From Neoaquamicrobium microcysteis (lineage in GTDB: Bacteria > Pseudomonadota > Alphaproteobacteria > Rhizobiales > Rhizobiaceae), in the NCBI RefSeq assembly GCF_008180155.1, contig NZ_VSZS01000064.1, forward strand, positions 62,001-126,000: a DNA stretch of 64,000 bases, in the 5' to 3' direction. Below the pieces are notes generated by a model. That model was not told the DNA's origin. It ran no database searches and saw only the letters and a list, made by a program, of their open reading frames with translations. Positions 1-64,000 of this stretch are shown in pieces. Both the position numbers and the translations under genes were made by a program. The first letter of the stretch is position 1, and the number at the start of each line of letters is the position of its first letter.

Positions 1-90
1 TGTCGGAGAGCTTTCGCCGCATGGAACGTACGCTGGCTGGATGAGCCGCTGAAAAGCGCTTTCCGGCGGTCGTGATGGATGCCATGCACA

Positions 91-3000
91 TCAATGAAAA
101 TTCCGTCCCTTGGGCATCACCTTGACGATCCGGGCCGCCGCGTTCTCGGCAGACGGGCCCGCATGCTTTGAAGGAACGGCGACGACGGCATGGCGACGAA
201 GCAGCCCCGCCGCAGCCAGCGTCCGCCGGTCTTCGTCTATGCCACGCTTCACCTCGTCGGCCGGTCCGGCAAACTCCACCCTGCCTGCGGTTTCCGAAAG
301 TGCGCCAAGTTGCCAGCTCAGATCCTCCATCTGCTCGGCCACAATATGAATGACGTCTGCCTCGCACTGCAGGCGGCCGCTCACGCGCAGCAGCTTGCCG
401 CCCATGATGACCGGCCGGAACCGCTCGAAATCCCTGTGCCAGACGATGACATTGGCGATTGCCTCTTCGTCTTCCAGCGTAAGGAAGATGGCATTGCCCT
501 TCCCCGGCCGCTGCCGCACCAGAACCAGCCCCGCCACCGAGACCCTGCGCCCGTTCGGCACCGATCCGAGATCGACATTCGGCGTGATGCCGGCCTGATC
601 GAACTGCCGGCGCAGGAAGGAGAGCGGATGGGCCTTGAGCGACAGGGACAGCGCGCGATAATCGTGGATCACATGCTCTCCAAGCGGCATGACAGGCAGT
701 TGCATTTCAGGCTCCCTGTCTTCGAGGTGCACGTCGGGCCTGTCGAAAAGCGGCAGCGTTTCCGTGGCCGAAGCGCGATCGAGCGCGCGGACGGCCCAGA
801 GTGCGGCGCGCCTGTCGAGGCCGATGGATCGGAACGCATCGGCCTGCGCCAGCTTCTCGATAGCGCCGACATCGAGGCCGGACCGTAGCCACAGGTCGCG
901 GACCGAACGATAACCCTCGCCGCGTCGTTCGACGAAAAGCTTCATCTGCTTCTCGGGCAGCCCTTTCACCTGCCGGAAGCCGAGCCGAACTGCGTGGGCA
1001 GTTTTGATGACACCGCGCATCGAGGCATGCCGCCCGATGATCTTCGAAGGATCGAAACTCATCTTTTCGAGAGTGCAGTCCCAGTCCGACTCGTTGATGT
1101 CCACGGGCAGAATCCCGACCCCGTGGTCGGCCGCATCCCGCACCAGTTGCGCCGGCGCATAAAAGCCCATCGGCTGCGAATTGAGGATCGCCGCACAGAA
1201 GACGTCCGGATAGAAGGTCTTGAACCAGCAGGAAGCATAGACCAGCAAGGCGAAGGACGCGGCATGGCTCTCGGGAAAGCCGTAGTCGCCGAAGCCTTCG
1301 ATCTGAGCGAAGCAGCGCTCGGCGAAATCCTTCGTATAGCCCTTGGCAATCATGCCGGAGACCATTCTTTCCCTGTAATTCTGAATCGTGCCGTTTCGGC
1401 GGAACGTCGCCATGGCCCGGCGGAGCTGGTCGGCTTCGCCGGGCGAGAAACCGCCCGCAACGATGGCGATCTTCATCGCCTGTTCTTGGAACAGGGGTAC
1501 GCCGAGCGTCCTGCCGAGGATTTCCCGCATCTCCTCCTTCGGGTAGTCGACCTTCTCCTTTCCCATCCTGCGCCGCAGATAGGGGTGGACCATGTTGCCC
1601 TGGATCGGGCCGGGCCTAACGATCGCCACCTCGATCACGAGATCGTAGAATTCACGTGGCCTTAATCGCGGCAGCATCGACATCTGGGCACGGCTCTCGA
1701 TCTGGAAGACGCCGAGCGTGTCGGCGCGGCAGATCATGTCGTAGACGTGCCTGTCCTCCTTCGGCATCGTCATGAAATCCACGATTGCTTCGCCCCGTTC
1801 GTTACGGGGCGCATAATTGGCGGAAAGAAGATCAAACGCCCGCCGCAAACACGACAGCATCCCAAGCGCCAGCACATCGACCTTGATGAGACCGACCGCA
1901 TCGAGGTCGGTTTTGTCCCATTCGATCATCTTGCGTTCGTCCATCGCCGTCTTGATGATCGGCACGATTTCGTCCAGCCGATCCTTGGTGATGACGAAGC
2001 CGCCGACATGTTGCGACAGATGGCGCGGACATTCGATCTTCATAAGTTCGTTGGCACAATCCATGACGTGCGCGCGCATCGGATGACCTTTGGAAAGGCC
2101 GCCGGTATCGGCTTCTCTTTCGCCTAGCCTGGACGTCCACCATCCCCAGATCGAACCGGAAAGAGCGGTCTGCAGGTCGTTGGACAAGCCCATGGCCTTT
2201 GCGACTTCCCGCAACGCGGAGCGCCCGCGATAGGTGACGACCGAAGCAGCCAAAGCCGTGCGCTTGGCGCTGTATTTATTGTATATATAGTCGATGATTT
2301 CGGCGCGTCGTTCGTGCTCGAAATCGACGTCTATATCCGGAGGCTCGTCGCGTTCCGTCGATACGAACCGCTCGAAAAGCAGGTCTGACTTGTCGGGATC
2401 GACATCGGTGATGCCTAGACAATAGCAGATCACGGAGTTAGCGGCCGACCCCCGCCCCTGGCAGAGAATTTTCTCCTGCTTCGAAAAACGGACGATGTCG
2501 TGCACCGTTAGGAAATAGCGGGCATATTTCTTTTCGGCGACAATCTGGAATTCACGCCGAAGTGCGGCCGATATCTTCTCGGGTATGCCATCGGCATAAC
2601 GTTTATGCGCTCCTTCCCATGCAAGTCTTTCCAGTTCGGTCTGGGGATCGACGCCTTCTTCGGTCGTTTCTTCAGGATAGTTGTGCTTGAGCTCATCGAA
2701 CGAAAAACCCAGCGTTCCTGCAAAGCGGACCGTCTCGGCGATCGCCTGCGGATGGCGGCGGAACAGGCGCGCCATTTCGGCAGGCGGCTTCATATGCCTC
2801 TCGGCATTGGCTTCGAGCTCAAGACCGGATTTCGCAACCGGCCTGTTGAGACGGATCGCGGTCATCACGTCCTGCAGCGGGCGACGCTCACGCCCATGGT
2901 AGAGCACATCGTTGATCGCCATCAGCGGCAGACGGGCAACGGCGGCAAGAGCCGCCGCCTGCTCGATGCGGAAGCGGTCGTCGCCTCGATAGGCGGGAGC

Positions 3001-3513
3001 GACGGCTACCCAGATCGCATCGGCGCCGAAACGGTCGCGCAACTGCACCAGAAACGCCAGATCGGCGGTTCCATCCTGCTCGAGTTTCGGAATGACGGCC
3101 AATGAGATTCGGTCGCCCCACTCGAGCAGATCCGAACGATAGACCTGCGGGTCTCCCTTGGGGCTTTCGTCGCGAAAATTAGCCTGGGTGAGCAAGCGGC
3201 ACAGATGCCCCCAGCCCTTGCGATCGCGCGGATAGGCGAGCACGTCCGGGGTGCCGTCGGCAAAGGCCAGGCGGCAGCCGGGATGATAGGGCAAGGTGGA
3301 TGCCGGGCCCTTTTCTTTCAGAATAATCTGTTTGGACTGGCTCCATGCGCGCACGGTTCCGGCAACCGTGTTGCGGTCTGCCAGCCCCATCGCCGCATGA
3401 CCCAGCCCATAGGCCGCAAGCACCAGCTCTTCAGGCCTTGATGCCCCGCGCAGGAAGGAAAAATTCGACTGCACGGCGAACTCGACATAGGCGGGGGAAG
3501 TCGGGGAACTCAA
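91..3513 (-). CDS. dnaE2: Error-prone DNA polymerase DnaE2 (ImuC)
   Basis: This is the C-family translesion polymerase that works with ImuA and ImuB in SOS-induced mutagenesis. The protein is about 1140 aa if it starts at the TTG at 3513, which overlaps the imuB stop codon. The N-terminal PHP region begins with the family-typical stretch YVEFAVQSNFSFLRGAS. The catalytic acidic motif PDIDVDF lies near residue 391, and a C-terminal OB-fold (about residues 985-1035, GLVLVRQRPGKGNAIFLTLE) is present. The open frame continues upstream of the TTG, but that part is only the shadow of imuB. The length slightly exceeds the usual 1080-1100 aa. Its base composition is visibly less GC-rich than imuB. The 3' end lies 90 bases inside the window. 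Confidence 0.95.
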   Translation of the reverse strand: MSSPTSPAYVEFAVQSNFSFLRGASRPEELVLAAYGLGHAAMGLADRNTVAGTVRAWSQSKQIILKEKGPASTLPYHPGCRLAFADGTPDVLAYPRDRKGWGHLCRLLTQANFRDESPKGDPQVYRSDLLEWGDRISLAVIPKLEQDGTADLAFLVQLRDRFGADAIWVAVAPAYRGDDRFRIEQAAALAAVARLPLMAINDVLYHGRERRPLQDVMTAIRLNRPVAKSGLELEANAERHMKPPAEMARLFRRHPQAIAETVRFAGTLGFSFDELKHNYPEETTEEGVDPQTELERLAWEGAHKRYADGIPEKISAALRREFQIVAEKKYARYFLTVHDIVRFSKQEKILCQGRGSAANSVICYCLGITDVDPDKSDLLFERFVSTERDEPPDIDVDFEHERRAEIIDYIYNKYSAKRTALAASVVTYRGRSALREVAKAMGLSNDLQTALSGSIWGWWTSRLGEREADTGGLSKGHPMRAHVMDCANELMKIECPRHLSQHVGGFVITKDRLDEIVPIIKTAMDERKMIEWDKTDLDAVGLIKVDVLALGMLSCLRRAFDLLSANYAPRNERGEAIVDFMTMPKEDRHVYDMICRADTLGVFQIESRAQMSMLPRLRPREFYDLVIEVAIVRPGPIQGNMVHPYLRRRMGKEKVDYPKEEMREILGRTLGVPLFQEQAMKIAIVAGGFSPGEADQLRRAMATFRRNGTIQNYRERMVSGMIAKGYTKDFAERCFAQIEGFGDYGFPESHAASFALLVYASCWFKTFYPDVFCAAILNSQPMGFYAPAQLVRDAADHGVGILPVDINESDWDCTLEKMSFDPSKIIGRHASMRGVIKTAHAVRLGFRQVKGLPEKQMKLFVERRGEGYRSVRDLWLRSGLDVGAIEKLAQADAFRSIGLDRRAALWAVRALDRASATETLPLFDRPDVHLEDREPEMQLPVMPLGEHVIHDYRALSLSLKAHPLSFLRRQFDQAGITPNVDLGSVPNGRRVSVAGLVLVRQRPGKGNAIFLTLEDEEAIANVIVWHRDFERFRPVIMGGKLLRVSGRLQCEADVIHIVAEQMEDLSWQLGALSETAGRVEFAGPADEVKRGIDEDRRTLAAAGLLRRHAVVAVPSKHAGPSAENAAARIVKVMPKGRNFH

Positions 3514-5042
3514 GCGAAGAGCCCGTGCAGATACCAGCGCGGCATGTCGGCCGTCGCGTCGTAGAGACCCTGCCGATAGAGCCAGTAGCGGCGGCCCTCC
3601 TCGTCCTCGATACGGAAATAGTCGCGCGTGGGTTCTTCCTGCCTGCCGCCGAGCCACCATTCCGGCGCGATGCGTTCCGGCCCTTCCGCGCGCGCGACCC
3701 GGTAGAGCACGCGCCGCCAGCGGAACTGGCGCGGCGGGCCCTCCGGCACCTCCGCCATGAAGACGTCGATCGGCTCGGCCTGCGGCAGGAGCCGTATCGG
3801 GCGCTCGCGCGGCACGGGCCTGGGCGCCGCGCCGGTGGCCAGGCCGCCATACGGCATCAACGCGACCGCGCGTTCGGGAATGTGGCTCTCGACCGGCCTG
3901 GGGATCGCCAATGCGCCTTCCCCCAGCCTGGCGCGGACACGATCTGCAAACATCGCTAGATCGGTCTCGTCGGCCCCGTTGCCGCCGGCAAGGTTGGCCT
4001 GCTCCGGCGCAATCCGCGCGGTTTCCAACGCCGAAAGCCGCACCAGCTCGAAGCCGCAATCCGCCTCCAATTCACCGATGGCCGAAAGCCGCTCGCGAAA
4101 CAGCTTCAGCACCAGCGCCGGCTCGCGCAGCGGCCGCGACGCCCCAACCCCCAGCCGCCTGACCGCGCCATCGACGCGAAAGAGAGAGAGCTGAAGAAAG
4201 CGTGCGCCCTCGCCGCGCCGTTCCATGTCTTCCTTCAGCGTGCCCGCCAGCAGGAAGACGAGCCGCTCCACATCCTCGGAACGCACGACGGGTTCCGGCA
4301 GATGGCGCTCGACCGAAAGGGCCGCGACAGGCAACCGGGGCGAAACCGCCTCCTCGACCTCGCCCAGCGCCTGGTCGAGCCGCAGGATCACCCCCGCACC
4401 GAAGCGGCGGGCAAGCGGCGCGCGCGGCGCATCCACGATCGCGCCCACGGTGCGCAGGCCCACGCTTTCCAGACCGGCGCGCGCCGCAGGCTCCAGCCTC
4501 AGGGCTGCCAGCGGCAGCGGCATTAGTGTTGCCCGCTCTTCGCCGGGAGCCACGGGAACAGGGTCCAGAAAGCGCGCCGCCGCCCAGGCCATGCCCGGCG
4601 TGGAGGCAAGCCCGGCGCGGGCGCGAAAACCCTGCTGCGAAAGCCGCTTCAGCGCGTCCTCGAGCATCGCCTGCTCGCCGCCGAAGAGATGCGCGCAGCC
4701 GGCAATGTCGAGGAAAAGCCCGTCTGCACCGTCTAGCGCGACCAGCGGCGTGTAGCGGTCGCACCAGTCGGCGAGGCTTTCGAGCAGCTGCCGGTCGGCC
4801 GCATCGTCGGCTTCCACGACCTCGATTTCGGGATGCATGGCGCGCGCATCGGCCAGCCCCATGCCGCGCCTGAGCCCCAGCCCGGCCGCATCTTCCTCGA
4901 CTGCGGCGATGCGCTGGGCGTTGTTTTCGTGGCGGCTGACGACAAGAGGCGGGCGCGGTTCACGCCACCCCGCGCGCCAGGACCGTCCCAGCCTGCCCCG
5001 CAGGATGCGCTCCGTCGGCAGATACGGAAACCACAGCGCCAT
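3510..5042 (-). CDS. imuB: ImuB, inactive Y-family polymerase subunit of the mutasome
   Basis: ImuB is the Y-family-like adaptor that links DnaE2 to the beta clamp during error-prone lesion bypass; the family lacks polymerase activity. The product is 510 aa from the ATG at 5042 (MALWFPYLPTERILRGR). That start fits the family N-terminus, whereas the longer open frame adds a proline/arginine-rich shadow of imuA. The Y-family fold spans about residues 1-350 (for example DGADGLFLDIAGCAHLFGGE), followed by the C-terminal ImuB region ending in WYLHGLFA. The gene overlaps imuA by 83 bases and dnaE2 by 4 bases, so the three are probably translationally coupled. GC content is very high: one 60-base line (4381-4440) counts 78 percent. 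Confidence 0.93.
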   Translation of the reverse strand: MALWFPYLPTERILRGRLGRSWRAGWREPRPPLVVSRHENNAQRIAAVEEDAAGLGLRRGMGLADARAMHPEIEVVEADDAADRQLLESLADWCDRYTPLVALDGADGLFLDIAGCAHLFGGEQAMLEDALKRLSQQGFRARAGLASTPGMAWAAARFLDPVPVAPGEERATLMPLPLAALRLEPAARAGLESVGLRTVGAIVDAPRAPLARRFGAGVILRLDQALGEVEEAVSPRLPVAALSVERHLPEPVVRSEDVERLVFLLAGTLKEDMERRGEGARFLQLSLFRVDGAVRRLGVGASRPLREPALVLKLFRERLSAIGELEADCGFELVRLSALETARIAPEQANLAGGNGADETDLAMFADRVRARLGEGALAIPRPVESHIPERAVALMPYGGLATGAAPRPVPRERPIRLLPQAEPIDVFMAEVPEGPPRQFRWRRVLYRVARAEGPERIAPEWWLGGRQEEPTRDYFRIEDEEGRRYWLYRQGLYDATADMPRWYLHGLFA

Positions 5043-5883
5043 GATCCTGCGCTTCGTCCGGCAATGTATGTCGCTCGTGAAAGGCGCGTTCATCTGCGTT
5101 CCACTCCAGCATGAAGGTTGCGGGGATGCCGGTCCGGCTTCGGCTCGTCTCGACGCGGAAGGCAGGCGGGCCGATCGAGCCGGCAAGCCGGCCGGCAAGA
5201 GTTTCGCGCTCTCCCGACGCGGCAGCCGACACGACGAGGCGCACGGGCGCGGCGGTCGGCTCCGGCAATCCCGCCTGGCGCAGGAGAAACAGGGGCCTGC
5301 GCGCTGCCTGCGTGCGGTGGTGCAGGCGGCGCGTCGCTGTCAGGTCGAGCCGACGCGAAGGCCCGCGCACTTCCAGCAGCACGACCGAAAGCGCAGTCAG
5401 CGACGCGGCCTCTTCCGCCACCCACAGTGCGTCCTCAAGCCGGCGCGTCCGGGTGAACATCATGGCTTCCGGCTCGATACCGAAGCGGTTGAGAATGCCC
5501 GGCATGTAGGGCGCTCCCGCTTCCGAAAACGCCTCGCCCGCGCCCACCCACAGCAGCGGCGCGTTCGCCGTCCGTTTCCGGGCAAGCGCGGCCAGCGCCA
5601 GCGTGAACCCGGCCACCGCGCCCGCATCGCGCGACTGCCTGCCGTGGATTTCCACCAGGGAGGCAAGGGGCAGGCCGCCGCCCAGCGCCGTGTCGAGCCC
5701 GGCTGAGCCTGTCCTTAGAAGGCCCGCCGCTCTTTCGGGCGCGCCACCCCGACGCAGCACCAGACCCTCCTGCCCACTTTCGCGCGCGGGCAGCTCCAGC
5801 CTTTCCGGCAGCGTTCCCTCGATCCTCGCAATTTCCCGGCGCAAGGCAAAAACGGCCTCACGCGCCACGGCGGCTGTCGCCAT
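4960..5883 (-). CDS. imuA: ImuA, RecA-like mutasome accessory protein
   Basis: ImuA is the first gene of the imuA-imuB-dnaE2 cassette. It is a RecA/SulA-like protein needed for damage-induced mutagenesis, probably by tuning recombination and mutasome assembly. The 307-aa product contains a RecA-core-like region with GSAGLDTALGGGLPLASLVE near residues 60-80 but no clean Walker A GKT, as is usual for ImuA. The ATG at 5883 is preceded by a LexA-type operator 24-38 bases upstream. The 3' end overlaps imuB by 83 bases, a large overlap that suggests coupled translation. Confidence 0.88.
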   Translation of the reverse strand: MATAAVAREAVFALRREIARIEGTLPERLELPARESGQEGLVLRRGGAPERAAGLLRTGSAGLDTALGGGLPLASLVEIHGRQSRDAGAVAGFTLALAALARKRTANAPLLWVGAGEAFSEAGAPYMPGILNRFGIEPEAMMFTRTRRLEDALWVAEEAASLTALSVVLLEVRGPSRRLDLTATRRLHHRTQAARRPLFLLRQAGLPEPTAAPVRLVVSAAASGERETLAGRLAGSIGPPAFRVETSRSRTGIPATFMLEWNADERAFHERHTLPDEAQDHGAVVSVSADGAHPAGQAGTVLARGVA

Positions 5884-5906
5884 GATGCTGCTCTTTCGCG
5901 GTCTGT

Positions 5907-5921
5907 GTTCCTGTTATGTTC
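5907..5921. promoter_or_regulatory. LexA (SOS) box controlling imuA-imuB-dnaE2
   Basis: The plus strand reads GTTC-CTGTTAT-GTTC, an exact match to the alphaproteobacterial LexA operator GTTC-N7-GTTC. It sits between the divergent imuA (start 5883) and zincin gene (start 6089), close enough to imuA to block its promoter. This predicts DNA-damage induction of the whole cassette. Confidence 0.85.
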
Positions 5922-6088
5922 TTATGGATTCCAGAGCGCCGCGAAAGAGTCAAGCAGCTTGGAAAGAATTTATTCCTGTCGTCGCGCGGGGCGGCGAGTC
6001 CTTTCGGCACACGGGTCTTGGCCGCTCGTGCAATAGGGGGGTCGAAAGCCTTGCGGCAAAGCTATATATGCCCCCAAAAGGACACTGA

Positions 6089-6511
6089 ATGGCCCGCATC
6101 TATCAGACCCGCGACTGGAGCGACCAGCTCTCCCCCTCGCTTCAGGAGTTCGAGCTTCTGGCGCTGGAAACCTATGCGCATCTTCCAGCCGAGTTCCGCC
6201 AGCTCACCGGCGAGATCGTCATCCAGATCGCCGAGTTCCCCACCGACGAGATCATGGACGACCTGTCGCTGGAAACCCCGTTCGACCTGCTCGGGCTGTT
6301 CGAGGGCCGCGGCATCGCCGAGCGCTGGAACCCGTCCACCGGCGAAGGGCCGAACCGCGTCACGCTCTACCGCCGCGCCATCCTCGACTACTGGGCGGAA
6401 AACGAGGAGACGCTGGGCGACATCGTCGCCCATGTGCTGATCCACGAGATCGGCCACCATTTCGGCCTGTCGGACGACGACATGGAGCGCATCGAGGAAA
6501 ACGCGGAATGA
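6089..6511 (+). CDS. Metallopeptidase family protein (zincin, HExxHxxGxxD)
   Basis: This 140-aa protein belongs to the small zincin-like family (PF06262 type) found across proteobacteria, whose substrate is unknown. The zinc signature HEIGHHFGLSD lies at residues 119-129, with H119, E120 and H123 as likely zinc or catalytic residues and D129 as the third-ligand position. An acidic helix follows to the C-terminus. There is no signal peptide, so it should be cytoplasmic. The stop codon overlaps the ATG of the next gene (ATGA), so the two are probably co-translated. Confidence 0.88.
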   Translation: MARIYQTRDWSDQLSPSLQEFELLALETYAHLPAEFRQLTGEIVIQIAEFPTDEIMDDLSLETPFDLLGLFEGRGIAERWNPSTGEGPNRVTLYRRAILDYWAENEETLGDIVAHVLIHEIGHHFGLSDDDMERIEENAE

Positions 6512-6837
6512 CCGCGCCGTCCGAACTCTATGACCGCCTGAAGGGGGCATGGAGCGTTCGGACTTCCACCGTATGGACGGCTGAAAATCCCGCCCGCGGC
6601 CAGTGCAGCGTCACCGCGCTCGTGGTTCAGGACATTCTCGGCGGAGACATACTCAAAACCGGAACACCCGGCGGCACGCATTTCTACAACAGTATCGACG
6701 GCGTGCGCTGGGACTTCACAATCGGCCAGTTCGAGCAGCCGATCCCGTTCGAGGATATTCCTTCCACCCGCGAGGAAGCCATGGCCGACACCAGCCCGGC
6801 ACAATACGCCGAACTGCGGCAAAGGCTCGGCCTCTGA
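6508..6837 (+). CDS. YunG family protein
   Basis: This 109-aa protein resembles the YunG family. It begins ELYDRLKGAWSVRTSTVW and carries the family features GQCSVTALVVQDILGGDIL and GTHFYNSIDGVRWDFTIGQF. The Cys followed by conserved His, Asp and Asn positions recalls a small papain/transglutaminase-like fold, but that is inference and no activity is established. It overlaps the zincin gene by 4 bases, so the pair probably forms an operon. No membrane segment is visible. Confidence 0.75.
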   Translation: MTAPSELYDRLKGAWSVRTSTVWTAENPARGQCSVTALVVQDILGGDILKTGTPGGTHFYNSIDGVRWDFTIGQFEQPIPFEDIPSTREEAMADTSPAQYAELRQRLGL

Positions 6838-6933
6838 CCGCCTGCTGCTCTCCGAGCTCCCTTAAATGGCAGTCTTGAGTACGGGACGCCGAAGCGCAGA
6901 AAACCGCCATTTGCAGCCCGCCATCGCGCGTTT

Positions 6934-7140
6934 CTACTGCTCCCCGAGCTTCATCTCGGGGTCGTAGTCCTTCCCGTGCACTTCCTTCACCACCGCCTGC
7001 CCGCAGCGCATGGTCTTGGTCTCGGCATCGAAGGCGTAGGTGGGTGACCCGTGCAGGTGCCAGCCCTTGCTCAGCGCCAGCGTCACCTTGTGGCAGAAGC
7101 TGGAATCATCAGGTCCGGTGAGAAGCCGGTAGAGTTTCAT
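6934..7140 (-). CDS. DUF1737 domain protein
   Basis: This small 68-aa protein starts at the ATG at 7140 (MKLYRLLTGPDDSSFCHKVT). It matches the DUF1737 pattern: an N-terminal YRLLTG, a helix with FCHKV, then GWHLHGSP and GQAVVKEV. The open frame extends further upstream, but only this part is family-like. It sits 22 bases after the CitE-like gene on the same strand and is probably transcribed with it. Its function is unknown. Confidence 0.8.
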   Translation of the reverse strand: MKLYRLLTGPDDSSFCHKVTLALSKGWHLHGSPTYAFDAETKTMRCGQAVVKEVHGKDYDPEMKLGEQ

Positions 7141-7162
7141 GGTGTCTGTCCCTGTGAATCTG

Positions 7163-8038
7163 TCACTGCAGGTCGGCCCGGGCCAGCAGCCGTTCCGCCT
7201 GTTCGAGATGCAGCCGCTCGACCATCTTGCCGTCCAGCGAGATGGCGCCCCTGTCGGCGTTTTCCGGAAGCGCGAAGGCCGCGCGGATCGCAAGCGCCTC
7301 GGCCACCTGCTTTTCCGAGGGCGAAAACGCAACGTTGGCAGAGCCGATCTGCGCCGGGTGAATCAGCGTCTTGCCGTCGAAGCCCATGTTGCGGGCCTCC
7401 GTGCATTCCGCGGCAAATGCGTCGAGATCGGAGAAATCGTTGCTCACCCCGTCCAGCACGTCGAGAGAACCCGCGCGCGCCGCCAGCACCATCTGCAGCA
7501 GCCACGGCGTCAGGTAGCGGCGGTCGGGCGTGGCGAGGATACCGGTTTCCTTCACGAGATCGTTCGTTCCGGCCACGAGGCAGGAAAGCCTGGCGCCCCG
7601 GTCCCGCCCCAGCGCTGCGATCGCGCCTATATTGAGCATGGCGCGCGGCGTCTCGATCATCGCCCACAGAGACAGCGACGGCCGTGCGTCCCGGTCGTCC
7701 AGCAGGTCGTTGGCTTCCAGTATGTCGCGCGCCGTCTCCACCTTGGGCAGCAGGATGGCGTCCGGACGGCACGTGCGTGCGGCAAGCAGATCGTCGGCGC
7801 CCCATTCTCCCGAAAGGGCGTTGATGCGGATGACCATCTCGCGGCCATCCTTCTCGCGACCCGCAAAGAAGTCTTGCATCCGCTCTCGCGCTGCCTGCTT
7901 CTGCAAGGGCGCGACCGAATCTTCCAGGTCGATCACCACCGCGTCGCAGTCGAGCGAGGCGATCTTGCCAAGCGCCTTCTCGTTGGTGGCGGGCACGTAG
8001 AGCACGGAACGGCGGCGGCGCGGCGGTCTGATCTGCAT
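7163..8038 (-). CDS. HpcH/HpaI aldolase/citrate lyase family protein (CitE-like CoA ester lyase)
   Basis: This 291-aa protein starts at the ATG at 8038 (MQIRPPRRRRSVLYVPATNE). It shows the CitE/malyl-CoA lyase TIM-barrel motifs in order: VVIDLEDSVAP, MVIRINALSGEWGADDL, ILLPKVETARDI, LWAMIETPRAML, CLVAGTNDLVKE and GFDGKTLIHPAQI. The acidic residues in DLEDSV and IETP are the expected metal ligands. It lacks neighbouring citrate lyase subunits, so it is more likely a malyl-CoA, citramalyl-CoA or related lyase or thioesterase than true citrate lyase. It is divergent from the FAD oxidoreductase gene and followed by the DUF1737 gene. Confidence 0.88.
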   Translation of the reverse strand: MQIRPPRRRRSVLYVPATNEKALGKIASLDCDAVVIDLEDSVAPLQKQAARERMQDFFAGREKDGREMVIRINALSGEWGADDLLAARTCRPDAILLPKVETARDILEANDLLDDRDARPSLSLWAMIETPRAMLNIGAIAALGRDRGARLSCLVAGTNDLVKETGILATPDRRYLTPWLLQMVLAARAGSLDVLDGVSNDFSDLDAFAAECTEARNMGFDGKTLIHPAQIGSANVAFSPSEKQVAEALAIRAAFALPENADRGAISLDGKMVERLHLEQAERLLARADLQ

Positions 8039-8156
8039 GACCTCTTTCTGGCGCAACCGATTCTTCCGCGCAAGCACCACTGCGCGGCAATGCGCCACTT
8101 GCGGGGCGGCGGTGAAGCTGTTTCCTTCCGCCCGACAACAAGGGGAGCCTTCAGCC

Positions 8157-9326
8157 ATGCCCGATACCGACATCGTCATCATCGGCGGCGCGATCGTGGG
8201 CGCGTCCGTGGCATGGTTCCTGCGAGAGGAAGGCTTTGCCGGATCGATCACGGTGATCGAGCGCGACCCGCAATTCGCCACCGCCTCGACCACGCTTTCG
8301 GCAGCCTCCATCCGTCAGCAGTTCTCGATCGCCGAGAACATCCGCCTGTCGCGCTTCACGCTCGGTTTCTTCAACGAATTGAAGGATCGTTTCGGCTCCG
8401 ACGCCGACATCGCGTTTCACGAGAAGGGCTATCTGATCCTCGCCGGCCCTGAAGGCATGCCGATCCTCGAAGCCAACCATGCGGTTCAGATCGGCGAAGG
8501 CGCGGACATCGTGCTGGAGGACGCGGGCGCGCTCCAGAAGCGCTTTTCCTGGCTGTCGGGCGACGGGATTTCGGGCGGTGCCTATGGCCGCAGCGGCGAG
8601 GGCTGGTTCGACGCGCATGCTCTGCTCACGCTCATTCGCAGGTCGCTGAAGGACAGGGGCGTCCGACTGGTCACCGGCGAGGTGACCGCCATCCAGCGGC
8701 AGGGCGACCGCGTCACCGGCGTCACGCTTGCCGACGGCACTAGGCTCGACGCCGGTATGGTCGTCAACGCCGCCGGGCCCTCTGGCGGCAAGGTGGCCGC
8801 GATGGCCGGGCTTGCCCTCCCGGTAGAGCCGCGGAAGCGCTCGGTCTTCGTCTTCGAGGCGCGTGAGCGCTACGGGGACATGCCGCTTCTGGTCGATCCG
8901 TCCGGCATCTGGGTGCGCCCGGAAGGTGCCGTCTACATCACCGGGGGCGCGGAAAACGAGGACGGCGAAGGCCCGGCCGAACCGGGCGACTTCGAGCCCG
9001 ACTGGTCGCTGTTCGAGGATGTCGTGTGGCCGACGCTCGCAACCCGCATCCCCGCCTTCGAGGCGATCCGCCCCGGCCGCGCCTGGGCCGGCCACTACGA
9101 ATACAACACGCTCGACCAGAACGCGGTAATCGGCCCGCACCCGGAGGTGACGAACTTCCTCTTTGCCAACGGCTTTTCGGGCCATGGTCTTCAGCAGGCC
9201 CCGGCTGTCGGCAAGGCGCTGGCCGAACTCGTCGTGCACGGCGCATATCGCACCATCGACTGCTCGGCCTTCGGATACGCACGCATCGCGGAAGGCCGCG
9301 CCTTCCGCGAGCTGAACGTGATCTGA
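8157..9326 (+). CDS. FAD-dependent oxidoreductase (DAO/glycine oxidase type)
   Basis: This 389-aa protein starts at the ATG at 8157 after an AGGGGAG ribosome-binding site. The N-terminal dinucleotide fold DIVIIGGAIVGASVAWFL and the C-terminal signature GFSGHGLQQAPAVGKALAELV place it in the D-amino-acid oxidase-like family. An internal AGPSGGKVAAMAGL motif is also typical. It probably oxidises an amine or amino acid, but the substrate cannot be read from sequence. It stands alone on its strand and is transcribed away from the CitE-like gene. Confidence 0.85.
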   Translation: MPDTDIVIIGGAIVGASVAWFLREEGFAGSITVIERDPQFATASTTLSAASIRQQFSIAENIRLSRFTLGFFNELKDRFGSDADIAFHEKGYLILAGPEGMPILEANHAVQIGEGADIVLEDAGALQKRFSWLSGDGISGGAYGRSGEGWFDAHALLTLIRRSLKDRGVRLVTGEVTAIQRQGDRVTGVTLADGTRLDAGMVVNAAGPSGGKVAAMAGLALPVEPRKRSVFVFEARERYGDMPLLVDPSGIWVRPEGAVYITGGAENEDGEGPAEPGDFEPDWSLFEDVVWPTLATRIPAFEAIRPGRAWAGHYEYNTLDQNAVIGPHPEVTNFLFANGFSGHGLQQAPAVGKALAELVVHGAYRTIDCSAFGYARIAEGRAFRELNVI

Positions 9327-9512
9327 GCGGCCATTGACGCCGCCCGCCTGAATTCCTATCTGAGCCGCGGGCTTGGAAGCCCCTGCCGCCCGCGGGCGAA
9401 AGCCACGGTGAAGCTTCCCCTAAACGTCTCGTTTCCCTGTCATTCGACGGCCGAAACGGCAATGCGGGCACCCGTGACCTTTCATGCCGTCCCAACGGAT
9501 AGGAGAAACGCG

Positions 9513-9950
9513 ATGACCACGCCGTCATCCGATTACAAGACCCATGCCAGACGCCTGCGCGATGCGCTGGCCGCCGAAGGCATCGCCATCAGCCACGGCA
9601 AGGCGCTCGACATCGTCGCACGCCAGAACGGCGAACGCGACTGGAACACGCTTGCTGCCCGCACCGACAACGAAACCGCTGTGGTGACGGCGGCGCCATT
9701 TTCGGTTGGCGACGAGGTCCGGGGCACGTTCAACGAGGTTCCTGCGCATGGCCGCGTCATCGGCCTGTCGGAGACGATCAAGCCGAACCTCTGGCGCGTT
9801 ACCGTGCGCTTCGACCCGCCGGTCAACGCCTCGACTTCCAGGCACTTCGCTGCCGAGCGCAGCCGCGTGGAAATGGTGGTGGGTGCCGACGGCCGCTCGC
9901 GCCGTCTCACCGGCACCGAAACCGGCGTCATGGCGCTTCGCCGCGCGTGA
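9513..9950 (+). CDS. Glyoxalase-superfamily-related protein
   Basis: This 145-aa protein starts at the ATG at 9513, 8 bases after AGGAG (9501-9505). The N-terminus (DYKTHARRLRDALAAEGIAISHGKALDIVARQNGERDWNTLAA) is the helical segment of the family annotated as glyoxalase superfamily protein (PF20066 type). The second half (VGDEVRGTFNEVPAHGRVIGL and VRFDPPVNASTSRHF) is a small beta domain. There are no metal-binding residues that would prove glyoxalase activity. Function is unknown. Confidence 0.7.
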   Translation: MTTPSSDYKTHARRLRDALAAEGIAISHGKALDIVARQNGERDWNTLAARTDNETAVVTAAPFSVGDEVRGTFNEVPAHGRVIGLSETIKPNLWRVTVRFDPPVNASTSRHFAAERSRVEMVVGADGRSRRLTGTETGVMALRRA

Positions 9951-9961
9951 TCGAAAAAACA

Positions 9962-9988
9962 AAGGGGCGGTCGTTCAGGCCGCCCCTT
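9962..9988. terminator. Bidirectional terminator hairpin
   Basis: A perfect 9-bp stem (AAGGGGCGG with CCGCCCCTT) encloses a 9-base loop. It is flanked by an A-run upstream, so both strands give a stem followed by pyrimidine/U-rich sequence. It lies between two convergent genes and overlaps the end of the aminotransferase gene. Confidence 0.7.
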
Positions 9989-11111
9989 CTGCATCGAGGC
10001 TGGCAAGAAAGCCCGACACCGCTGCAAGCCCGTCGCGAAGCACCTGCGTGCTGTTGGCATAGCCGATGCGCGCAGTTCCCTCGACGCCGAGCGCCGCGCC
10101 CGGTGTAAACAGCGCGCCCGTTTCTTCCAGGAGCCGCGTGCAGAACCTCTCCGATCCCATCGCGTGGCGATAGGCGAGCAGCGCCGTCGTGCCCGAGCGC
10201 GGCCTAACCCACGAGATCGAAGGCTCCTGCGCCACCCACGCATCGAGGATGGCAAGGTTGTCGCGCACGATGGCGCGATTACGTGCGAGGATCGCACCGC
10301 TGGCCTCCAGCGCGGTTGCCGCCATGAGATCGTCGATCATGCCGACGCTGATCGTGTTGTAGTCGCGGTGGATCGAGACCGCGTGAAGCAGGTCGCGCCG
10401 CGCGACGATCCAGCCCAGCCGCAGTCCCGCCAGCGAGAACGCCTTCGACATCGACCCGGTCGAGATGCCTTTTTCGTAGAGATCGGCGATGGAGACCGTG
10501 CTGCCATCGCCCTGCTGGTCGAGCCCGCGATAGACCTCGTCGGCCAGCACCCATGCGCCGCAGCCTTGCGCGATGCGAACGATCTCCTCCAGCACGTCGC
10601 GCTCCATCAGCGCCCCGGTGGGATTGTTGGGGTTGGAGAAGACGATCAGCTTCGCGCTGTCGCCCGCAAGCGCCCGCAGCGCATCGAGGTCCGGTGCGTA
10701 GACGTCTTCCTGCCTCAGTTCCAGACGCACCACCTCGGCTCCGAGACTTTCGGGGATCGAGACATGCTGCTGGTAGGTCGGCACGATGGAGACAACCCGG
10801 TCGCCCGGCTCCACCAGCGTCGAATAGACCAGCGCATTCGCCCCAATCGCGCCATGCGCGACCATAACCTCGTCGGCGTCGCGGCTTTCGTAGAGCGCGG
10901 CGATCGCATCGCGCAGCCGCTGCGAGCCCTCGATGGCCCCATAGGTAAGCTTCATCGGCAAAAGCTCGTCGAGGATAGCGTTGGACTTGCCGGCGAGTGC
11001 CAGCACTTCCGCCACGGTCAGCGATTCCACGCAGGTTTCGGCGAGATTGTAGCGGCAGTCGTTCTCGTGCCGGTTCATCCAGATTTCGACGCCGAATTCC
11101 TCGATCTTCAC
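9975..11111 (-). CDS. PLP-dependent aminotransferase class I/II
   Basis: This fold-type I aminotransferase is 378 aa from the GTG at 11111 (encoding [18 protein letters not shown]); a second GTG at 11117 is possible. The substrate/cofactor motif SNPNNPTG, the DEVYRGL segment and the PLP lysine in [18 protein letters not shown] are all present. Close relatives are annotated simply as aminotransferase, and its substrate is not known. It is transcribed divergently from leuD with an 87-base gap, so a shared control region is possible. The large upstream extension of the open frame is an antisense shadow of leuD. Confidence 0.88.
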
Positions 11112-11198
11112 GACCACGCCTCCCCAGTCTTTGAATTTCCGGACTTTATGTGTAAAGCGGGTTCCATCCAATTCCGAGGCCGAAAGACAGGCAGAACC

Positions 11199-11804
11199 AT
11201 GGACAAGTTCACCAAGCTGACGGGCGTCGCCGCTCCCCTTCCGATCGTCAATGTCGACACCGACATGATAATCCCGAAGGACTACCTCAAGACGATCAAG
11301 CGCACCGGGCTCAGCAAGGGCCTGTTTGCCGAGATGCGCTTCAACGAGGACGGCACCGAGAACCCGGATTTCGTGCTCAACAAGCCTGCCTATCGCAATG
11401 CGCAGATCCTCGTTGCCGGCGACAATTTCGGCTGCGGTTCCTCGCGCGAGCATGCGCCTTGGGCCCTGCTCGACTTCGGCATCCGCTGCGTCATCTCGAC
11501 CTCTTTCGCCGACATCTTCTACAACAACTGCTTCAAGAACGGCATTCTGCCGATCAAGGTCAGCGAGGAAGATCTCGAGAAGCTGATGGACGACGCCTCG
11601 CGCGGCGCGAATGCGACGCTCACCGTCGATCTCGAAGCCATGGAAATCCGCGGCCCCGACGGCGGCGTCATCGCCTTCGACCTGGACGCATTCCGCCGCC
11701 ACTGCCTGCTCAACGGCCTCGACGATATCGGCCTGACGATGGAAAAGGCACCGTCCATAGACAGCTTCGAGAAGCGCAACGCCGAGAGCCGCCCCTGGGC
11801 CTGA
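11199..11804 (+). CDS. leuD: 3-isopropylmalate dehydratase small subunit
   Basis: LeuD pairs with LeuC to isomerise 2-isopropylmalate to 3-isopropylmalate in leucine biosynthesis. The 201-aa product starts at the ATG at 11199 ([22 protein letters not shown]). It carries the swivel-domain signature [22 protein letters not shown] and the typical C-terminal [21 protein letters not shown]. It is followed after 7 bases by a small DUF2798 gene. The large subunit gene leuC lies at 25763, about 14 kb away on the same strand, and leuB at 13406. Confidence 0.96.
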
Positions 11805-11811
11805 CGCCGCG

Positions 11812-12048
11812 ATGACTCCCTTCGTCCCGAAGCGTTTCGAGCATGTCGCGTTCGGCCTGCTGCTGTCCGGCATGATGTCGTTTCTGGTCTCCGGCCTGTC
11901 GACGATCATCGCGCGGGGCGTCGATTCCGGCCTGCCGATGGTCTGGCTGGCGGCATGGCTGCCTTCCTGGGCCGTCGCCTTTCCGGCCGTCCTGGTGGTG
12001 GCCCCCTTCGTGCGCCGCATCCTGCGGCGCATCGTCAGGGAAAGCTGA
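11812..12048 (+). CDS. DUF2798 family small membrane protein
   Basis: This 78-aa protein has two predicted membrane helices, about residues 11-35 (HVAFGLLLSGMMSFLVSGLSTI) and 43-66 (MVWLAAWLPSWAVAFPAVLVVAPF), with a basic C-terminal tail (RRILRRIVRES). This layout matches the DUF2798 family. It begins 7 bases after leuD, so it is probably co-transcribed. Its function is unknown. Confidence 0.8.
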   Translation: MTPFVPKRFEHVAFGLLLSGMMSFLVSGLSTIIARGVDSGLPMVWLAAWLPSWAVAFPAVLVVAPFVRRILRRIVRES

Positions 12049-12117
12049 GTCACACGAACCCGGTTTCGTGACCGGAGCGGACGAGCTACATTGCGCGGCG
12101 CAATATACGGAGCCGCC

Positions 12118-12936
12118 ATGCCCTTCCCGCTCAAGACCATCCTTTCCGTGTCGGCACTTGCGGCGCTGCTGGCGTGGCCGGCGGCCGCGCAGGACGATGC
12201 GGCCGAACCGATCCCGTTTGCCGGCGGCGAGCTTACCGTCACCGAGACCGAGGACTTCGAGAAGATCCTCGCCTTTGACGGCCGCGAGCTGGCGCGCGAC
12301 TATTTCGTCATGTTCGACAGGATCGCCAGCGTCGGGGGCACGGACGTGGCCTTCTTCAGCGTCGGGCCGGGCGGCAACGCCTGCGCGCCGGCGGCCGTCA
12401 TGGTCTGGAAGCCGCAGGATGGCGAGGTGAGGTCAGCCGCGCTCGACGACGAGTGCGACACCCCTGCCGCAGCCATCTCCGATTACGAGGTCTTCTTCGT
12501 ACCCTACCTGTTGCCGGGCGCCACGGCTGACGTTCGCGTCTGGAACCCCCAGGAGGGTTTTCGCATGCACGGGCGGATCGCCTACGCGCCCGAACCCGAT
12601 ACGGGCTGGGACACGCTCGATCAGGCCGCCCTCTCCCACCCCATGGATCTGTTCCGCAATTCCGCCATCTACGCCGCCGCGCAATCTTTGCTGGGCGACG
12701 AGCTGGGCGATGTCGCACTCGGCCTCGGCACGTCCAGCATGCCGACGGAGGCCGGCGGCCTGCTCTACGCGCGCGGCTGCGTGCCTCATGCGTGCGGCGG
12801 CTCCGACACCTTCATGGTGGTGGATCGCGATGCGCAGGCGCTCTACTTCGCCCAGCAGGGCGACCCGACAAGCTACTGGCCCGCGCTGGACCAGTGGCCG
12901 CAGGCCGCCGTTGCGCTCATCCCCTCCGATTTCTGA
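12118..12936 (+). CDS. Exported hypothetical protein with an Ivy-like CxPHxCG motif
   Basis: This 272-aa protein starts at the ATG at 12118. It has a clear Sec signal peptide (hydrophobic LSVSALAALLAWPAAAQ, cleavage near residues 23-25) and so should be periplasmic. The N-terminal half (FSVGPGGNACAPAAVMVW, LPGATADVRVWNPQEG) is of a type common in rhizobial hypothetical proteins. The C-terminal part contains GCVPHACGGSDTFMVV. That resembles the CKPHDC loop of the lysozyme inhibitor Ivy followed by its beta strand. Inhibition of lysozyme is my inference from this motif only. It is followed after 7 bases by a RidA-like gene. Confidence 0.7.
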   Translation: MPFPLKTILSVSALAALLAWPAAAQDDAAEPIPFAGGELTVTETEDFEKILAFDGRELARDYFVMFDRIASVGGTDVAFFSVGPGGNACAPAAVMVWKPQDGEVRSAALDDECDTPAAAISDYEVFFVPYLLPGATADVRVWNPQEGFRMHGRIAYAPEPDTGWDTLDQAALSHPMDLFRNSAIYAAAQSLLGDELGDVALGLGTSSMPTEAGGLLYARGCVPHACGGSDTFMVVDRDAQALYFAQQGDPTSYWPALDQWPQAAVALIPSDF

Positions 12937-12943
12937 GAAAGCG

Positions 12944-13330
12944 ATGACGCGCCGCCTGATTTCCACCGGCTCGCCCTTCGAGAAGACCGCCGGCTATTCG
13001 CGCGCCGTGGTGGACGGCGAATGGTGCTTCGTGTCCGGTACCACCGGCTACGACTACGCCACCATGACCATGCCTCAGACGGTCGAGCAGCAGACGCGCA
13101 ACTGCCTAGCCACGATCGCTGCAGCGCTCGAGGAAGGCGGCTTCTCGCTCGCCGACGTGGTGCGCGCACACTACTACGTCACCGACCGCGCCTATGTCGC
13201 CAGGGTGTTCCCGATCCTCGGCGAGCATTTCGGCGACATAAGGCCCGCCGCGACCATGATCGTCTGCCAGCTCAACGAGCCGGAAATGAAGATCGAGATC
13301 GAGGTGACAGCGCTGCGGCGCGACCGCTGA
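12944..13330 (+). CDS. RidA family protein
   Basis: This 128-aa YjgF/YER057c/UK114 protein is related to the 2-iminobutanoate/2-iminopropanoate deaminases that clear reactive enamines from PLP enzymes. The start is the ATG at 12944. Typical elements are SRAVVDGEWCFVSGTTG, NCLATIAAALEEGGFSLADVVRAHYYVTD and RPAATMIVCQLNEPEMKIEIEVTA. The sequence departs from the canonical active-site RPAR context (RPAAT here), so it may belong to a RidA subfamily with a different activity. It lies just upstream of leuB. Confidence 0.88.
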   Translation: MTRRLISTGSPFEKTAGYSRAVVDGEWCFVSGTTGYDYATMTMPQTVEQQTRNCLATIAAALEEGGFSLADVVRAHYYVTDRAYVARVFPILGEHFGDIRPAATMIVCQLNEPEMKIEIEVTALRRDR

Positions 13331-13405
13331 CGCACCCGCCACTTGCGTGGAGCTTCCGCTGCGGATAGCAAGACGCGGCTGCAACTTCTTCCGAAAGGCT
13401 TTCCC

Positions 13406-14512
13406 ATGGCATCGCGCAAGCTCCTCCTTCTTCCCGGCGACGGCATTGGCCCCGAGGCGATGGCGGAGGTGAGGAAACTCATCGCGGTCATGAATGCGGA
13501 AATGAACGCCGGTTTCGAGACCGACGAGGGCCTCGTCGGCGGCTGCGCCTACGACACGCATGGCGCGGCGATCTCGGATGCCGACATGGAAAAGGCCATG
13601 GCGGCCGACGCCGTTCTGTTCGGCGCTGTCGGCGGGCCCAAGTGGGACGCCGTGCCCTACGACGTGCGGCCCGAGGCCGGCCTGCTGCGCCTGCGCAAGG
13701 ACATGGAACTGTTCGCCAACCTGCGTCCGGCCATCTGCTACCCGGCGCTGGCCGCCTCCTCCTCGCTCAAGCCCGAAGTGGTCGAGGGTCTGGACATCCT
13801 CATCCTGCGCGAGCTGACCGGCGGCGTCTATTTCGGCGAGCCCAAGGAGATCATCGACCTGGGCAACGGCCAGAAGCGCGGCATCGACACGCAGGTCTAC
13901 GACACGTTCGAGATCGAGCGCATCGCGGGCGTCGCCTTCGAACTGGCGCGTACGCGCGGCAACAAGGTCTGCTCGATGGAAAAGCGCAACGTCATGAAGT
14001 CGGGCGTGTTGTGGAACGAGGTCGTCACCGCCACCCACAAGGCGAAGTATCAGGACGTCGAGCTCACCCACATGCTGGCCGATGCCGGCGGCATGCAGCT
14101 CGTGCGCTGGCCCAAGCAGTTCGATGTCATCGTCACCGACAACCTGTTCGGCGACATGCTGTCCGACGTGGCCGCCATGCTCACGGGCTCACTCGGCATG
14201 CTGCCCTCCGCCTCGCTCGGCGCGCCCGACCCCAAGACCGGCAAGCGCAAGGCGCTCTACGAGCCGGTGCACGGCTCCGCGCCCGACATCGCCGGCCAGG
14301 GCATCGCCAACCCGATTGCCATGATCGCATCTTTTGCCATGTGCCTGCGCTATTCGTTCAACATGGTGGCCGAGGCCGACCGTCTGGAAGCCGCCGTCTC
14401 GGCGGTGCTGGACGACGGTCTGCGCACGCGCGACATCATGTCTGACGGTATGACGGAAGTCGGCACCGTCGCGATGGGCGATGCGATCGTGGCGAAGTTC
14501 CGGGCCGCGTGA
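13406..14512 (+). CDS. leuB: 3-isopropylmalate dehydrogenase
   Basis: LeuB oxidatively decarboxylates 3-isopropylmalate to 2-oxoisocaproate using NAD+, the last step before transamination to leucine. The 368-aa product starts at the ATG at 13406 ([19 protein letters not shown]). It shows GDGIGPE, the substrate-binding segment [13 protein letters not shown], the lysine region [16 protein letters not shown], the metal-binding [14 protein letters not shown] and the NAD-binding [17 protein letters not shown]. It is 76 bases downstream of the RidA gene and 1.6 kb from leuD. Confidence 0.96.
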
Positions 14513-14523
14513 CTGTTGGGTGA

Positions 14524-14679
14524 CTACGGGTTGGGATTGGGCATACACCCCGAGACCACCAGCAGCACCGCAACGAGAACGACTATCGCAAGGGCGACGG
14601 TAACGACGCCCTTGCTGGCGCGGAACTGCGGTCTGGCGCGCGCTCCCGAAAACTCCTTGGGTTTTCCGAGTTCGGACAT
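14524..14679 (-). CDS. Small single-pass membrane protein (51 aa)
   Basis: This short frame starts at the ATG at 14679 with a good ribosome-binding site (AGGAGCC) upstream. It encodes MSELGKPKEFSGARARPQ, then a basic stretch, then a strong hydrophobic helix (VVTVALAIVVLVAVLLVV, about residues 25-42), and ends SGCMPNPNP. VSGC looks like a lipobox, but only seven residues would remain after processing, so a C-tail membrane anchor is more likely. It lies between convergent leuB and the DUF6644 gene. No family is recognised. Confidence 0.6.
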   Translation of the reverse strand: MSELGKPKEFSGARARPQFRASKGVVTVALAIVVLVAVLLVVSGCMPNPNP

Positions 14680-14727
14680 GACCGGCTCCTTTCACGGGTT
14701 CAACCGGTGCGCCGCGTGAAGGTTCCC

Positions 14728-15195
14728 TCAGATGAAGCCGATGAAGCGCCCGGCGACGAGGATCGACACCCATAGCAGCATCGAGAGCGCAGCCAGCAGC
14801 CGCGCAGCGATCGGGTAGACCGTATCGCCCGCCGGCTGCGGCAGCAGGCGGAATGCCAACAGGTTCACGCCTGCCAGCGCAAGCAGCGCCATCTTGATGA
14901 GGAACGCCTGGTTGGTGGCGTATTCCTGCGCACGGATGGAAAAGAGCGCGAGTCCCGACAGCACGGCAACGGGAAAGGCGAACGCGATCGCTTCGCGCAG
15001 CAGATGCAGCAGCGGCCGGCGCGCGACACCGCCCCCCACGCCCAGAATGCGCAGATCCATCAGAAGCACGCAGGTCACCGTCGCGCCGATCGAAAGGATG
15101 TGCAGCGCGTTGATGAGCGGATAGACGACGAAGGAGACCTTCAGCGCGTTGACCGCCGGCAGGCCCTCGATGCCGGCGAGGATGTCGAAGAGCAT
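14728..15195 (-). CDS. DUF6644-type integral membrane protein
   Basis: This 155-aa protein has about four membrane helices (VVYPLINALHILSIGATVTCVLLMDL, AIAFAFPVAVLSGLALF, FLIKMALLALAGVNLLAF, LLAALSMLLWVSILVAGRF). The conserved YPLINALHILSIG segment with an intramembrane His is typical of DUF6644-like proteins. The start at 15195 lies 5 bases after the stop of the DUF6152 gene, so the two form an operon; this pairing is common in the families. It may bind heme or a metal through the helix histidine, but that is speculative. Confidence 0.72.
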   Translation of the reverse strand: MLFDILAGIEGLPAVNALKVSFVVYPLINALHILSIGATVTCVLLMDLRILGVGGGVARRPLLHLLREAIAFAFPVAVLSGLALFSIRAQEYATNQAFLIKMALLALAGVNLLAFRLLPQPAGDTVYPIAARLLAALSMLLWVSILVAGRFIGFI

Positions 15196-15200
15196 CTCGC

Positions 15201-15587
15201 TCAGTTGGCCGGCACCCGGCTCGGATAGACGTCGAAGGTTTCGCCGTTGACGATGATGCGCACCGCCTTCATCCATCGCTCGGTCGAATCGCGCGAGCGG
15301 TTGCCGATCGCATAGACCTCGTCGCCGACCTCGGCCTTGTCCTCAGTGAAGCCGGCGCGCTGGGTCGCCGCCGGTGTGGCGAGGTCTACGCGCCAGACCT
15401 CGCCGTCGATCTCGACATCCAGCGTCGGGTGCGGGTTTGCGAAGCTGATCGCGACGATCACGCCCTCGAGCTCGAAATAGCCATCCTCGGTCCACGCCCA
15501 GCCGTGATGCGCCACCGCCGCGCCGGCCCCGCCGATCACAAGCGCGCCGGCAAGGCAGGCCGCCCGGAAGAATGCGGTCAATGCCAT
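15201..15587 (-). CDS. DUF6152 family exported protein
   Basis: This 128-aa protein has a signal peptide (MALTAFFRAACLAGALVIGGAGAAVAHHG, cleaved after AVA) and a small OB-like beta domain: EGVIVAISFANPHPTLDVEIDG, WRVDLATP, VGDEVYAIGNRSRD. The HHGWAWTEDGYFELEGVI start of the mature protein is characteristic of DUF6152. The ATG at 15587 follows a GGAGAG ribosome-binding site. It is the first gene of a two-gene operon with the DUF6644 membrane protein. The exact role is not known. Confidence 0.8.
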   Translation of the reverse strand: MALTAFFRAACLAGALVIGGAGAAVAHHGWAWTEDGYFELEGVIVAISFANPHPTLDVEIDGEVWRVDLATPAATQRAGFTEDKAEVGDEVYAIGNRSRDSTERWMKAVRIIVNGETFDVYPSRVPAN

Positions 15588-15695
15588 GGGTCTCTCCTCG
15601 ATCCGGTTTCGTCCTGTAATGAAACCCTATGGCGGAGGCAGCGGGGGTCAAATCACTTAGACCTGATCGCGATGGCCCGTGGCGATGCCCGCTCA

Positions 15696-15723
15696 TTGAC
15701 TCCCGACGCAAAGCGCGTAAAAG
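15696..15723 (+). promoter_or_regulatory. Candidate promoter of the asd leader transcript
   Basis: TTGACT (15696-15701) and TAAAAG (15718-15723) are separated by 16 bases and would start a transcript near 15730. The -35 element is good and the -10 element is weak. The position would place the leader reading frame close to the RNA 5' end, as in known attenuators. This is a by-eye prediction. Confidence 0.35.
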
Positions 15724-15747
15724 GCGGGCGCGAACTGGAAAAACGCG

Positions 15748-15879
15748 ATGCGCGGCCTTCTGACGGCATATCTGGCATTCTTCTCCCATGGCGGGCTTCT
15801 TGCCGCTTCGGGCACAGATGCCGCACGCGCGCGTTTCACCAAAACCATGGCCAAAACGACGACCACGAAAACGGTCTGA
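15748..15879 (+). CDS. Putative leader peptide of asd, Thr/Lys/Met-rich at its end
   Basis: The frame from the ATG at 15748 codes for 43 aa (MRGLLTAYLAFFSHGG at its start) and ends FTKTMAKTTTTKTV just before TGA at 15877. An internal ATG at 15847 would give the 10-residue peptide MAKTTTTKTV. Eleven of the last fourteen residues are Thr, Lys or Met, all end products of the pathway that asd feeds. This is the classic layout of a ribosome-mediated attenuator leader peptide. The ribosome-binding site is weak (GGA 8 bases before the first ATG). Translation and function are inferred, not shown. Confidence 0.45.
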   Translation: MRGLLTAYLAFFSHGGLLAASGTDAARARFTKTMAKTTTTKTV

Positions 15880-15900
15880 TTTCCCTTGGCCTTCTCGCCC

Positions 15901-15944
15901 TCTCCCCGGGTCTGGCCCGAGGGAGACGCCCGCAGCCGGCGGGT
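15901..15944 (+). promoter_or_regulatory. Tandem hairpins in the asd leader (possible attenuator)
   Basis: Hairpin one (15901-15926) has arms TCTCCCCGGG and CCCGAGGGAGA, 10 bp with one bulged A and a TCTGG loop. Hairpin two (15928-15944) pairs CCCGC with GCGGG and is followed by TCTTT. GGGTCT (15908-15913) could instead pair with AGA..CCC (15924-15931), which would break both hairpins, as an antiterminator would. The U-run is weak, so termination strength is uncertain. Confidence 0.35.
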
Positions 15945-16004
15945 CTTTCCAAACCAGCGGAGAGTTAGGCGTGGTCCGCCACGCTTCCACAAGGAGCAAC
16001 GGGA

Positions 16005-17039
16005 ATGGGTTTCAAGATTGCAGTCGCCGGCGCCACGGGCAATGTCGGGCGCGAAATGCTCAACATCCTCGAAGAGCGCGGCTTTCCCGCCGACGAGGTC
16101 GTAGCGCTGGCCTCGCGCCGCTCGGTCGGCTCCGAAGTCTCCTACGGCGACCGCACGCTGAAGGTTAAGGACCTTGCCACCTACGACTTTTCCGACACCG
16201 ACATCTGCCTGATGTCGGCCGGCGGCAACGTGTCCAAGGAATGGTCGCCGAAGATCGGCCGTCAGGGCTGCGTCGTGATCGATAATTCTTCGGCATGGCG
16301 CTACGATCAGGACGTCCCCCTCATCGTGCCGGAAGTGAACCCGGACGCCATCGAGGGCTTTACGAAGAAGAACATCATCGCAAACCCGAACTGCTCGACC
16401 GCGCAGCTCGTCGTCGCGCTCAAGCCGCTGCACGACAAGGCGAAGATCCGGCGCGTCGTGGTCGCCACCTACCAGTCCGTCTCGGGCGCGGGCAAGGAAG
16501 GCATGGACGAACTGTTCACCCAGACCCGCGCGGTCTTCGTGGCCGACCCGGTCGAGGCCAAGAAGTTCACCAAGCGCATCGCCTTCAACGTCATTCCCCA
16601 CATCGACGTCTTCATGGAAGACGGCCAGACCAAGGAAGAGTGGAAGGTGATGGCCGAGACCAAGAAGATGCTCGACCCGAAGATCAAGGTCACCTGCACC
16701 GCCGTGCGCGTGCCGGTCTTCATCGGGCATTCCGAAGCGGTCAACATCGAGTTCGAGAACCCGATCACCGCCGACGAGGCGCGTGAAATCCTGCGCGAGG
16801 CGCCGGGCTGCCTCGTCATCGACAAGCACGAGGACGGCGGCTACATCACCCCGCTGGAATCGGCGGGCGAGGATGCGACCTACATCTCGCGCATCCGCGA
16901 GGACCAGACGGTGGAAAACGGCCTCAACATGTGGGTCGTCTCCGACAATCTGCGCAAAGGCGCAGCGCTCAACACCGTCCAGATCGCCGAGCTTCTGGTC
17001 GCGCGCGGCCTGATCCAGCCCAAGAAGCAGGCCGCCTGA
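16005..17039 (+). CDS. asd: Aspartate-semialdehyde dehydrogenase
   Basis: Asd reduces 4-phospho-aspartate to aspartate semialdehyde with NADPH, the branch point to lysine/diaminopimelate, methionine, threonine and isoleucine. The 344-aa product carries the N-terminal NADP fold VAGATGNVGREMLNILEERGFP, the active-site cysteine in ANPNCSTAQLVVAL, SVSGAGKEGMDEL, and the substrate-binding H in VPVFIGHSEAVNIEF. The start is the ATG at 16005 with AAGGAG upstream. A long leader containing a Thr/Lys-rich peptide precedes it, and a hairpin terminator follows at 17057. Confidence 0.96.
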   Translation: MGFKIAVAGATGNVGREMLNILEERGFPADEVVALASRRSVGSEVSYGDRTLKVKDLATYDFSDTDICLMSAGGNVSKEWSPKIGRQGCVVIDNSSAWRYDQDVPLIVPEVNPDAIEGFTKKNIIANPNCSTAQLVVALKPLHDKAKIRRVVVATYQSVSGAGKEGMDELFTQTRAVFVADPVEAKKFTKRIAFNVIPHIDVFMEDGQTKEEWKVMAETKKMLDPKIKVTCTAVRVPVFIGHSEAVNIEFENPITADEAREILREAPGCLVIDKHEDGGYITPLESAGEDATYISRIREDQTVENGLNMWVVSDNLRKGAALNTVQIAELLVARGLIQPKKQAA

Positions 17040-17056
17040 TCTTGACCGCATGAAAA

Positions 17057-17084
17057 ACCCGCTCCGGCAGGGGCTGGAGCGGGT
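17057..17084. terminator. Bidirectional terminator after asd
   Basis: A 9-bp perfect stem (ACCCGCTCC with GGAGCGGGT) has a 10-base loop. An A-run lies on its 5' side, so the minus strand reads into a U-run. It separates asd from the convergent small gene at 17118-17303. Confidence 0.65.
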
Positions 17085-17117
17085 AAATGACTTTCACATG
17101 GAAGCCGGAGCCGGGGC

Positions 17118-17303
17118 CTATTCGGCCTCCTTCTCCTTCTTGATCGCCGGCGTGTCCGCCGGGGTCGATGTGGCAGGCGCCGAGATGCTCGCCACGGTCA
17201 TTTCCTTGTCCACGGACGCGGTCACGTCGCGTTTCATCGGGCAGGCCGCAGCGACCGAAACCGACAGGCCAAGAGCGGCTGCAAGAGCCAGTGCCGTCTT
17301 CAT
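17118..17303 (-). CDS. Small exported hypothetical protein (61 aa)
   Basis: The product starts at the ATG at 17303, chosen because AGGAG lies 7 bases upstream; the ATG two codons earlier is too close to it. A signal peptide (MKTALALAAALGLSVSVAAA) precedes a mature part of about 40 residues with one Cys (CPMKRDVTASVD) and a Thr/Pro/Ala-rich, lysine-ended tail (KKEKEAE). No family is recognised. It is transcribed toward asd and shares the terminator. Confidence 0.6.
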   Translation of the reverse strand: MKTALALAAALGLSVSVAAACPMKRDVTASVDKEMTVASISAPATSTPADTPAIKKEKEAE

Positions 17304-17454
17304 GGTCATTCTCCTGTGCTTCAGACCTGGGAAGGCTAACAAAGCCACACTTGACGACCAAATCACGATTGCCGTGATCGCGCCGGCAGGCCCGTGGAAC
17401 CTTAGTCACCGCTCCGCATTTATGCGGCAGGTTCATCGAGCTGAGGAGAGGACC

Positions 17455-17706
17455 ATGGACGACGCAGGCATTGGCTGGATCGCAGCGATCATCATCGGCG
17501 GTTTCGCCGGCTGGTTCGCATCGAATTTCATGAAAAGCGACACCGGCATCTTCATGAACATCATTCTGGGCATTATCGGCGCGGCGGTCGCGAGCTTCCT
17601 CTTCGGGCTGCTCGGCGTGTCGTTCGGCGGCTGGCTCGGCTATCTCGTTGCCGGCTTTATCGGCGCCTGTATCCTGATAGGCCTCGGGCGGGCGATAAGG
17701 CGCTAG
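17455..17706 (+). CDS. GlsB/YeaQ/YmgE family stress-response membrane protein
   Basis: This 83-aa, glycine-rich, three-helix transglycosylase-associated family protein starts at the ATG at 17455 with GAGGAG upstream. The helices are GWIAAIIIGGFAGWFA, FMNIILGIIGAAVASFLFGLLGVSF and LGYLVAGFIGACILIGLGRAI. The DTGIFMNIILGIIGA segment is the family signature. It is monocistronic and followed by a strong terminator at 17729. Members are often induced by envelope or general stress; regulation here is not visible. Confidence 0.9.
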   Translation: MDDAGIGWIAAIIIGGFAGWFASNFMKSDTGIFMNIILGIIGAAVASFLFGLLGVSFGGWLGYLVAGFIGACILIGLGRAIRR

Positions 17707-17728
17707 CCTGAAAAACCCTGAAAGAATG

Positions 17729-17755
17729 AAGGCGGCTCGAAAGGCCGCCTTTTTC
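17729..17755. terminator. Rho-independent terminator
   Basis: The stem AAGGCGGC with GCCGCCTT (17729-17736 and 17744-17751) has a 7-base loop and is followed by TTTT. It ends the YeaQ-like gene and overlaps the stop of the convergent TraB-like gene, so it probably serves both. Confidence 0.75.
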
Positions 17756-18824
17756 AGTTCACCGCTTGGATACTGTACCCGGCATCGCGCAGCAGCGCCA
17801 CGAGGCCTTCTTTGCCGGGCAGATGCAGCGCACCCACCGCGACGAATGCACCGCCCGCATCGATGAAAGGTGCGGCATGCTCGGCCATCGTCCTGTTGCG
17901 CGCCGTCACCATTGTCTCCTCGAAGGCGGCGAAGCCCGCTTCCGTCTCTTCGTCGGATTGCAGCGCGACGCGGAAGAACGGCCAGAACATCGCCGTGTCA
18001 CCCCCCAGATAGAGCACGATCATCGTCTCGATCATGTCGTCGACGCGGTCGCCCAGCTTCAGCGTATCGACCAGCCCGCGAATGTGAAAATCCATCGGCA
18101 GCGAGGCCATCGCGCCGAGCTGGTCGGCGATCGTCTCCAGCCCGCCCAGCGCCTTGCCCGACGCTTCGGCCTGCTTGGCCAGTTCCACGTCGAGCACGGG
18201 AGCGCCGGCAGACTTGCGCGCCAGTTCGCAGGCCGGCAGTGCGATCATGGACGCGATGATCCAGGGTTTCATTTTCTGGACGCTTGCGGGCGGAATGCCG
18301 CGCGCGTTCAGCGCAGCCTCGACTTCGGCGCGCTCGTCTTCGGGCAGAAGCGAGAACAGCGTCGTCCCGTCGGTGAACATGGTCATCTCGGGATTGGCCA
18401 GCATCGCCGCCATTGCCTTCGCAGGATCCAGCACTTCCGTGGTTTCGATGACCACCGTGGAGGAGGCATCGAAGGCGGCCTTCGCGGCTTCGGAAAGTTT
18501 CACCACGCGCGGGTCGGCCATGTGCATGGTGCCGAACAGATAGGAGGGCTCGACGCCCTCCTTCTCGATCTTCCATAACAGTGCGCCGCCATTCTCGACA
18601 TTCGCCGCTTCGGCGCGGATGCGTTCGAGCGCTGCGGGGTCCTCGCGCTGCATCTGCGCCAGCATGTCCTTGCCGGTGCAGGCGACCGCCTCCTGCGCAC
18701 CGGCCTTGGTGGCGGCAAACAGCAGCGTCGCCAGGAAAGCCGCGACGAAGAGAAGGTTGATCGCCGCGATCAGCCTGAGCGACAGGCCGGCGGCGCGTTC
18801 TGCGAAGGAGAAGGCGGTTTTCAT
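17754..18824 (-). CDS. TraB/GumN family protein
   Basis: This 356-aa protein has an N-terminal signal anchor (LIAAINLLFVAAFLATLLFAATKAGA). It is followed by the family's two conserved GxxH motifs: LFGTMHMADPRV near residue 97 and VAVGALHLPGKEGLVALLRDAGY at the C-terminus. These residues form the proposed Tiki/TraB metalloprotease-like site. The protein is probably periplasmic or anchored to the inner membrane. The substrate is unknown. The gene lies 66 bases downstream of xerC on the same strand. Confidence 0.88.
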   Translation of the reverse strand: MKTAFSFAERAAGLSLRLIAAINLLFVAAFLATLLFAATKAGAQEAVACTGKDMLAQMQREDPAALERIRAEAANVENGGALLWKIEKEGVEPSYLFGTMHMADPRVVKLSEAAKAAFDASSTVVIETTEVLDPAKAMAAMLANPEMTMFTDGTTLFSLLPEDERAEVEAALNARGIPPASVQKMKPWIIASMIALPACELARKSAGAPVLDVELAKQAEASGKALGGLETIADQLGAMASLPMDFHIRGLVDTLKLGDRVDDMIETMIVLYLGGDTAMFWPFFRVALQSDEETEAGFAAFEETMVTARNRTMAEHAAPFIDAGGAFVAVGALHLPGKEGLVALLRDAGYSIQAVN

Positions 18825-18890
18825 GGCCGCACCCTCGCAGCAAAGTGCGGCAAAACGGTTAAGGCGGTCATGAAAACCCGACGCGATCGG

Positions 18891-19829
18891 TCACGCGCGC
18901 GGATGCGCGGCGTCGTAGATGTCGAGCAGCCTTGCGGTATCGACGCCGGTATAGATCTGCGTGGTCGAGAGGCTGGCATGGCCCAGCAGTTCCTGGATGG
19001 TGCGCAGGTCGCCGCCCTTGGCCAGCAGGTGTGTGGCGAAGGAATGGCGCAACGCATGGGGCGTAGCAGTGTCGGGCAGGTTGAGTGCCGAGCGCATCTT
19101 CGCCATTTCACGCTGGATGATCGCCGGCTGCAAGGGCCCGCCGCGCGCACCCCGAAACAGCGGGCTTTCGTCGGCAAGATGATACGGACACAGCCGGCGG
19201 TACGCCGCGATGGCCTCGAACGCGATCGGCAGAACCGGCACCAGCCGCGTCTTGCCGCCCTTTCCGGTGACGCGAAGCACGGTCTCGCCGGCGTCCTTCA
19301 ACTCGTGGCCGGCAAGGCCCAGCGCCTCTGAAATGCGCAGTCCGCAGCCGTAGAGCAGGGTGAGGACGGCGGCATTGCGGGCCGCGATCCATGGCTCCTC
19401 GGCAAGCTGCTCGCCGGCCGAAACGACACGCCTGGCATCGGCCGCCGTCAGCGGTTTCGGCAATGATTTCGGCTGCCTGGGAGCACGCATGGCGGCCGCA
19501 CCGGCGGCATTGGCAAGGCCCCTTCGCTCCAGAAACCTCAGGAAGGAGCGGATGCCGGCCAGCCCACGCCCGAGCGAGCGGGCGCCGGCCCCTCCATTGC
19601 GGCGATGGGCCAGAAAAGCCCGCAAATCCACGGGCTTGAGTTGCGCGATGTCGGAAATTCCCGGCGCGCCGCCACCATGGCCGGTGAGGAACTGGAGGAA
19701 CTGGCGCGTATCACGCTCATAGGCGTCGACCGTCAGCGCCGAAAGACGCCGCTCGGAGCCCAGAGAACCAAGCCATTCGGTCCGCGCACGCTGGAGATCC
19801 GGCCTCGCGGAAACAAGAAATTCGTCCAT
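18891..19829 (-). CDS. xerC: Tyrosine recombinase XerC
   Basis: XerC works with XerD at the dif site to resolve chromosome dimers. The 312-aa product has the N-terminal SAM-like core-binding domain (AYERDTRQFLQFL, LRAFLAHRRNGGAGARSLGRGLAGIRSFLRFLE). Its C-terminal catalytic domain carries the Arg in GCGLRISEALGL, Lys in VTGKGGKTRLVP, H258 and R261 in HALRHSF, H284 in LLGHASLSTTQ, and the nucleophile Y293 in IYTGVD. All catalytic residues are present. It is divergent from the rimM operon. Confidence 0.92.
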   Translation of the reverse strand: MDEFLVSARPDLQRARTEWLGSLGSERRLSALTVDAYERDTRQFLQFLTGHGGGAPGISDIAQLKPVDLRAFLAHRRNGGAGARSLGRGLAGIRSFLRFLERRGLANAAGAAAMRAPRQPKSLPKPLTAADARRVVSAGEQLAEEPWIAARNAAVLTLLYGCGLRISEALGLAGHELKDAGETVLRVTGKGGKTRLVPVLPIAFEAIAAYRRLCPYHLADESPLFRGARGGPLQPAIIQREMAKMRSALNLPDTATPHALRHSFATHLLAKGGDLRTIQELLGHASLSTTQIYTGVDTARLLDIYDAAHPRA

Positions 19830-20048
19830 CCGGGTATGATACCCAGAAGGTCGTTATCGGCTGATGAATCCAACCTCGGATGGGTGGCTCTTCTGAACAC
19901 TCGAAATACGGCCAGCGGCCGCAAGCCCGACCGGGCGTCGGGGCACTTGCCCCGCCCCGCGGAGGGCCAGCCGCCACCGGGCGGCGGTACGGCCCGTGAG
20001 CGAGAACAAGACATTGAAACCTGGAAGCCACGCGGATAGAGACGCACG
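19830..20048. other. Structured GC-rich intergenic region upstream of rimM
   Basis: This 219-base region separates divergent xerC and rimM. It contains strong hairpins, including CGGGGCA with TGCCCCG (19939-19954) and CCGCC with GGCGG (19971-19984). The stretch 19910-20000 is unusually GC-rich and palindromic. It may be the rimM mRNA leader or a small palindromic repeat. No coding potential of note is seen. Confidence 0.4.
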
Positions 20049-20588
20049 ATGACAAATCCGCAAAAACAGGTCCAGATGGCCGTCATCGGCGCCCCGCACG
20101 GCATCAAGGGCGAGGTGCGGGTGAAGACGTTCACCGCCGATCCGCTGGCACTGGGCGATTACGGCCCGCTGAAGGACGCCGCAGGCAAGACCTACACGGT
20201 CGCGGCCATCCGCCCGGCCAAGAACGTCGTCGTGGTGCGGTTCAAGGAGATCGCCAGCCGCGAGGCTGCGGAGGCGGTGACCGGCACCGAGCTTTTCATC
20301 GGCCGCGACGCCCTGCCGGACGATCTGGACGAAGAGGAGTTCTACCACGCCGATCTGGTCGGGCTGGCCGTGCGCGACGAGACGGGCGAGACGGTGGGCA
20401 GGGTAACGGCCGTGCAGAATTTCGGCGGCGGCGACATCGTAGAGGCGACCATTTCGGGCAAGAAGGGTCTCATGATCCCCTTCACGCTGGCGGCGATCCC
20501 CGAAATATCGGTGTCCGAAGGCTTCATCCGCATCGACATGGCGGCGGCAGGGCTGCTGGACGACGAAGAGGAAGGCGGCGAGGAATGA
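20049..20588 (+). CDS. rimM: Ribosome maturation factor RimM
   Basis: RimM binds ribosomal protein S19 and helps mature the 30S head. The 179-aa product has the N-terminal RimM barrel ([24 protein letters not shown]) and a C-terminal PRC barrel ([36 protein letters not shown]). It ends with an acidic tail (DDEEEGGEE). The stop overlaps the trmD ATG (ATGA), so the two are coupled. Unlike the usual order, no rpsP is found immediately upstream. Confidence 0.95.
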
Positions 20589-21298
20589 GCTTCCGCGCCA
20601 GCGTCGTCACGCTCTATCCGGAGATGTTTCCCGGCGCGCTCGGCCTCTCGCTGGCCGGACGCGGGCTGGAAGCCGGCGCATGGTCGCTCGAAACGGTCCA
20701 GATCCGCGATTTCGCCACCGACCGCCACCGCACCGTGGACGACACGCCGGCAGGCGGCGGCGCAGGCATGGTGCTGCGGGCCGACATTCTGGCAAAAGCC
20801 ATCGACCATGCAGCGCCGGAAGGCGACCAGCGGCCGAAGCTTCTGATGAGCCCGCGCGGCAGGCCGCTGACGCAGGCGCGGGTGCGCGAACTGGCGCAGG
20901 GACCGGGCGCGGTGATCGTCTGCGGCCGCTTCGAGGGCGTCGACCAGCGGGTGATCGACGCGCGCGGGCTGGAGGAGGTCTCCATCGGCGACTACATCCT
21001 GTCGGGCGGCGAACCGGCCGCCCTGGTGCTGCTCGACGCGGTGGTGCGGTTGCTGCCCGGCGTCATGGGCAACGAGGCGTCGGGCGAGGAAGAAAGCTTC
21101 GAGGGCGGCCTGCTGGAGCATCCGCACTACACCCGCCCGCAGCTCTTCGAGGACCGCCCCATCCCCGAGGTGCTGACTTCGGGCAACCATGGCAGGATCG
21201 CGCAGTGGCGGCGCGACGAGGCTGTGAAGCTGACGCAGGAGCGCAGGCCGGACCTGATCGCCGCCCCGCAGGCGAAAAATTCGCCGCCAGACAGGTGA
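20585..21298 (+). CDS. trmD: tRNA (guanine-N1)-methyltransferase TrmD
   Basis: TrmD methylates G37 next to the anticodon, preventing frameshifts. The 237-aa SPOUT protein contains [31 protein letters not shown], the knot segment [25 protein letters not shown] and the SAM-binding loop [21 protein letters not shown]. The catalytic Asp region is in LEHPHYTRP. It starts 4 bases inside rimM and is followed by rplS after 186 bases. Confidence 0.96.
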
Positions 21299-21484
21299 CA
21301 GCGGGGCCAAAAACCTGTATGAGCCCGCCACAATCCGGGGAATGAATCCCGGCCCGTCAACAATTACGGTGAATTCGCTCCTGCCTTCCGGTCTCGACCG
21401 GGCGGCATAGCCCAGCGGCCAAGGATGCTGCAAGGCAAGTGAGAGCGCTCTGGCTGTTCGAAGAACAAGAAGAGGATTCTCGCG
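21299..21484 (+). other. Leader region between trmD and rplS
   Basis: This is a 186-base gap inside the rimM-trmD-rplS operon. It has short complementary stretches (GGTCTCGACC near 21390) and a weak ribosome-binding site (AGAGGA) before rplS. It could hold an extra promoter or a leader RNA for L19. I see no tRNA or coding frame in it. Confidence 0.35.
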
Positions 21485-22018
21485 ATGGACATCATCCGTC
21501 AGCTCGAGGCCGAGCAGGCCGCCAAGATCGAAGAAAAGCGTACGCTCCCCGAATTCCAGCCGGGCGACACCGTTCGCGTGCAGGTTCGCGTGACCGAAGG
21601 TACGCGTACCCGCGTGCAGGCCTATGAAGGCGTGTGCATCGCCCGTTCGGGCTCCGGCTTCCAGGAAAGCTTCACGGTCCGCAAGATCTCCTACGGCGAA
21701 GGCGTGGAGCGCGTGTTCCCGGTCTACTCGCCGCTGGTCGAGGCCGTCGAGGTCGTGCGCCGCGGCAAGGTCCGTCGCGCCAAGCTCTATTACCTGCGCG
21801 ACCGTCGCGGCAAGTCGGCCCGTATCGTCGAGAACACCGGCGTGCGCGCCCGCAAGCTGAACGACGCCGAGCGCGAGGCGATCGCGGCCGAGAAGGCCCG
21901 CCTCGAGGCCGAGAAGGTTGCCGCCGCACAGGCGCTGGCAGCCGAGAAGGCAGCAGCGGACGCAGCCGAGAAGGCCGCCGCCGATGCAGCCGCCAAGGAA
22001 GCGGCAAGCGCCGAATAA
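21485..22018 (+). CDS. rplS: 50S ribosomal protein L19 with Ala/Glu-rich extension
   Basis: L19 sits at the 30S-50S interface of the ribosome. The 177-aa protein has a normal core of about 120 residues ([30 protein letters not shown], then [52 protein letters not shown]). A long helical tail of about 50 residues rich in Ala, Glu and Lys then follows ([10 protein letters not shown] repeats). Such tails occur in rhizobial L19. A terminator follows at 22043. Confidence 0.96.
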
Positions 22019-22042
22019 GCGCATCGCTCACAGGATTTCGAC

Positions 22043-22067
22043 AATGGCGGTCCCTCGGGCCGCCATT
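22043..22067 (+). terminator. Rho-independent terminator after rplS
   Basis: The stem AATGGCGG with CCGCCATT has a 9-base loop and is followed by TTC. It lies 25 bases after the rplS stop and ends the rimM-trmD-rplS operon. Confidence 0.7.
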
Positions 22068-22102
22068 TTCGTTTCAGGGCGGCGGATTTGGGAGAAACCT
22101 TG

Positions 22103-22624
22103 ATGGACAACCAGAAAGGCACGATACGGCCGCTGACCCCTGCGGATGTCGCACGCTACAGGGCGCTGCGTCTTGCGGCACTGGCCGAGAGCCCGGAATC
22201 CTTCGGTTCCAGCGTCGAGGATGAAAAGGACGCCTCCGACGCCTTCATGGCCGAACGCGCGGTGCCCGCTGCACCGGGCGTGACGTTCGGCGCGTTCGAT
22301 GGCGAAGACCTCGTCGGCATCGCGAGCTATGCCGCATCGCAAAAGGTGAAGACGCGCCACAAGGGCCCGATGGTCGGCGTCTACATCGCCCCTTCGCACC
22401 GCGGAACGGGCCTCGGGCGCAGGCTGGTCGAACGCGTGGTGGAGCATGCTGCACGGCTGGGCGTCATTCTCAACTGCACCGTGACCAGCCACAACGCAGC
22501 CGCGCTTCGGCTTTATCGCGACCTCGGCTTCCGGACCTATGGCCTGGAAATGGCCGGGCTGTATGTGAACGGTGTCTTCCTCGACGAGGAACTTCTTGCT
22601 CTCGACCTGCGGGAAAACAGGTAA
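22103..22624 (+). CDS. GNAT family N-acetyltransferase
   Basis: This 173-aa acetyltransferase starts at the ATG at 22103, with GGGAGA about 8 bases upstream. The order is typical: IRPLTPADVARYRALRLAAL, the central strand GPMVGVYIAPSHRGTGLGRRLVERVVEHA with the acetyl-CoA P-loop (R-G-T-G-L-G), then NCTVTSHNAAALRLYRDLGFRTYG. The substrate is not predictable. It lies between the rplS terminator and the amino-acid transporter genes. Confidence 0.9.
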   Translation: MDNQKGTIRPLTPADVARYRALRLAALAESPESFGSSVEDEKDASDAFMAERAVPAAPGVTFGAFDGEDLVGIASYAASQKVKTRHKGPMVGVYIAPSHRGTGLGRRLVERVVEHAARLGVILNCTVTSHNAAALRLYRDLGFRTYGLEMAGLYVNGVFLDEELLALDLRENR

Positions 22625-22691
22625 GCGCCTTGCTTGCGCCGGCCGGCGGCCTGACTAAACTACGCTTCATCAAATTCTCAGGAGCGTCGTC

Positions 22692-23489
22692 ATGATCCGT
22701 GTTCTCTCGTCGCTGGCCGCAATGGCGGCCGCTTTCACCCTGTCTGCAACGGCCTTCGCACAGGACCTTCCCGATCTGGGCGGGCGCACGGTGGTGGTGG
22801 TGACCGAAAACGCCTATCCGCCGCTGCAATTCGTGGACCCGTCGAGCGGCAACGCCATCGGCTGGGAATACGACGCGATGAAGGAAATCTCGGAGCGGCT
22901 GAACTTCACGGTCGAGTACCAGAACACCAGCTGGGACGCGATGATCCAGTCGGTCTCCGACAAGCAGTACGACATGGGCATGACCGGCATCACCATCCGT
23001 GACGACCGCAAGGAGAAGGTCGATTTCTCCGCGCCCTACATGCACTCCGAAATGCGCATGCTGGTGCGCGCCGACGAGACGCGCTTTACGGACGAAAAGG
23101 AATTTGCAGCGCTTGAAGACGGGCTGATCGCCGCCCAGCCGGGCACCACGCCGTTCTACGTCTCGGTCTATGACATTCTCGACGGCAACGAGGCCAACCC
23201 GCGCATCAAGCTGTTCGAGACTTTCGGTGCGACCGTGCAGGCGCTGCGCGCCGGCGACGTCGACCTCGTGCTGACCGACGGCGTTGCGGCCAACGGCTAT
23301 GTCGATGCCTCGGGCGGTGCGCTCAAGGTGATCGGCGGGCCGCTCGGCTCGGAGGATTTCGGCTTCATCTTCCCCAAGGGCTCCGATCTGGTCGAGCCGA
23401 TCAACGCCGCCATCGCAGCGCTCGAGGCCGACGGCACGCTCGACGCGCTGAACACGAAGTGGTTCCTCGAATACAAGATGGGCGAGTGA
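22692..23489 (+). CDS. Amino-acid ABC transporter substrate-binding protein
   Basis: This 265-aa periplasmic family-3 solute-binding protein has a signal peptide ([23 protein letters not shown]). Typical segments follow: [84 protein letters not shown], and a C-terminal [15 protein letters not shown]. It probably binds a polar amino acid. Its stop overlaps the GTG start of the permease gene, so expression is coupled. Confidence 0.92.
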
Positions 23490-24301
23490 GCGCGGCGCAG
23501 CCTTCCTCGCCCGACAAGGAATTCCCCTACTGGCTTGCAGCCGCCGGCGCGATCGCCGCCGGCGTCGCGATATACGTAGGGACCAGCGATCTTTACGCGC
23601 AGGTCTTTTCCATCGTCGTGCGCGGCATCGGCATCACAATCTTCGTCACGCTTGTGGGCTTCGCGCTGGCCTCCGCGCTGGGGCTGGGCATTGCGCTGAT
23701 GGCGCTGTCGGGCTCGCGCGTGCTGCGCGAAATCTCGCGCTTCTATGTCGAGATCATCCGCGGCGTGCCGATCATCGTGCTTCTGTTCTGGATCGCCTTT
23801 GCCGGCGTGCCGGCCTTCGTGGCCGGCTGGAACTGGCTGACCGGACCGCTGGCGCAGGCGGGAATTGTCGAGCCGATGATGGTGCGCGACATCTCGCTTC
23901 TGTGGCGCGCGGTCATCGCGCTGACCATCGGCTATTCCGCCTTCATCTCCGAGGTTTTCCGCGCCGGCATCCAGTCTGTCGATCCGGGCCAGATCGAGGC
24001 TGCAAAGGCGCTCGGCCTGTCGCGATTCCAGCGCTTCCGCCTCATCGTGATGCCGCAGGCGCTGCGCACGATCCTGCCGCCGCTCGGCAACGACTTCGTC
24101 GCCATGGTCAAGGATTCCTCGCTCGTCTCGGTGCTGGGCGTCGCCGACATCACCCAGATGGGCAAGGTCTATGCGGCCGGCTCGTTCCGCTTTTTCGAAA
24201 CCTATTCAATCGTGGCCTATATCTACCTTCTGCTGACCGTGAGCCTGTCGCTGGCGCTGCGCGGCCTGGAGAAGAGATTGAGAAGAGGACCGACCGGATG
24301 A
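23486..24301 (+). CDS. Amino-acid ABC transporter permease (HisM/GlnP type)
   Basis: This 271-aa inner-membrane protein starts at a GTG (23486) overlapping the upstream stop codon. It has about six membrane helices and the permease EAA loop: [56 protein letters not shown]. The segment [26 protein letters not shown] and the [12 protein letters not shown] motif are typical of the His/Glu/Gln family. No ATP-binding subunit gene is found within the window; the next gene is a methyltransferase that overlaps by 4 bases. Confidence 0.92.
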
Positions 24302-24927
24302 ACGAAAACAAGAGCGCGCTCGATCGCGTCTATGCCGCTAATGGCCCGCAGGAGCTGGGCGACGCCTATGCGCAGTGGGCCGCCGACTACGACCGCGAAA
24401 CCATAGCGCTGGGCTATTGCCTGCCCTTCGTGATCGCGGGCTGGGTGGCACGTTACGTCGCGCGAGGGGCGGGGCCTCTGCTCGACGCCGGCTGCGGCAC
24501 CGGCCTTTCGGGCCCATTCCTGCGGGCGCTGGGCTATGACCGGCTGGAAGGGCTCGACTATTCGCACGAGATGCTGGAGCTTGCAGCCGGGCGAAACGCC
24601 TACGACGAGCTGAAGCACGCGGAGCTGGGCAAGGCGCTGCCATGGGCGGTCGGGCATTTCGCGGCGTTCCTGTCGACGGGCGTCTTCACGGCCGGTCATG
24701 CGCCCGCCTCCAGCCTCGAAGAGCTGGCCCGCATCACGCAACCGGGCGGCCACGCGATCTTCACCGTGCGCGACATGCTGATCGAGGATGGCGGGTTCGC
24801 CGACATTTTCCGCCAGTTGGAAGAAGCGGGCCGCTGGCGTAAGCTGGAAGAGAGCGAGCCGTTCCGCGCCTTCGTGCTGGCCGAGCCGGATGTGAAGGTG
24901 AAGGCCTTCGTCTTCGAAATCCGTTAG
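24298..24927 (+). CDS. Class I SAM-dependent methyltransferase
   Basis: This 209-aa Rossmann-fold methyltransferase starts at the ATG at 24298 inside the permease stop (ATGA). SAM-binding motif I is LLDAGCGTGLSGPFLRALGYDRLEGLDYSHEML, with the acidic ribose-binding residue in GLDYS. A motif around GGHAIFTVRD follows. An N-terminal helix DRVYAANGPQELGDAYAQWAADYDRET resembles small-molecule methyltransferases of the Williams-Beuren type. The substrate is unknown. Overlap with a transporter gene suggests a link to the transported compound, which is inference. Confidence 0.85.
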   Translation: MNENKSALDRVYAANGPQELGDAYAQWAADYDRETIALGYCLPFVIAGWVARYVARGAGPLLDAGCGTGLSGPFLRALGYDRLEGLDYSHEMLELAAGRNAYDELKHAELGKALPWAVGHFAAFLSTGVFTAGHAPASSLEELARITQPGGHAIFTVRDMLIEDGGFADIFRQLEEAGRWRKLEESEPFRAFVLAEPDVKVKAFVFEIR

Positions 24928-24996
24928 CCGGAACCCGTTCTATCGATCCGCGTTGAGGGATGCGGCGCAGAGGGGCGCCGTTTTCGAGGGCAATCC

Positions 24997-25503
24997 ATGC
25001 AGGACATTTTCGACGACATCGGCCACGCCACCTGGCTGCCGTTTTCGGTCATCGCCGCGCGTCTGGCGCTGGCGGCGCTTCTGGGCGCGGTGATCGGTTT
25101 CGAGCGGGAATGGCGCAACCATCCCGCGGGCCTCAGAACCCATATCCTCGTGTCTCTGGCGGCCGCCTGTTTCACCATCATCGGCATCGAGATCGTCCAC
25201 AGCGCCCAGTTCGAGCAGGAAGGTTCGCGGCTCGATCCGCTGCGCCTGATCGAGGCGGTGACGGCGGGCGTCGCCTTCCTTGCCGCCGGCACGATCATCT
25301 TCGCGCGCGGGCGCATCAAGGGCCTGACGACCGGCGCGGGCCTGTGGCTTGCCGGCGCGATCGGGCTGGCCGCGGGCCTCGGCTTCTGGCAGATCGCTGG
25401 CTTCGCAACGCTGCTGGCGGTGGTGATACTCGGGCTGATGCACCCGCTGGAAAAGGTGGTGCTGCCCGCAGACAAGGCCAGGCAGCGCGCCGAGGAAGAG
25501 TAG
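24997..25503 (+). CDS. MgtC/SapB family membrane protein
   Basis: This 168-aa protein has four to five helices. It carries the MgtC N-terminal signature RLALAALLGAVIGFEREWRNHPAGLRTHILVSLAAACFTIIG and GVAFLAAGTIIFARGRIKGLTTGAGLWLAGAIGLAAGLGFW. The conserved ERE..R...AGLRTH motif is intact. The C-terminal regulatory domain of long MgtC proteins is missing, as in short SapB-type members. In pathogens MgtC inhibits ATP synthase and helps at low Mg2+; the role here is unknown. Confidence 0.88.
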   Translation: MQDIFDDIGHATWLPFSVIAARLALAALLGAVIGFEREWRNHPAGLRTHILVSLAAACFTIIGIEIVHSAQFEQEGSRLDPLRLIEAVTAGVAFLAAGTIIFARGRIKGLTTGAGLWLAGAIGLAAGLGFWQIAGFATLLAVVILGLMHPLEKVVLPADKARQRAEEE

Positions 25504-25762
25504 ACCCGGCCGCGTTGCCGCCGATTGCCGATCCGGCCAAAGGCTGGTAATAGCGGCGCATGGAAGAACTCTTCGGACACCCGGGATATAAGGGCTTCGT
25601 ACTGCAGGACGTGAAGCGCCTGCCGTCGCGCTTCTTTGCCCGCATTTCCGGCGCGCGCCTCACCCGCACGGCCTGACGGCTGCCGCCGGCCGCCTCGCGG
25701 CCTTCTTCCTGTTTCCACATCGACGGCCAAAATCGATGGCCAAAATCGACGGATTGACGCAC
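25504..25762 (+). other. Intergenic region with a 13-bp tandem duplication before leuC
   Basis: The 259 bases between mgtC and leuC include a direct repeat, GGCCAAAATCGA at 25725-25736 and again at 25738-25749. The repeat junction creates an in-frame ATG at 25736, nine codons before the conserved leuC start. A 38-codon frame at 25560-25676 shows no ribosome-binding site or family likeness. No clear promoter is seen. Confidence 0.45.
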
Positions 25763-27172
25763 ATGACCGCACCGCGCACGCTCTACGACAAGATTTTCGA
25801 CGACCACGTGGTCGACCGCCAGGACGACGGAACCTGCCTGCTCTACATCGACCGCCACCTCGTGCACGAGGTGACCAGCCCGCAGGCCTTCGAGGGGCTG
25901 CGCATGACGGGCCGCAAGGTTCGCCAGCCCGAACGGACGCTGGCCGTGGTGGACCATAACGTGCCGACCTCGCCCGACCGCAAGAACGGCATCAAGAACG
26001 AGGAAAGCCGCATCCAGGTCGAGGCGCTGGCGAAGAACGCGGCCGATTTCGGTGTCGAGTACTATTCGGAAAACGACGTGCGCCAGGGCATCGTGCACAT
26101 CGTGGGGCCGGAGCAGGGCTTCACCCTGCCGGGCATGACCATCGTGTGCGGCGACAGCCACACCTCGACGCATGGCGCGTTCGGCGCGCTGGCACACGGC
26201 ATCGGCACGTCGGAGGTGGAGCATGTGCTGGCCACCCAGACGCTGATCCAGAAGAAGGCCAAGAACATGCTGGTGCGCGTCGACGGGCAACTGCCCGAGG
26301 GCGTGACGGCCAAGGACATCGTGCTCGCCATCATCGGCGAGATCGGCACGGCGGGCGGCACCGGCTACGTCATCGAATATGCGGGCGAGGCGATCCGCGC
26401 GCTGTCGATGGAAGGCCGCATGACCATCTGCAACATGTCGATCGAAGGAGGCGCGCGCGCCGGCCTGATCGCGCCCGACGAGACGACGTTCGCCTACGTC
26501 AGGGACAAGCCGCGCGCACCCAGGGGCAAGGCGTGGGACATGGCGCTCGATTACTGGAAGACGCTCAACACCGACGAGGGTGCGCATTTCGACAAGGTGG
26601 TGGTGCTGGACGCAGCCAAGCTGCCGCCCATCGTCACCTGGGGCTCCTCGCCGGAAGACGTCGCCGCCGTGACCGGCGTGGTGCCGAACCCCGACGACAT
26701 CGCCGACGAGAACAAGCGCAACTCCAAGAAGCGCGCGCTCGACTATATGGGCCTGACGCCGGGCACGAAGATGACCGACATCGCGGTCGACCGCGTCTTC
26801 ATCGGCTCGTGCACCAACGGCCGCATCGAGGATCTGCGCGCGGTCGCCAAGGTGGTCGAGGGCAGGAAGGTCGCCTCCACCGTCAATGCCATGATCGTAC
26901 CGGGCTCCGGCCTCGTGAAGGCGCAGGCCGAGGCCGAGGGCCTGGACCGGATCTTCGTCGCCGCCGGCTTCGACTGGCGCGAGCCGGGCTGCTCGATGTG
27001 CCTTGCCATGAACGACGATCGCCTCAGCCCCTACGAGCGCTGCGCGTCCACCTCGAACCGCAATTTCGAGGGACGGCAGGGCTTCAAGGGTCGCACGCAT
27101 CTGGTGTCGCCCGCCATGGCCGCCGCCGCGGCGATTGCCGGCCACTTCGTCGACATCCGCGACTGGAAATGA
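25763..27172 (+). CDS. leuC: 3-isopropylmalate dehydratase large subunit
   Basis: LeuC is the aconitase-like Fe-S subunit of isopropylmalate isomerase. The start at 25763 ([23 protein letters not shown]) gives 469 aa, the usual length; an ATG at 25736 would add nine residues. The 4Fe-4S cysteines are in [13 protein letters not shown] and [11 protein letters not shown]. Substrate motifs include [12 protein letters not shown] and [33 protein letters not shown]. It is not adjacent to leuD (11199). A GC-rich hairpin follows at 27180. Confidence 0.96.
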
Positions 27173-27179
27173 CGATATG

Positions 27180-27212
27180 CCCGCAGCCGGTGAAAATGTC
27201 GCCGGCTGCGGG
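27180..27212 (+). terminator. Putative terminator after leuC
   Basis: An 11-bp perfect stem (CCCGCAGCCGG with CCGGCTGCGGG) with an 11-base loop lies 8 bases after the leuC stop. No U-run follows, so it may act as an mRNA-stabilising hairpin instead of a strong terminator. Confidence 0.5.
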
Positions 27213-27310
27213 AAATCCGCCAAAAGAACTTGCTTGTTTCACGGCGCTTAACGGCTTGTTCGTTGTTGCGCTGTAAAGCCTCTGCCCTAAGGTAAATTGG
27301 GTGGGGCGAC

Positions 27311-28510
27311 TTGGACACGAGCGTTTTCATCGCATTGATGAACCCAGGAATGTCGCTGGTCTTCGCAGCGACATTTTTTCTGCTCTGGCGTCATCAAAGG
27401 CAGCAGCGCTACATCGCGCTGCTGAGCGCCTCCTTCGTGGCGATAGCCGGCGGCTTCCTGCTGCAATATTTCACCATCTACAGCGTGCCGATCTCCAAGC
27501 TGCTCTCGAACCTGCTGTTCCTCGCCGGCGGAGTGGGCTTCGCCATCGGCGGTCTGGGGCGGTTCGAGCGCAGGCCACCAGTCGCATCGACCGCGTTCTT
27601 CGCCACGGCGGGGATCAGTGCGTTCACGTGGTTCCTTTTCGTCGATCCGGACATCACCAAGCGCATCTACGCGATCAACTTCGCCTTCGGCGCGATCACG
27701 CTCATCATGGCGGCAGAGCTGCGGCGGGCTCATGAGCGCAGGTTCGTCGACAACCTGCTGCTCGGGCTGCTGGTTTTCTACGGGATCAGCTTCTTCGTGC
27801 GGCCGGTGGCGGTGATCTGGATCGACGGGCCGTATCAGAGCTATGAAAATTTCCACCAGTCGCTCTACTGGATCACGCTCACCTTTTCGGCATCCATGTT
27901 CCTGCTCATCTTCGCGCTGTGCCTCATCACGGCGATAACGCTGGAGCTGATGGACGATCTGCGGCGCGAATCGCAGACCGACCCGCTTTCCGGGCTGCTC
28001 AACCGGCGCGGCTTCGAGGAGGGCGTGGCCGAGGCGCTGCGAACGGCCCGGCGCAGGCACATGGAAGGCGTGCTGATCTTCTGCGACCTCGACCACTTCA
28101 AGACCGTCAACGACACCTACGGCCACGCAGCCGGCGACCGGGTCATCAAGACCTTTGCCGAATGCCTCCACGGCTGCGTGGGCCCGAACCACGTGGTCGG
28201 GCGCATCGGCGGAGAGGAATTCGCGATCTTCCTGCGCGGGATCGACCTTCGCGCCGGTAGGCTCTTCGCCGAAGGGGTGCGAGCGGCCTTCGGCGCACTC
28301 TGCGTGCCGGGCCTACCGGAGGAGCTGCGCTGCACCGCAAGCTTCGGCGTCGCCGAATGGCGCGAGGGCGAAACCGCGACAGAGCTCTTCATCCGCGCAG
28401 ACCGCGCGCTCTACGACGCCAAAGCGGCCGGCCGCGACCGCGTGCGCGTCGACCGGCGCAAGGCGGCTCCCGAGGTAAGGGACGGCCCGTTGCTGACCGC
28501 CGAAGCGTGA
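27311..28510 (+). CDS. Membrane-bound diguanylate cyclase (GGDEF), first of a tandem pair
   Basis: This 399-aa protein probably starts at the TTG at 27311; an in-frame ATG at 27338 is an alternative. The N-terminal half has about six membrane helices and no recognised sensor domain. The GGDEF domain starts near residue 215 (DPLSGLLNRRGFEEGV) and has the active-site GGEEF near residue 300 and the DLDHFKTVNDTYGH motif. The RxxD product-inhibition site expected nine residues before GGEEF is absent. It should synthesise cyclic di-GMP. A paralogue with the same architecture follows at 28607. Confidence 0.9.
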   Translation: MDTSVFIALMNPGMSLVFAATFFLLWRHQRQQRYIALLSASFVAIAGGFLLQYFTIYSVPISKLLSNLLFLAGGVGFAIGGLGRFERRPPVASTAFFATAGISAFTWFLFVDPDITKRIYAINFAFGAITLIMAAELRRAHERRFVDNLLLGLLVFYGISFFVRPVAVIWIDGPYQSYENFHQSLYWITLTFSASMFLLIFALCLITAITLELMDDLRRESQTDPLSGLLNRRGFEEGVAEALRTARRRHMEGVLIFCDLDHFKTVNDTYGHAAGDRVIKTFAECLHGCVGPNHVVGRIGGEEFAIFLRGIDLRAGRLFAEGVRAAFGALCVPGLPEELRCTASFGVAEWREGETATELFIRADRALYDAKAAGRDRVRVDRRKAAPEVRDGPLLTAEA

Positions 28511-28606
28511 GCGCCGGCAGCCCGAAATAAACGTACCCGCGGAAGCCGGCGTTAACGACTTCTTCGCCAACCGTCCCCGAATATGCCCTCGGGAACGGGT
28601 CGGGTC

Positions 28607-29815
28607 ATGAGCGGCGCAGCTTTTATTCTTCTTATCAATCTGGCCGTGGCCGGACTTTTCTGCGCGACATTCGTCCTGATCGCCTTCTACAGCCGCTACG
28701 AATCGGCCCGCTGGTTCGCGGCCGCCTACGCGGCCGGCATGGTGCATCTGGGCCTCGAGGCAACGCTGCCTACCCTTGACGACGCGCGCGTGGGCGTGCT
28801 GCTCGGCGCGATGGCGTTTCTGTGCGCCCTGCTTTTCCTGAATGTCGGCCTTGCGCGCCGCTACGATATCGAAGCCCCACGCACGCTGCTTACCGCGGCA
28901 TTCGCGGTTTCCCTGGTCGTCATCGCGCTGACGCTGGGAATGGAGCGCGGCTCCATGCTGCGCATGGCGCTTTACCAGGCGCCGTTCGCCGCGATGCAGG
29001 CCATCGGCGCAGGGATCGTGATGGCGGCCGGACGCCGCAGGCTCGCAGACAGCCTGCTCGCGGGCTTCATGACGCTGAGCGCGCTGCATTTTCTCGCCAA
29101 GCCGGTGGTTTCGGTTCTGGTCGGGGGGCCGGGCGCAAGCCCGCAGGACTATCTGGGCACCAGCTACGCGATGTTCTCGCAATCGATGGGAACGATCCTG
29201 TCGGTCGCGACCGCGCTGCTGCTTCTGGCCATGCTGATCGCCGATCTGGTCAAGGACATTACCGCCAAGTCGGAAACCGACATTCTTTCTGGCCTTCTCA
29301 ACCGCCGCGGCTTCGAGCAGCGGCTGGAAGAAGCGCTCCGGCGCAGCGCGTCGAACGGCCTGCCGGTGTCGCTGGTGATCTGCGATCTCGACCACTTCAA
29401 GGATGTGAACGACACCTACGGCCACGCGATCGGCGACCGTATCATCGCGCTGTTCGCGGCCACGCTGCGCGAAAATGCTGCCGACCACCATGTGCTGGGC
29501 CGGATCGGCGGCGAGGAATTCGCCATCATGCTGCCGGGAAGCAATCTGGCGGCGGGGCGCCTGTTTGCCGAAAACGCCCGCGGCGCCTTCTCGGGGCTCG
29601 AAAGCGAGCGCCTGCCCGTCGCCTCCCGCTTCACCGCCAGCTTCGGCGTGGCCGAGATGAGCCACGGAGAGGTTTCCGTCTCGCTGATGGCGCGGGCGGA
29701 CGCCGCCCTCTACGAGGCCAAGCGTGCCGGCCGCGACTGCGTGCGCGTCGCCCGCGTAGAGCAGATCATCGACGACGGCCGCTCGATCACCGCAGGCGCG
29801 AAAGCGGCGAAATAG
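28607..29815 (+). CDS. Membrane-bound diguanylate cyclase (GGDEF), second of a tandem pair
   Basis: This 402-aa protein starts at the ATG at 28607. It has about six N-terminal membrane helices and then a GGDEF domain: ETDILSGLLNRRGFEQRLEEAL, DLDHFKDVNDTYGHAIGDR, GRIGGEEFAIML with GGEEF at about residue 301. The allosteric RxxD site is again absent. The likeness to the neighbour over the whole length (SGLLNRRGFE, HVVGRIGGEEFAI versus HVLGRIGGEEFAI) points to gene duplication. Its stop codon directly abuts the stop of the convergent ClpP-like gene, with no bases between. Confidence 0.9.
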   Translation: MSGAAFILLINLAVAGLFCATFVLIAFYSRYESARWFAAAYAAGMVHLGLEATLPTLDDARVGVLLGAMAFLCALLFLNVGLARRYDIEAPRTLLTAAFAVSLVVIALTLGMERGSMLRMALYQAPFAAMQAIGAGIVMAAGRRRLADSLLAGFMTLSALHFLAKPVVSVLVGGPGASPQDYLGTSYAMFSQSMGTILSVATALLLLAMLIADLVKDITAKSETDILSGLLNRRGFEQRLEEALRRSASNGLPVSLVICDLDHFKDVNDTYGHAIGDRIIALFAATLRENAADHHVLGRIGGEEFAIMLPGSNLAAGRLFAENARGAFSGLESERLPVASRFTASFGVAEMSHGEVSVSLMARADAALYEAKRAGRDCVRVARVEQIIDDGRSITAGAKAAK

Positions 29816-30646
29816 CTAACGGCTTGCGACCGACGACCCGGTGGTGACGAGCCGGTATCGCGCCATCTCCTCGCGCGACAGGTAGTAGAGCGCCTGCGGC
29901 GGGGTATCGAGCGCGTGAAGCCACAGCGCCGGGTCGACGTCCATCTCGGCCAGATAGCGCGAGATGCGGGCCGCCGTGGCCTGCGCGTCGGACATCGCCT
30001 GCGCCGGGCCGGTGACGGTGTCCGACATCGCGTAGAACTGGTGCAGCCCTACCGCCGCCTTCGGGCCGACCTCGCGCCCCACGCCGCCAGCCAGCACCAG
30101 CGGGCAGGAAGACGCGCACAGCGCGCCGTCGGCGACCTGCGTGCCGACCCCACGCTCCCGCGCCAGCCGGGCCATCGCCATGGCGTCCTCCAGAGAGCCG
30201 CCCGGCGAATTGAGCGACAGGACGCGGACATATTCGCCGCGCTCTTCCATTTCGGCGGCGAAACGCTGTGCCGCGCCGACATCGATGGAGCCCTCGGCCG
30301 CAAGGACACCGCCGGGACGCAGATCGAACTGCATCGGCCGACGCAGCGCGTCGTTGTCGAGCGTGACGTTCTCGCGCGGGTCGAGGCCCGGCGCGCCACC
30401 CGGCCCCGGCTGCACGACCGGCGGCAGCGCCGGCTCGACATGCACCGTGGTGCCGGTCGACTGCGGGTCGAGCATCGGCCGCGTGTCGTAAAGCTCCTTG
30501 AGGTCGAGGCCGATCACGAAGACAGCGCCGACCAGCAGGCCGCGAAATGCCCAGCGCGCCATCTCGCCGTCGTCGAACCGCGCCGCGTAGCGCATCAGGA
30601 GGTTGCGGCGCGGGTGGGCGCCGAGGGCCATGCGGTTTTCGCTCAT
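29816..30646 (-). CDS. Membrane-anchored ClpP/crotonase-fold serine protein (COG3904 type)
   Basis: This 276-aa protein has one membrane anchor (about residues 34-50, FRGLLVGAVFVIGLDL) and a Pro/Gly-rich linker. A ClpP-like domain then spans about residues 100-270. The motifs are LSLNSPGGSLEDAMAMARLARE, a probable nucleophile serine at 179/180 in LCASSCPLVLAGG, and a probable His202 in VGLHQFYAM. The domain should face the periplasm. The substrate is unknown. The ATG overlaps the stop of the upstream membrane protein gene (ATGA), so the two are translated together. Confidence 0.75.
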   Translation of the reverse strand: MSENRMALGAHPRRNLLMRYAARFDDGEMARWAFRGLLVGAVFVIGLDLKELYDTRPMLDPQSTGTTVHVEPALPPVVQPGPGGAPGLDPRENVTLDNDALRRPMQFDLRPGGVLAAEGSIDVGAAQRFAAEMEERGEYVRVLSLNSPGGSLEDAMAMARLARERGVGTQVADGALCASSCPLVLAGGVGREVGPKAAVGLHQFYAMSDTVTGPAQAMSDAQATAARISRYLAEMDVDPALWLHALDTPPQALYYLSREEMARYRLVTTGSSVASR

Positions 30647-31977
30647 AGTTCATGTCGCTTCCTGTCGGCCACCGAAAGTGGCGTGACGTTTTCCGCCGCA
30701 GGCGGTGGCTGGTCCTGCTCCGTTTGCGCTACGGCTGCGATATCTTCCTGCGGGACGGCGTCTTCGATGGCGGCTGCGCGCCGTCGCGCGGCGATGGCCT
30801 CGTGGATTTCGAGCGACCGCATCATGTCCGCCGCCGTGATGCGCTCGGCATCGTCCATCTCGTCCTCTCCGCGCCGCATGGCGGCATGGGCGACCGCGAG
30901 AATGGCCACCAGCACGCCGGGAAGAAGATCGATGGAGATGGCACCGGCCCAGCTGGGCAGGAAGGAGCCGGCATAGAGGATGACGGCCTCGGCCGAGGAC
31001 AGCGGCACGAAGCGGCGTTCCTCTACCTTGGGCTGGGCCAGGATTTCGGCTGCGGCGGCCGACAGCGCCTCCGACTGGGCGGCCACGGAGGTGCGGATCG
31101 TGTCCATGATCTGGTTCTGGCGGCCGGCAAGGTCGGCGGTACCGCCACCGGCGACCGGCGCGATGAACCCGACCGAGAGATCGGCGGCCGCGCGCGCCAC
31201 CGAAGGCGCGATGGAGGTCTGCTCCAGCGACGAGATGACGCCCGACAGGGCAACCGCCTCCGACGCGAAGGAATCCGCGCGCGGCTGGACCGACCCCGCC
31301 CCGGAGACGAGGCCGCGCATGGTGGCCAGATGCTGCTGACCTTCCTCGAACAGCGTGCGCACCGTGTCGCGCGAGCCCTGTATGGTGGCTTCCAGCTCGC
31401 GCATCTGCGCCGACATCTGGGTGAGAAGCTGTACCACCGTGCCCGAGCCGGACGTGCCGGTGAGCGCGCCGGATTCGCGCTCGTCTTCGGCCAGCCGGGC
31501 GAAGCGCTCGGATGCGCGCTGGATGTCGGGCAGGAGAGACAGCGCGCCGAGCGCGTTGGAATGGGCCTGATCGAGATCGGCGGTGTAACCTTCCTGCGTG
31601 ACGGCCAGATGCTGCTCGACCGCTGCCGAGCCGGCCAGCGCGGCGGCGTTAAGCCATGACGACATGGCGATGATCATCACCGAGCCGACGGCCATGATGG
31701 CGACCAGCGCCAGCCGGGAGGCGCCGTCGCGCAGCTCAGGCAGGAAGCGGCTGAGATAGACCCAGAACCCGTAGATGCCCACCGACACGGCGACCGAATA
31801 GACGATGGCCGCGAAGAAAACGATGGTCGCGTCGCCGTCGAGCAGGCTGCGCACGCCCAGATAGGTGTAGACGCCGCTGGCCAGCGCCAGCGTCGCCAGC
31901 ACGAAGCGGGTCATCGTTTCCAGGGACGAGACGTGTTCCCTGAGGCGGCGGGAGGTGCGGGCCTTGCTGCTGCTCAT
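30643..31977 (-). CDS. Multi-pass membrane protein with a large extracytoplasmic helical region
   Basis: This 444-aa protein starts at the ATG at 31977, preceded by AAAGGAG. There are three N-terminal membrane helices (about residues 22-40, 50-72, 85-110). A region of about 230 residues rich in Ala, Gln, Glu and Ser follows (EQHLAVTQEGYTADLDQAHSN, EGQQHLATMRGLVSG) and looks like a sensor-type helical bundle. One or two helices come next (ISIDLLPGVLVAILAVAHAAM), then a charged cytoplasmic tail of about 90 residues. No family is recognised with confidence. It is coupled to the ClpP-like gene by a 4-base overlap. Confidence 0.72.
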   Translation of the reverse strand: MSSSKARTSRRLREHVSSLETMTRFVLATLALASGVYTYLGVRSLLDGDATIVFFAAIVYSVAVSVGIYGFWVYLSRFLPELRDGASRLALVAIMAVGSVMIIAMSSWLNAAALAGSAAVEQHLAVTQEGYTADLDQAHSNALGALSLLPDIQRASERFARLAEDERESGALTGTSGSGTVVQLLTQMSAQMRELEATIQGSRDTVRTLFEEGQQHLATMRGLVSGAGSVQPRADSFASEAVALSGVISSLEQTSIAPSVARAAADLSVGFIAPVAGGGTADLAGRQNQIMDTIRTSVAAQSEALSAAAAEILAQPKVEERRFVPLSSAEAVILYAGSFLPSWAGAISIDLLPGVLVAILAVAHAAMRRGEDEMDDAERITAADMMRSLEIHEAIAARRRAAAIEDAVPQEDIAAVAQTEQDQPPPAAENVTPLSVADRKRHEL

Positions 31978-32072
31978 GGAAGCTCCTTTTTTCCCCATTG
32001 CAGCGGCAAAGGTGACCAAAACGCGGCCATTAACCTGCTCGTCCTCGCCAATCGCCCGTTCTCACGTCACTG

Positions 32073-32429
32073 TTATTCGCAGACCAGAGGCGCCTGCGGG
32101 ATTTCGCCGTCCTTCAGCCCGTACATGTGGGCGCGGCCATGCCAGACATGCGGCGGCCGCGAGCAGCGGCGTACCTGCGGCGAAGCGCGGTCCTCGTCCA
32201 GATAGACCACCTGCGGATCGGCGGGCTCGTAATAGGAGCCGGTGAGGTTGTAGGAGTGGGCGACTTCGCCCATGCCCACGATGATGCGCTTGTAGCCGGC
32301 GCTGCTGTGGATCACCAGATTGCCGAAGGAATCGGCGTAGACGCGGTCGCGCCCGTCGCCGGCGCTCGCCGGCGCAGAGAAGGCCGCCGCAAAAGCCGCA
32401 GCGGCGATGAAGCATGAAAGTCTGCGCAT
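32073..32429 (-). CDS. Exported hypothetical protein
   Basis: This 118-aa protein starts at the ATG at 32429 and has a signal peptide (MRRLSCFIAAAAFAAAFSAPASA). The mature part begins GDGRDRVYADSFGNLVIHSSAGYKRIIVG and has two cysteines (RRCSRPPHVWHG and the last-but-one residue) that could form a disulfide. No family is recognised. A TTAA-N7-TTAA sequence lies about 50 bases upstream of the start. It precedes the membrane protein gene by 95 bases on the same strand. Confidence 0.65.
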   Translation of the reverse strand: MRRLSCFIAAAAFAAAFSAPASAGDGRDRVYADSFGNLVIHSSAGYKRIIVGMGEVAHSYNLTGSYYEPADPQVVYLDEDRASPQVRRCSRPPHVWHGRAHMYGLKDGEIPQAPLVCE

Positions 32430-32479
32430 GGCGTTCGCTCCTTGCCCGTGGAGGAATCGAACCCTCCCTGCATGGGAAC

Positions 32480-32495
32480 TTAACGCTTTATTAAC
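32480..32495. promoter_or_regulatory. Candidate CtrA-binding site
   Basis: TTAA-CGCTTTA-TTAAC matches the CtrA consensus TTAA-N7-TTAAC of alphaproteobacteria. It continues as TTAACCTTTGTTAA to 32504. It lies between the divergent exported-protein gene (start 32429) and GNAT gene (start 32614), so either could be controlled. Chance occurrence is possible, but the surrounding DNA is GC-rich. Confidence 0.45.
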
Positions 32496-32613
32496 CTTTG
32501 TTAAGACCCCGGCCGCATCGTCGCCCTGCCTGTCGGCCAAGATGGTTAACGCACGCGCCGATTGACAGGCGCCGCCGAAAGAGCCGAAAGGAGAGGATCG
32601 GGAAGGACAAGCC

Positions 32614-33075
32614 ATGGCATCGAACCACCAGATCGACATCTCGCTCCTGCGGCTCAAGGATGCGCGCGACCTGGCACCGCTTCTGGCGGCCTACGCGCAG
32701 GCGCTGAAACGCGGCGCGCCGCGCAGGCCAGACGAGTTCTATGCCGAAAGCCTGCTGCAGGACCGGACCGCCGAGGTGATGGGCGCGCGCATCGACGGCG
32801 AACTGGTGGGCTTCGCCATCTTCACCGACCTGCCAGACCCGGTGACCGGCCTGCGCTGCGGACAGGTGGATCACATCTACGTGCACCACGACCACCGCAA
32901 GAAGGGCATCGCCAAGGCGCTGGTCGACATTCTGGCGGATCAGGCCGAGGAACGCGGCTGGTCGCGCCTTGCGCTGAACGCGCCGCGCCAGCCCGATGAC
33001 GGCCGCAAGCTCTACGAGCAGATCGCGGCACCCGCCGACTGGACCGCGTTCGTCATCCGCTACGACGTGTCGTAG
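32614..33075 (+). CDS. GNAT family N-acetyltransferase
   Basis: This 153-aa protein starts at the ATG at 32614. The acetyl-CoA-binding region is VDHIYVHHDHRKKGIAKALVDILADQAEERGW, preceded by the strand GARIDGELVGFAIFTDLPDPVTG. The C-terminal ALNAPRQPDDGRKLYEQIAAPADWTAFVIRYD is in the usual place of the LYxxxGF motif but is divergent. The substrate is unknown. It converges on the deaminase gene with 9 bases between. Confidence 0.87.
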   Translation: MASNHQIDISLLRLKDARDLAPLLAAYAQALKRGAPRRPDEFYAESLLQDRTAEVMGARIDGELVGFAIFTDLPDPVTGLRCGQVDHIYVHHDHRKKGIAKALVDILADQAEERGWSRLALNAPRQPDDGRKLYEQIAAPADWTAFVIRYDVS

Positions 33076-33084
33076 GGCGGGCCG

Positions 33085-33675
33085 TCAGTTGAGGGGAATG
33101 GCGTTGTCGGCCTTGCCCTGCTGGTAGGCGTCGGAGAGACGCGCATACTCCGCCCGGATCGCCTCGGCGCGCCGCATCATCTCCGCCCGCGAGGCGGGAT
33201 CGGCCCTGGCGATCAACTCGGCCATCGAGCCGCTGCGCCAGAAGGCGTTTTCCTTGCGGTAGCCGCCGGGATCGAGCGTGAAGACCTCTTTCAGGATCTT
33301 CAGGTCGTGCGGGATGGCGAAGCTGTCGCGCGAATCCTCGTGGCTGAAGAAATAGGTGAAATTGTCGAAGCCGGCCCAGGTGATCGCCGATAGGCACATC
33401 GAGCAGGGCTCGTGCGTCGAGAGGAAGATCAGCTCGGCAGGGTTCGGGCGTGTGTCCGCCGGCATCTCGTAGAAGCGCTTGAGCGTGTGCACCTCGCCAT
33501 GCCAGAGCGGGTTCTCGATCTCGTTGTTGGTTTCCGCCAGCACCACCGACAGGTCGGATTTGCGCAGCAAGGCCGCGCCGAACACCTTGTTGCCGCGCGC
33601 CACGCCTGCGCGCGTCAGCGGCAGGATGTGGTTCTCCATCGCGTCGAGAAGCGCGTTCGCCAGTTCGTCAGCCAT
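33085..33675 (-). CDS. Nucleoside/cytidine deaminase-like protein
   Basis: This 196-aa protein has the zinc signature of the cytidine deaminase superfamily: WHGEVHTLKRF (His and catalytic Glu) and EPCSMCLSAITWAGFDN (PCxxC). The long C-terminal part (YFFSHEDSRDSFAIPHDLKILKEVF and on) is typical of a rhizobial deaminase subgroup. A nucleobase or nucleoside substrate is likely but not determined. Its ATG at 33675 lies 8 bases inside the end of the DUF2332 gene, so the two are co-translated. Confidence 0.85.
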   Translation of the reverse strand: MADELANALLDAMENHILPLTRAGVARGNKVFGAALLRKSDLSVVLAETNNEIENPLWHGEVHTLKRFYEMPADTRPNPAELIFLSTHEPCSMCLSAITWAGFDNFTYFFSHEDSRDSFAIPHDLKILKEVFTLDPGGYRKENAFWRSGSMAELIARADPASRAEMMRRAEAIRAEYARLSDAYQQGKADNAIPLN

Positions 33676-34726
33676 CGTGGCCTCCCGTCCATTCGATCCA
33701 GCGGCCGTGATAGTCGCACCGCGCAAGATGGCGCGTCCGCCCGCCGGGCCACAGCGTCAGGCTGAGCGTGGCATGGGGATCGCTGAGTTCCAGCGGCTCC
33801 ATGCGCAGATGCGCGACCGGCGCCTCCGCTGTCGCGGCCTCGCCGGCCTGCGCCATCGCGCGCGTGATGGCGGCGCGGGTTTCGTGCGGCATGTACTGCC
33901 ACATGATCGAGTGGAACAGCGCGAAGGCGGAACCGGGCGTCCGGCCCGCCAGTCGACCGGCCACGAAGGAAGCCGCGTCCGCCTCGGCCAGAGAGTACTC
34001 ATGCTCCCGCGCGAGCTGGAAAGCGCCTTCCAGCCGCTCGTGGCGCAGGGGCTGGTCCGGCCAGACATAGGAGCGCAGGCGCATCCGGCCCGCCTGCGAC
34101 CGCGCATCGACCGGGGCGATATCGCAGCCATCGCGCGAGGCGACCGACAGCGTCCCGTCGAGCGGCGGCGGCGCACCGCGTATGTCGGGCGCAAGCCTGA
34201 CTGGCGAGGCGGCATCGCCCCAGTTAAGGTCGCCGTAGCTGTAGGCGAAACGGTCGAAGAGCAGGTTCAGCCCGCCGCTGGACCCGATCTCGCACAGCGC
34301 CAGCGGCAGCCTCGTCTCGCGCGCGATGGCGAGGAAGCCCGGCAGCAGCATGCCGGAACGGCCGATCTCGTTGGTCTGCGGCGGGGAATCGAGGTTGGCG
34401 AGCAGCGCGTCTTCATGGGCCACGATCGCGGCGCGGACTGCCGAAGCGAGCGCCGCATCGCCCGCTTCATGGGGCGGATAGACGGCTGCAAGCCCGGGAT
34501 CGCGGCCTTCGAGCACCAGCCGGTGAAGCCCGCCACACATGCGCAGGGCGACCGCGTCGTCGCGCACCTCGCCCGGCCAGTTCGCGACCCGCGCGCCGGT
34601 GGCCGTCGTGTCGTCGAGCACCTCGACCAGAATGCGGCAAAGCCTGGCGGTGAATGGCGAGCCGAGCCGGTCGCAGGAATCGGCCTGCGCCAGAAAGTGG
34701 GCAGCGATGCCGCCGCCCAACGCCAT
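33668..34726 (-). CDS. DUF2332 domain protein
   Basis: This 352-aa protein starts at the ATG at 34726, which overlaps the sdhB stop codon. DUF2332 features are visible: GSPFTARLCRILVEVL, CEIGSSGGLNLLFDRFAYSYGD and FALFHSIMWQYMPHETRAAI. The EIGSSGGLNL segment recalls a SAM-binding loop, so a methyltransferase-like fold is possible; this is inference. Its position at the end of the sdh operon, with overlaps on both sides, means it is made together with succinate dehydrogenase and the deaminase. Confidence 0.8.
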   Translation of the reverse strand: MALGGGIAAHFLAQADSCDRLGSPFTARLCRILVEVLDDTTATGARVANWPGEVRDDAVALRMCGGLHRLVLEGRDPGLAAVYPPHEAGDAALASAVRAAIVAHEDALLANLDSPPQTNEIGRSGMLLPGFLAIARETRLPLALCEIGSSGGLNLLFDRFAYSYGDLNWGDAASPVRLAPDIRGAPPPLDGTLSVASRDGCDIAPVDARSQAGRMRLRSYVWPDQPLRHERLEGAFQLAREHEYSLAEADAASFVAGRLAGRTPGSAFALFHSIMWQYMPHETRAAITRAMAQAGEAATAEAPVAHLRMEPLELSDPHATLSLTLWPGGRTRHLARCDYHGRWIEWTGGHDG

Positions 34727-35505
34727 CAGACGCGGCGCTCCACCATCATCTTCTTGATTTCCGCGATCGCCTTGGCCGGGTTGAGCCCCTTGGGGCACGC
34801 CTGCGTGCAGTTCATGATGGTGTGGCAGCGATAGAGCCGGAAGGGGTCTTCCAGATTGTCGAGCCGGTCGCCGGTGGCCTCGTCTCTGGAATCGATCAGC
34901 CAGCGATAGGCCTGCAGGAGCACTGCGGGGCCGAGATAGCGCTCGCCATTCCACCAGTAGGACGGGCACGAGGTCTGGCAGCAGAAGCACAGGATGCACT
35001 CGTAGAGGCCATCGAGCTTGGCGCGGTCCTCGTGGCTCTGCTTCCATTCCTTGGCAGGTTCCGGCGACACGGTCTGGAGCCATGGCTGGATCGAGGACAG
35101 CTGCGCGTAGGGCACGGTGAGGTCCGGCACCAGATCCTTGACCACCGGCATATGCGGCAGCGGGTAGACCTTTACGGCACCGTCGATCTCGTCGCAGCCC
35201 TTTGTGCAGGCGAGCGTGTTGGTGCCGTCGATGTTCATGGCGCAAGAGCCGCAGATGCCCTCGCGGCAGGAGCGGCGCAGCGTCAGTGTGGGATCGACCT
35301 TGTTCTTGATCCACAGGAGCGCGTCCAGCACCATCGGCCCGCAATCGTCCATGTCGACATGGTAGGTGTCGACGCGCGGATTCTCGTCGTCATCCGGCGA
35401 CCAGCGATAGATGCGATACTCGCGCAGATTGGTCGCGCCTTCCGGCTTCGGCCAGACCTTGCCTTCATTGACCCGCGAGTTCTTGGGGAGGGTGAGTTCA
35501 ACCAT
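34726..35505 (-). CDS. sdhB: Succinate dehydrogenase iron-sulfur subunit
   Basis: SdhB passes electrons from SdhA FAD to ubiquinone through three clusters. The 259-aa product has the 2Fe-2S cysteines in [22 protein letters not shown], the 4Fe-4S and 3Fe-4S cysteines in [18 protein letters not shown] and [17 protein letters not shown]. The length is normal. It follows sdhA by 15 bases and overlaps the next gene by one base, and it belongs to the sdhC-sdhD-sdhA-sdhB operon. Confidence 0.97.
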
Positions 35506-35520
35506 TCTTTTCCCTCGCGA

Positions 35521-37368
35521 TCAGTAGACGCGCGCCTTGGGCGCGATCTTTGCCGGGTCGATGCCGCCCTTGTCCGTGGGCAGCATGGTTTCGGTATGCA
35601 CAGGGCGATAGTCGAGCTTCACGTCGCCCGCCTCGTTGACCCATGCCAGAGTGTGCTTGCGCCAGTTGACGTCGTCTCTGCTGTCGAAGTCCTCGCGGGC
35701 GTGGGCGCCGCGGCTCTCCTTGCGCGCTTCCGCGCCGTAGACGGTGGTGATGGCGCAGGCCATCAGATTGTCCAGCTCCAGCGTCTCGACGAGATCGGAG
35801 TTCCAGATCATCGAGCGGTCGTGGACCTTGACATCCGGCAGCTCGCTCCAGATCGCCGAGATGCGCCGGCAACCCTGCTCCAGCGTCTCCTGCGTGCGGA
35901 AGACAGCTGCGTCCTCCTGCATGGCGCGCTGCATCTTCTCGCGCAGCAGGGCGGTCGGCTTGGAGCCGTTGGCGTGCCGCACGCGGTCGAAGCGCTCCAT
36001 GATCTTCTCGACCGCCTGCTCGTTGACGGCGGGGATCGCCGCTTCGCGGTCGATCACCTGGCCGGCCCGGATGGCGGCGGCGCGCCCGAACACGACGAGG
36101 TCGATCAGCGAGTTGGAGCCGAGACGGTTGGCGCCGTGCACCGAGGCGCAGCCGGCTTCGCCCACGGCCATCAGGCCCGGCTGGATGCGCTCGGGATTGG
36201 AGGCGTCGGCGTTGAGCACCTCGCCCCAGTAGTTGGTCGGGATGCCGCCCATGTTGTAATGGACCGTCGGCAGCACCGGGATCGGCTCACGCGTGACATC
36301 GACGCCGGCGAAAATCTTGGCGCTCTCGGAAATGCCCGGCAGGCGCTCGTGCAGGACGGCCGGGTCGAGATGGTCGAGGTGAAGGAAGATGTGGTCCTTC
36401 TCCTTGCCGACGCCGCGGCCCTCTCGGATCTCCATGGTCATGCAGCGCGAAACCACGTCGCGCGAGGCAAGGTCCTTGGCCGACGGAGCGTAGCGCTCCA
36501 TGAAGCGCTCGCCTTCGGAATTGACGAGATAGCCGCCTTCGCCGCGCGCGCCCTCAGTGATGAGGCAACCCGCGCCATAGATGCCGGTCGGGTGGAACTG
36601 CACGAACTCCATGTCCTGGAGCGGCAGGCCCGCGCGCGCGACCATGCCGTTGCCGTCGCCGGTGCAGGTGTGGGCCGAGGTGGCCGAGAAATAGGAGCGG
36701 CCATAACCGCCGGTCGCCAGCACCACCATCTTGGCCGCGAAGCGGTGGATGGTGCCGTCATCGAGGTTCCACGCCACGACGCCGGTGCACACCCCGTCGG
36801 TCATGATGAGGTCGAGCGCGAAATACTCGATGAAGAACTGCGCGTTGTTCTTGACCGACTGGCCATAGAGCGTGTGCAGGATGGCGTGGCCGGTACGGTC
36901 GGCCGCCGCGCAGGTGCGCTGCACAGGCGGGCCGTCGCCGAAATTCTGCATGTGGCCGCCGAACGGGCGCTGGTAGATACGGCCGTCCTCGGTGCGCGAG
37001 AACGGCACGCCGTAATGCTCGAGTTCGTAGACGGCGGCAGGTGCTTCCCGCGCCAGATATTCCATCGCGTCCACGTCGCCGAGCCAGTCGGAGCCCTTGA
37101 CGGTATCGTAGAGGTGCCACTGCCAGTTGTCCGGCCCCATATTCTGGAGCGAGGCGGCGATGCCGCCCTGTGCGGCGACCGTGTGCGAGCGGGTAGGGAA
37201 CACCTTGGTGATGCAGGCCGTCTTCAGGCCCTGCTCGGCCATGCCGAGCGTGGCGCGCAGGCCGGCGCCGCCGGCGCCCACCACCACCACGTCGAACTTG
37301 TGGTCGACATAGGTGTAGGCGCTTCCGGTCACGCCCGGCTTTGCGACGTTGTTTCTTGTATCGGCCAC
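35521..37368 (-). CDS. sdhA: Succinate dehydrogenase flavoprotein subunit
   Basis: SdhA oxidises succinate to fumarate. The 615-aa product has the FAD fold [29 protein letters not shown]. The covalent FAD histidine is in [12 protein letters not shown]. Substrate residues lie in [25 protein letters not shown], and the [19 protein letters not shown] segment is near the C-terminal third. It sits between sdhD (3 bases upstream) and sdhB and is complete. Confidence 0.97.
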
Positions 37369-37371
37369 GCC

Positions 37372-37755
37372 TCAGCCTCCGAATGCGATCTTGAGCAGCG
37401 CGAAGATGCAGACCGCGCCGACGATAAGGGTGTAGAAGATGTTGAGCATCAGCGAGACGATCTTGAGGAACTCGTCATGGACGTAGTCCTCGATGATCAT
37501 CTGCATGCCGAGCTTCATGTGATAGGTCACCGAGATGACCGCCAGAACCAGCAGCACGGTGATGAAGGGGTTGGCCAGCGTGGCGCGCACGTCGGCGAAG
37601 GACGCATCGCTGAGCGCGATGATGAGGCCGACGAAGAACAGGATGAGCGGGATGTTGGCCGCCGCGGTGACGCGCTGATACCAGAAATGCCCGGTTCCCT
37701 CGCGGGCGGCGCCCAGGCCGCGAACGCGCGAAAGCGGAGTGCGGAAATCGGTCAT
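37372..37755 (-). CDS. sdhD: Succinate dehydrogenase membrane anchor subunit
   Basis: This 127-aa protein has three helices that, with SdhC, anchor the complex and form the heme b and quinone sites. The motif SVTYHMKLGMQMIIEDYVHDEFLK contains the conserved heme-ligand His and the DY segment typical of SdhD. It lies between sdhC (1 base upstream) and sdhA (3 bases downstream). Confidence 0.93.
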   Translation of the reverse strand: MTDFRTPLSRVRGLGAAREGTGHFWYQRVTAAANIPLILFFVGLIIALSDASFADVRATLANPFITVLLVLAVISVTYHMKLGMQMIIEDYVHDEFLKIVSLMLNIFYTLIVGAVCIFALLKIAFGG

Positions 37756-37756
37756 G

Positions 37757-38161
37757 TCAAGCTCCCCGCGCCATGAAGCCGACGACCCAGAGCAGCACCG
37801 TCAGCGCGATCGAGACGACGGGCATCAGCGCCGCCACCTTCGTGGAGAAGTGCTTGTCCAGCCCCAGGCCCAAATCCATCACGAAGTGGCGAACGCCGCC
37901 GAGCATGTGATGAACCAGAGACCAGGTGAAGCCGAACAGCACGAGCAGCCCCAACCAGGAGCCGTAGATGGCCGACACCGTGTTGAACCAGGCCTCCGAC
38001 GTCGCCGCCGCCAGCAGCCATGCCGCCACGAGCAGGATGCCGAAATAGAGCGACGCACCGGTGATGCGATGCACGATCGACATCACCATCGTCGGTATAG
38101 GCTTGTAGATGAAAAGATGCGGAGACAGCGGTCTCGGGCGGGTGGCTGCGGATTTGCTCAT
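37757..38161 (-). CDS. sdhC: Succinate dehydrogenase cytochrome b556 subunit
   Basis: The start is the ATG at 38161 (MSKSAATRPRPLSPHLFIYKP), giving 134 aa with three helices. The signature RPLSPHLFIYKPIPTMVMSIVHRITGASLYFG and the heme-ligand region SLVHHMLGGVRHFVMDLG are present. It is the first gene of sdhCDAB. The promoter probably lies near 38246-38274. Confidence 0.95.
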   Translation of the reverse strand: MSKSAATRPRPLSPHLFIYKPIPTMVMSIVHRITGASLYFGILLVAAWLLAAATSEAWFNTVSAIYGSWLGLLVLFGFTWSLVHHMLGGVRHFVMDLGLGLDKHFSTKVAALMPVVSIALTVLLWVVGFMARGA

Positions 38162-38245
38162 GGCTCCCCCAATCTGGTGGACGCGCCCTGCGGAGCCTGT
38201 TGAATGCGGCATCGACGGTTTGGAACGCGACCTGTGGCTGCGGGT

Positions 38246-38274
38246 CTTCTAATGCGGTTTTTGCACCGCGTCAA
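38246..38274 (-). promoter_or_regulatory. Candidate promoter of the sdhCDAB operon
   Basis: Read on the minus strand, TTGACG and TAGAAG are separated by 17 bases, ending 85 bases before the sdhC start codon. The -35 element is near consensus and the -10 element is weaker. Nothing else resembling a promoter is seen in this 232-base gap, which otherwise holds no gene. Confidence 0.45.
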
Positions 38275-38393
38275 AGCCGGAAAACCAAGTCTGTGCGCCT
38301 GTTTAGCGAGACCCGCGGAGACGGCCGCAACTTCAATCGATTGAAGCGCTTATGCCCGGTGCCGGTTCCGGCGGGAGACGTGTTGCCGGCGAA

Positions 38394-38759
38394 TCAGCGC
38401 CGGCAGGTCATCGGCTCGTGCCGCGCCTTCATCCAGAGCGCCTCGCGGCCTTCCAGCACAAGCGCATATCCGCCTTCGCCGTAGCGGCTGGTCTGGGTGG
38501 GCGGCGAGGCAGGAAGGTCGTAGCTGTCGCCCTGCGCTTCCACCAGCCGGACGGCGGTGCGCCCGTTTTCCACGGTGATCGAGCCGTCCTCGCCGCAGTC
38601 GTAGGTGGCGTTGCGCGGCTGGATCATGGCGGTCTCGGCCAGTTCCTGCCGCGCCTGGCTCTGCTGGTCGTCGGCCATGCAGGCCGTCATGAGAACGCCA
38701 AGAGCGATAACGGCCGCGACGCGCCGGACACGGGGCCCGCTGTGTGGATTCGCATTCAT
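38394..38759 (-). CDS. MliC-type lysozyme inhibitor lipoprotein
   Basis: This 121-aa protein starts at the ATG at 38759. It has a lipoprotein signal (VIALGVLMTAC, lipidated Cys27) and a C-terminal MliC/PliC-like beta domain: YDCGEDGSITVENGRTAVRLVEA, SRYGEGGYALVLEGREALWMKARHEPMTC. The YxC start and GGYALVLEGREA..M context match membrane-bound inhibitors of c-type lysozyme. Two cysteines would form the usual disulfide. It should sit in the outer or inner membrane facing the periplasm. Confidence 0.82.
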   Translation of the reverse strand: MNANPHSGPRVRRVAAVIALGVLMTACMADDQQSQARQELAETAMIQPRNATYDCGEDGSITVENGRTAVRLVEAQGDSYDLPASPPTQTSRYGEGGYALVLEGREALWMKARHEPMTCRR

Positions 38760-38814
38760 GGGGCGCAGACTTATCGCCAATCGTGGCGAAAGATCAACGG
38801 CGCGGGTGCTGACC

Positions 38815-39429
38815 CTACCAGAGCGTCTTGGCGTAGGCGTCGTCCAGCGAGCGATCGACATCGTCGGCGCTTTCCGAAAGCGCGAGCTGGTCGCGAAGGA
38901 TTTCGCCCAGCGTCGGCATCGACGCGCGGTCGGGCCACGTTTCCGGCTTCCAAAGCCCGGAGCGCATGAACGCCTTGGCGCAGTGCATGTAGGTTGCCTT
39001 GACCTCCACGATCATCACCGTGACGGGCGACCTGCCATCGACCGCGAGCCGGTCGCGCAGGCTTTGGTCTGCGGTGATGCGGCCTTGGCCGTTGACGCGC
39101 AGCGTCTCGTTCATGCCGGGGATGAGAAAAAGCAGACCCACGGCCGGATTGACGATGACGTTCTGCCAGGTGTCGAGCCGGTTGTTGCCCGGCCGGTCCG
39201 GGATCGCGAGCGTCGTGTCGTCGAGCACGGCGACGAAGCCCGGCCTGTCGCCCTTGGGCGTCACGTCGGCATTGCCGGCCTTGTCGGACGAGCCGATCAG
39301 CACGAACGGGCTTCGGGCGATGAAGGAGCGGGCGTGATGGTCGAGCGCGCGCAGCTCCTTGCGCACGGCCTTGTCATGCACCTGCCCGTAGTGCTCGCGC
39401 AGCCCTTCGAGGCTGGTGATGAATTCCAT
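38815..39429 (-). CDS. Pyridoxamine 5'-phosphate oxidase-like flavoprotein
   Basis: This 204-aa protein belongs to the FMN-dependent PPOX family of the MSMEG_1061 type. The split-barrel segments are FIARSPFVLIGSSDKAGNADVTPKGDRPGFV, TLAIPDRPGNNRLDTWQNVIVNPAVGLLFLIPGMNETLRVNGQGRIT and VEVKATYMHCAKAFMRSGLW. It is probably a cytoplasmic flavin reductase or oxidase with unknown substrate. It follows the yciB-like gene by 18 bases and may share its transcript. Confidence 0.88.
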   Translation of the reverse strand: MEFITSLEGLREHYGQVHDKAVRKELRALDHHARSFIARSPFVLIGSSDKAGNADVTPKGDRPGFVAVLDDTTLAIPDRPGNNRLDTWQNVIVNPAVGLLFLIPGMNETLRVNGQGRITADQSLRDRLAVDGRSPVTVMIVEVKATYMHCAKAFMRSGLWKPETWPDRASMPTLGEILRDQLALSESADDVDRSLDDAYAKTLW

Positions 39430-39447
39430 TGCTCCCCCTTCGCCGGT

Positions 39448-40094
39448 CTATTCCGCCGGCTTGTCCTCCAGCGAATGGCGCATGATGAGCGGCATCTGGC
39501 TGAATGTGAAGACGAGCGTGATGGGCATGATGCCCCACACCTTGAAGGCCACCCAGAAATCGGTCGAGAAATTGCGCCAGACGATCTCGTTGGCCACCGC
39601 AAGGAAGAAGAAGAACAGCCCCCAGCGGAAGGTGAGCTTGCGCCAGCCTTCGGCGTCGAGCTTGAAGGCAGAATCGAAGACGTAGCCCAGAAGCGCCTTG
39701 CCGAAGAAAAGCCCGCCCAGCAGCACCGAGCCGAACAGCGTGTTGACGATGGTCGGCTTCATCTTGATGAACACGTCGTCCTGAAGCCACAGTGTCAGCG
39801 CGCCGAAGACGAACACCACGACGCCGGAAACCAGCGGCATCATCGGCAGCGACCGCGTGAGCAGCCACGACACCGACAGCGAAATGGCCGTGGCGACCAT
39901 GAAAAGGCCTGTGGCGAGGAAGATCGGCCCGCCGAAGGAGCCGAGCGCCGGCCAGCTTTCGACGAGGCTTTCGCCCCGCGCATTGGCGAAGAAGAAAACG
40001 ACCAGCGGCCCCAGCTCCAGCGCCAGCTTGAGCAGGGGGTTGATGTCTTCCTTCTTCTTTGGGTCGGCGGGGTCGCGTTCGATAATCTGGTTCA

Positions 40095-40095
<1 letters not shown>
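39448..40095 (-). CDS. yciB: Septation protein A (YciB/IspZ family)
   Basis: This 215-aa inner-membrane protein has five to six helices, typical of YciB, which affects cell envelope synthesis and division. Signature segments are [32 protein letters not shown]-like [34 protein letters not shown] and [38 protein letters not shown]. The start codon overlaps the ftsY stop by one base, so translation is coupled to ftsY. Confidence 0.93.
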
Positions 40096-43059
<2,964 letters not shown>

Positions 43060-43063
<4 letters not shown>

Positions 43064-43944
43064 GCCGCGCCCTCGACATCGCGCTGCCACGCGCCGGTCG
43101 CCGGATCGAGCGTCCCGGAAAACTCCCACTCGGCAGGACCGGTCATGATGACGTGATCGTCGTCGCGCCATTCGATGGCGAGCTTGCCGCCGCTGGGCGC
43201 GGTCACCGTCACGGAGCGGCCGGTACGGTTGGTGCGCGCTGCCGAGACGGCGGCCGCGCAGGCGGCCGAGCCGCAGGCGAGCGTCAGCCCCGCGCCGCGC
43301 TCCCATGTACGGATGGTCATGGCGTCGCGCGCCGTGACCTGCGCGATGGTGATGTTGGCGCGCTCGGGAAAGAGCGGATGGTTTTCAAGCAGCGGGCCGA
43401 AGCGGTCGAGCTCGTAGGACCAGACGTCGCGATCGACCCAGAAGATCGCATGCGGGTTGCCCATCGATGCGACCGACGGCGAGTGCAGCACCGGCGCGTC
43501 GATCGGCCCGATCTGCAGTTCGATCATCCGCGTGTCGCGAAACTCCTCAGCCAGCGGAATGTCCTGCCAGCCGAAGCGCGGCTTGCCAAGATCGACCGAG
43601 ATCAGCCCGTCCTCGTGCTCGCGCGCGTTAAGAAGGCCTGCCACTGTCTCGAAGGTGAAGGTCTTCCTGCCGGTTTCGGCCGAAAGCGCCTGGACGACGC
43701 AGCGCGTGCCGTTGCCGCAGGCCTGCGCATGGCTGCCGTCGGAATTGAGGATCTCGACATAGGCGTCGGTTCCGGGCGTGCGCGGATCGTGGATCGCCAT
43801 GATCTGGTCGAAGCGCGTCGCCGGATCGACGTTGATCGCGATGGCGGCGGCGGCCGAGATGCGGTCGGCACGGCCGCGCATATCGGCGACGATGATCTCG
43901 TTGCCGATGCCGTTCATCCTGGCGAAGGGGACGCGTACGCTCAT
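43060..43944 (-). CDS. dapF: Diaminopimelate epimerase
   Basis: DapF converts LL- to meso-diaminopimelate for peptidoglycan and lysine. The 294-aa product has the two catalytic cysteines in [14 protein letters not shown] and [14 protein letters not shown], the N-terminal [18 protein letters not shown] and the substrate-binding [10 protein letters not shown]. The usual Glu before the first CGNG is Ala here, a common variation. It starts the likely dapF-mtaB-ftsY-yciB transcript. Confidence 0.95.
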
Positions 43945-43993
43945 GCGCCGCTATATGGCGGAATTGACCCGGAATTACCAGTCTCGCGCGGTC

Positions 43994-45076
43994 TCACGCG
44001 GCCGTGGATGCCGGTGGAACCTCCCAGGCCTCGCCGGGCAGCATCGGTCGAAACCGCTCGCGCGCCACGCCGCGTGCATCGAGCGCGGCCTCCAGAAGCT
44101 GGCGGGGCTCTTCCACCGGCTCGTTGGTGAGCTGGAACGTGCCCCAGTGGTGTCCGGCGGCGAACGAAGCGTTGGCAAGCAGCATGCCCTCGACCGCCTC
44201 GGCGGGGTTCTGGTGCTGCGCCTCCATGAACCAGCGCGGCTCGTAGGCACCGATGGGCAGGATGGCGAGGCGGAAGCCGCCGTGTTTCTGCGCCGCGCCC
44301 CGATAGTTGGTGCCGCCGTGAAAGCCCGTGTCGCCGACGACATAGATGTTGCCGCCGGGCGTCTCGATGACGAAGCCCGCCCAGAGCGCCATGCGCCGGT
44401 CGCCCATGCCGCGCGCCGACCAGTGATGCACCGGTTCGACATGCACCGGCACCGAACCGCAGATGGCGGTCTCGCCCCAGTCATGCGCGGCGACGCGGAT
44501 ATCGGGCACCGAGCGGCGGACGATGACGTCGTTGCCGAGCGGCGTGATGATTTGCGGATCGTGCGCAGCCTTCAGCCGCGCCAGAGTGGCGACGTCGAGA
44601 TGGTCGTAATGGTTGTGGCTCAGCAGGACGAGGTCGACCGGCGGCAGGTCTTCAAAGGAGATGCCCGGCGGATTGGCGCGGCTGGGCCCGACGAAGGAGA
44701 AAGGCGACACACGCTGCGACCACACGGGATCGGTGAGGATGTTGAGGCCGGCGGTCTGGATCAGCAATGTCGCGTGGCCGACCATCGTGACCACGAGGCG
44801 GTTGCCTTCCACGCGCGGCTCGGGCTTGGCCGGCTCGAACGGGCTCGGCCATTCGGCGGGCCAGGTGGCCCTGCCGCCGCCCAGCTGCCACCGCATCAGG
44901 TCGGCGAAGCGGGCGGGCGGCTTCCCCTGCGGGTTGAAGAACACAGAACCGTCGAAATGGTCGCTTTCCGGCCCGTCATAATAGCGGTTGCCGGCCTGCG
45001 CCTGCACGGCCACGCCGCCACCGACGGTGGCAAGACCCCCGACACCCAGCCACTTCATCATTCTGCGTCTGTTCAT
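43994..45076 (-). CDS. MBL-fold metallo-hydrolase (NAPE-PLD-like) with Tat-type signal
   Basis: This 360-aa protein starts at the ATG at 45076. The N-terminus MNRRRMMKWLGVGGLATVGGG has a twin-arginine-like motif and a hydrophobic stretch, so export is likely. The metallo-beta-lactamase motif is LLSHNHYDHLD, with further ligands in VVGDTGFHGG and PIGAYEPRWFM. The stretch VTMVGHATLLIQTAGLNILTDPVWSQRVSP is characteristic of the NAPE-hydrolysing phospholipase D-like group. Its substrate in bacteria is uncertain. Confidence 0.88.
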   Translation of the reverse strand: MNRRRMMKWLGVGGLATVGGGVAVQAQAGNRYYDGPESDHFDGSVFFNPQGKPPARFADLMRWQLGGGRATWPAEWPSPFEPAKPEPRVEGNRLVVTMVGHATLLIQTAGLNILTDPVWSQRVSPFSFVGPSRANPPGISFEDLPPVDLVLLSHNHYDHLDVATLARLKAAHDPQIITPLGNDVIVRRSVPDIRVAAHDWGETAICGSVPVHVEPVHHWSARGMGDRRMALWAGFVIETPGGNIYVVGDTGFHGGTNYRGAAQKHGGFRLAILPIGAYEPRWFMEAQHQNPAEAVEGMLLANASFAAGHHWGTFQLTNEPVEEPRQLLEAALDARGVARERFRPMLPGEAWEVPPASTAA

Positions 45077-45266
45077 GGCTGGCAGGATAGCGTCTCGGCA
45101 CCGCCGTGCAACCGAAAGGAGAGGCCGTTTTCTCCCGCAGAACCATTGCCTCGAACGCTTATTTAACCATATGCGGTGGATTGTCCCCAAGATCGCCACT
45201 ATTCTGGCGATTGAAGGGGACGTGAACAAACGTGCGGAGCGGCATTCGCTTCGACGGAGGGAATTT

Positions 45267-45824
45267 ATGGCTTTCAAACTGACCGGCGTCGTTGCCACGA
45301 CCTTTCTCGCACTCGCGCTGGCGGGTTGCCAGAGCGAGCGTTTCTCGCGGCTCGATACCAGTGGCCCGTCTCCGGCACCGCTTCCGGCAGCGCCCGCAGG
45401 TACGGTGACCATGGGCCAGCTTCCGCCGCCCGTTCAGCCCGGCACGACCGATCCGAGCCAGTTTCCAGCCCCTCCCGGCTCCGAAGGCCTTCCCGGCGAT
45501 GGCACGCAGATGGCAGCCGTGGACCCCGGAGCTGCCAGCGGCCCGGAAGTGACTACGGGCGCGGTTGCAGGCGTGTGGAACGCCAGCGTTTCGGGCCAGA
45601 GCTGCCGCATCGCCACGCCGCAGACGCGCTTCGGCCAGGGCTACCGCGCAGGACCGCTGCGCTGCCCCGCGCCGCTCGACGGGGTGCGCTCGTGGAACGT
45701 CTCGGGCAGCCAGCTGGCACTCTACGACGACAATGGCGACGTGCTGGCGCGGCTCCAGTCTGCGGGCGGCGAGCGTTTCGACGGCCAGACCAGCAGCGGC
45801 ATTCCCATTTCGCTTTCCCGCTAG
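45267..45824 (+). CDS. Omp19-like outer membrane lipoprotein, AprI/Inh protease-inhibitor family
   Basis: This 185-aa protein starts at the ATG at 45267 after GGAGG. It has a lipoprotein signal with LALALAGC (lipidated Cys21) and a Pro-rich linker. The C-terminal Inh-type beta barrel is AGVWNASVSGQSCRIATPQTRFGQGYRAGPLRCPAPLDG with a disulfide-forming Cys pair, ending in SLSR. The whole pattern closely follows Brucella Omp19, which inhibits host proteases. That function here is inference from family likeness. A TTAACCAT sequence lies about 100 bases upstream. Confidence 0.88.
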   Translation: MAFKLTGVVATTFLALALAGCQSERFSRLDTSGPSPAPLPAAPAGTVTMGQLPPPVQPGTTDPSQFPAPPGSEGLPGDGTQMAAVDPGAASGPEVTTGAVAGVWNASVSGQSCRIATPQTRFGQGYRAGPLRCPAPLDGVRSWNVSGSQLALYDDNGDVLARLQSAGGERFDGQTSSGIPISLSR

Positions 45825-45863
45825 TATTGGTGCGGACCGAATAGCAGCAATCGGGTTCCCGCA

Positions 45864-47033
45864 ATGTCCTCGCTTGACGGGCTGCCGACGTTTCGCACCG
45901 TCAGGCAGGACTACCAGCATCTCGAGCAGTCCGGCACCATCGTCGGCGACACGGCGCAGCTTGCCGTGGTGGATGCGCTCGACCGCCTGATCGAGGAGAT
46001 CGCGTCCAAGCGCCTCGCCTCCAAGTCGAGCGCGCTGGGCTGGCTCTTCGCCAAGCGCAAGCCGACGCATGAGCCGGTCAAGGGCCTCTACGTCCATGGC
46101 GGCGTGGGGCGGGGCAAAACCATGCTGATGGACATGTTCTTCGAGCGCGTGACCGTGAAGCGAAAGCGCCGGGCGCATTTCAACGACTTCATGGCCGACG
46201 TTCACGACCGCATCCAGAAGCATCGCGAGATGCTCAAGCGGGGCGAGACGAAGGAAACCGACCCCATTCCACCCGTTGCCAGGGCGCTCGCCCAAGAAGC
46301 GTGGGTGCTGTGCTTCGACGAGTTCACGGTCACCGACATCGCCGATGCGATGGTGCTGTCGCGGCTTTTCTCCAGCCTGTTTTCCGAGGGCGTGGTGCTG
46401 GTGGCCACCTCCAACGTCGCACCACGCGACCTCTATCGCGACGGTCTCAACCGGGCGCTGTTCGAACCTTTCATCGGCATACTGGAGCGCCACACGCGGG
46501 TGATGGCGCTGGACGGGCCGACCGACTATCGCCGCCGCAACCTCGACCGCATGCAGGTCTATATCTCGCCGCTGGGCGAGGACGCCGACGCGCTGATGGA
46601 CGAGGCGTGGGAGGCGGCGACCGCCGGCCACGTGACGAGGCAGGAGCGCCTTGCCGTCAAGGGCCGCGAAGTGGTGGTGCCCCGCGCCAACGGCACGGCC
46701 GCGCGCTTCACCTTTGCAGATCTGTGCGAAAAGCCGCTGGGGGCGCGCGACTATCTCGCGATAGCCGCCCATTTCGACACGCTGTTCATCGACCGCATAC
46801 CGGTGATGGGGCAGGAGCGGCGTAACGAGGCCAAGCGCTTCATCCTGCTGGTCGACACGCTGTACGACCAGAAGATGCGCCTCGTGGCCAGCGCCGAGGC
46901 CTCGCCCGAACGGCTTTATGCCGGCACCAGCGGCACGGAGGCATTCGAGTTTGCGCGCACCGCTTCGCGCCTCACCGAGATGCAGAGCCGCGAATGGCTG
47001 GACGCAGCCGCGACGCGCGCTGGCGCCGACTGA
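45864..47033 (+). CDS. zapE: Cell division protein ZapE (AFG1-like ATPase)
   Basis: This 389-aa AAA-type ATPase associates with the Z ring in bacteria and is related to mitochondrial LACE1/AFG1. Walker A is GGVGRGKTMLMD near residues 79-90, Walker B is LCFDEF near residue 150, and the sensor segment is LVATSNVAPRDLY. The N-terminal DYQHLEQSGTIVGDTAQL and the YLAIAAHFDTLFIDRIPVM segment are typical. It lies 39 bases downstream of the Omp19-like gene and may share its transcript. Confidence 0.94.
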   Translation: MSSLDGLPTFRTVRQDYQHLEQSGTIVGDTAQLAVVDALDRLIEEIASKRLASKSSALGWLFAKRKPTHEPVKGLYVHGGVGRGKTMLMDMFFERVTVKRKRRAHFNDFMADVHDRIQKHREMLKRGETKETDPIPPVARALAQEAWVLCFDEFTVTDIADAMVLSRLFSSLFSEGVVLVATSNVAPRDLYRDGLNRALFEPFIGILERHTRVMALDGPTDYRRRNLDRMQVYISPLGEDADALMDEAWEAATAGHVTRQERLAVKGREVVVPRANGTAARFTFADLCEKPLGARDYLAIAAHFDTLFIDRIPVMGQERRNEAKRFILLVDTLYDQKMRLVASAEASPERLYAGTSGTEAFEFARTASRLTEMQSREWLDAAATRAGAD

Positions 47034-47094
47034 TCCATCCGGCGTGCAATTCCGTGCGCCGCCGACGCTTGCATGCTCGACCGACTCAAAACAA

Positions 47095-47123
47095 TTGACG
47101 TTTACGTAAGACAAAAAACATCT
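47095..47123 (+). promoter_or_regulatory. Candidate promoter of the mdh-suc-lpd operon
   Basis: TTGACG (47095-47100), a 17-base spacer and a weak ACATCT (-10) lie in a distinctly AT-rich 261-base gap between zapE and mdh. TTTACGTAAG in the spacer is a near-palindrome and could be an operator. Another AT-rich stretch (GGTAATAAT near 47146) may serve as an alternative -10. The rest of this gap holds nothing recognisable. Confidence 0.35.
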
Positions 47124-47153
47124 AAACGATTGAAAATGTTTGCTCGGTAATAA

Positions 47154-48266
<1,113 letters not shown>

Positions 48267-48276
48267 GGCTATCCGC

Positions 48277-49470
<1,194 letters not shown>

Positions 49471-49488
49471 CGGACAGGACCAGAATTT

Positions 49489-50391
49489 ATGTCGATCCTT
49501 ATCAACAAGAACACCAAGGTCCTCGTCCAGGGCCTGACCGGCAAGACCGGCACCTTCCACACCGAGCAGGCGCTGGCCTATCACGGCACGCAGATGGTCG
49601 GCGGCATCCACCCCAAGAAGGGCGGCGAGACCTGGACCGGCTCGAAGGGTGAAAGCCTGCCGATCTTCGCTTCCGTCGCCGAGGGCAAGGAAAAGACCGG
49701 TGCGGACGCATCGGTGGTCTACGTGCCGCCGGCAGGTGCCGCAGCCGCCATCATCGAGGCGATCGAGGCCGAAATCCCGCTGATCGTCTGCATCACGGAA
49801 GGCATCCCGGTGATGGACATGGTCAAGGTCAAGGCGAAGCTCGACAAGTCGAAGTCGCGCCTGATCGGCCCGAACTGCCCCGGCCTCGTCACCCCCGACG
49901 AATGCAAGATCGGCATCATGCCGGGCTCGATCTTCCGCAAGGGCTCGGTCGGCGTTGTATCGCGCTCGGGAACGCTTACCTATGAGGCAGTGTTCCAGAC
50001 GACGAATGAAGGCCTCGGCCAGACCACGGCCGTCGGCATCGGCGGCGACCCGGTCAAGGGCACCGAGTTCATCGACATCCTCGAGATGTTCCTCGCCGAC
50101 GACGAGACCAAGTCGATCATCATGATCGGCGAGATCGGTGGTTCGGCCGAGGAAGACGCTGCCCAGTTCCTGCGCGACGAAGCCAAGCGCGGACGCAGCA
50201 AGCCGATGGCCGGCTTCATCGCCGGTCGCACGGCCCCTCCCGGACGCACCATGGGCCATGCCGGCGCGGTGATTTCCGGCGGCAAGGGCGGCGCGGAAGA
50301 CAAGATCGCGGCGATGGAGGCAGCGGGCATCCGCGTGTCGCCTTCGCCGGCCCGCCTCGGCAAGACCCTGGTCGAGGCGATCAAGGGGTGA
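49489..50391 (+). CDS. sucD: Succinyl-CoA synthetase alpha subunit
   Basis: SucD binds CoA and carries the phosphorylated histidine. The 300-aa product has [23 protein letters not shown]-like N-terminal CoA-binding elements, [20 protein letters not shown], and the active-site His in [16 protein letters not shown]. It starts 18 bases after sucC and is followed by a 104-base gap with a strong hairpin before sucA. Confidence 0.97.
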
Positions 50392-50405
50392 GGCATTCGG
50401 CATCT

Positions 50406-50443
50406 GGCAGCCGGCAGTCGGGACGATCCGATTGCCGGCTGCC
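50406..50443. repeat. Strong hairpin between sucD and sucA
   Basis: An 11-bp perfect stem (GGCAGCCGGCA with TGCCGGCTGCC) closes a 16-base loop that itself contains CGG/CCG pairing. CAGTCGG and CCGACTG nearby allow another pairing. No U-run follows. It may be a repeat unit or an mRNA-processing element inside the operon. Confidence 0.6.
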
Positions 50444-50495
50444 GAAAACCGACTGCCCTTAAGAAGGAGACGGAGCAAGCGCTCCGGAAAGACAG

Positions 50496-53483
50496 ATGGC
50501 GCGGCAAGATCAGGCCAACGACCAATTTTCGCTCACCTCGTTTCTCTATGGCGGCAATGCCGACTATATCGAGACGCTTCATGCGGCCTGGCAGGAAAAC
50601 CCTTCTTCGGTCGATCCCGAATGGCGGGATTTCTTCGCCGCGCTGAAGGATGACGCCGGCGACGTGCGCAAGAGCGCAGAGGGCGCTTCCTGGACGAAGC
50701 CCAACTGGCCGGTAGCCGCCAATGGCGAGCTCGTCTCCGCGCTCGACGGCGACTGGGGTGCGGTCGAGAAGCACGTCGAGAAGAAGGTGAAGGAAAAGGC
50801 GGCCGACAAGGGCGCCGCGCTCTCCGACGCCGACGTGCTGCAGGCGACGCGCGATTCGGTTCGCGCCATCATGATGATCCGCGCCTATCGCATGCGCGGC
50901 CATCTGCACGCCGATCTCGACCCGCTCGGCATTGCCGAGGAAAAGGAAGACTACAACGAGCTTTCGCCCGAGGCCTACGGCTTCACGGAGGCCGATTACG
51001 ACCGCCCGATCTTCATCGACCATGTGCTGGGGCTGGAATACGCCACCGTCCGGCAGATGCTCGACATCCTCAAGCGTACCTACTGCTCGACGCTGGGCGT
51101 CGAGTTCATGCACATCTCCAATCCCGAGGAGAAGGCCTGGATCCAGGAGCGCATCGAGGGGCCGGACAAGGGCATCGACTTCACGCCGCAGGGCAAGAAG
51201 GCGATCCTTTCCAAGCTGATCGAGGCGGAAGGCTTCGAGCAGTTCATCGACGTGAAGTACAAGGGCACCAAGCGCTTCGGCCTCGATGGCGGTGAATCGC
51301 TTATTCCGGCGCTCGAGCAGATCATCAAGCGCGGCGGCGCGATGGGCCTGAAGGAAGTCGTGCTGGGCATGGCCCACCGCGGCCGCCTCAACGTGCTGAC
51401 CAACGTGATGGCCAAGCCGCACCGCGCCGTGTTCCACGAGTTCAAGGGCGGCTCCTACGCCCCCGACGACGTCGAGGGCTCGGGCGACGTGAAGTATCAC
51501 CTTGGCGCATCGTCGGATCGCGAGTTCGACGGCAACAAGGTGCACCTGTCGCTGACGGCCAACCCGTCGCATCTGGAGATCGTCAACCCGGTGGTGATGG
51601 GCAAGGCCCGCGCCAAGCAGGACCAGATTTTCGGCCGCACCCGCGAGGAGACCGTGCCGATCGAGGAGCGCGCCAAGGTTTTGCCGCTGCTGCTGCACGG
51701 TGATGCCGCCTTTGCCGGACAGGGTGTCGTGGCCGAATGCCTCGGGCTTTCGGGCCTGCGCGGCCACCGCGTCGCCGGAACGCTGCATTTCATCATCAAC
51801 AACCAGATCGGTTTCACCACCAATCCGCGTTTCTCGCGTTCGTCGCCCTATCCGTCGGATGTGGCCAAGATGATCGAGGCGCCGATCTTCCACGTCAACG
51901 GCGACGACCCGGAAGCCGTGGTCTACGCCGCCAAGGTGGCGATGGAATTCCGCATGACCTTCCACAAGCCGGTGGTCATCGACATGTTCTGCTACCGCCG
52001 CTTCGGCCACAACGAAGGCGACGAGCCGGCGTTCACCCAGCCGATCATGTACAAGAATATCCGCGCCCATAAGACGACGGTACAGCTCTACTCCGAGAAG
52101 CTGATCGGCGAAGGCCTGCTGACGCAGGATGAGGTCGATGCCATGCGTGCCGACTGGCGCGCGAGGCTCGAAACCGAGTTCGAGGCCGGCCAGTCCTACA
52201 AGCCCAACAAGGCAGACTGGCTGGATGGCGCATGGTCGGGCTTGCGCACCGCCGACAATCAGGATGAGCAGCGCCGCGGCAAGACCTCCGTGCCGCTCAA
52301 GACGCTCAAGGAAATCGGCAAGAAGCTGACCGACGTGCCGAAGGACTTCGAGGTACACCGTACCATCGGGCGCTTCCTCGAAAGCCGGCGCAAGGCGATC
52401 GAATCGGGCGAAGGCCTCGACTGGGCGACCGGCGAAGCGCTGGCGTTCGGCTCCATTCTGATGGAAGGCAACCCTATCCGCCTTTCGGGCCAGGATTCGG
52501 AACGCGGCACGTTTTCGCAGCGCCATTCCGTGCTCTACGACCAGAAGAGCGAGGACCGCTATATCCCGCTCAACAATCTGAGCCCGGCGCAGGCGAACTA
52601 CGAGGTCATCAACTCGATGCTCTCGGAAGAAGCCGTGCTCGGCTTCGAATACGGCTTCAGCCTCGCAGAGCCGCGCGCGCTGACGCTGTGGGAAGCCCAG
52701 TTCGGCGATTTCGCCAACGGCGCGCAGGTCGTGTTCGACCAGTTCATCTCGTCGGGCGAGCGCAAGTGGCTGCGCATGTCGGGTCTGGTCTGCCTTCTGC
52801 CGCATGGCTACGAAGGGCAGGGACCGGAACATTCGTCTGCCCGTCTGGAGCGCTTCCTGCAGATGTGCGCAGAAGACAACATGCAGGTGGCCAACGTTAC
52901 GACGCCGGCTAACTACTTCCACATCCTGCGCCGGCAGCTCAAGCGCGACTTCCGCAAACCGCTCATCATGATGACGCCCAAGTCGCTGCTGCGCCACAAG
53001 CGCGCCGTGTCGACCCTGTCGGAAATGTCGGGCGAAAGCTCCTTCCACCGCCTGCTGTGGGACGATGCGCAACTGCTGGCCGACCAGCCGATCAAGCTGG
53101 TGAAGGATTCCAAGATCCGCCGCGTCGTGCTGTGCACCGGCAAGGTGTATTACGATCTCTACGAGGAGCGCGAGAAGCGCGGCGTCAATGACGTCTATCT
53201 GCTGCGTGTCGAGCAGCTCTACCCGTTCCCGGCCAAGGCGCTCATCAACGAGCTGTCGCGCTTCCGCAATGCGGAGATGGTCTGGTGCCAGGAAGAGCCC
53301 AAGAACATGGGCGCGTGGTCCTTCATCGACCCGTATCTGGAATGGGTGCTGGCCCATATCGACGCCAAGCATCAGCGCGTGCGCTATACCGGGCGTCCGG
53401 CGGCAGCATCCCCGGCGACGGGCCTCATGTCCAAGCATCTGGCGCAGCTCGAGGCCTTCCTCGAAGACGCGCTGGGCGAATAG
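50496..53483 (+). CDS. sucA: 2-oxoglutarate dehydrogenase E1 component
   Basis: SucA is the thiamine-diphosphate decarboxylase of the 2-oxoglutarate dehydrogenase complex. The 995-aa product has the N-terminal SucB-binding segment (FLYGGNADYIETLHAAWQENPSSVDPEWRDFF). The ThDP-binding domain includes VLGMAHRGRLNVL, LHGDAAFAGQGVVAE and NNQIGFTTNPRFSRSSPY. The C-terminal transketolase domain follows (RFLQMCAEDNMQVANVTTPANYFHILRRQ, RHKRAVS). AAGGAG precedes the start. A large antisense open frame on the other strand is a shadow. Confidence 0.97.
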   Translation: MARQDQANDQFSLTSFLYGGNADYIETLHAAWQENPSSVDPEWRDFFAALKDDAGDVRKSAEGASWTKPNWPVAANGELVSALDGDWGAVEKHVEKKVKEKAADKGAALSDADVLQATRDSVRAIMMIRAYRMRGHLHADLDPLGIAEEKEDYNELSPEAYGFTEADYDRPIFIDHVLGLEYATVRQMLDILKRTYCSTLGVEFMHISNPEEKAWIQERIEGPDKGIDFTPQGKKAILSKLIEAEGFEQFIDVKYKGTKRFGLDGGESLIPALEQIIKRGGAMGLKEVVLGMAHRGRLNVLTNVMAKPHRAVFHEFKGGSYAPDDVEGSGDVKYHLGASSDREFDGNKVHLSLTANPSHLEIVNPVVMGKARAKQDQIFGRTREETVPIEERAKVLPLLLHGDAAFAGQGVVAECLGLSGLRGHRVAGTLHFIINNQIGFTTNPRFSRSSPYPSDVAKMIEAPIFHVNGDDPEAVVYAAKVAMEFRMTFHKPVVIDMFCYRRFGHNEGDEPAFTQPIMYKNIRAHKTTVQLYSEKLIGEGLLTQDEVDAMRADWRARLETEFEAGQSYKPNKADWLDGAWSGLRTADNQDEQRRGKTSVPLKTLKEIGKKLTDVPKDFEVHRTIGRFLESRRKAIESGEGLDWATGEALAFGSILMEGNPIRLSGQDSERGTFSQRHSVLYDQKSEDRYIPLNNLSPAQANYEVINSMLSEEAVLGFEYGFSLAEPRALTLWEAQFGDFANGAQVVFDQFISSGERKWLRMSGLVCLLPHGYEGQGPEHSSARLERFLQMCAEDNMQVANVTTPANYFHILRRQLKRDFRKPLIMMTPKSLLRHKRAVSTLSEMSGESSFHRLLWDDAQLLADQPIKLVKDSKIRRVVLCTGKVYYDLYEEREKRGVNDVYLLRVEQLYPFPAKALINELSRFRNAEMVWCQEEPKNMGAWSFIDPYLEWVLAHIDAKHQRVRYTGRPAAASPATGLMSKHLAQLEAFLEDALGE

Positions 53484-53509
53484 GCCAATGAGCGTCGCGC
53501 CCAGGCACT

Positions 53510-53649
53510 CCCCCACCCCTTACCCCTCCCCACAAGGGGGAGGGAGACATGCGCGTCGCGCGCGCACCGTCATCTTTGCATCGATGGAAACGACAAATGA
53601 GACGCTGACGCCCTCCCTCCCCCTTGTGGGGAGGGATAAAGGGTGGGGG
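53510..53649. repeat. 140-bp inverted-repeat element between sucA and sucB
   Basis: Two 37-base arms (53510-53546 and 53613-53649) are inverted copies matching at 35 of 37 positions, with a 66-base spacer. Each arm contains its own palindrome (CCTCCCC-ACAA-GGGGGAGG). This is the form of rhizobial intergenic mosaic or MITE-like elements. It lies 26 bases after the sucA stop and 51 bases before sucB, and RNA from it would fold into a long stem. Confidence 0.85.
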
Positions 53650-53700
53650 TCCTTTCTCGCGACCGACATTCATTCCAGAACCAACGGATAGGAATCCGAC

Positions 53701-54942
<1,242 letters not shown>

Positions 54943-54971
54943 GGCTGACAGGCCAAACCGGAGCGACCGAC

Positions 54972-55721
54972 ATGGCTGCAAAGGCGATGCTGGTGACGGG
55001 CGGCGGGCGCGGGATCGGCGCCTCCGTCGCACGGCTGGGCGCAGCCTCTGGCTGGCGCGTCGCGATCAATTATGCGGCGAACGACAAAGCAGCCACCGCG
55101 CTGGTGGACGAAATCACCGAAGCCGGCGGCGAGGCTTTTGCCGTCAAGGGTGATGTCGGGGTCGAAGCCGACGTGCTTTCCATGTTCGAGGCCGTCGACA
55201 GACGCTTCGGACGGCTCGACGGGCTGGTCAACAATGCCGGCGTGGTGGATCGCAAGGCGCGGCTCGACGAGATGGACATCGCGCGTTTCGAGCGCATGAT
55301 GCGCATCAACGTCATCGGCTCGTTGCTGTGCGCCCGCGAAGCCGTGAAGCGCATGTCGACCAGGCATGGCGGCCAGGGCGGCGCCATCGTCAACATATCC
55401 TCGGTCGCCGCGGTGCTGGGCTCGCCGGGCGAGTATGTCGACTACGCGGCCTCCAAGGGCGCGATCGAAAGTTTCACGCTGGGGCTTGCCCGCGAGGTGG
55501 CGACCGAGAACATCCGGGTCAACGCCGTGCGGCCGGGCATCATCGACACGGAGATCCACGCCTCGGGCGGCCAGCCCGACAGGGTGGCGGCAATGCGCGG
55601 GCTGGTGCCGATGCAGCGCGAGGGCAAGGCCGACGAGGTCGCCCGCGCCGTGCTGTGGCTTCTGTCCGAAGAAGCGTCCTATACGACGGGCGCGATACTG
55701 AATACGAGCGGCGGGCGCTGA
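54972..55721 (+). CDS. SDR family oxidoreductase inside the suc operon
   Basis: This 249-aa short-chain dehydrogenase has the NAD(P) motif [31 protein letters not shown], the serine in [23 protein letters not shown] with catalytic Tyr and Lys (YAASK), and [18 protein letters not shown]. The N-terminal ANDKAA context after the second strand (AINYAAND) favours NADP. It lies between sucB and lpdA, 29 bases from each, so it is surely co-transcribed, but it is not a known part of the 2-oxoglutarate dehydrogenase complex. The substrate is unknown. Confidence 0.92.
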
Positions 55722-55750
55722 GGGCCGCCGCGCAGAAGGAAGGACTTCCC

Positions 55751-57157
55751 ATGAGCTATGATGTCGTCGTTATCGGAGCTGGCCCCGGCGGCTATGTCTG
55801 CGCCATCAAGGCCGCGCAGCTCGGCCTCAAGACCGCGCTGATCGAAAAGCGCGACACCTATGGCGGCACCTGCGTCAATGTCGGCTGCATCCCCTCCAAG
55901 GCGCTGCTGCACGCGACCGAGATGCTGCTGGAGGCAGAGCACTCGTTCGACGCGCTGGGTATCGAAATCTCGAAGCCGAAGGTGAACCTGAAGAAGCTGA
56001 TGGCGCACCGCGTCAACACGGTGGAGCAGAACACCAAGGGTCTGGTCTTCCTGATGAAGAAGAACAAGATCGACACGTTCCAGGGTACCGGCCAGGTTCT
56101 GGCGGCCGGCAAGGTGTCCGTCACCGGTGAGGACGGCAAGGCGCAGGAGATCGAGACGAAGAACATCGTCATCGCGACGGGTTCCGACATTGCCGGCATC
56201 CCGGGCGTCGACGTCGCCTTCGACGAGAAGGTGATCGTGTCGTCCACCGGCGCGCTGGAGTTCGACAAGGTGCCGGGCCATCTCGTCGTCGTCGGCGGAG
56301 GCGTGATCGGGCTGGAGCTCGGTTCGGTCTGGGCGCGGCTGGGCTCCAGGGTCACGGTGGTCGAGTATCTCGACACCATCCTCGGCGGCATGGACGGCGA
56401 GGTCGCCAAGCAGTTCCAGCGCATCCTGGCCAAGCAGGGCATGGACTTCAAGCTGAGCGCGAAAGTGACGGGCGTGAAGAAGACCGGCAAGGGCGCTTCA
56501 GTCACGTTCGAACCCGTCAAGGGCGGAGACGCCGAGACCATCGAGGCGGATGCCGTTCTGGTCGCGACCGGCCGCAAGCCCTACACTGATGGCCTAGGCC
56601 TTGAAAACGCCGGCGTCGAGCTGGACGAGCGCGGTCGCGTCAAGGTCGACGGCCACCTCAAAACCAACGTGCCGGGCATCTACGCCATCGGCGACGTGGT
56701 CGTAGGCCCCATGCTTGCGCACAAGGCCGAGGAGGAAGGCGTCGCCGTCGCCGAGATGCTGGCGGGGCAGGCGGGCCATGTGAACTACGACGTCATCCCC
56801 GGCGTGGTCTACACCAGCCCCGAGGTCGCTTCCGTCGGCAAGACCGAGGAAGAGCTGAAGAAGGCGGGGGTGGACTACAAGGCCGGCAAGTTCCCGTTCA
56901 CCGCCAACGGACGTGCCCGCGCGATGCTGCAGACCGAAGGTTTCGTCAAGGTGCTGGCCGACAAGGCGACGGACCGGGTGCTGGGCGTCCATATCGTCGG
57001 CTTCGGGGCCGGCGAGATGATCCACGAGGCTGCGGTTCTGATGGAATTTGGCGGTTCGTCGGAAGATCTCGCCCGCACCTGCCACGCCCACCCGACGATG
57101 TCGGAGGCCGTGAAGGAGGCAGCACTGGCCACTTTCTCCAAGCCGATCCACATGTAG
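55751..57157 (+). CDS. lpdA: Dihydrolipoyl dehydrogenase (E3)
   Basis: LpdA reoxidises dihydrolipoamide of the 2-oxoglutarate (and possibly other) dehydrogenase complexes. The 468-aa product starts at the ATG at 55751 ([25 protein letters not shown]). The redox-active disulfide is GGTCVNVGC, the NAD fold is [27 protein letters not shown], the second FAD contact is [20 protein letters not shown], and the catalytic His-Glu pair is [15 protein letters not shown] strong terminator follows at 57181. Confidence 0.97.
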
Positions 57158-57180
57158 ACGGTATTCCTCGCAGACGAGAA

Positions 57181-57210
57181 AAGGCGGGCCCTTTCGGACC
57201 CGCCTTTTTT
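57181..57210. terminator. Terminator of the TCA operon
   Basis: The stem AAGGCGGG with CCCGCCTT (57181-57188 and 57199-57206), a 10-base loop and a run of six T make a classic rho-independent terminator. An A-run on the 5' side lets it work for the convergent gene at 57246-57602 too. Confidence 0.85.
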
Positions 57211-57245
57211 GTACGCGAACACTTACTTACGCGGTAACGCCACGC

Positions 57246-57602
57246 TTACTGGTCGGCGGCAGGCGCTTCGTCAGCCGGGGCGGCCGGAGCGGTCGGCTCT
57301 GCCGGAGCAGCCTCGGGAGCCGGCGCAGGCGCCATTTCCTCGGTCTGCTCGGGGATCACGGCAGTCGTGCCGGGATCGGTAGCGGGACCGGAGGTAAACG
57401 CGATGAGCGCAATGACCAGCAGCACGGCAATGACGCCGGCTGCGATCAGCCCGCCACGGCCGCCGCTGTTGTGCACGACGGTCTCGTTCACGACGCGCGG
57501 GTCCGCCGCAGGGTCGGTGTAGGGTGAATGGGGTGCTACGCGGGGAGCGTCCGGATGGCCCGGATCGACGTAGCGCGGATCAGTGTTCCTCGGGTCTGTC
57601 AT
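57246..57602 (-). CDS. Single-pass membrane protein with Pro/Ala/Glu-rich tail
   Basis: This 118-aa protein starts at the ATG at 57602 with GGAGA upstream. A proline/aspartate-rich N-terminus (MTDPRNTDPRYVDPGHPDAP) is followed by one membrane helix (about residues 51-70, GGLIAAGVIAVLLVIALIAF). An extracytoplasmic low-complexity tail then runs to the end (PAPAPEAAPAEPTAPAAPADEAPAADQ). No family is recognised. The tail could cross part of the periplasm. It converges on lpdA. Confidence 0.65.
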   Translation of the reverse strand: MTDPRNTDPRYVDPGHPDAPRVAPHSPYTDPAADPRVVNETVVHNSGGRGGLIAAGVIAVLLVIALIAFTSGPATDPGTTAVIPEQTEEMAPAPAPEAAPAEPTAPAAPADEAPAADQ

Positions 57603-57733
57603 GGTCGTTCTCCATGCGTTTACTTGCATTATCGGGGTGAACAACGCGCAAAAGGCGAAACCGGTTCCCCCGGCCCCCAAAAGCACAACGATATTGGGCT
57701 TCCCTTCCCCGCGTGCTGTGGTAGCCAGAGCGC

Positions 57734-58777
57734 ATGGCTCAGAAGAAAGCGCACGAGGTCGACGGCTGGCTGCGGCGTCCCGATCCGGACGTCCGCATCG
57801 TGCTGATCTACGGACCCGACAGGGGGCTGGTTTCGGAACGCGCCAAGGCTTTCGTCGCGAAAACGGGGCTGGATGCGGACGATCCGTTCTCGTCGGTACG
57901 GCTGGACGCTTCGGAGGTGGACGCAACGCCCGGGCGGCTGAGCGACGAGGCCGGCACCGTGCCGATGTTTTCCGACCGCAGGCTCATCTGGATCAAGGGC
58001 GCGGCTGCCCACAAGCAGCTTGCAGACGAGGTCAAAGCGCTGGCGGCGTCGCCGCCGAAGGATTCGATCATCCTCATCGAGGCGGGCGACCTGAAGAAGG
58101 GGGCGGGCCTACGCGCCACGGTTGAGAACGCGTCGGGCGCGATGGCCCTGCCCTGCTACGCCGATGAAGGCCGCTCGATCGACGGGGTGATCGACGAAAT
58201 CCTCGGCCGCGACAAGCTGACCATAGGCCTCGAAGCAAGGCAGGCGCTGCGCGCCAATCTGGGCGGCGACCGGCTCGCCACCCGCAGCGAGATCGAAAAG
58301 CTGGCGCTCTACTGCCACGGTGCGGGCGAGGTTTCTCTCGAAGACGTGGGCGCGATGACCGGCGACGTGTCGAGCCTCAGCCTCGATGACGCGGTCGATG
58401 CAGTGCTTTCCGGCAATGCCGATGCGTTCGAGACGGCCTTTGCACGGCTGGTTTCGTCGGGCACCAACCCGTATCTCGTCCTTGCCGCCGCGATGCGGCA
58501 GTTTCAGGCGCTCAGCGTCATGCGCAACGAGATGGACAAAGGCGGCAAGCAAGCCGGCGCGGTGGTCGCCTCCGCCCGGCCGCCGGTGTTCTTCACACGC
58601 CGCAAGCTGGTGGAATCGGCCCTCCAGCGCTGGAACGCCGCCGCCCTCGCGCGCGCACTGGACAGACTTCAGGCGGCGGTACTGCAGACGCGCCAGCGTG
58701 CCGATCTGGCGGTTCCCTCGTCGCGCCAGGCCCTGATCGCATTGCTGGTCGAATCAGCGCGAGCGGCAAGGCGATGA
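57734..58777 (+). CDS. holA: DNA polymerase III subunit delta
   Basis: HolA is the clamp-loader wrench subunit that opens the beta clamp. The 347-aa product has IVLIYGPDRGLVSERAKAF near the N-terminus, SIILIEAGDLKKGAGLRATVENASGAMALPCY, RLATRSEIEKLALYCHGAGEVSLEDVGAMTGD and a C-terminal helical collar domain. It starts at the ATG at 57734, has no close upstream partner gene, and converges on parB with 39 bases between. Confidence 0.92.
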   Translation: MAQKKAHEVDGWLRRPDPDVRIVLIYGPDRGLVSERAKAFVAKTGLDADDPFSSVRLDASEVDATPGRLSDEAGTVPMFSDRRLIWIKGAAAHKQLADEVKALAASPPKDSIILIEAGDLKKGAGLRATVENASGAMALPCYADEGRSIDGVIDEILGRDKLTIGLEARQALRANLGGDRLATRSEIEKLALYCHGAGEVSLEDVGAMTGDVSSLSLDDAVDAVLSGNADAFETAFARLVSSGTNPYLVLAAAMRQFQALSVMRNEMDKGGKQAGAVVASARPPVFFTRRKLVESALQRWNAAALARALDRLQAAVLQTRQRADLAVPSSRQALIALLVESARAARR

Positions 58778-58816
58778 ACGGTAGCTGCTTCGCAAAGCGT
58801 TGTTTTTACTTGTTTA

Positions 58817-59695
58817 TCAGCCCTGAAGGCGTCGGCACAGCTCGTCCAGCTGCTCAAGCGTCTTGTACGACACCTTCAGCTCGCCGCCCTTCTGGCCGTG
58901 ATTGATCGACACCTTCATCCCGGTGACGTCCGACAGTGCCTTTTCAAGCGCTAAGGTGTCGGCATCCTTTTCGGCCGCCGTCTTCGGGCGCGACGGCGCT
59001 TCCCACGGCCGGGTCGGCTGATGGGCCAGCGCTTCCGCCTGCCGCACCGAAAGGCCCTCCTCGACGATGCGCTTGGCCAGCGCCGCCGGATCGTCGGACG
59101 TGACCAGCGTGCGCGCATGGCCGGCCGACAGCGAACCGTCCACCAGCATGTCGCGGATCACGTCGGGCAACTTCAGCAACCGCAGCGTGTTCGCCACGTG
59201 GCTGCGGCTCTTGCCGATGACCTGGCCCAGGTCGGCCTGCGTGTAGTTGTGTTCGTCGATGAGCTGCTGATAGCCCTGCGCCTCCTCGACCGGGTTGAGG
59301 TCGGCACGCTGGACGTTCTCGATGATGGCGATCTCGAGCGCCACGCGGTCGTCCACGTCGCGGATGATGACCGGCAGCTCGGTAAGACCGGCGCGCTGCG
59401 CCGCACGCCAGCGGCGCTCGCCGGCGATGATCTCGTAGCGCCCCGCGGGCGTGGTGCGCACGACCACGGGTTGCACGATGCCGTGCTCACGGATCGACTG
59501 CGCGAGGTCGGCGAGGTCGGCCTCGCCGAAGGTGCGGCGCGGATTGCGCGGGTTCTGGGTGACGAACTCGATCGGCACCCGGCTGTCGGCGCCTATGCGC
59601 GGGGTCGAGGCCGATTGCTGCGCCGGCTTGTCCATTTCGCCGATGAGAGCGGCCAGGCCGCGTCCAAGCCGTTTTCTTGAAGGATCGTCGCTCAT
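58817..59695 (-). CDS. parB: Chromosome-partitioning protein ParB
   Basis: ParB binds parS sites and spreads to form the segregation complex. The 292-aa product has the N-terminal RKRLGRGLAALIG, the CTPase/ParB-N box (FGEADLADLAQSIREHGIVQPVVV, IIAGERRWRAAQRAG), the HTH region (YTQADLGQVIGKSRSHVANTLRLLKLP, LSAGHARTLV) and a C-terminal dimerisation segment. It follows parA by 39 bases. Four parS-like sequences lie within 1.5-4.4 kb upstream. Confidence 0.96.
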   Translation of the reverse strand: MSDDPSRKRLGRGLAALIGEMDKPAQQSASTPRIGADSRVPIEFVTQNPRNPRRTFGEADLADLAQSIREHGIVQPVVVRTTPAGRYEIIAGERRWRAAQRAGLTELPVIIRDVDDRVALEIAIIENVQRADLNPVEEAQGYQQLIDEHNYTQADLGQVIGKSRSHVANTLRLLKLPDVIRDMLVDGSLSAGHARTLVTSDDPAALAKRIVEEGLSVRQAEALAHQPTRPWEAPSRPKTAAEKDADTLALEKALSDVTGMKVSINHGQKGGELKVSYKTLEQLDELCRRLQG

Positions 59696-59734
59696 GGTCA
59701 GTTCCGCATCATTTCGACTTCGGCTCGAGGCGTT

Positions 59735-60532
59735 CTAGGCTGCCCTGAGGCGACGTTCGCGCCGGATGACCTCCGACGCAAGCTGGAGATAGGCCTGGCT
59801 GCCGGTGCATTTCAGGTCGTAGAGGATCGCCGGCTTGCCGTAGGAAGGCGCTTCCGAAACCCGCACGTTGCGCGGAATGACCGTCTCATAGACCTTGTCG
59901 CCCATATGCGCGCGCACATCCTCGACCACCTGGTTGGCGAGGTTGTTGCGGCCATCGAACATCGTCAGCACGATGCCCTGTATCGTCAGGTTCGGGTTGA
60001 TCGAGTTGCGCACCTGCTCGACCGTCTGGAGCAGCTGGCTCAGGCCTTCCAGCGCGAAGAACTCGCACTGAAGCGGCACCAGCACCGAATCGGCCGCCGC
60101 CATCGAGTTGAGCGTCAGGAGATTGAGCGACGGCGGGCAGTCGATCAGCACATACGAAAAAGCCGAGCCCGAATCCGCCGAGCGCCGCAGCGCGTTGCGC
60201 AGGCGCAGTACGCGGTCTGGTGCCGACGCGATCTCCATCTCGATACCCAGAAGATCGAGAGTGGAGGGGATGATGCTCAAACCCGGCACCGCGGTCGGCA
60301 TAGCCGCCTCTGCCACGCCGGCGTCCCCTGTCAGCAGGTCGTAGGACGAAACCTCGCGGTCATGCCTGTCGATGCCCAGCCCGGTGCTGGCATTGCCCTG
60401 GGGGTCGAGATCGACGACGAGCACCCTCTCGCCGATGGCTGCAAGTGCCGTGGCGAGGTTGATGGCGGTGGTGGTCTTTCCGACGCCGCCCTTCTGGTTG
60501 GCGACGGTGATGATGCGGGGATAGGGGGTCAT
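59735..60532 (-). CDS. parA: Chromosome-partitioning ATPase ParA
   Basis: This 265-aa deviant Walker-A ATPase moves ParB-parS complexes. The motif KGGVGKTTTAINLATALA is at residues 14-31, VDLDPQGNASTGLG follows, then DCPPSLNLLTLNSM and the FDGRNNLANQVVEDVRAHMG region. It is soluble and complete. It follows rsmG by 9 bases and precedes parB by 39 bases, so the three are probably one transcript. Confidence 0.96.
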   Translation of the reverse strand: MTPYPRIITVANQKGGVGKTTTAINLATALAAIGERVLVVDLDPQGNASTGLGIDRHDREVSSYDLLTGDAGVAEAAMPTAVPGLSIIPSTLDLLGIEMEIASAPDRVLRLRNALRRSADSGSAFSYVLIDCPPSLNLLTLNSMAAADSVLVPLQCEFFALEGLSQLLQTVEQVRNSINPNLTIQGIVLTMFDGRNNLANQVVEDVRAHMGDKVYETVIPRNVRVSEAPSYGKPAILYDLKCTGSQAYLQLASEVIRRERRLRAA

Positions 60533-60541
60533 GACGTTGGT

Positions 60542-61207
60542 CTACCGCGCGGATTCGTTGGCATTTGCTTCTGCCTGGCGGCGCGCCAGCCCCGAAATCT
60601 CGAGAACGCGGCTCGCCGGATCGATCTTGCTTCGATGTTCTACCAGATCGAATCGCCACGCGTCACGGCTTTCAGCAATCTCGGCGGCGTAATCCCGTCC
60701 TTTGTGAAAGAGACCGACAGCGCCGGCTTCTAGCCACGGAGCAGCAAGCTCCAGCAGGCGCGACAGGGGCGCAAGAGCGCGTGCAGTAACGATTTCCGGT
60801 GTGTCCATGCGACCGGTTGCGTCTTCAATCCGGCAGATGTGGACGGTGGCAGGAGCGTTGAGGCTGCCGAGGATGGTGCGCAGGAACGCGGCTTTCTTGT
60901 TGTTGCTCTCCACCAGATCGATGATCGCACAATCCCGCTCCGCCAGCAGGATCGCCATCACCGCGCCGGGAAATCCTCCTCCGGAGCCCAGATCCAGCCA
61001 TCTAAGCGCTTGCGGTTTCAAGGCTGCAAGCTGCGCACTGTCGAGAATGTGGCGCTCCCACAGCGATTCGAGCGTTGAGGGAGCAGCGAGATTGATGCGG
61101 GTGGACCACCTTCGAAATTCGGCTTCGAACAGCTCAAGCTTGTTCAGTGTTTCACGTGAAACCGTTCCGGAAACGTCACGAATTTGCTCTAGCCGACCGA
61201 TGCTCAC
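60542..61207 (-). CDS. rsmG: 16S rRNA (guanine527-N7)-methyltransferase RsmG
   Basis: RsmG methylates G527 of 16S rRNA. The 221-aa product has the SAM motif [61 protein letters not shown] and [11 protein letters not shown]. The N-terminal segment [12 protein letters not shown] is coded by a parS-like sequence at 61148-61163. The start overlaps the mnmG stop by 4 bases (ATGA). Confidence 0.95.
61148..61163. promoter_or_regulatory. parS-like site inside the rsmG 5' coding region
   Basis: TGTTTCACGTGAAACC differs from the parS consensus TGTTTCACGTGAAACA only at the last base. On the coding strand it makes the VSRET residues of RsmG, a position where parS is known in related genomes. It is 1.45 kb from parB. 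Confidence 0.85.
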
Positions 61208-63072
61208 GCCGCGCCTCGCTGAGCGGCGCGGTGCTGGAGGCTTGCGATCACGATGGCAAGCGCAGCCGGTGTCATCCCGTCGATTCGCTGGGCATCGGCC
61301 AGCGAGCGCGGCTGACGGATCGCCAGCTTGTGCTTGAGTTCGTTGGACAGGCCCGGTATCGCACTGAAATCCATATCAGCCGGGATGACACGTTCCTCCT
61401 CCCGTTTCAGCACTGCGGCGTCCGCCTTCTGCCGGTCGAGATAGACCGAGTAGCGCGCTTCCGTCTCCAGCCGCTCGGCCACGCGCGGTTCGATGGCGCC
61501 GAGCTCCGGCCAAATATCGGTAAGACGCTCAAGGCCTATGTCCGGATAGGCCAGCAAGTCATAGGCGCTGCGCCTCTGCCCGTCGCGGTTGAGATTCAGC
61601 CCGAAGTTGGCCGCCTCGTTAGGAGTCAGTGAAAGCTGGCGGGCCATGGTCCTGGCATTTTCGAGAGCCGCATTCGAAGCTTCGAAACGCTGCCGACGAT
61701 GTGTGCCGACAATCCCCAACCCGATGGCCATGGGCGTGAGCCTATCGTCGGCATTGTCGGCGCGCAGCGACAGGCGATATTCGGCACGCGAGGTGAACAT
61801 GCGGTAGGGCTCACTGACGCCCCGGCTCACCAGATCATCGACAAGGACGCCGATATAGGCATCCGCACGCCCGAAGATCACCGGCTCGCTGCCGCCAGCC
61901 TTGCGCGCGGCATTGAGGCCTGCGACCAGCCCCTGTGCGGCGGCCTCCTCATAGCCGGTCGTTCCGTTGATCTGGCCGGCGAGAAACAACCCCGGGACCC
62001 TCTTGGTTTCCAGCGAGTGATCCAGCTCTCGCGGATCGACATGATCGTATTCGATGGCGTAGCCGGGCTGCGTTATGACCGCCCGCTCCAGGCCGGGGAT
62101 CGACGCGATCAGCGCCTCTTGCGCGTCGCGAGGCAGCGAAGTCGAGATACCGTTCGGATAGACGGTGTCATCGTCCAAACCCTCTGGCTCGAGGAAAATC
62201 TGGTGGCCGTCGCGATCGCCGAACTTGACGATCTTGTCCTCGATCGAGGGACAGTAGCGCGGGCCGATACCCTCGATCGAACCGGAATACATCGCCGAGC
62301 GTGAGAGATTCGCGCGGATGACGTCGTGAGACTTTATAACCGTTCGGGTGATACCGCAGGCGATCTGGGGGTTGCGGATGGTATCCGTCAGCAAGGAGAA
62401 AGGAACGGGATCATCGTCGGCGTGCTGCTTGTCAAGCGAGGCCCAATCTATGGTCCGCCCGTCGAGGCGTGGCGGCGTGCCGGTCTTCAGGCGACCGAGC
62501 GCAAACCCCAGCCGGCTCATCGATGCAGACAGCCCGGTCGATGCCTGTTCGTTCATGCGGCCTGCGGGAAAACGCTCGTCACCAATGTGGATGAGGCCGC
62601 GCAGGAACGTTCCAGTCGTCAGCACCACGGCGGCACAGCGTATGGCGCGCCCGTCGGCGAGCGTGACACCCGCTATGCGGCCGGCCTCGATCACCAGATC
62701 GAAGACTTCACCTTCGACAACATCGAGATTCGTGTGATCCGCTATCGCTTCCTGCATGGCCTGACGATAGAGCTTTCGATCCGCTTGGGTTCGCGGGCCG
62801 CGCACGGCCGGACCCTTTCGGCGATTGAGCAGGCGGAACTGGATGCCGGCGGCATCGGCCACCCGGCCCATCAGCCCGTCCAGCGCATCGACCTCGCGCA
62901 CGAGATGCCCCTTGCCGAGCCCGCCGATTGCCGGGTTGCACGACATGACACCGATGGTGTCGCGCTTCATGGTGACGAGCGTGGTCCTGGCGCCGGCACG
63001 CGCCGAGGCCGAAGCGGCCTCGCAACCTGCGTGGCCGCCGCCAATCACGACAACGTCGTAGCTGAGCGTCAT
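61204..63072 (-). CDS. mnmG: tRNA uridine-5-carboxymethylaminomethyl modification enzyme MnmG
   Basis: MnmG (GidA) with MnmE modifies the wobble uridine of several tRNAs. The 622-aa product has the FAD fold [44 protein letters not shown], the active-site segment [21 protein letters not shown], and [17 protein letters not shown] with the catalytic cysteine region. It ends [21 protein letters not shown]. It overlaps rsmG by 4 bases and lies 160 bases from the mnmE stop. Confidence 0.96.
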
Positions 63073-63144
63073 TGCCCGTTCCTCATATGTTGAGCCGCAC
63101 AGATGTTATCGGGAAACCAGCAAGTCAACAGAAAATCTGCAGGT

Positions 63145-63160
63145 CGTTTCACGTGAAACG
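63145..63160. promoter_or_regulatory. parS site 1 between mnmG and mnmE
   Basis: CGTTTCACGTGAAACG is a perfect 16-bp palindrome whose inner 14 bases equal the parS core GTTTCACGTGAAAC. It is the best of three sites in this gap and is probably bound by the ParB encoded 3.4 kb away. Confidence 0.88.
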
Positions 63161-63181
63161 CAAAGTCGAGCCCCGCGGAGC

Positions 63182-63197
63182 TGTTTCACGTGAATCA
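63182..63197. promoter_or_regulatory. parS-like site 2
   Basis: TGTTTCACGTGAATCA has one mismatch to the 16-base consensus. It begins 37 bases after the start of the first site, in the same intergenic gap. Confidence 0.78.
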
Positions 63198-63219
63198 TGC
63201 TGCTTTTCGGGGTGAGCAA

Positions 63220-63235
63220 TGTTTCACGTGAGTCA
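63220..63235. promoter_or_regulatory. parS-like site 3, overlapping the mnmE stop codon
   Basis: TGTTTCACGTGAGTCA has two mismatches to the consensus, and its last three bases are the complement of the mnmE stop codon. It begins 38 bases after the start of site 2, so the three sites are nearly evenly spaced. Confidence 0.7.
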
Positions 63236-64000
63236 TTTGCCGATGCAGAACTCTGAAAAGATGACGCCGAGAAGGTCTTCGACATCGATCGCTCCGGTGA
63301 TTCGACCCAGCGCGTCGCCGGCCAGCCTCAACTCCTCGGCGCGCAACTCAAGACCATGGCCATCACGCAGCGCTGACTTAACATGGCTTCGACATGCGCG
63401 CAGCAATTCGACCTGCCGGAGGCGAGATGGGACGGTAGCGCCGGCCGGTGCCGCCGCCCCGCGCGCCCTTCTCGCAATCTCGGCGATGAGTTCCGCCATC
63501 CCGATGCCCGTCAACGCAGAGATGGCTTGGCCTTCATGTTCGGGTGTCCCGCCTTTGTCCGCCTTCGTCCAGACGCGAATAGTTGGTGCATCCCAATCGC
63601 CACAGGCCTGAGCAACCTCACCGGCCGGATCGATCAGCTGGACCACGAGATCGGCGCGCGCTGCGGCCTCTAACGCGCGGTCTACCCCGATCCGCTCAAC
63701 GACATCGCTTGTCGACCGGATTCCGGCCGTGTCGGTGACGAGAACCTTCATCCCATCCAAATCCAGCGCGACCTCCACAAGGTCGCGAGTTGTCCCCGGC
63801 ACATCGGTCACGATGGCGACGTCGCGTCGAGCCAGCGCATTGAGAAGACTGGATTTTCCCGCATTGGGCGCGCCGACGAGCACGACGCGGAAGCCGTCGC
63901 GGACGATTTCCGCAGCGCGATAGCCGTCGATATGGTTACCGATTTCTTGCGCCAGCGCCGCCATGTCGGCCCATACCGTTCCGGAAACAGACCCGGGTAC
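63233..64000 (-). CDS. mnmE: tRNA modification GTPase MnmE (C-terminal part, runs off the window)
   Basis: The window holds about the last 255 residues. They contain the GTPase domain with VVLVGAPNAGKSSLLNALARRDVAIVTDVPGTTRDLVEVALDLDGMKVLVTDTAGIR and VWTKADKGG. The C-terminal helical domain ends in FCIGK, the conserved MnmE terminus with its catalytic-site cysteine. The N-terminal folate-binding domain lies beyond position 64000. It forms the mnmE-mnmG-rsmG-parA-parB cluster. Confidence 0.95.
   Translation of the reverse strand, partial: VPGSVSGTVWADMAALAQEIGNHIDGYRAAEIVRDGFRVVLVGAPNAGKSSLLNALARRDVAIVTDVPGTTRDLVEVALDLDGMKVLVTDTAGIRSTSDVVERIGVDRALEAAARADLVVQLIDPAGEVAQACGDWDAPTIRVWTKADKGGTPEHEGQAISALTGIGMAELIAEIARRARGAAAPAGATVPSRLRQVELLRACRSHVKSALRDGHGLELRAEELRLAGDALGRITGAIDVEDLLGVIFSEFCIGK

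Follow-up and report, generated by a model that had tools for sequence, protein, structure and literature searches.

In the DNA analysed here (the window, 64,000 nucleotides from Neoaquamicrobium microcysteis), the gene for aspartate-semialdehyde dehydrogenase (asd) is preceded by a short leader ORF, whose stop codon lies 125 nt upstream of asd (Table 1). Asd supplies the metabolite from which the routes to threonine, lysine, methionine, and the diaminopimelate of the cell wall diverge. An earlier note on this DNA had described the short ORF, two hairpins between the ORF and asd, and a weak ribosome-binding site of the ORF, and all of these were found: the hairpins occupy 15898-15926 and 15928-15943, and the ribosome-binding site is TGGAA in our own reading of the sequence. 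The divergent neighbour (15201-15587, minus strand) encodes a DUF6152 protein of unknown function, and the stretch 13343-14512 upstream of asd is presumably leuB (3-isopropylmalate dehydrogenase), to judge by its sequence.

Table 1. Elements of the asd leader region, in window coordinates
Feature	Position	Strand	Basis or remark
Promoter-like element TTGACT-N16-TAAAAG	15696-15723	+	TTGAC at 15696-15700 kept among relatives
Leader ORF (putative sensor), 43 aa, C-terminal FTKTMAKTTTTKTV-stop	15748-15879	+	ATG at 15748, TGA at 15877-15879
Putative control codons: Thr/Lys cluster, Lys as AAA	15838-15876	+	Codon conservation
R2, pyrimidine-rich, directly 3' of the leader stop	15880-15891	+	Sequence; coevolution with R3 weak
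T, pyrimidine tract CCCUCUCCCCGGG	15898-15910	+	Pairs with both R3 and R4
R3, purine-rich arm of the local hairpin	15914-15926	+	T:R3 covariation and swap test
P3 hairpin GCCCGC-AGCC-GGCGGG, then UCUUUCC	15928-15950	+	Covariation
R4, GCGGAGAG, long-range partner of T	15957-15964	+	Swap test and covariation
Additional hairpin, separating R4 from the ribosome-binding site of asd	15968-15984	+	Sole exact copy is that of the window
asd Shine-Dalgarno sequence AAGGAG	15991-15996	+	Sequence
asd, aspartate-semialdehyde dehydrogenase, 344 aa, putative regulated gene	16005-17039	+	Pfam PF01118 and PF02774

The closest relatives were the best 80 of 578 asd relatives, which were treated as near kin of the window's family and include one MAG titled Rhodobacteraceae. 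At least seven Thr or Lys residues are present among the last 16 residues of the ORF end in 71 of these 80 loci, and the remaining nine end with IRITAKTTIK(T/I)V. When the window is included, each of the 81 ORFs chosen finishes in Val-stop at a distance of 98-165 nt from asd, and codon -7 is Thr in 78 and codon -8 is Lys in 74 of them, numbers to which the preference for Thr/Lys-rich ends in the choice of the ORFs contributes. Within the last 14 residues, at least seven are Thr or Lys in 72 of the 81 loci and at least five in all of them. The run itself varies within the genus (KSTTAKTV, KTTTEKTV, KTTAKTV), and the seven genus relatives do not all retain the four Thr in a row mentioned by the earlier note; the same applies to Met, which had been counted as part of the signal.

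The wider comparison covered 146 Rhizobiales genomes with asd, from which the window's own genome and nine truncated or contig-edge matches were removed, leaving 136 genomes of 48 families (for genome G068, which carries two asd copies, the copy closest to the window was scanned). Here, a leader was called when an ORF end with at least seven Thr or Lys among its last 14 residues was located 40-300 nt upstream of asd. Such an end was found in 72 of the 136 genomes and in 27 of the 48 families, compared with 0.05 expected from shuffles and 0/136 on the reverse strand. The 64 genomes below the threshold belong to a bimodal distribution, with humps near 2-3 and 7-10 Thr/Lys residues. Over the 72 genomes, the ORF ends 69-232 nt before asd (97-129 nt in 59 of them), and the last 14 residues are composed of 44 percent Thr and 16 percent Lys; Lys is present in every genome, Met in only 19. 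This composition is kept by differing peptides such as ALITKTTTIKTTKTTTV, VSKTSTTKTTTTA, and LTTFTTTTSDKTT, and, as judged by comparing these leaders, the conserved signal is Thr plus Lys, in composition and not in sequence. The earlier note had let its proposal of an attenuation leader for asd depend on whether the Thr/Lys codon run is kept in frame in close relatives. The run is conserved in frame there as well as across families, and this conservation strongly supports the attenuator reading.

For other alphaproteobacterial orders, the scan covered 60 high-scoring genomes out of 103 with a match and yielded a Thr/Lys-rich ORF end in five (0/60 on the reverse strand). In these five loci (L238, L251, L265, L270, and L281) the ORF ends 109-140 nt before asd, and the leader may be old there or may have been transferred. 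A search of viral contigs with asd gave one distant relative. In the window's own genome, no ORF end with at least six Thr/Lys among 14 residues was found near hom, thrC, and lysC on the gene strand of the four loci considered (L290, L291, L292, and L295). The pattern Thr-Thr-Thr-Lys-Thr occurs at two places in this genome, the asd leader and locus L288, the latter of which was considered as a second leader and rejected by eye.

The choice of lysine codons also sets the leader apart from the gene that it precedes. In the last 14 leader codons of the 81 close loci (the best 80 of 578 plus the window), AAA is used 219 times and AAG 24 times, compared with 58 AAA and 1871 AAG in the asd genes of the same loci; these counts are not independent, because the loci are related, many of them closely. 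The leaders of the order sample contain 119 AAA and 45 AAG codons. Rare codons at the control positions would fit a sensor of tRNA charging, but A-rich codons might also serve to keep the RNA open.

Moreover, the earlier note had named a plausible promoter ahead of the ORF, a claim that holds for a conserved element and receives no backing from a generic sigma-70 scan, which gave no promoter in the window. In 79 of the 81 loci (the window plus its 80 relatives), TTGAC stands no more than 260 nt ahead of the leader stop, and in 49 it is followed by TAA(A/G) after 14-20 nt. In control windows of equal length taken from the asd coding sequence, neither TTGAC alone nor the pair was found (0/81 each).

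The RNA between the leader stop and asd was examined with a swap test, which compares the pairing of two regions within a genome with that between families. In tight windows and with one genome for each of 27 families, the kinship between which is uncorrected, the strongest coevolution was obtained for T:R4 (mean z 5.1, p < 0.0005), followed by T:R3 (mean z 3.2, p 0.0013). The R2:R3 pairing reached a mean z of 1.46 (median p 0.06), and the R2:MID control was as high (1.48). No coevolution was detected in these 27 families for R1:R2, R2:R4, R1:R3, R1:R4, and T:MID. Two candidate pairings were rejected across families on this basis, namely R2:R4 and the R1:R2 pairing between GGCCAA of the ORF and UUGGCC downstream of its stop codon, which is tempting in the window. 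In an earlier swap test, the R2 window overlapped T; here, R2:R3 appeared stronger (p 0 to 0.006) and T:R4 weaker (p 0.0005 to 0.05), and signals were also given by R2:T and R3:R4.

Covariation among close relatives points to the same helices. From 52 non-redundant leaders, an alignment of 49 was made by leaving out L015, L017, and L019, of which L015 and L017 are without the usual GGAGAG of R4. Across T:R4, T:R3, and P3, nine pairs with changes on both sides were counted in the 49 leaders, and 11 of 18 in all 52. The covariation score was reached by none of 500 shuffles with either set, a comparison that kinship alone can beat; structures slid along the alignment of 52 leaders, which retain the kinship, scored at most 0.062, compared with 0.162 for the real structure. 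In all 52 leaders, P3 has changes on both sides in six of six pairs (84 percent of cells paired), and one T:R3 pair reads CG in 23 leaders and GC in 18, with the remaining 11 unpaired. Three of the six T:R4 pairs have changes on both sides, and the outermost pair is unpaired in 31/52. In a separate comparison for T:R4 alone, the number of double-change pairs was reached by 27 of 500 shuffles. In close relatives, T:R3 and T:R4 can partly coexist.

A covariance model built from the 49 leaders was applied to 100 loci of the order sample of 136. Among the 23 long loci of other families, ten of the 11 matches fall at the expected place shortly before asd and on the right strand, although their E-values are weak (0.02-0.67); the eleventh and best-scoring match (L106, 0.019) is at this place too, but on the wrong strand. 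In short loci, 12 of 18 matches are on the right strand. Against the window's own genome, the model gave the asd leader as its single match, with 150 of 4558 first-look candidates scored.

These data are best accommodated if the asd leader acts as a ribosome-sensed, Thr/Lys-responsive leader-peptide attenuator, a reading that we regard as very probable. Comparison of genomes supports the conserved ORF with its Thr/Lys codons and AAA bias, as well as the pairing of T with R3 and with R4. In the proposed mechanism, the leader would read the supply of charged threonyl- and lysyl-tRNA while a ribosome trails RNA polymerase through the ORF. With ample Thr and Lys, the ribosome would reach the stop and, as we assume, cover R2, whereupon T would become available to R4 upstream of asd, and little asd would be expressed. 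When Thr- or Lys-tRNA is uncharged, the ribosome would stall on the control codons and leave R2 exposed; R2 would then pair with R3, T would be held within the hairpin, R4 would be open, and asd would be expressed. Stalling as the signal, the direction in which the switch works, the part played by R2:R3, and the level of the output (translation or transcription) are inferred. The sensor and the gene are clear and the coupling between them less so, and the exact helix logic is offered as a tentative and rather doubtful proposal.

Folding calculations speak to individual steps of this scheme. When the first 13 nt after the stop (R2) were left out of the fold, T:R4 pairing increased in 19 of 26 families, decreased in six, and was tied in one, and its mean rose from 0.20 to 0.29, which is partly by construction because a competitor is removed. 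In a transcript cut at +62, leaving R2 out raised the share of T:R3 from 0.30 to 0.52, again partly from removal of a competitor. When R2 is free, it can itself fold onto R4 (0.53), a pairing for which coevolution was not seen. Equilibrium folding was rejected as proof of the switch and gave no support to a simple opening of the start site, since the stalled state is no more open: over 149 sequences, the mean change in openness at -20 to +3 of the asd start was -0.03 (27 up and 54 down by more than 0.05), and at -25 to -5 it was -0.05 (21 up and 59 down). Important to note here is that in the window 40 nt, including a hairpin, separate the end of R4 from the asd ATG, and R4 is therefore unable to mask the Shine-Dalgarno sequence directly.

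A different output is assumed if the leader is a classical transcription attenuator, in which P3 would serve as an intrinsic terminator that ribosome stalling prevents from acting. P3 covaries, and in some close relatives it is followed by UUUUCU- or UUUUU-like tails, but a U-rich stretch (at least five T in any six bases between stop+20 and ATG-20) is present in only 12 of 149 leaders, and P3 is absent or hard to see by eye in families f28 and f12. In the window, the tail UCUUUCC is the short U-run that the earlier note had already listed as a weak point, a terminator scan found none on the plus strand, and the asd leader is without the GC hairpin plus U-run before the gene that defines an intrinsic terminator. 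As U-runs are this rare, a terminator of the trp type is not the general output, and P3 may act as a terminator in some lineages at most; we regard the classical attenuator as unlikely. The layout of trp/thr/leu attenuators claimed by the earlier note is accordingly retained for the sensor, but not clearly for the output, where U-rich stretches are rare and the best supported pairing is the long-range T:R4 toward asd.

A further candidate output is Rho-dependent attenuation. Here, R2 and T would load Rho after complete translation of the leader, and the loading would be prevented by structure or by a stalled ribosome. By eye, R2 and T are C/U-rich and G-poor, U-runs are rare, and uORF-dependent attenuation, presumed to proceed via Rho, has been reported in S. 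meliloti in the part of the source considered (PMC12218461); by itself, however, Rho leaves the covariation of T:R4 unexplained, and we regard this output as a reasonable, though rather improbable, alternative.

It is much less probable still that the peptide is a functional small protein with no part in asd regulation. The S. meliloti peptide is translated and was recovered in tagged form in the soluble fraction, according to the portion of the report considered (PMC10117765), but only the Thr/Lys-rich end of the peptide is kept while the rest varies much (1.58, 1.71, and 1.73 bits of entropy at positions 1, 2, and 3 of codons -16 to -26), the ORF has a fixed position beside asd, and neither an NCBIfam family (three leaders tested) nor a Pfam family (window leader) was matched. 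The least credible reading is that conservation concerns RNA structure alone, with an incidental reading frame: close relatives do have very similar nucleotides in the codon run, but third codon positions are the freest in the last leader codons (0.46, 0.72, and 1.04 bits at positions 1, 2, and 3), other families encode Thr/Lys by different nucleotides, and R1 is without coevolution with R2, R3, or R4.

The attenuator reading can be stated in full as a Thr plus Lys leader (with AAA, the codon avoided by asd) that is old in Rhizobiales and occurs in some other alphaproteobacteria, and that would control asd without an intrinsic terminator through a long-range switch between pyrimidines and purines, in which T pairs with either R3 or R4, beside the asd start. 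For this complete version, our confidence is somewhat below even.

Leader peptides rich in end-product amino acids are known from other biosynthetic pathways. The thrL peptide of the enterobacterial thr operon, with Thr and Ile codons, controls thrABC and has an intrinsic terminator at its end. It resembles the asd leader in that a peptide rich in the end-product amino acid precedes a gene of the same pathway, whereas the asd leader combines Thr with Lys before asd and a terminator is mostly unseen. An RNA element likewise named after asd, the Rfam asd RNA motif, is found in Gram-positive bacteria and has no match in the window; 4227 Rfam families, including the Thr leader and the asd motif, gave no match to the window at gathering score.

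The closest described relative is the sORF SEP5 of S. meliloti, which is translated and was suggested to be a leader peptide in 2023 (Hadjeras 2023, PMC10117765); the earlier note knew of no described asd attenuator of this kind in Rhizobiales. According to the part of that paper considered, SEP5 lies in the 5'-UTR of a gene there named aspartate dehydrogenase, contains a cluster of Thr/Lys codons (6 Thr, 3 Lys), and is conserved 'only in Sinorhizobium' (PMC10117765). The Sinorhizobium loci L034-L036 end with SKTTAKTTTKTV, and since their Thr/Lys counts equal those of SEP5 (6 and 3), SEP5 is very likely the asd leader ORF and a member of the same leader family, as composition and place suggest. 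The two are alike in the codon cluster and in their place before the gene, whereas the description of SEP5, in the sections considered, is confined to Sinorhizobium and does not include RNA structure, codon bias, or mechanism (PMC10117765).

Leader-peptide control of a biosynthetic gene is also represented in S. meliloti by trpL/peTrpL, a 14-aa peptide encoded on the leaderless attenuator sRNA rnTrpL, as described in the portion considered of PMC10117765; PMC7298713 also concerns this attenuator. The asd leader peptide is longer, and an sRNA resembling rnTrpL was not found for asd in the literature searched. The open-licence literature searched contained no asd attenuator of Rhizobiales beyond the remark on SEP5, including the parts considered of PMC4117421, PMC3927594, PMC7143759, and PMC3738593. 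In the parts considered of the first three, 'asd' stands for anti-Shine-Dalgarno, and in the portion considered of Corbino 2005 (PMC1273637) the word asd is absent. Expression data for the asd leader under Thr or Lys limitation were likewise not found in the literature searched. Because SEP5 is partly known and no Rfam, NCBIfam, or Pfam match was obtained, the novelty lies in the breadth of the leader, its codon bias, its covarying structure, and the question of its output. If the attenuator reading is correct, a widespread sensor of two end products would show how these bacteria adjust a common step, and the guess made for one small protein of S. meliloti would become a testable family-wide regulator; since the output seems to do without a standard terminator, leader-peptide control would gain a further variant.

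Two further observations concern the loci themselves. Genome G068 (locus L092), which belongs to another family, has two asd genes, one of which shares 88 percent identity with the Asd of the window and is preceded by a short ORF ending with MIKKTTTI; this copy looks like a transferred one. Moreover, additional DNA of variable sequence lies between R4 and the ribosome-binding site of asd in the window and in seven genus relatives (L003-L009), and the spacing from leader stop to asd is longer, and of other sequence, in the seven relatives as well. In several of them, the extra DNA is of a palindromic GAGCATGA...ATGCTC type, and the Aliihoeflea loci L011 and L012 are without it; it may be an inserted intergenic repeat.
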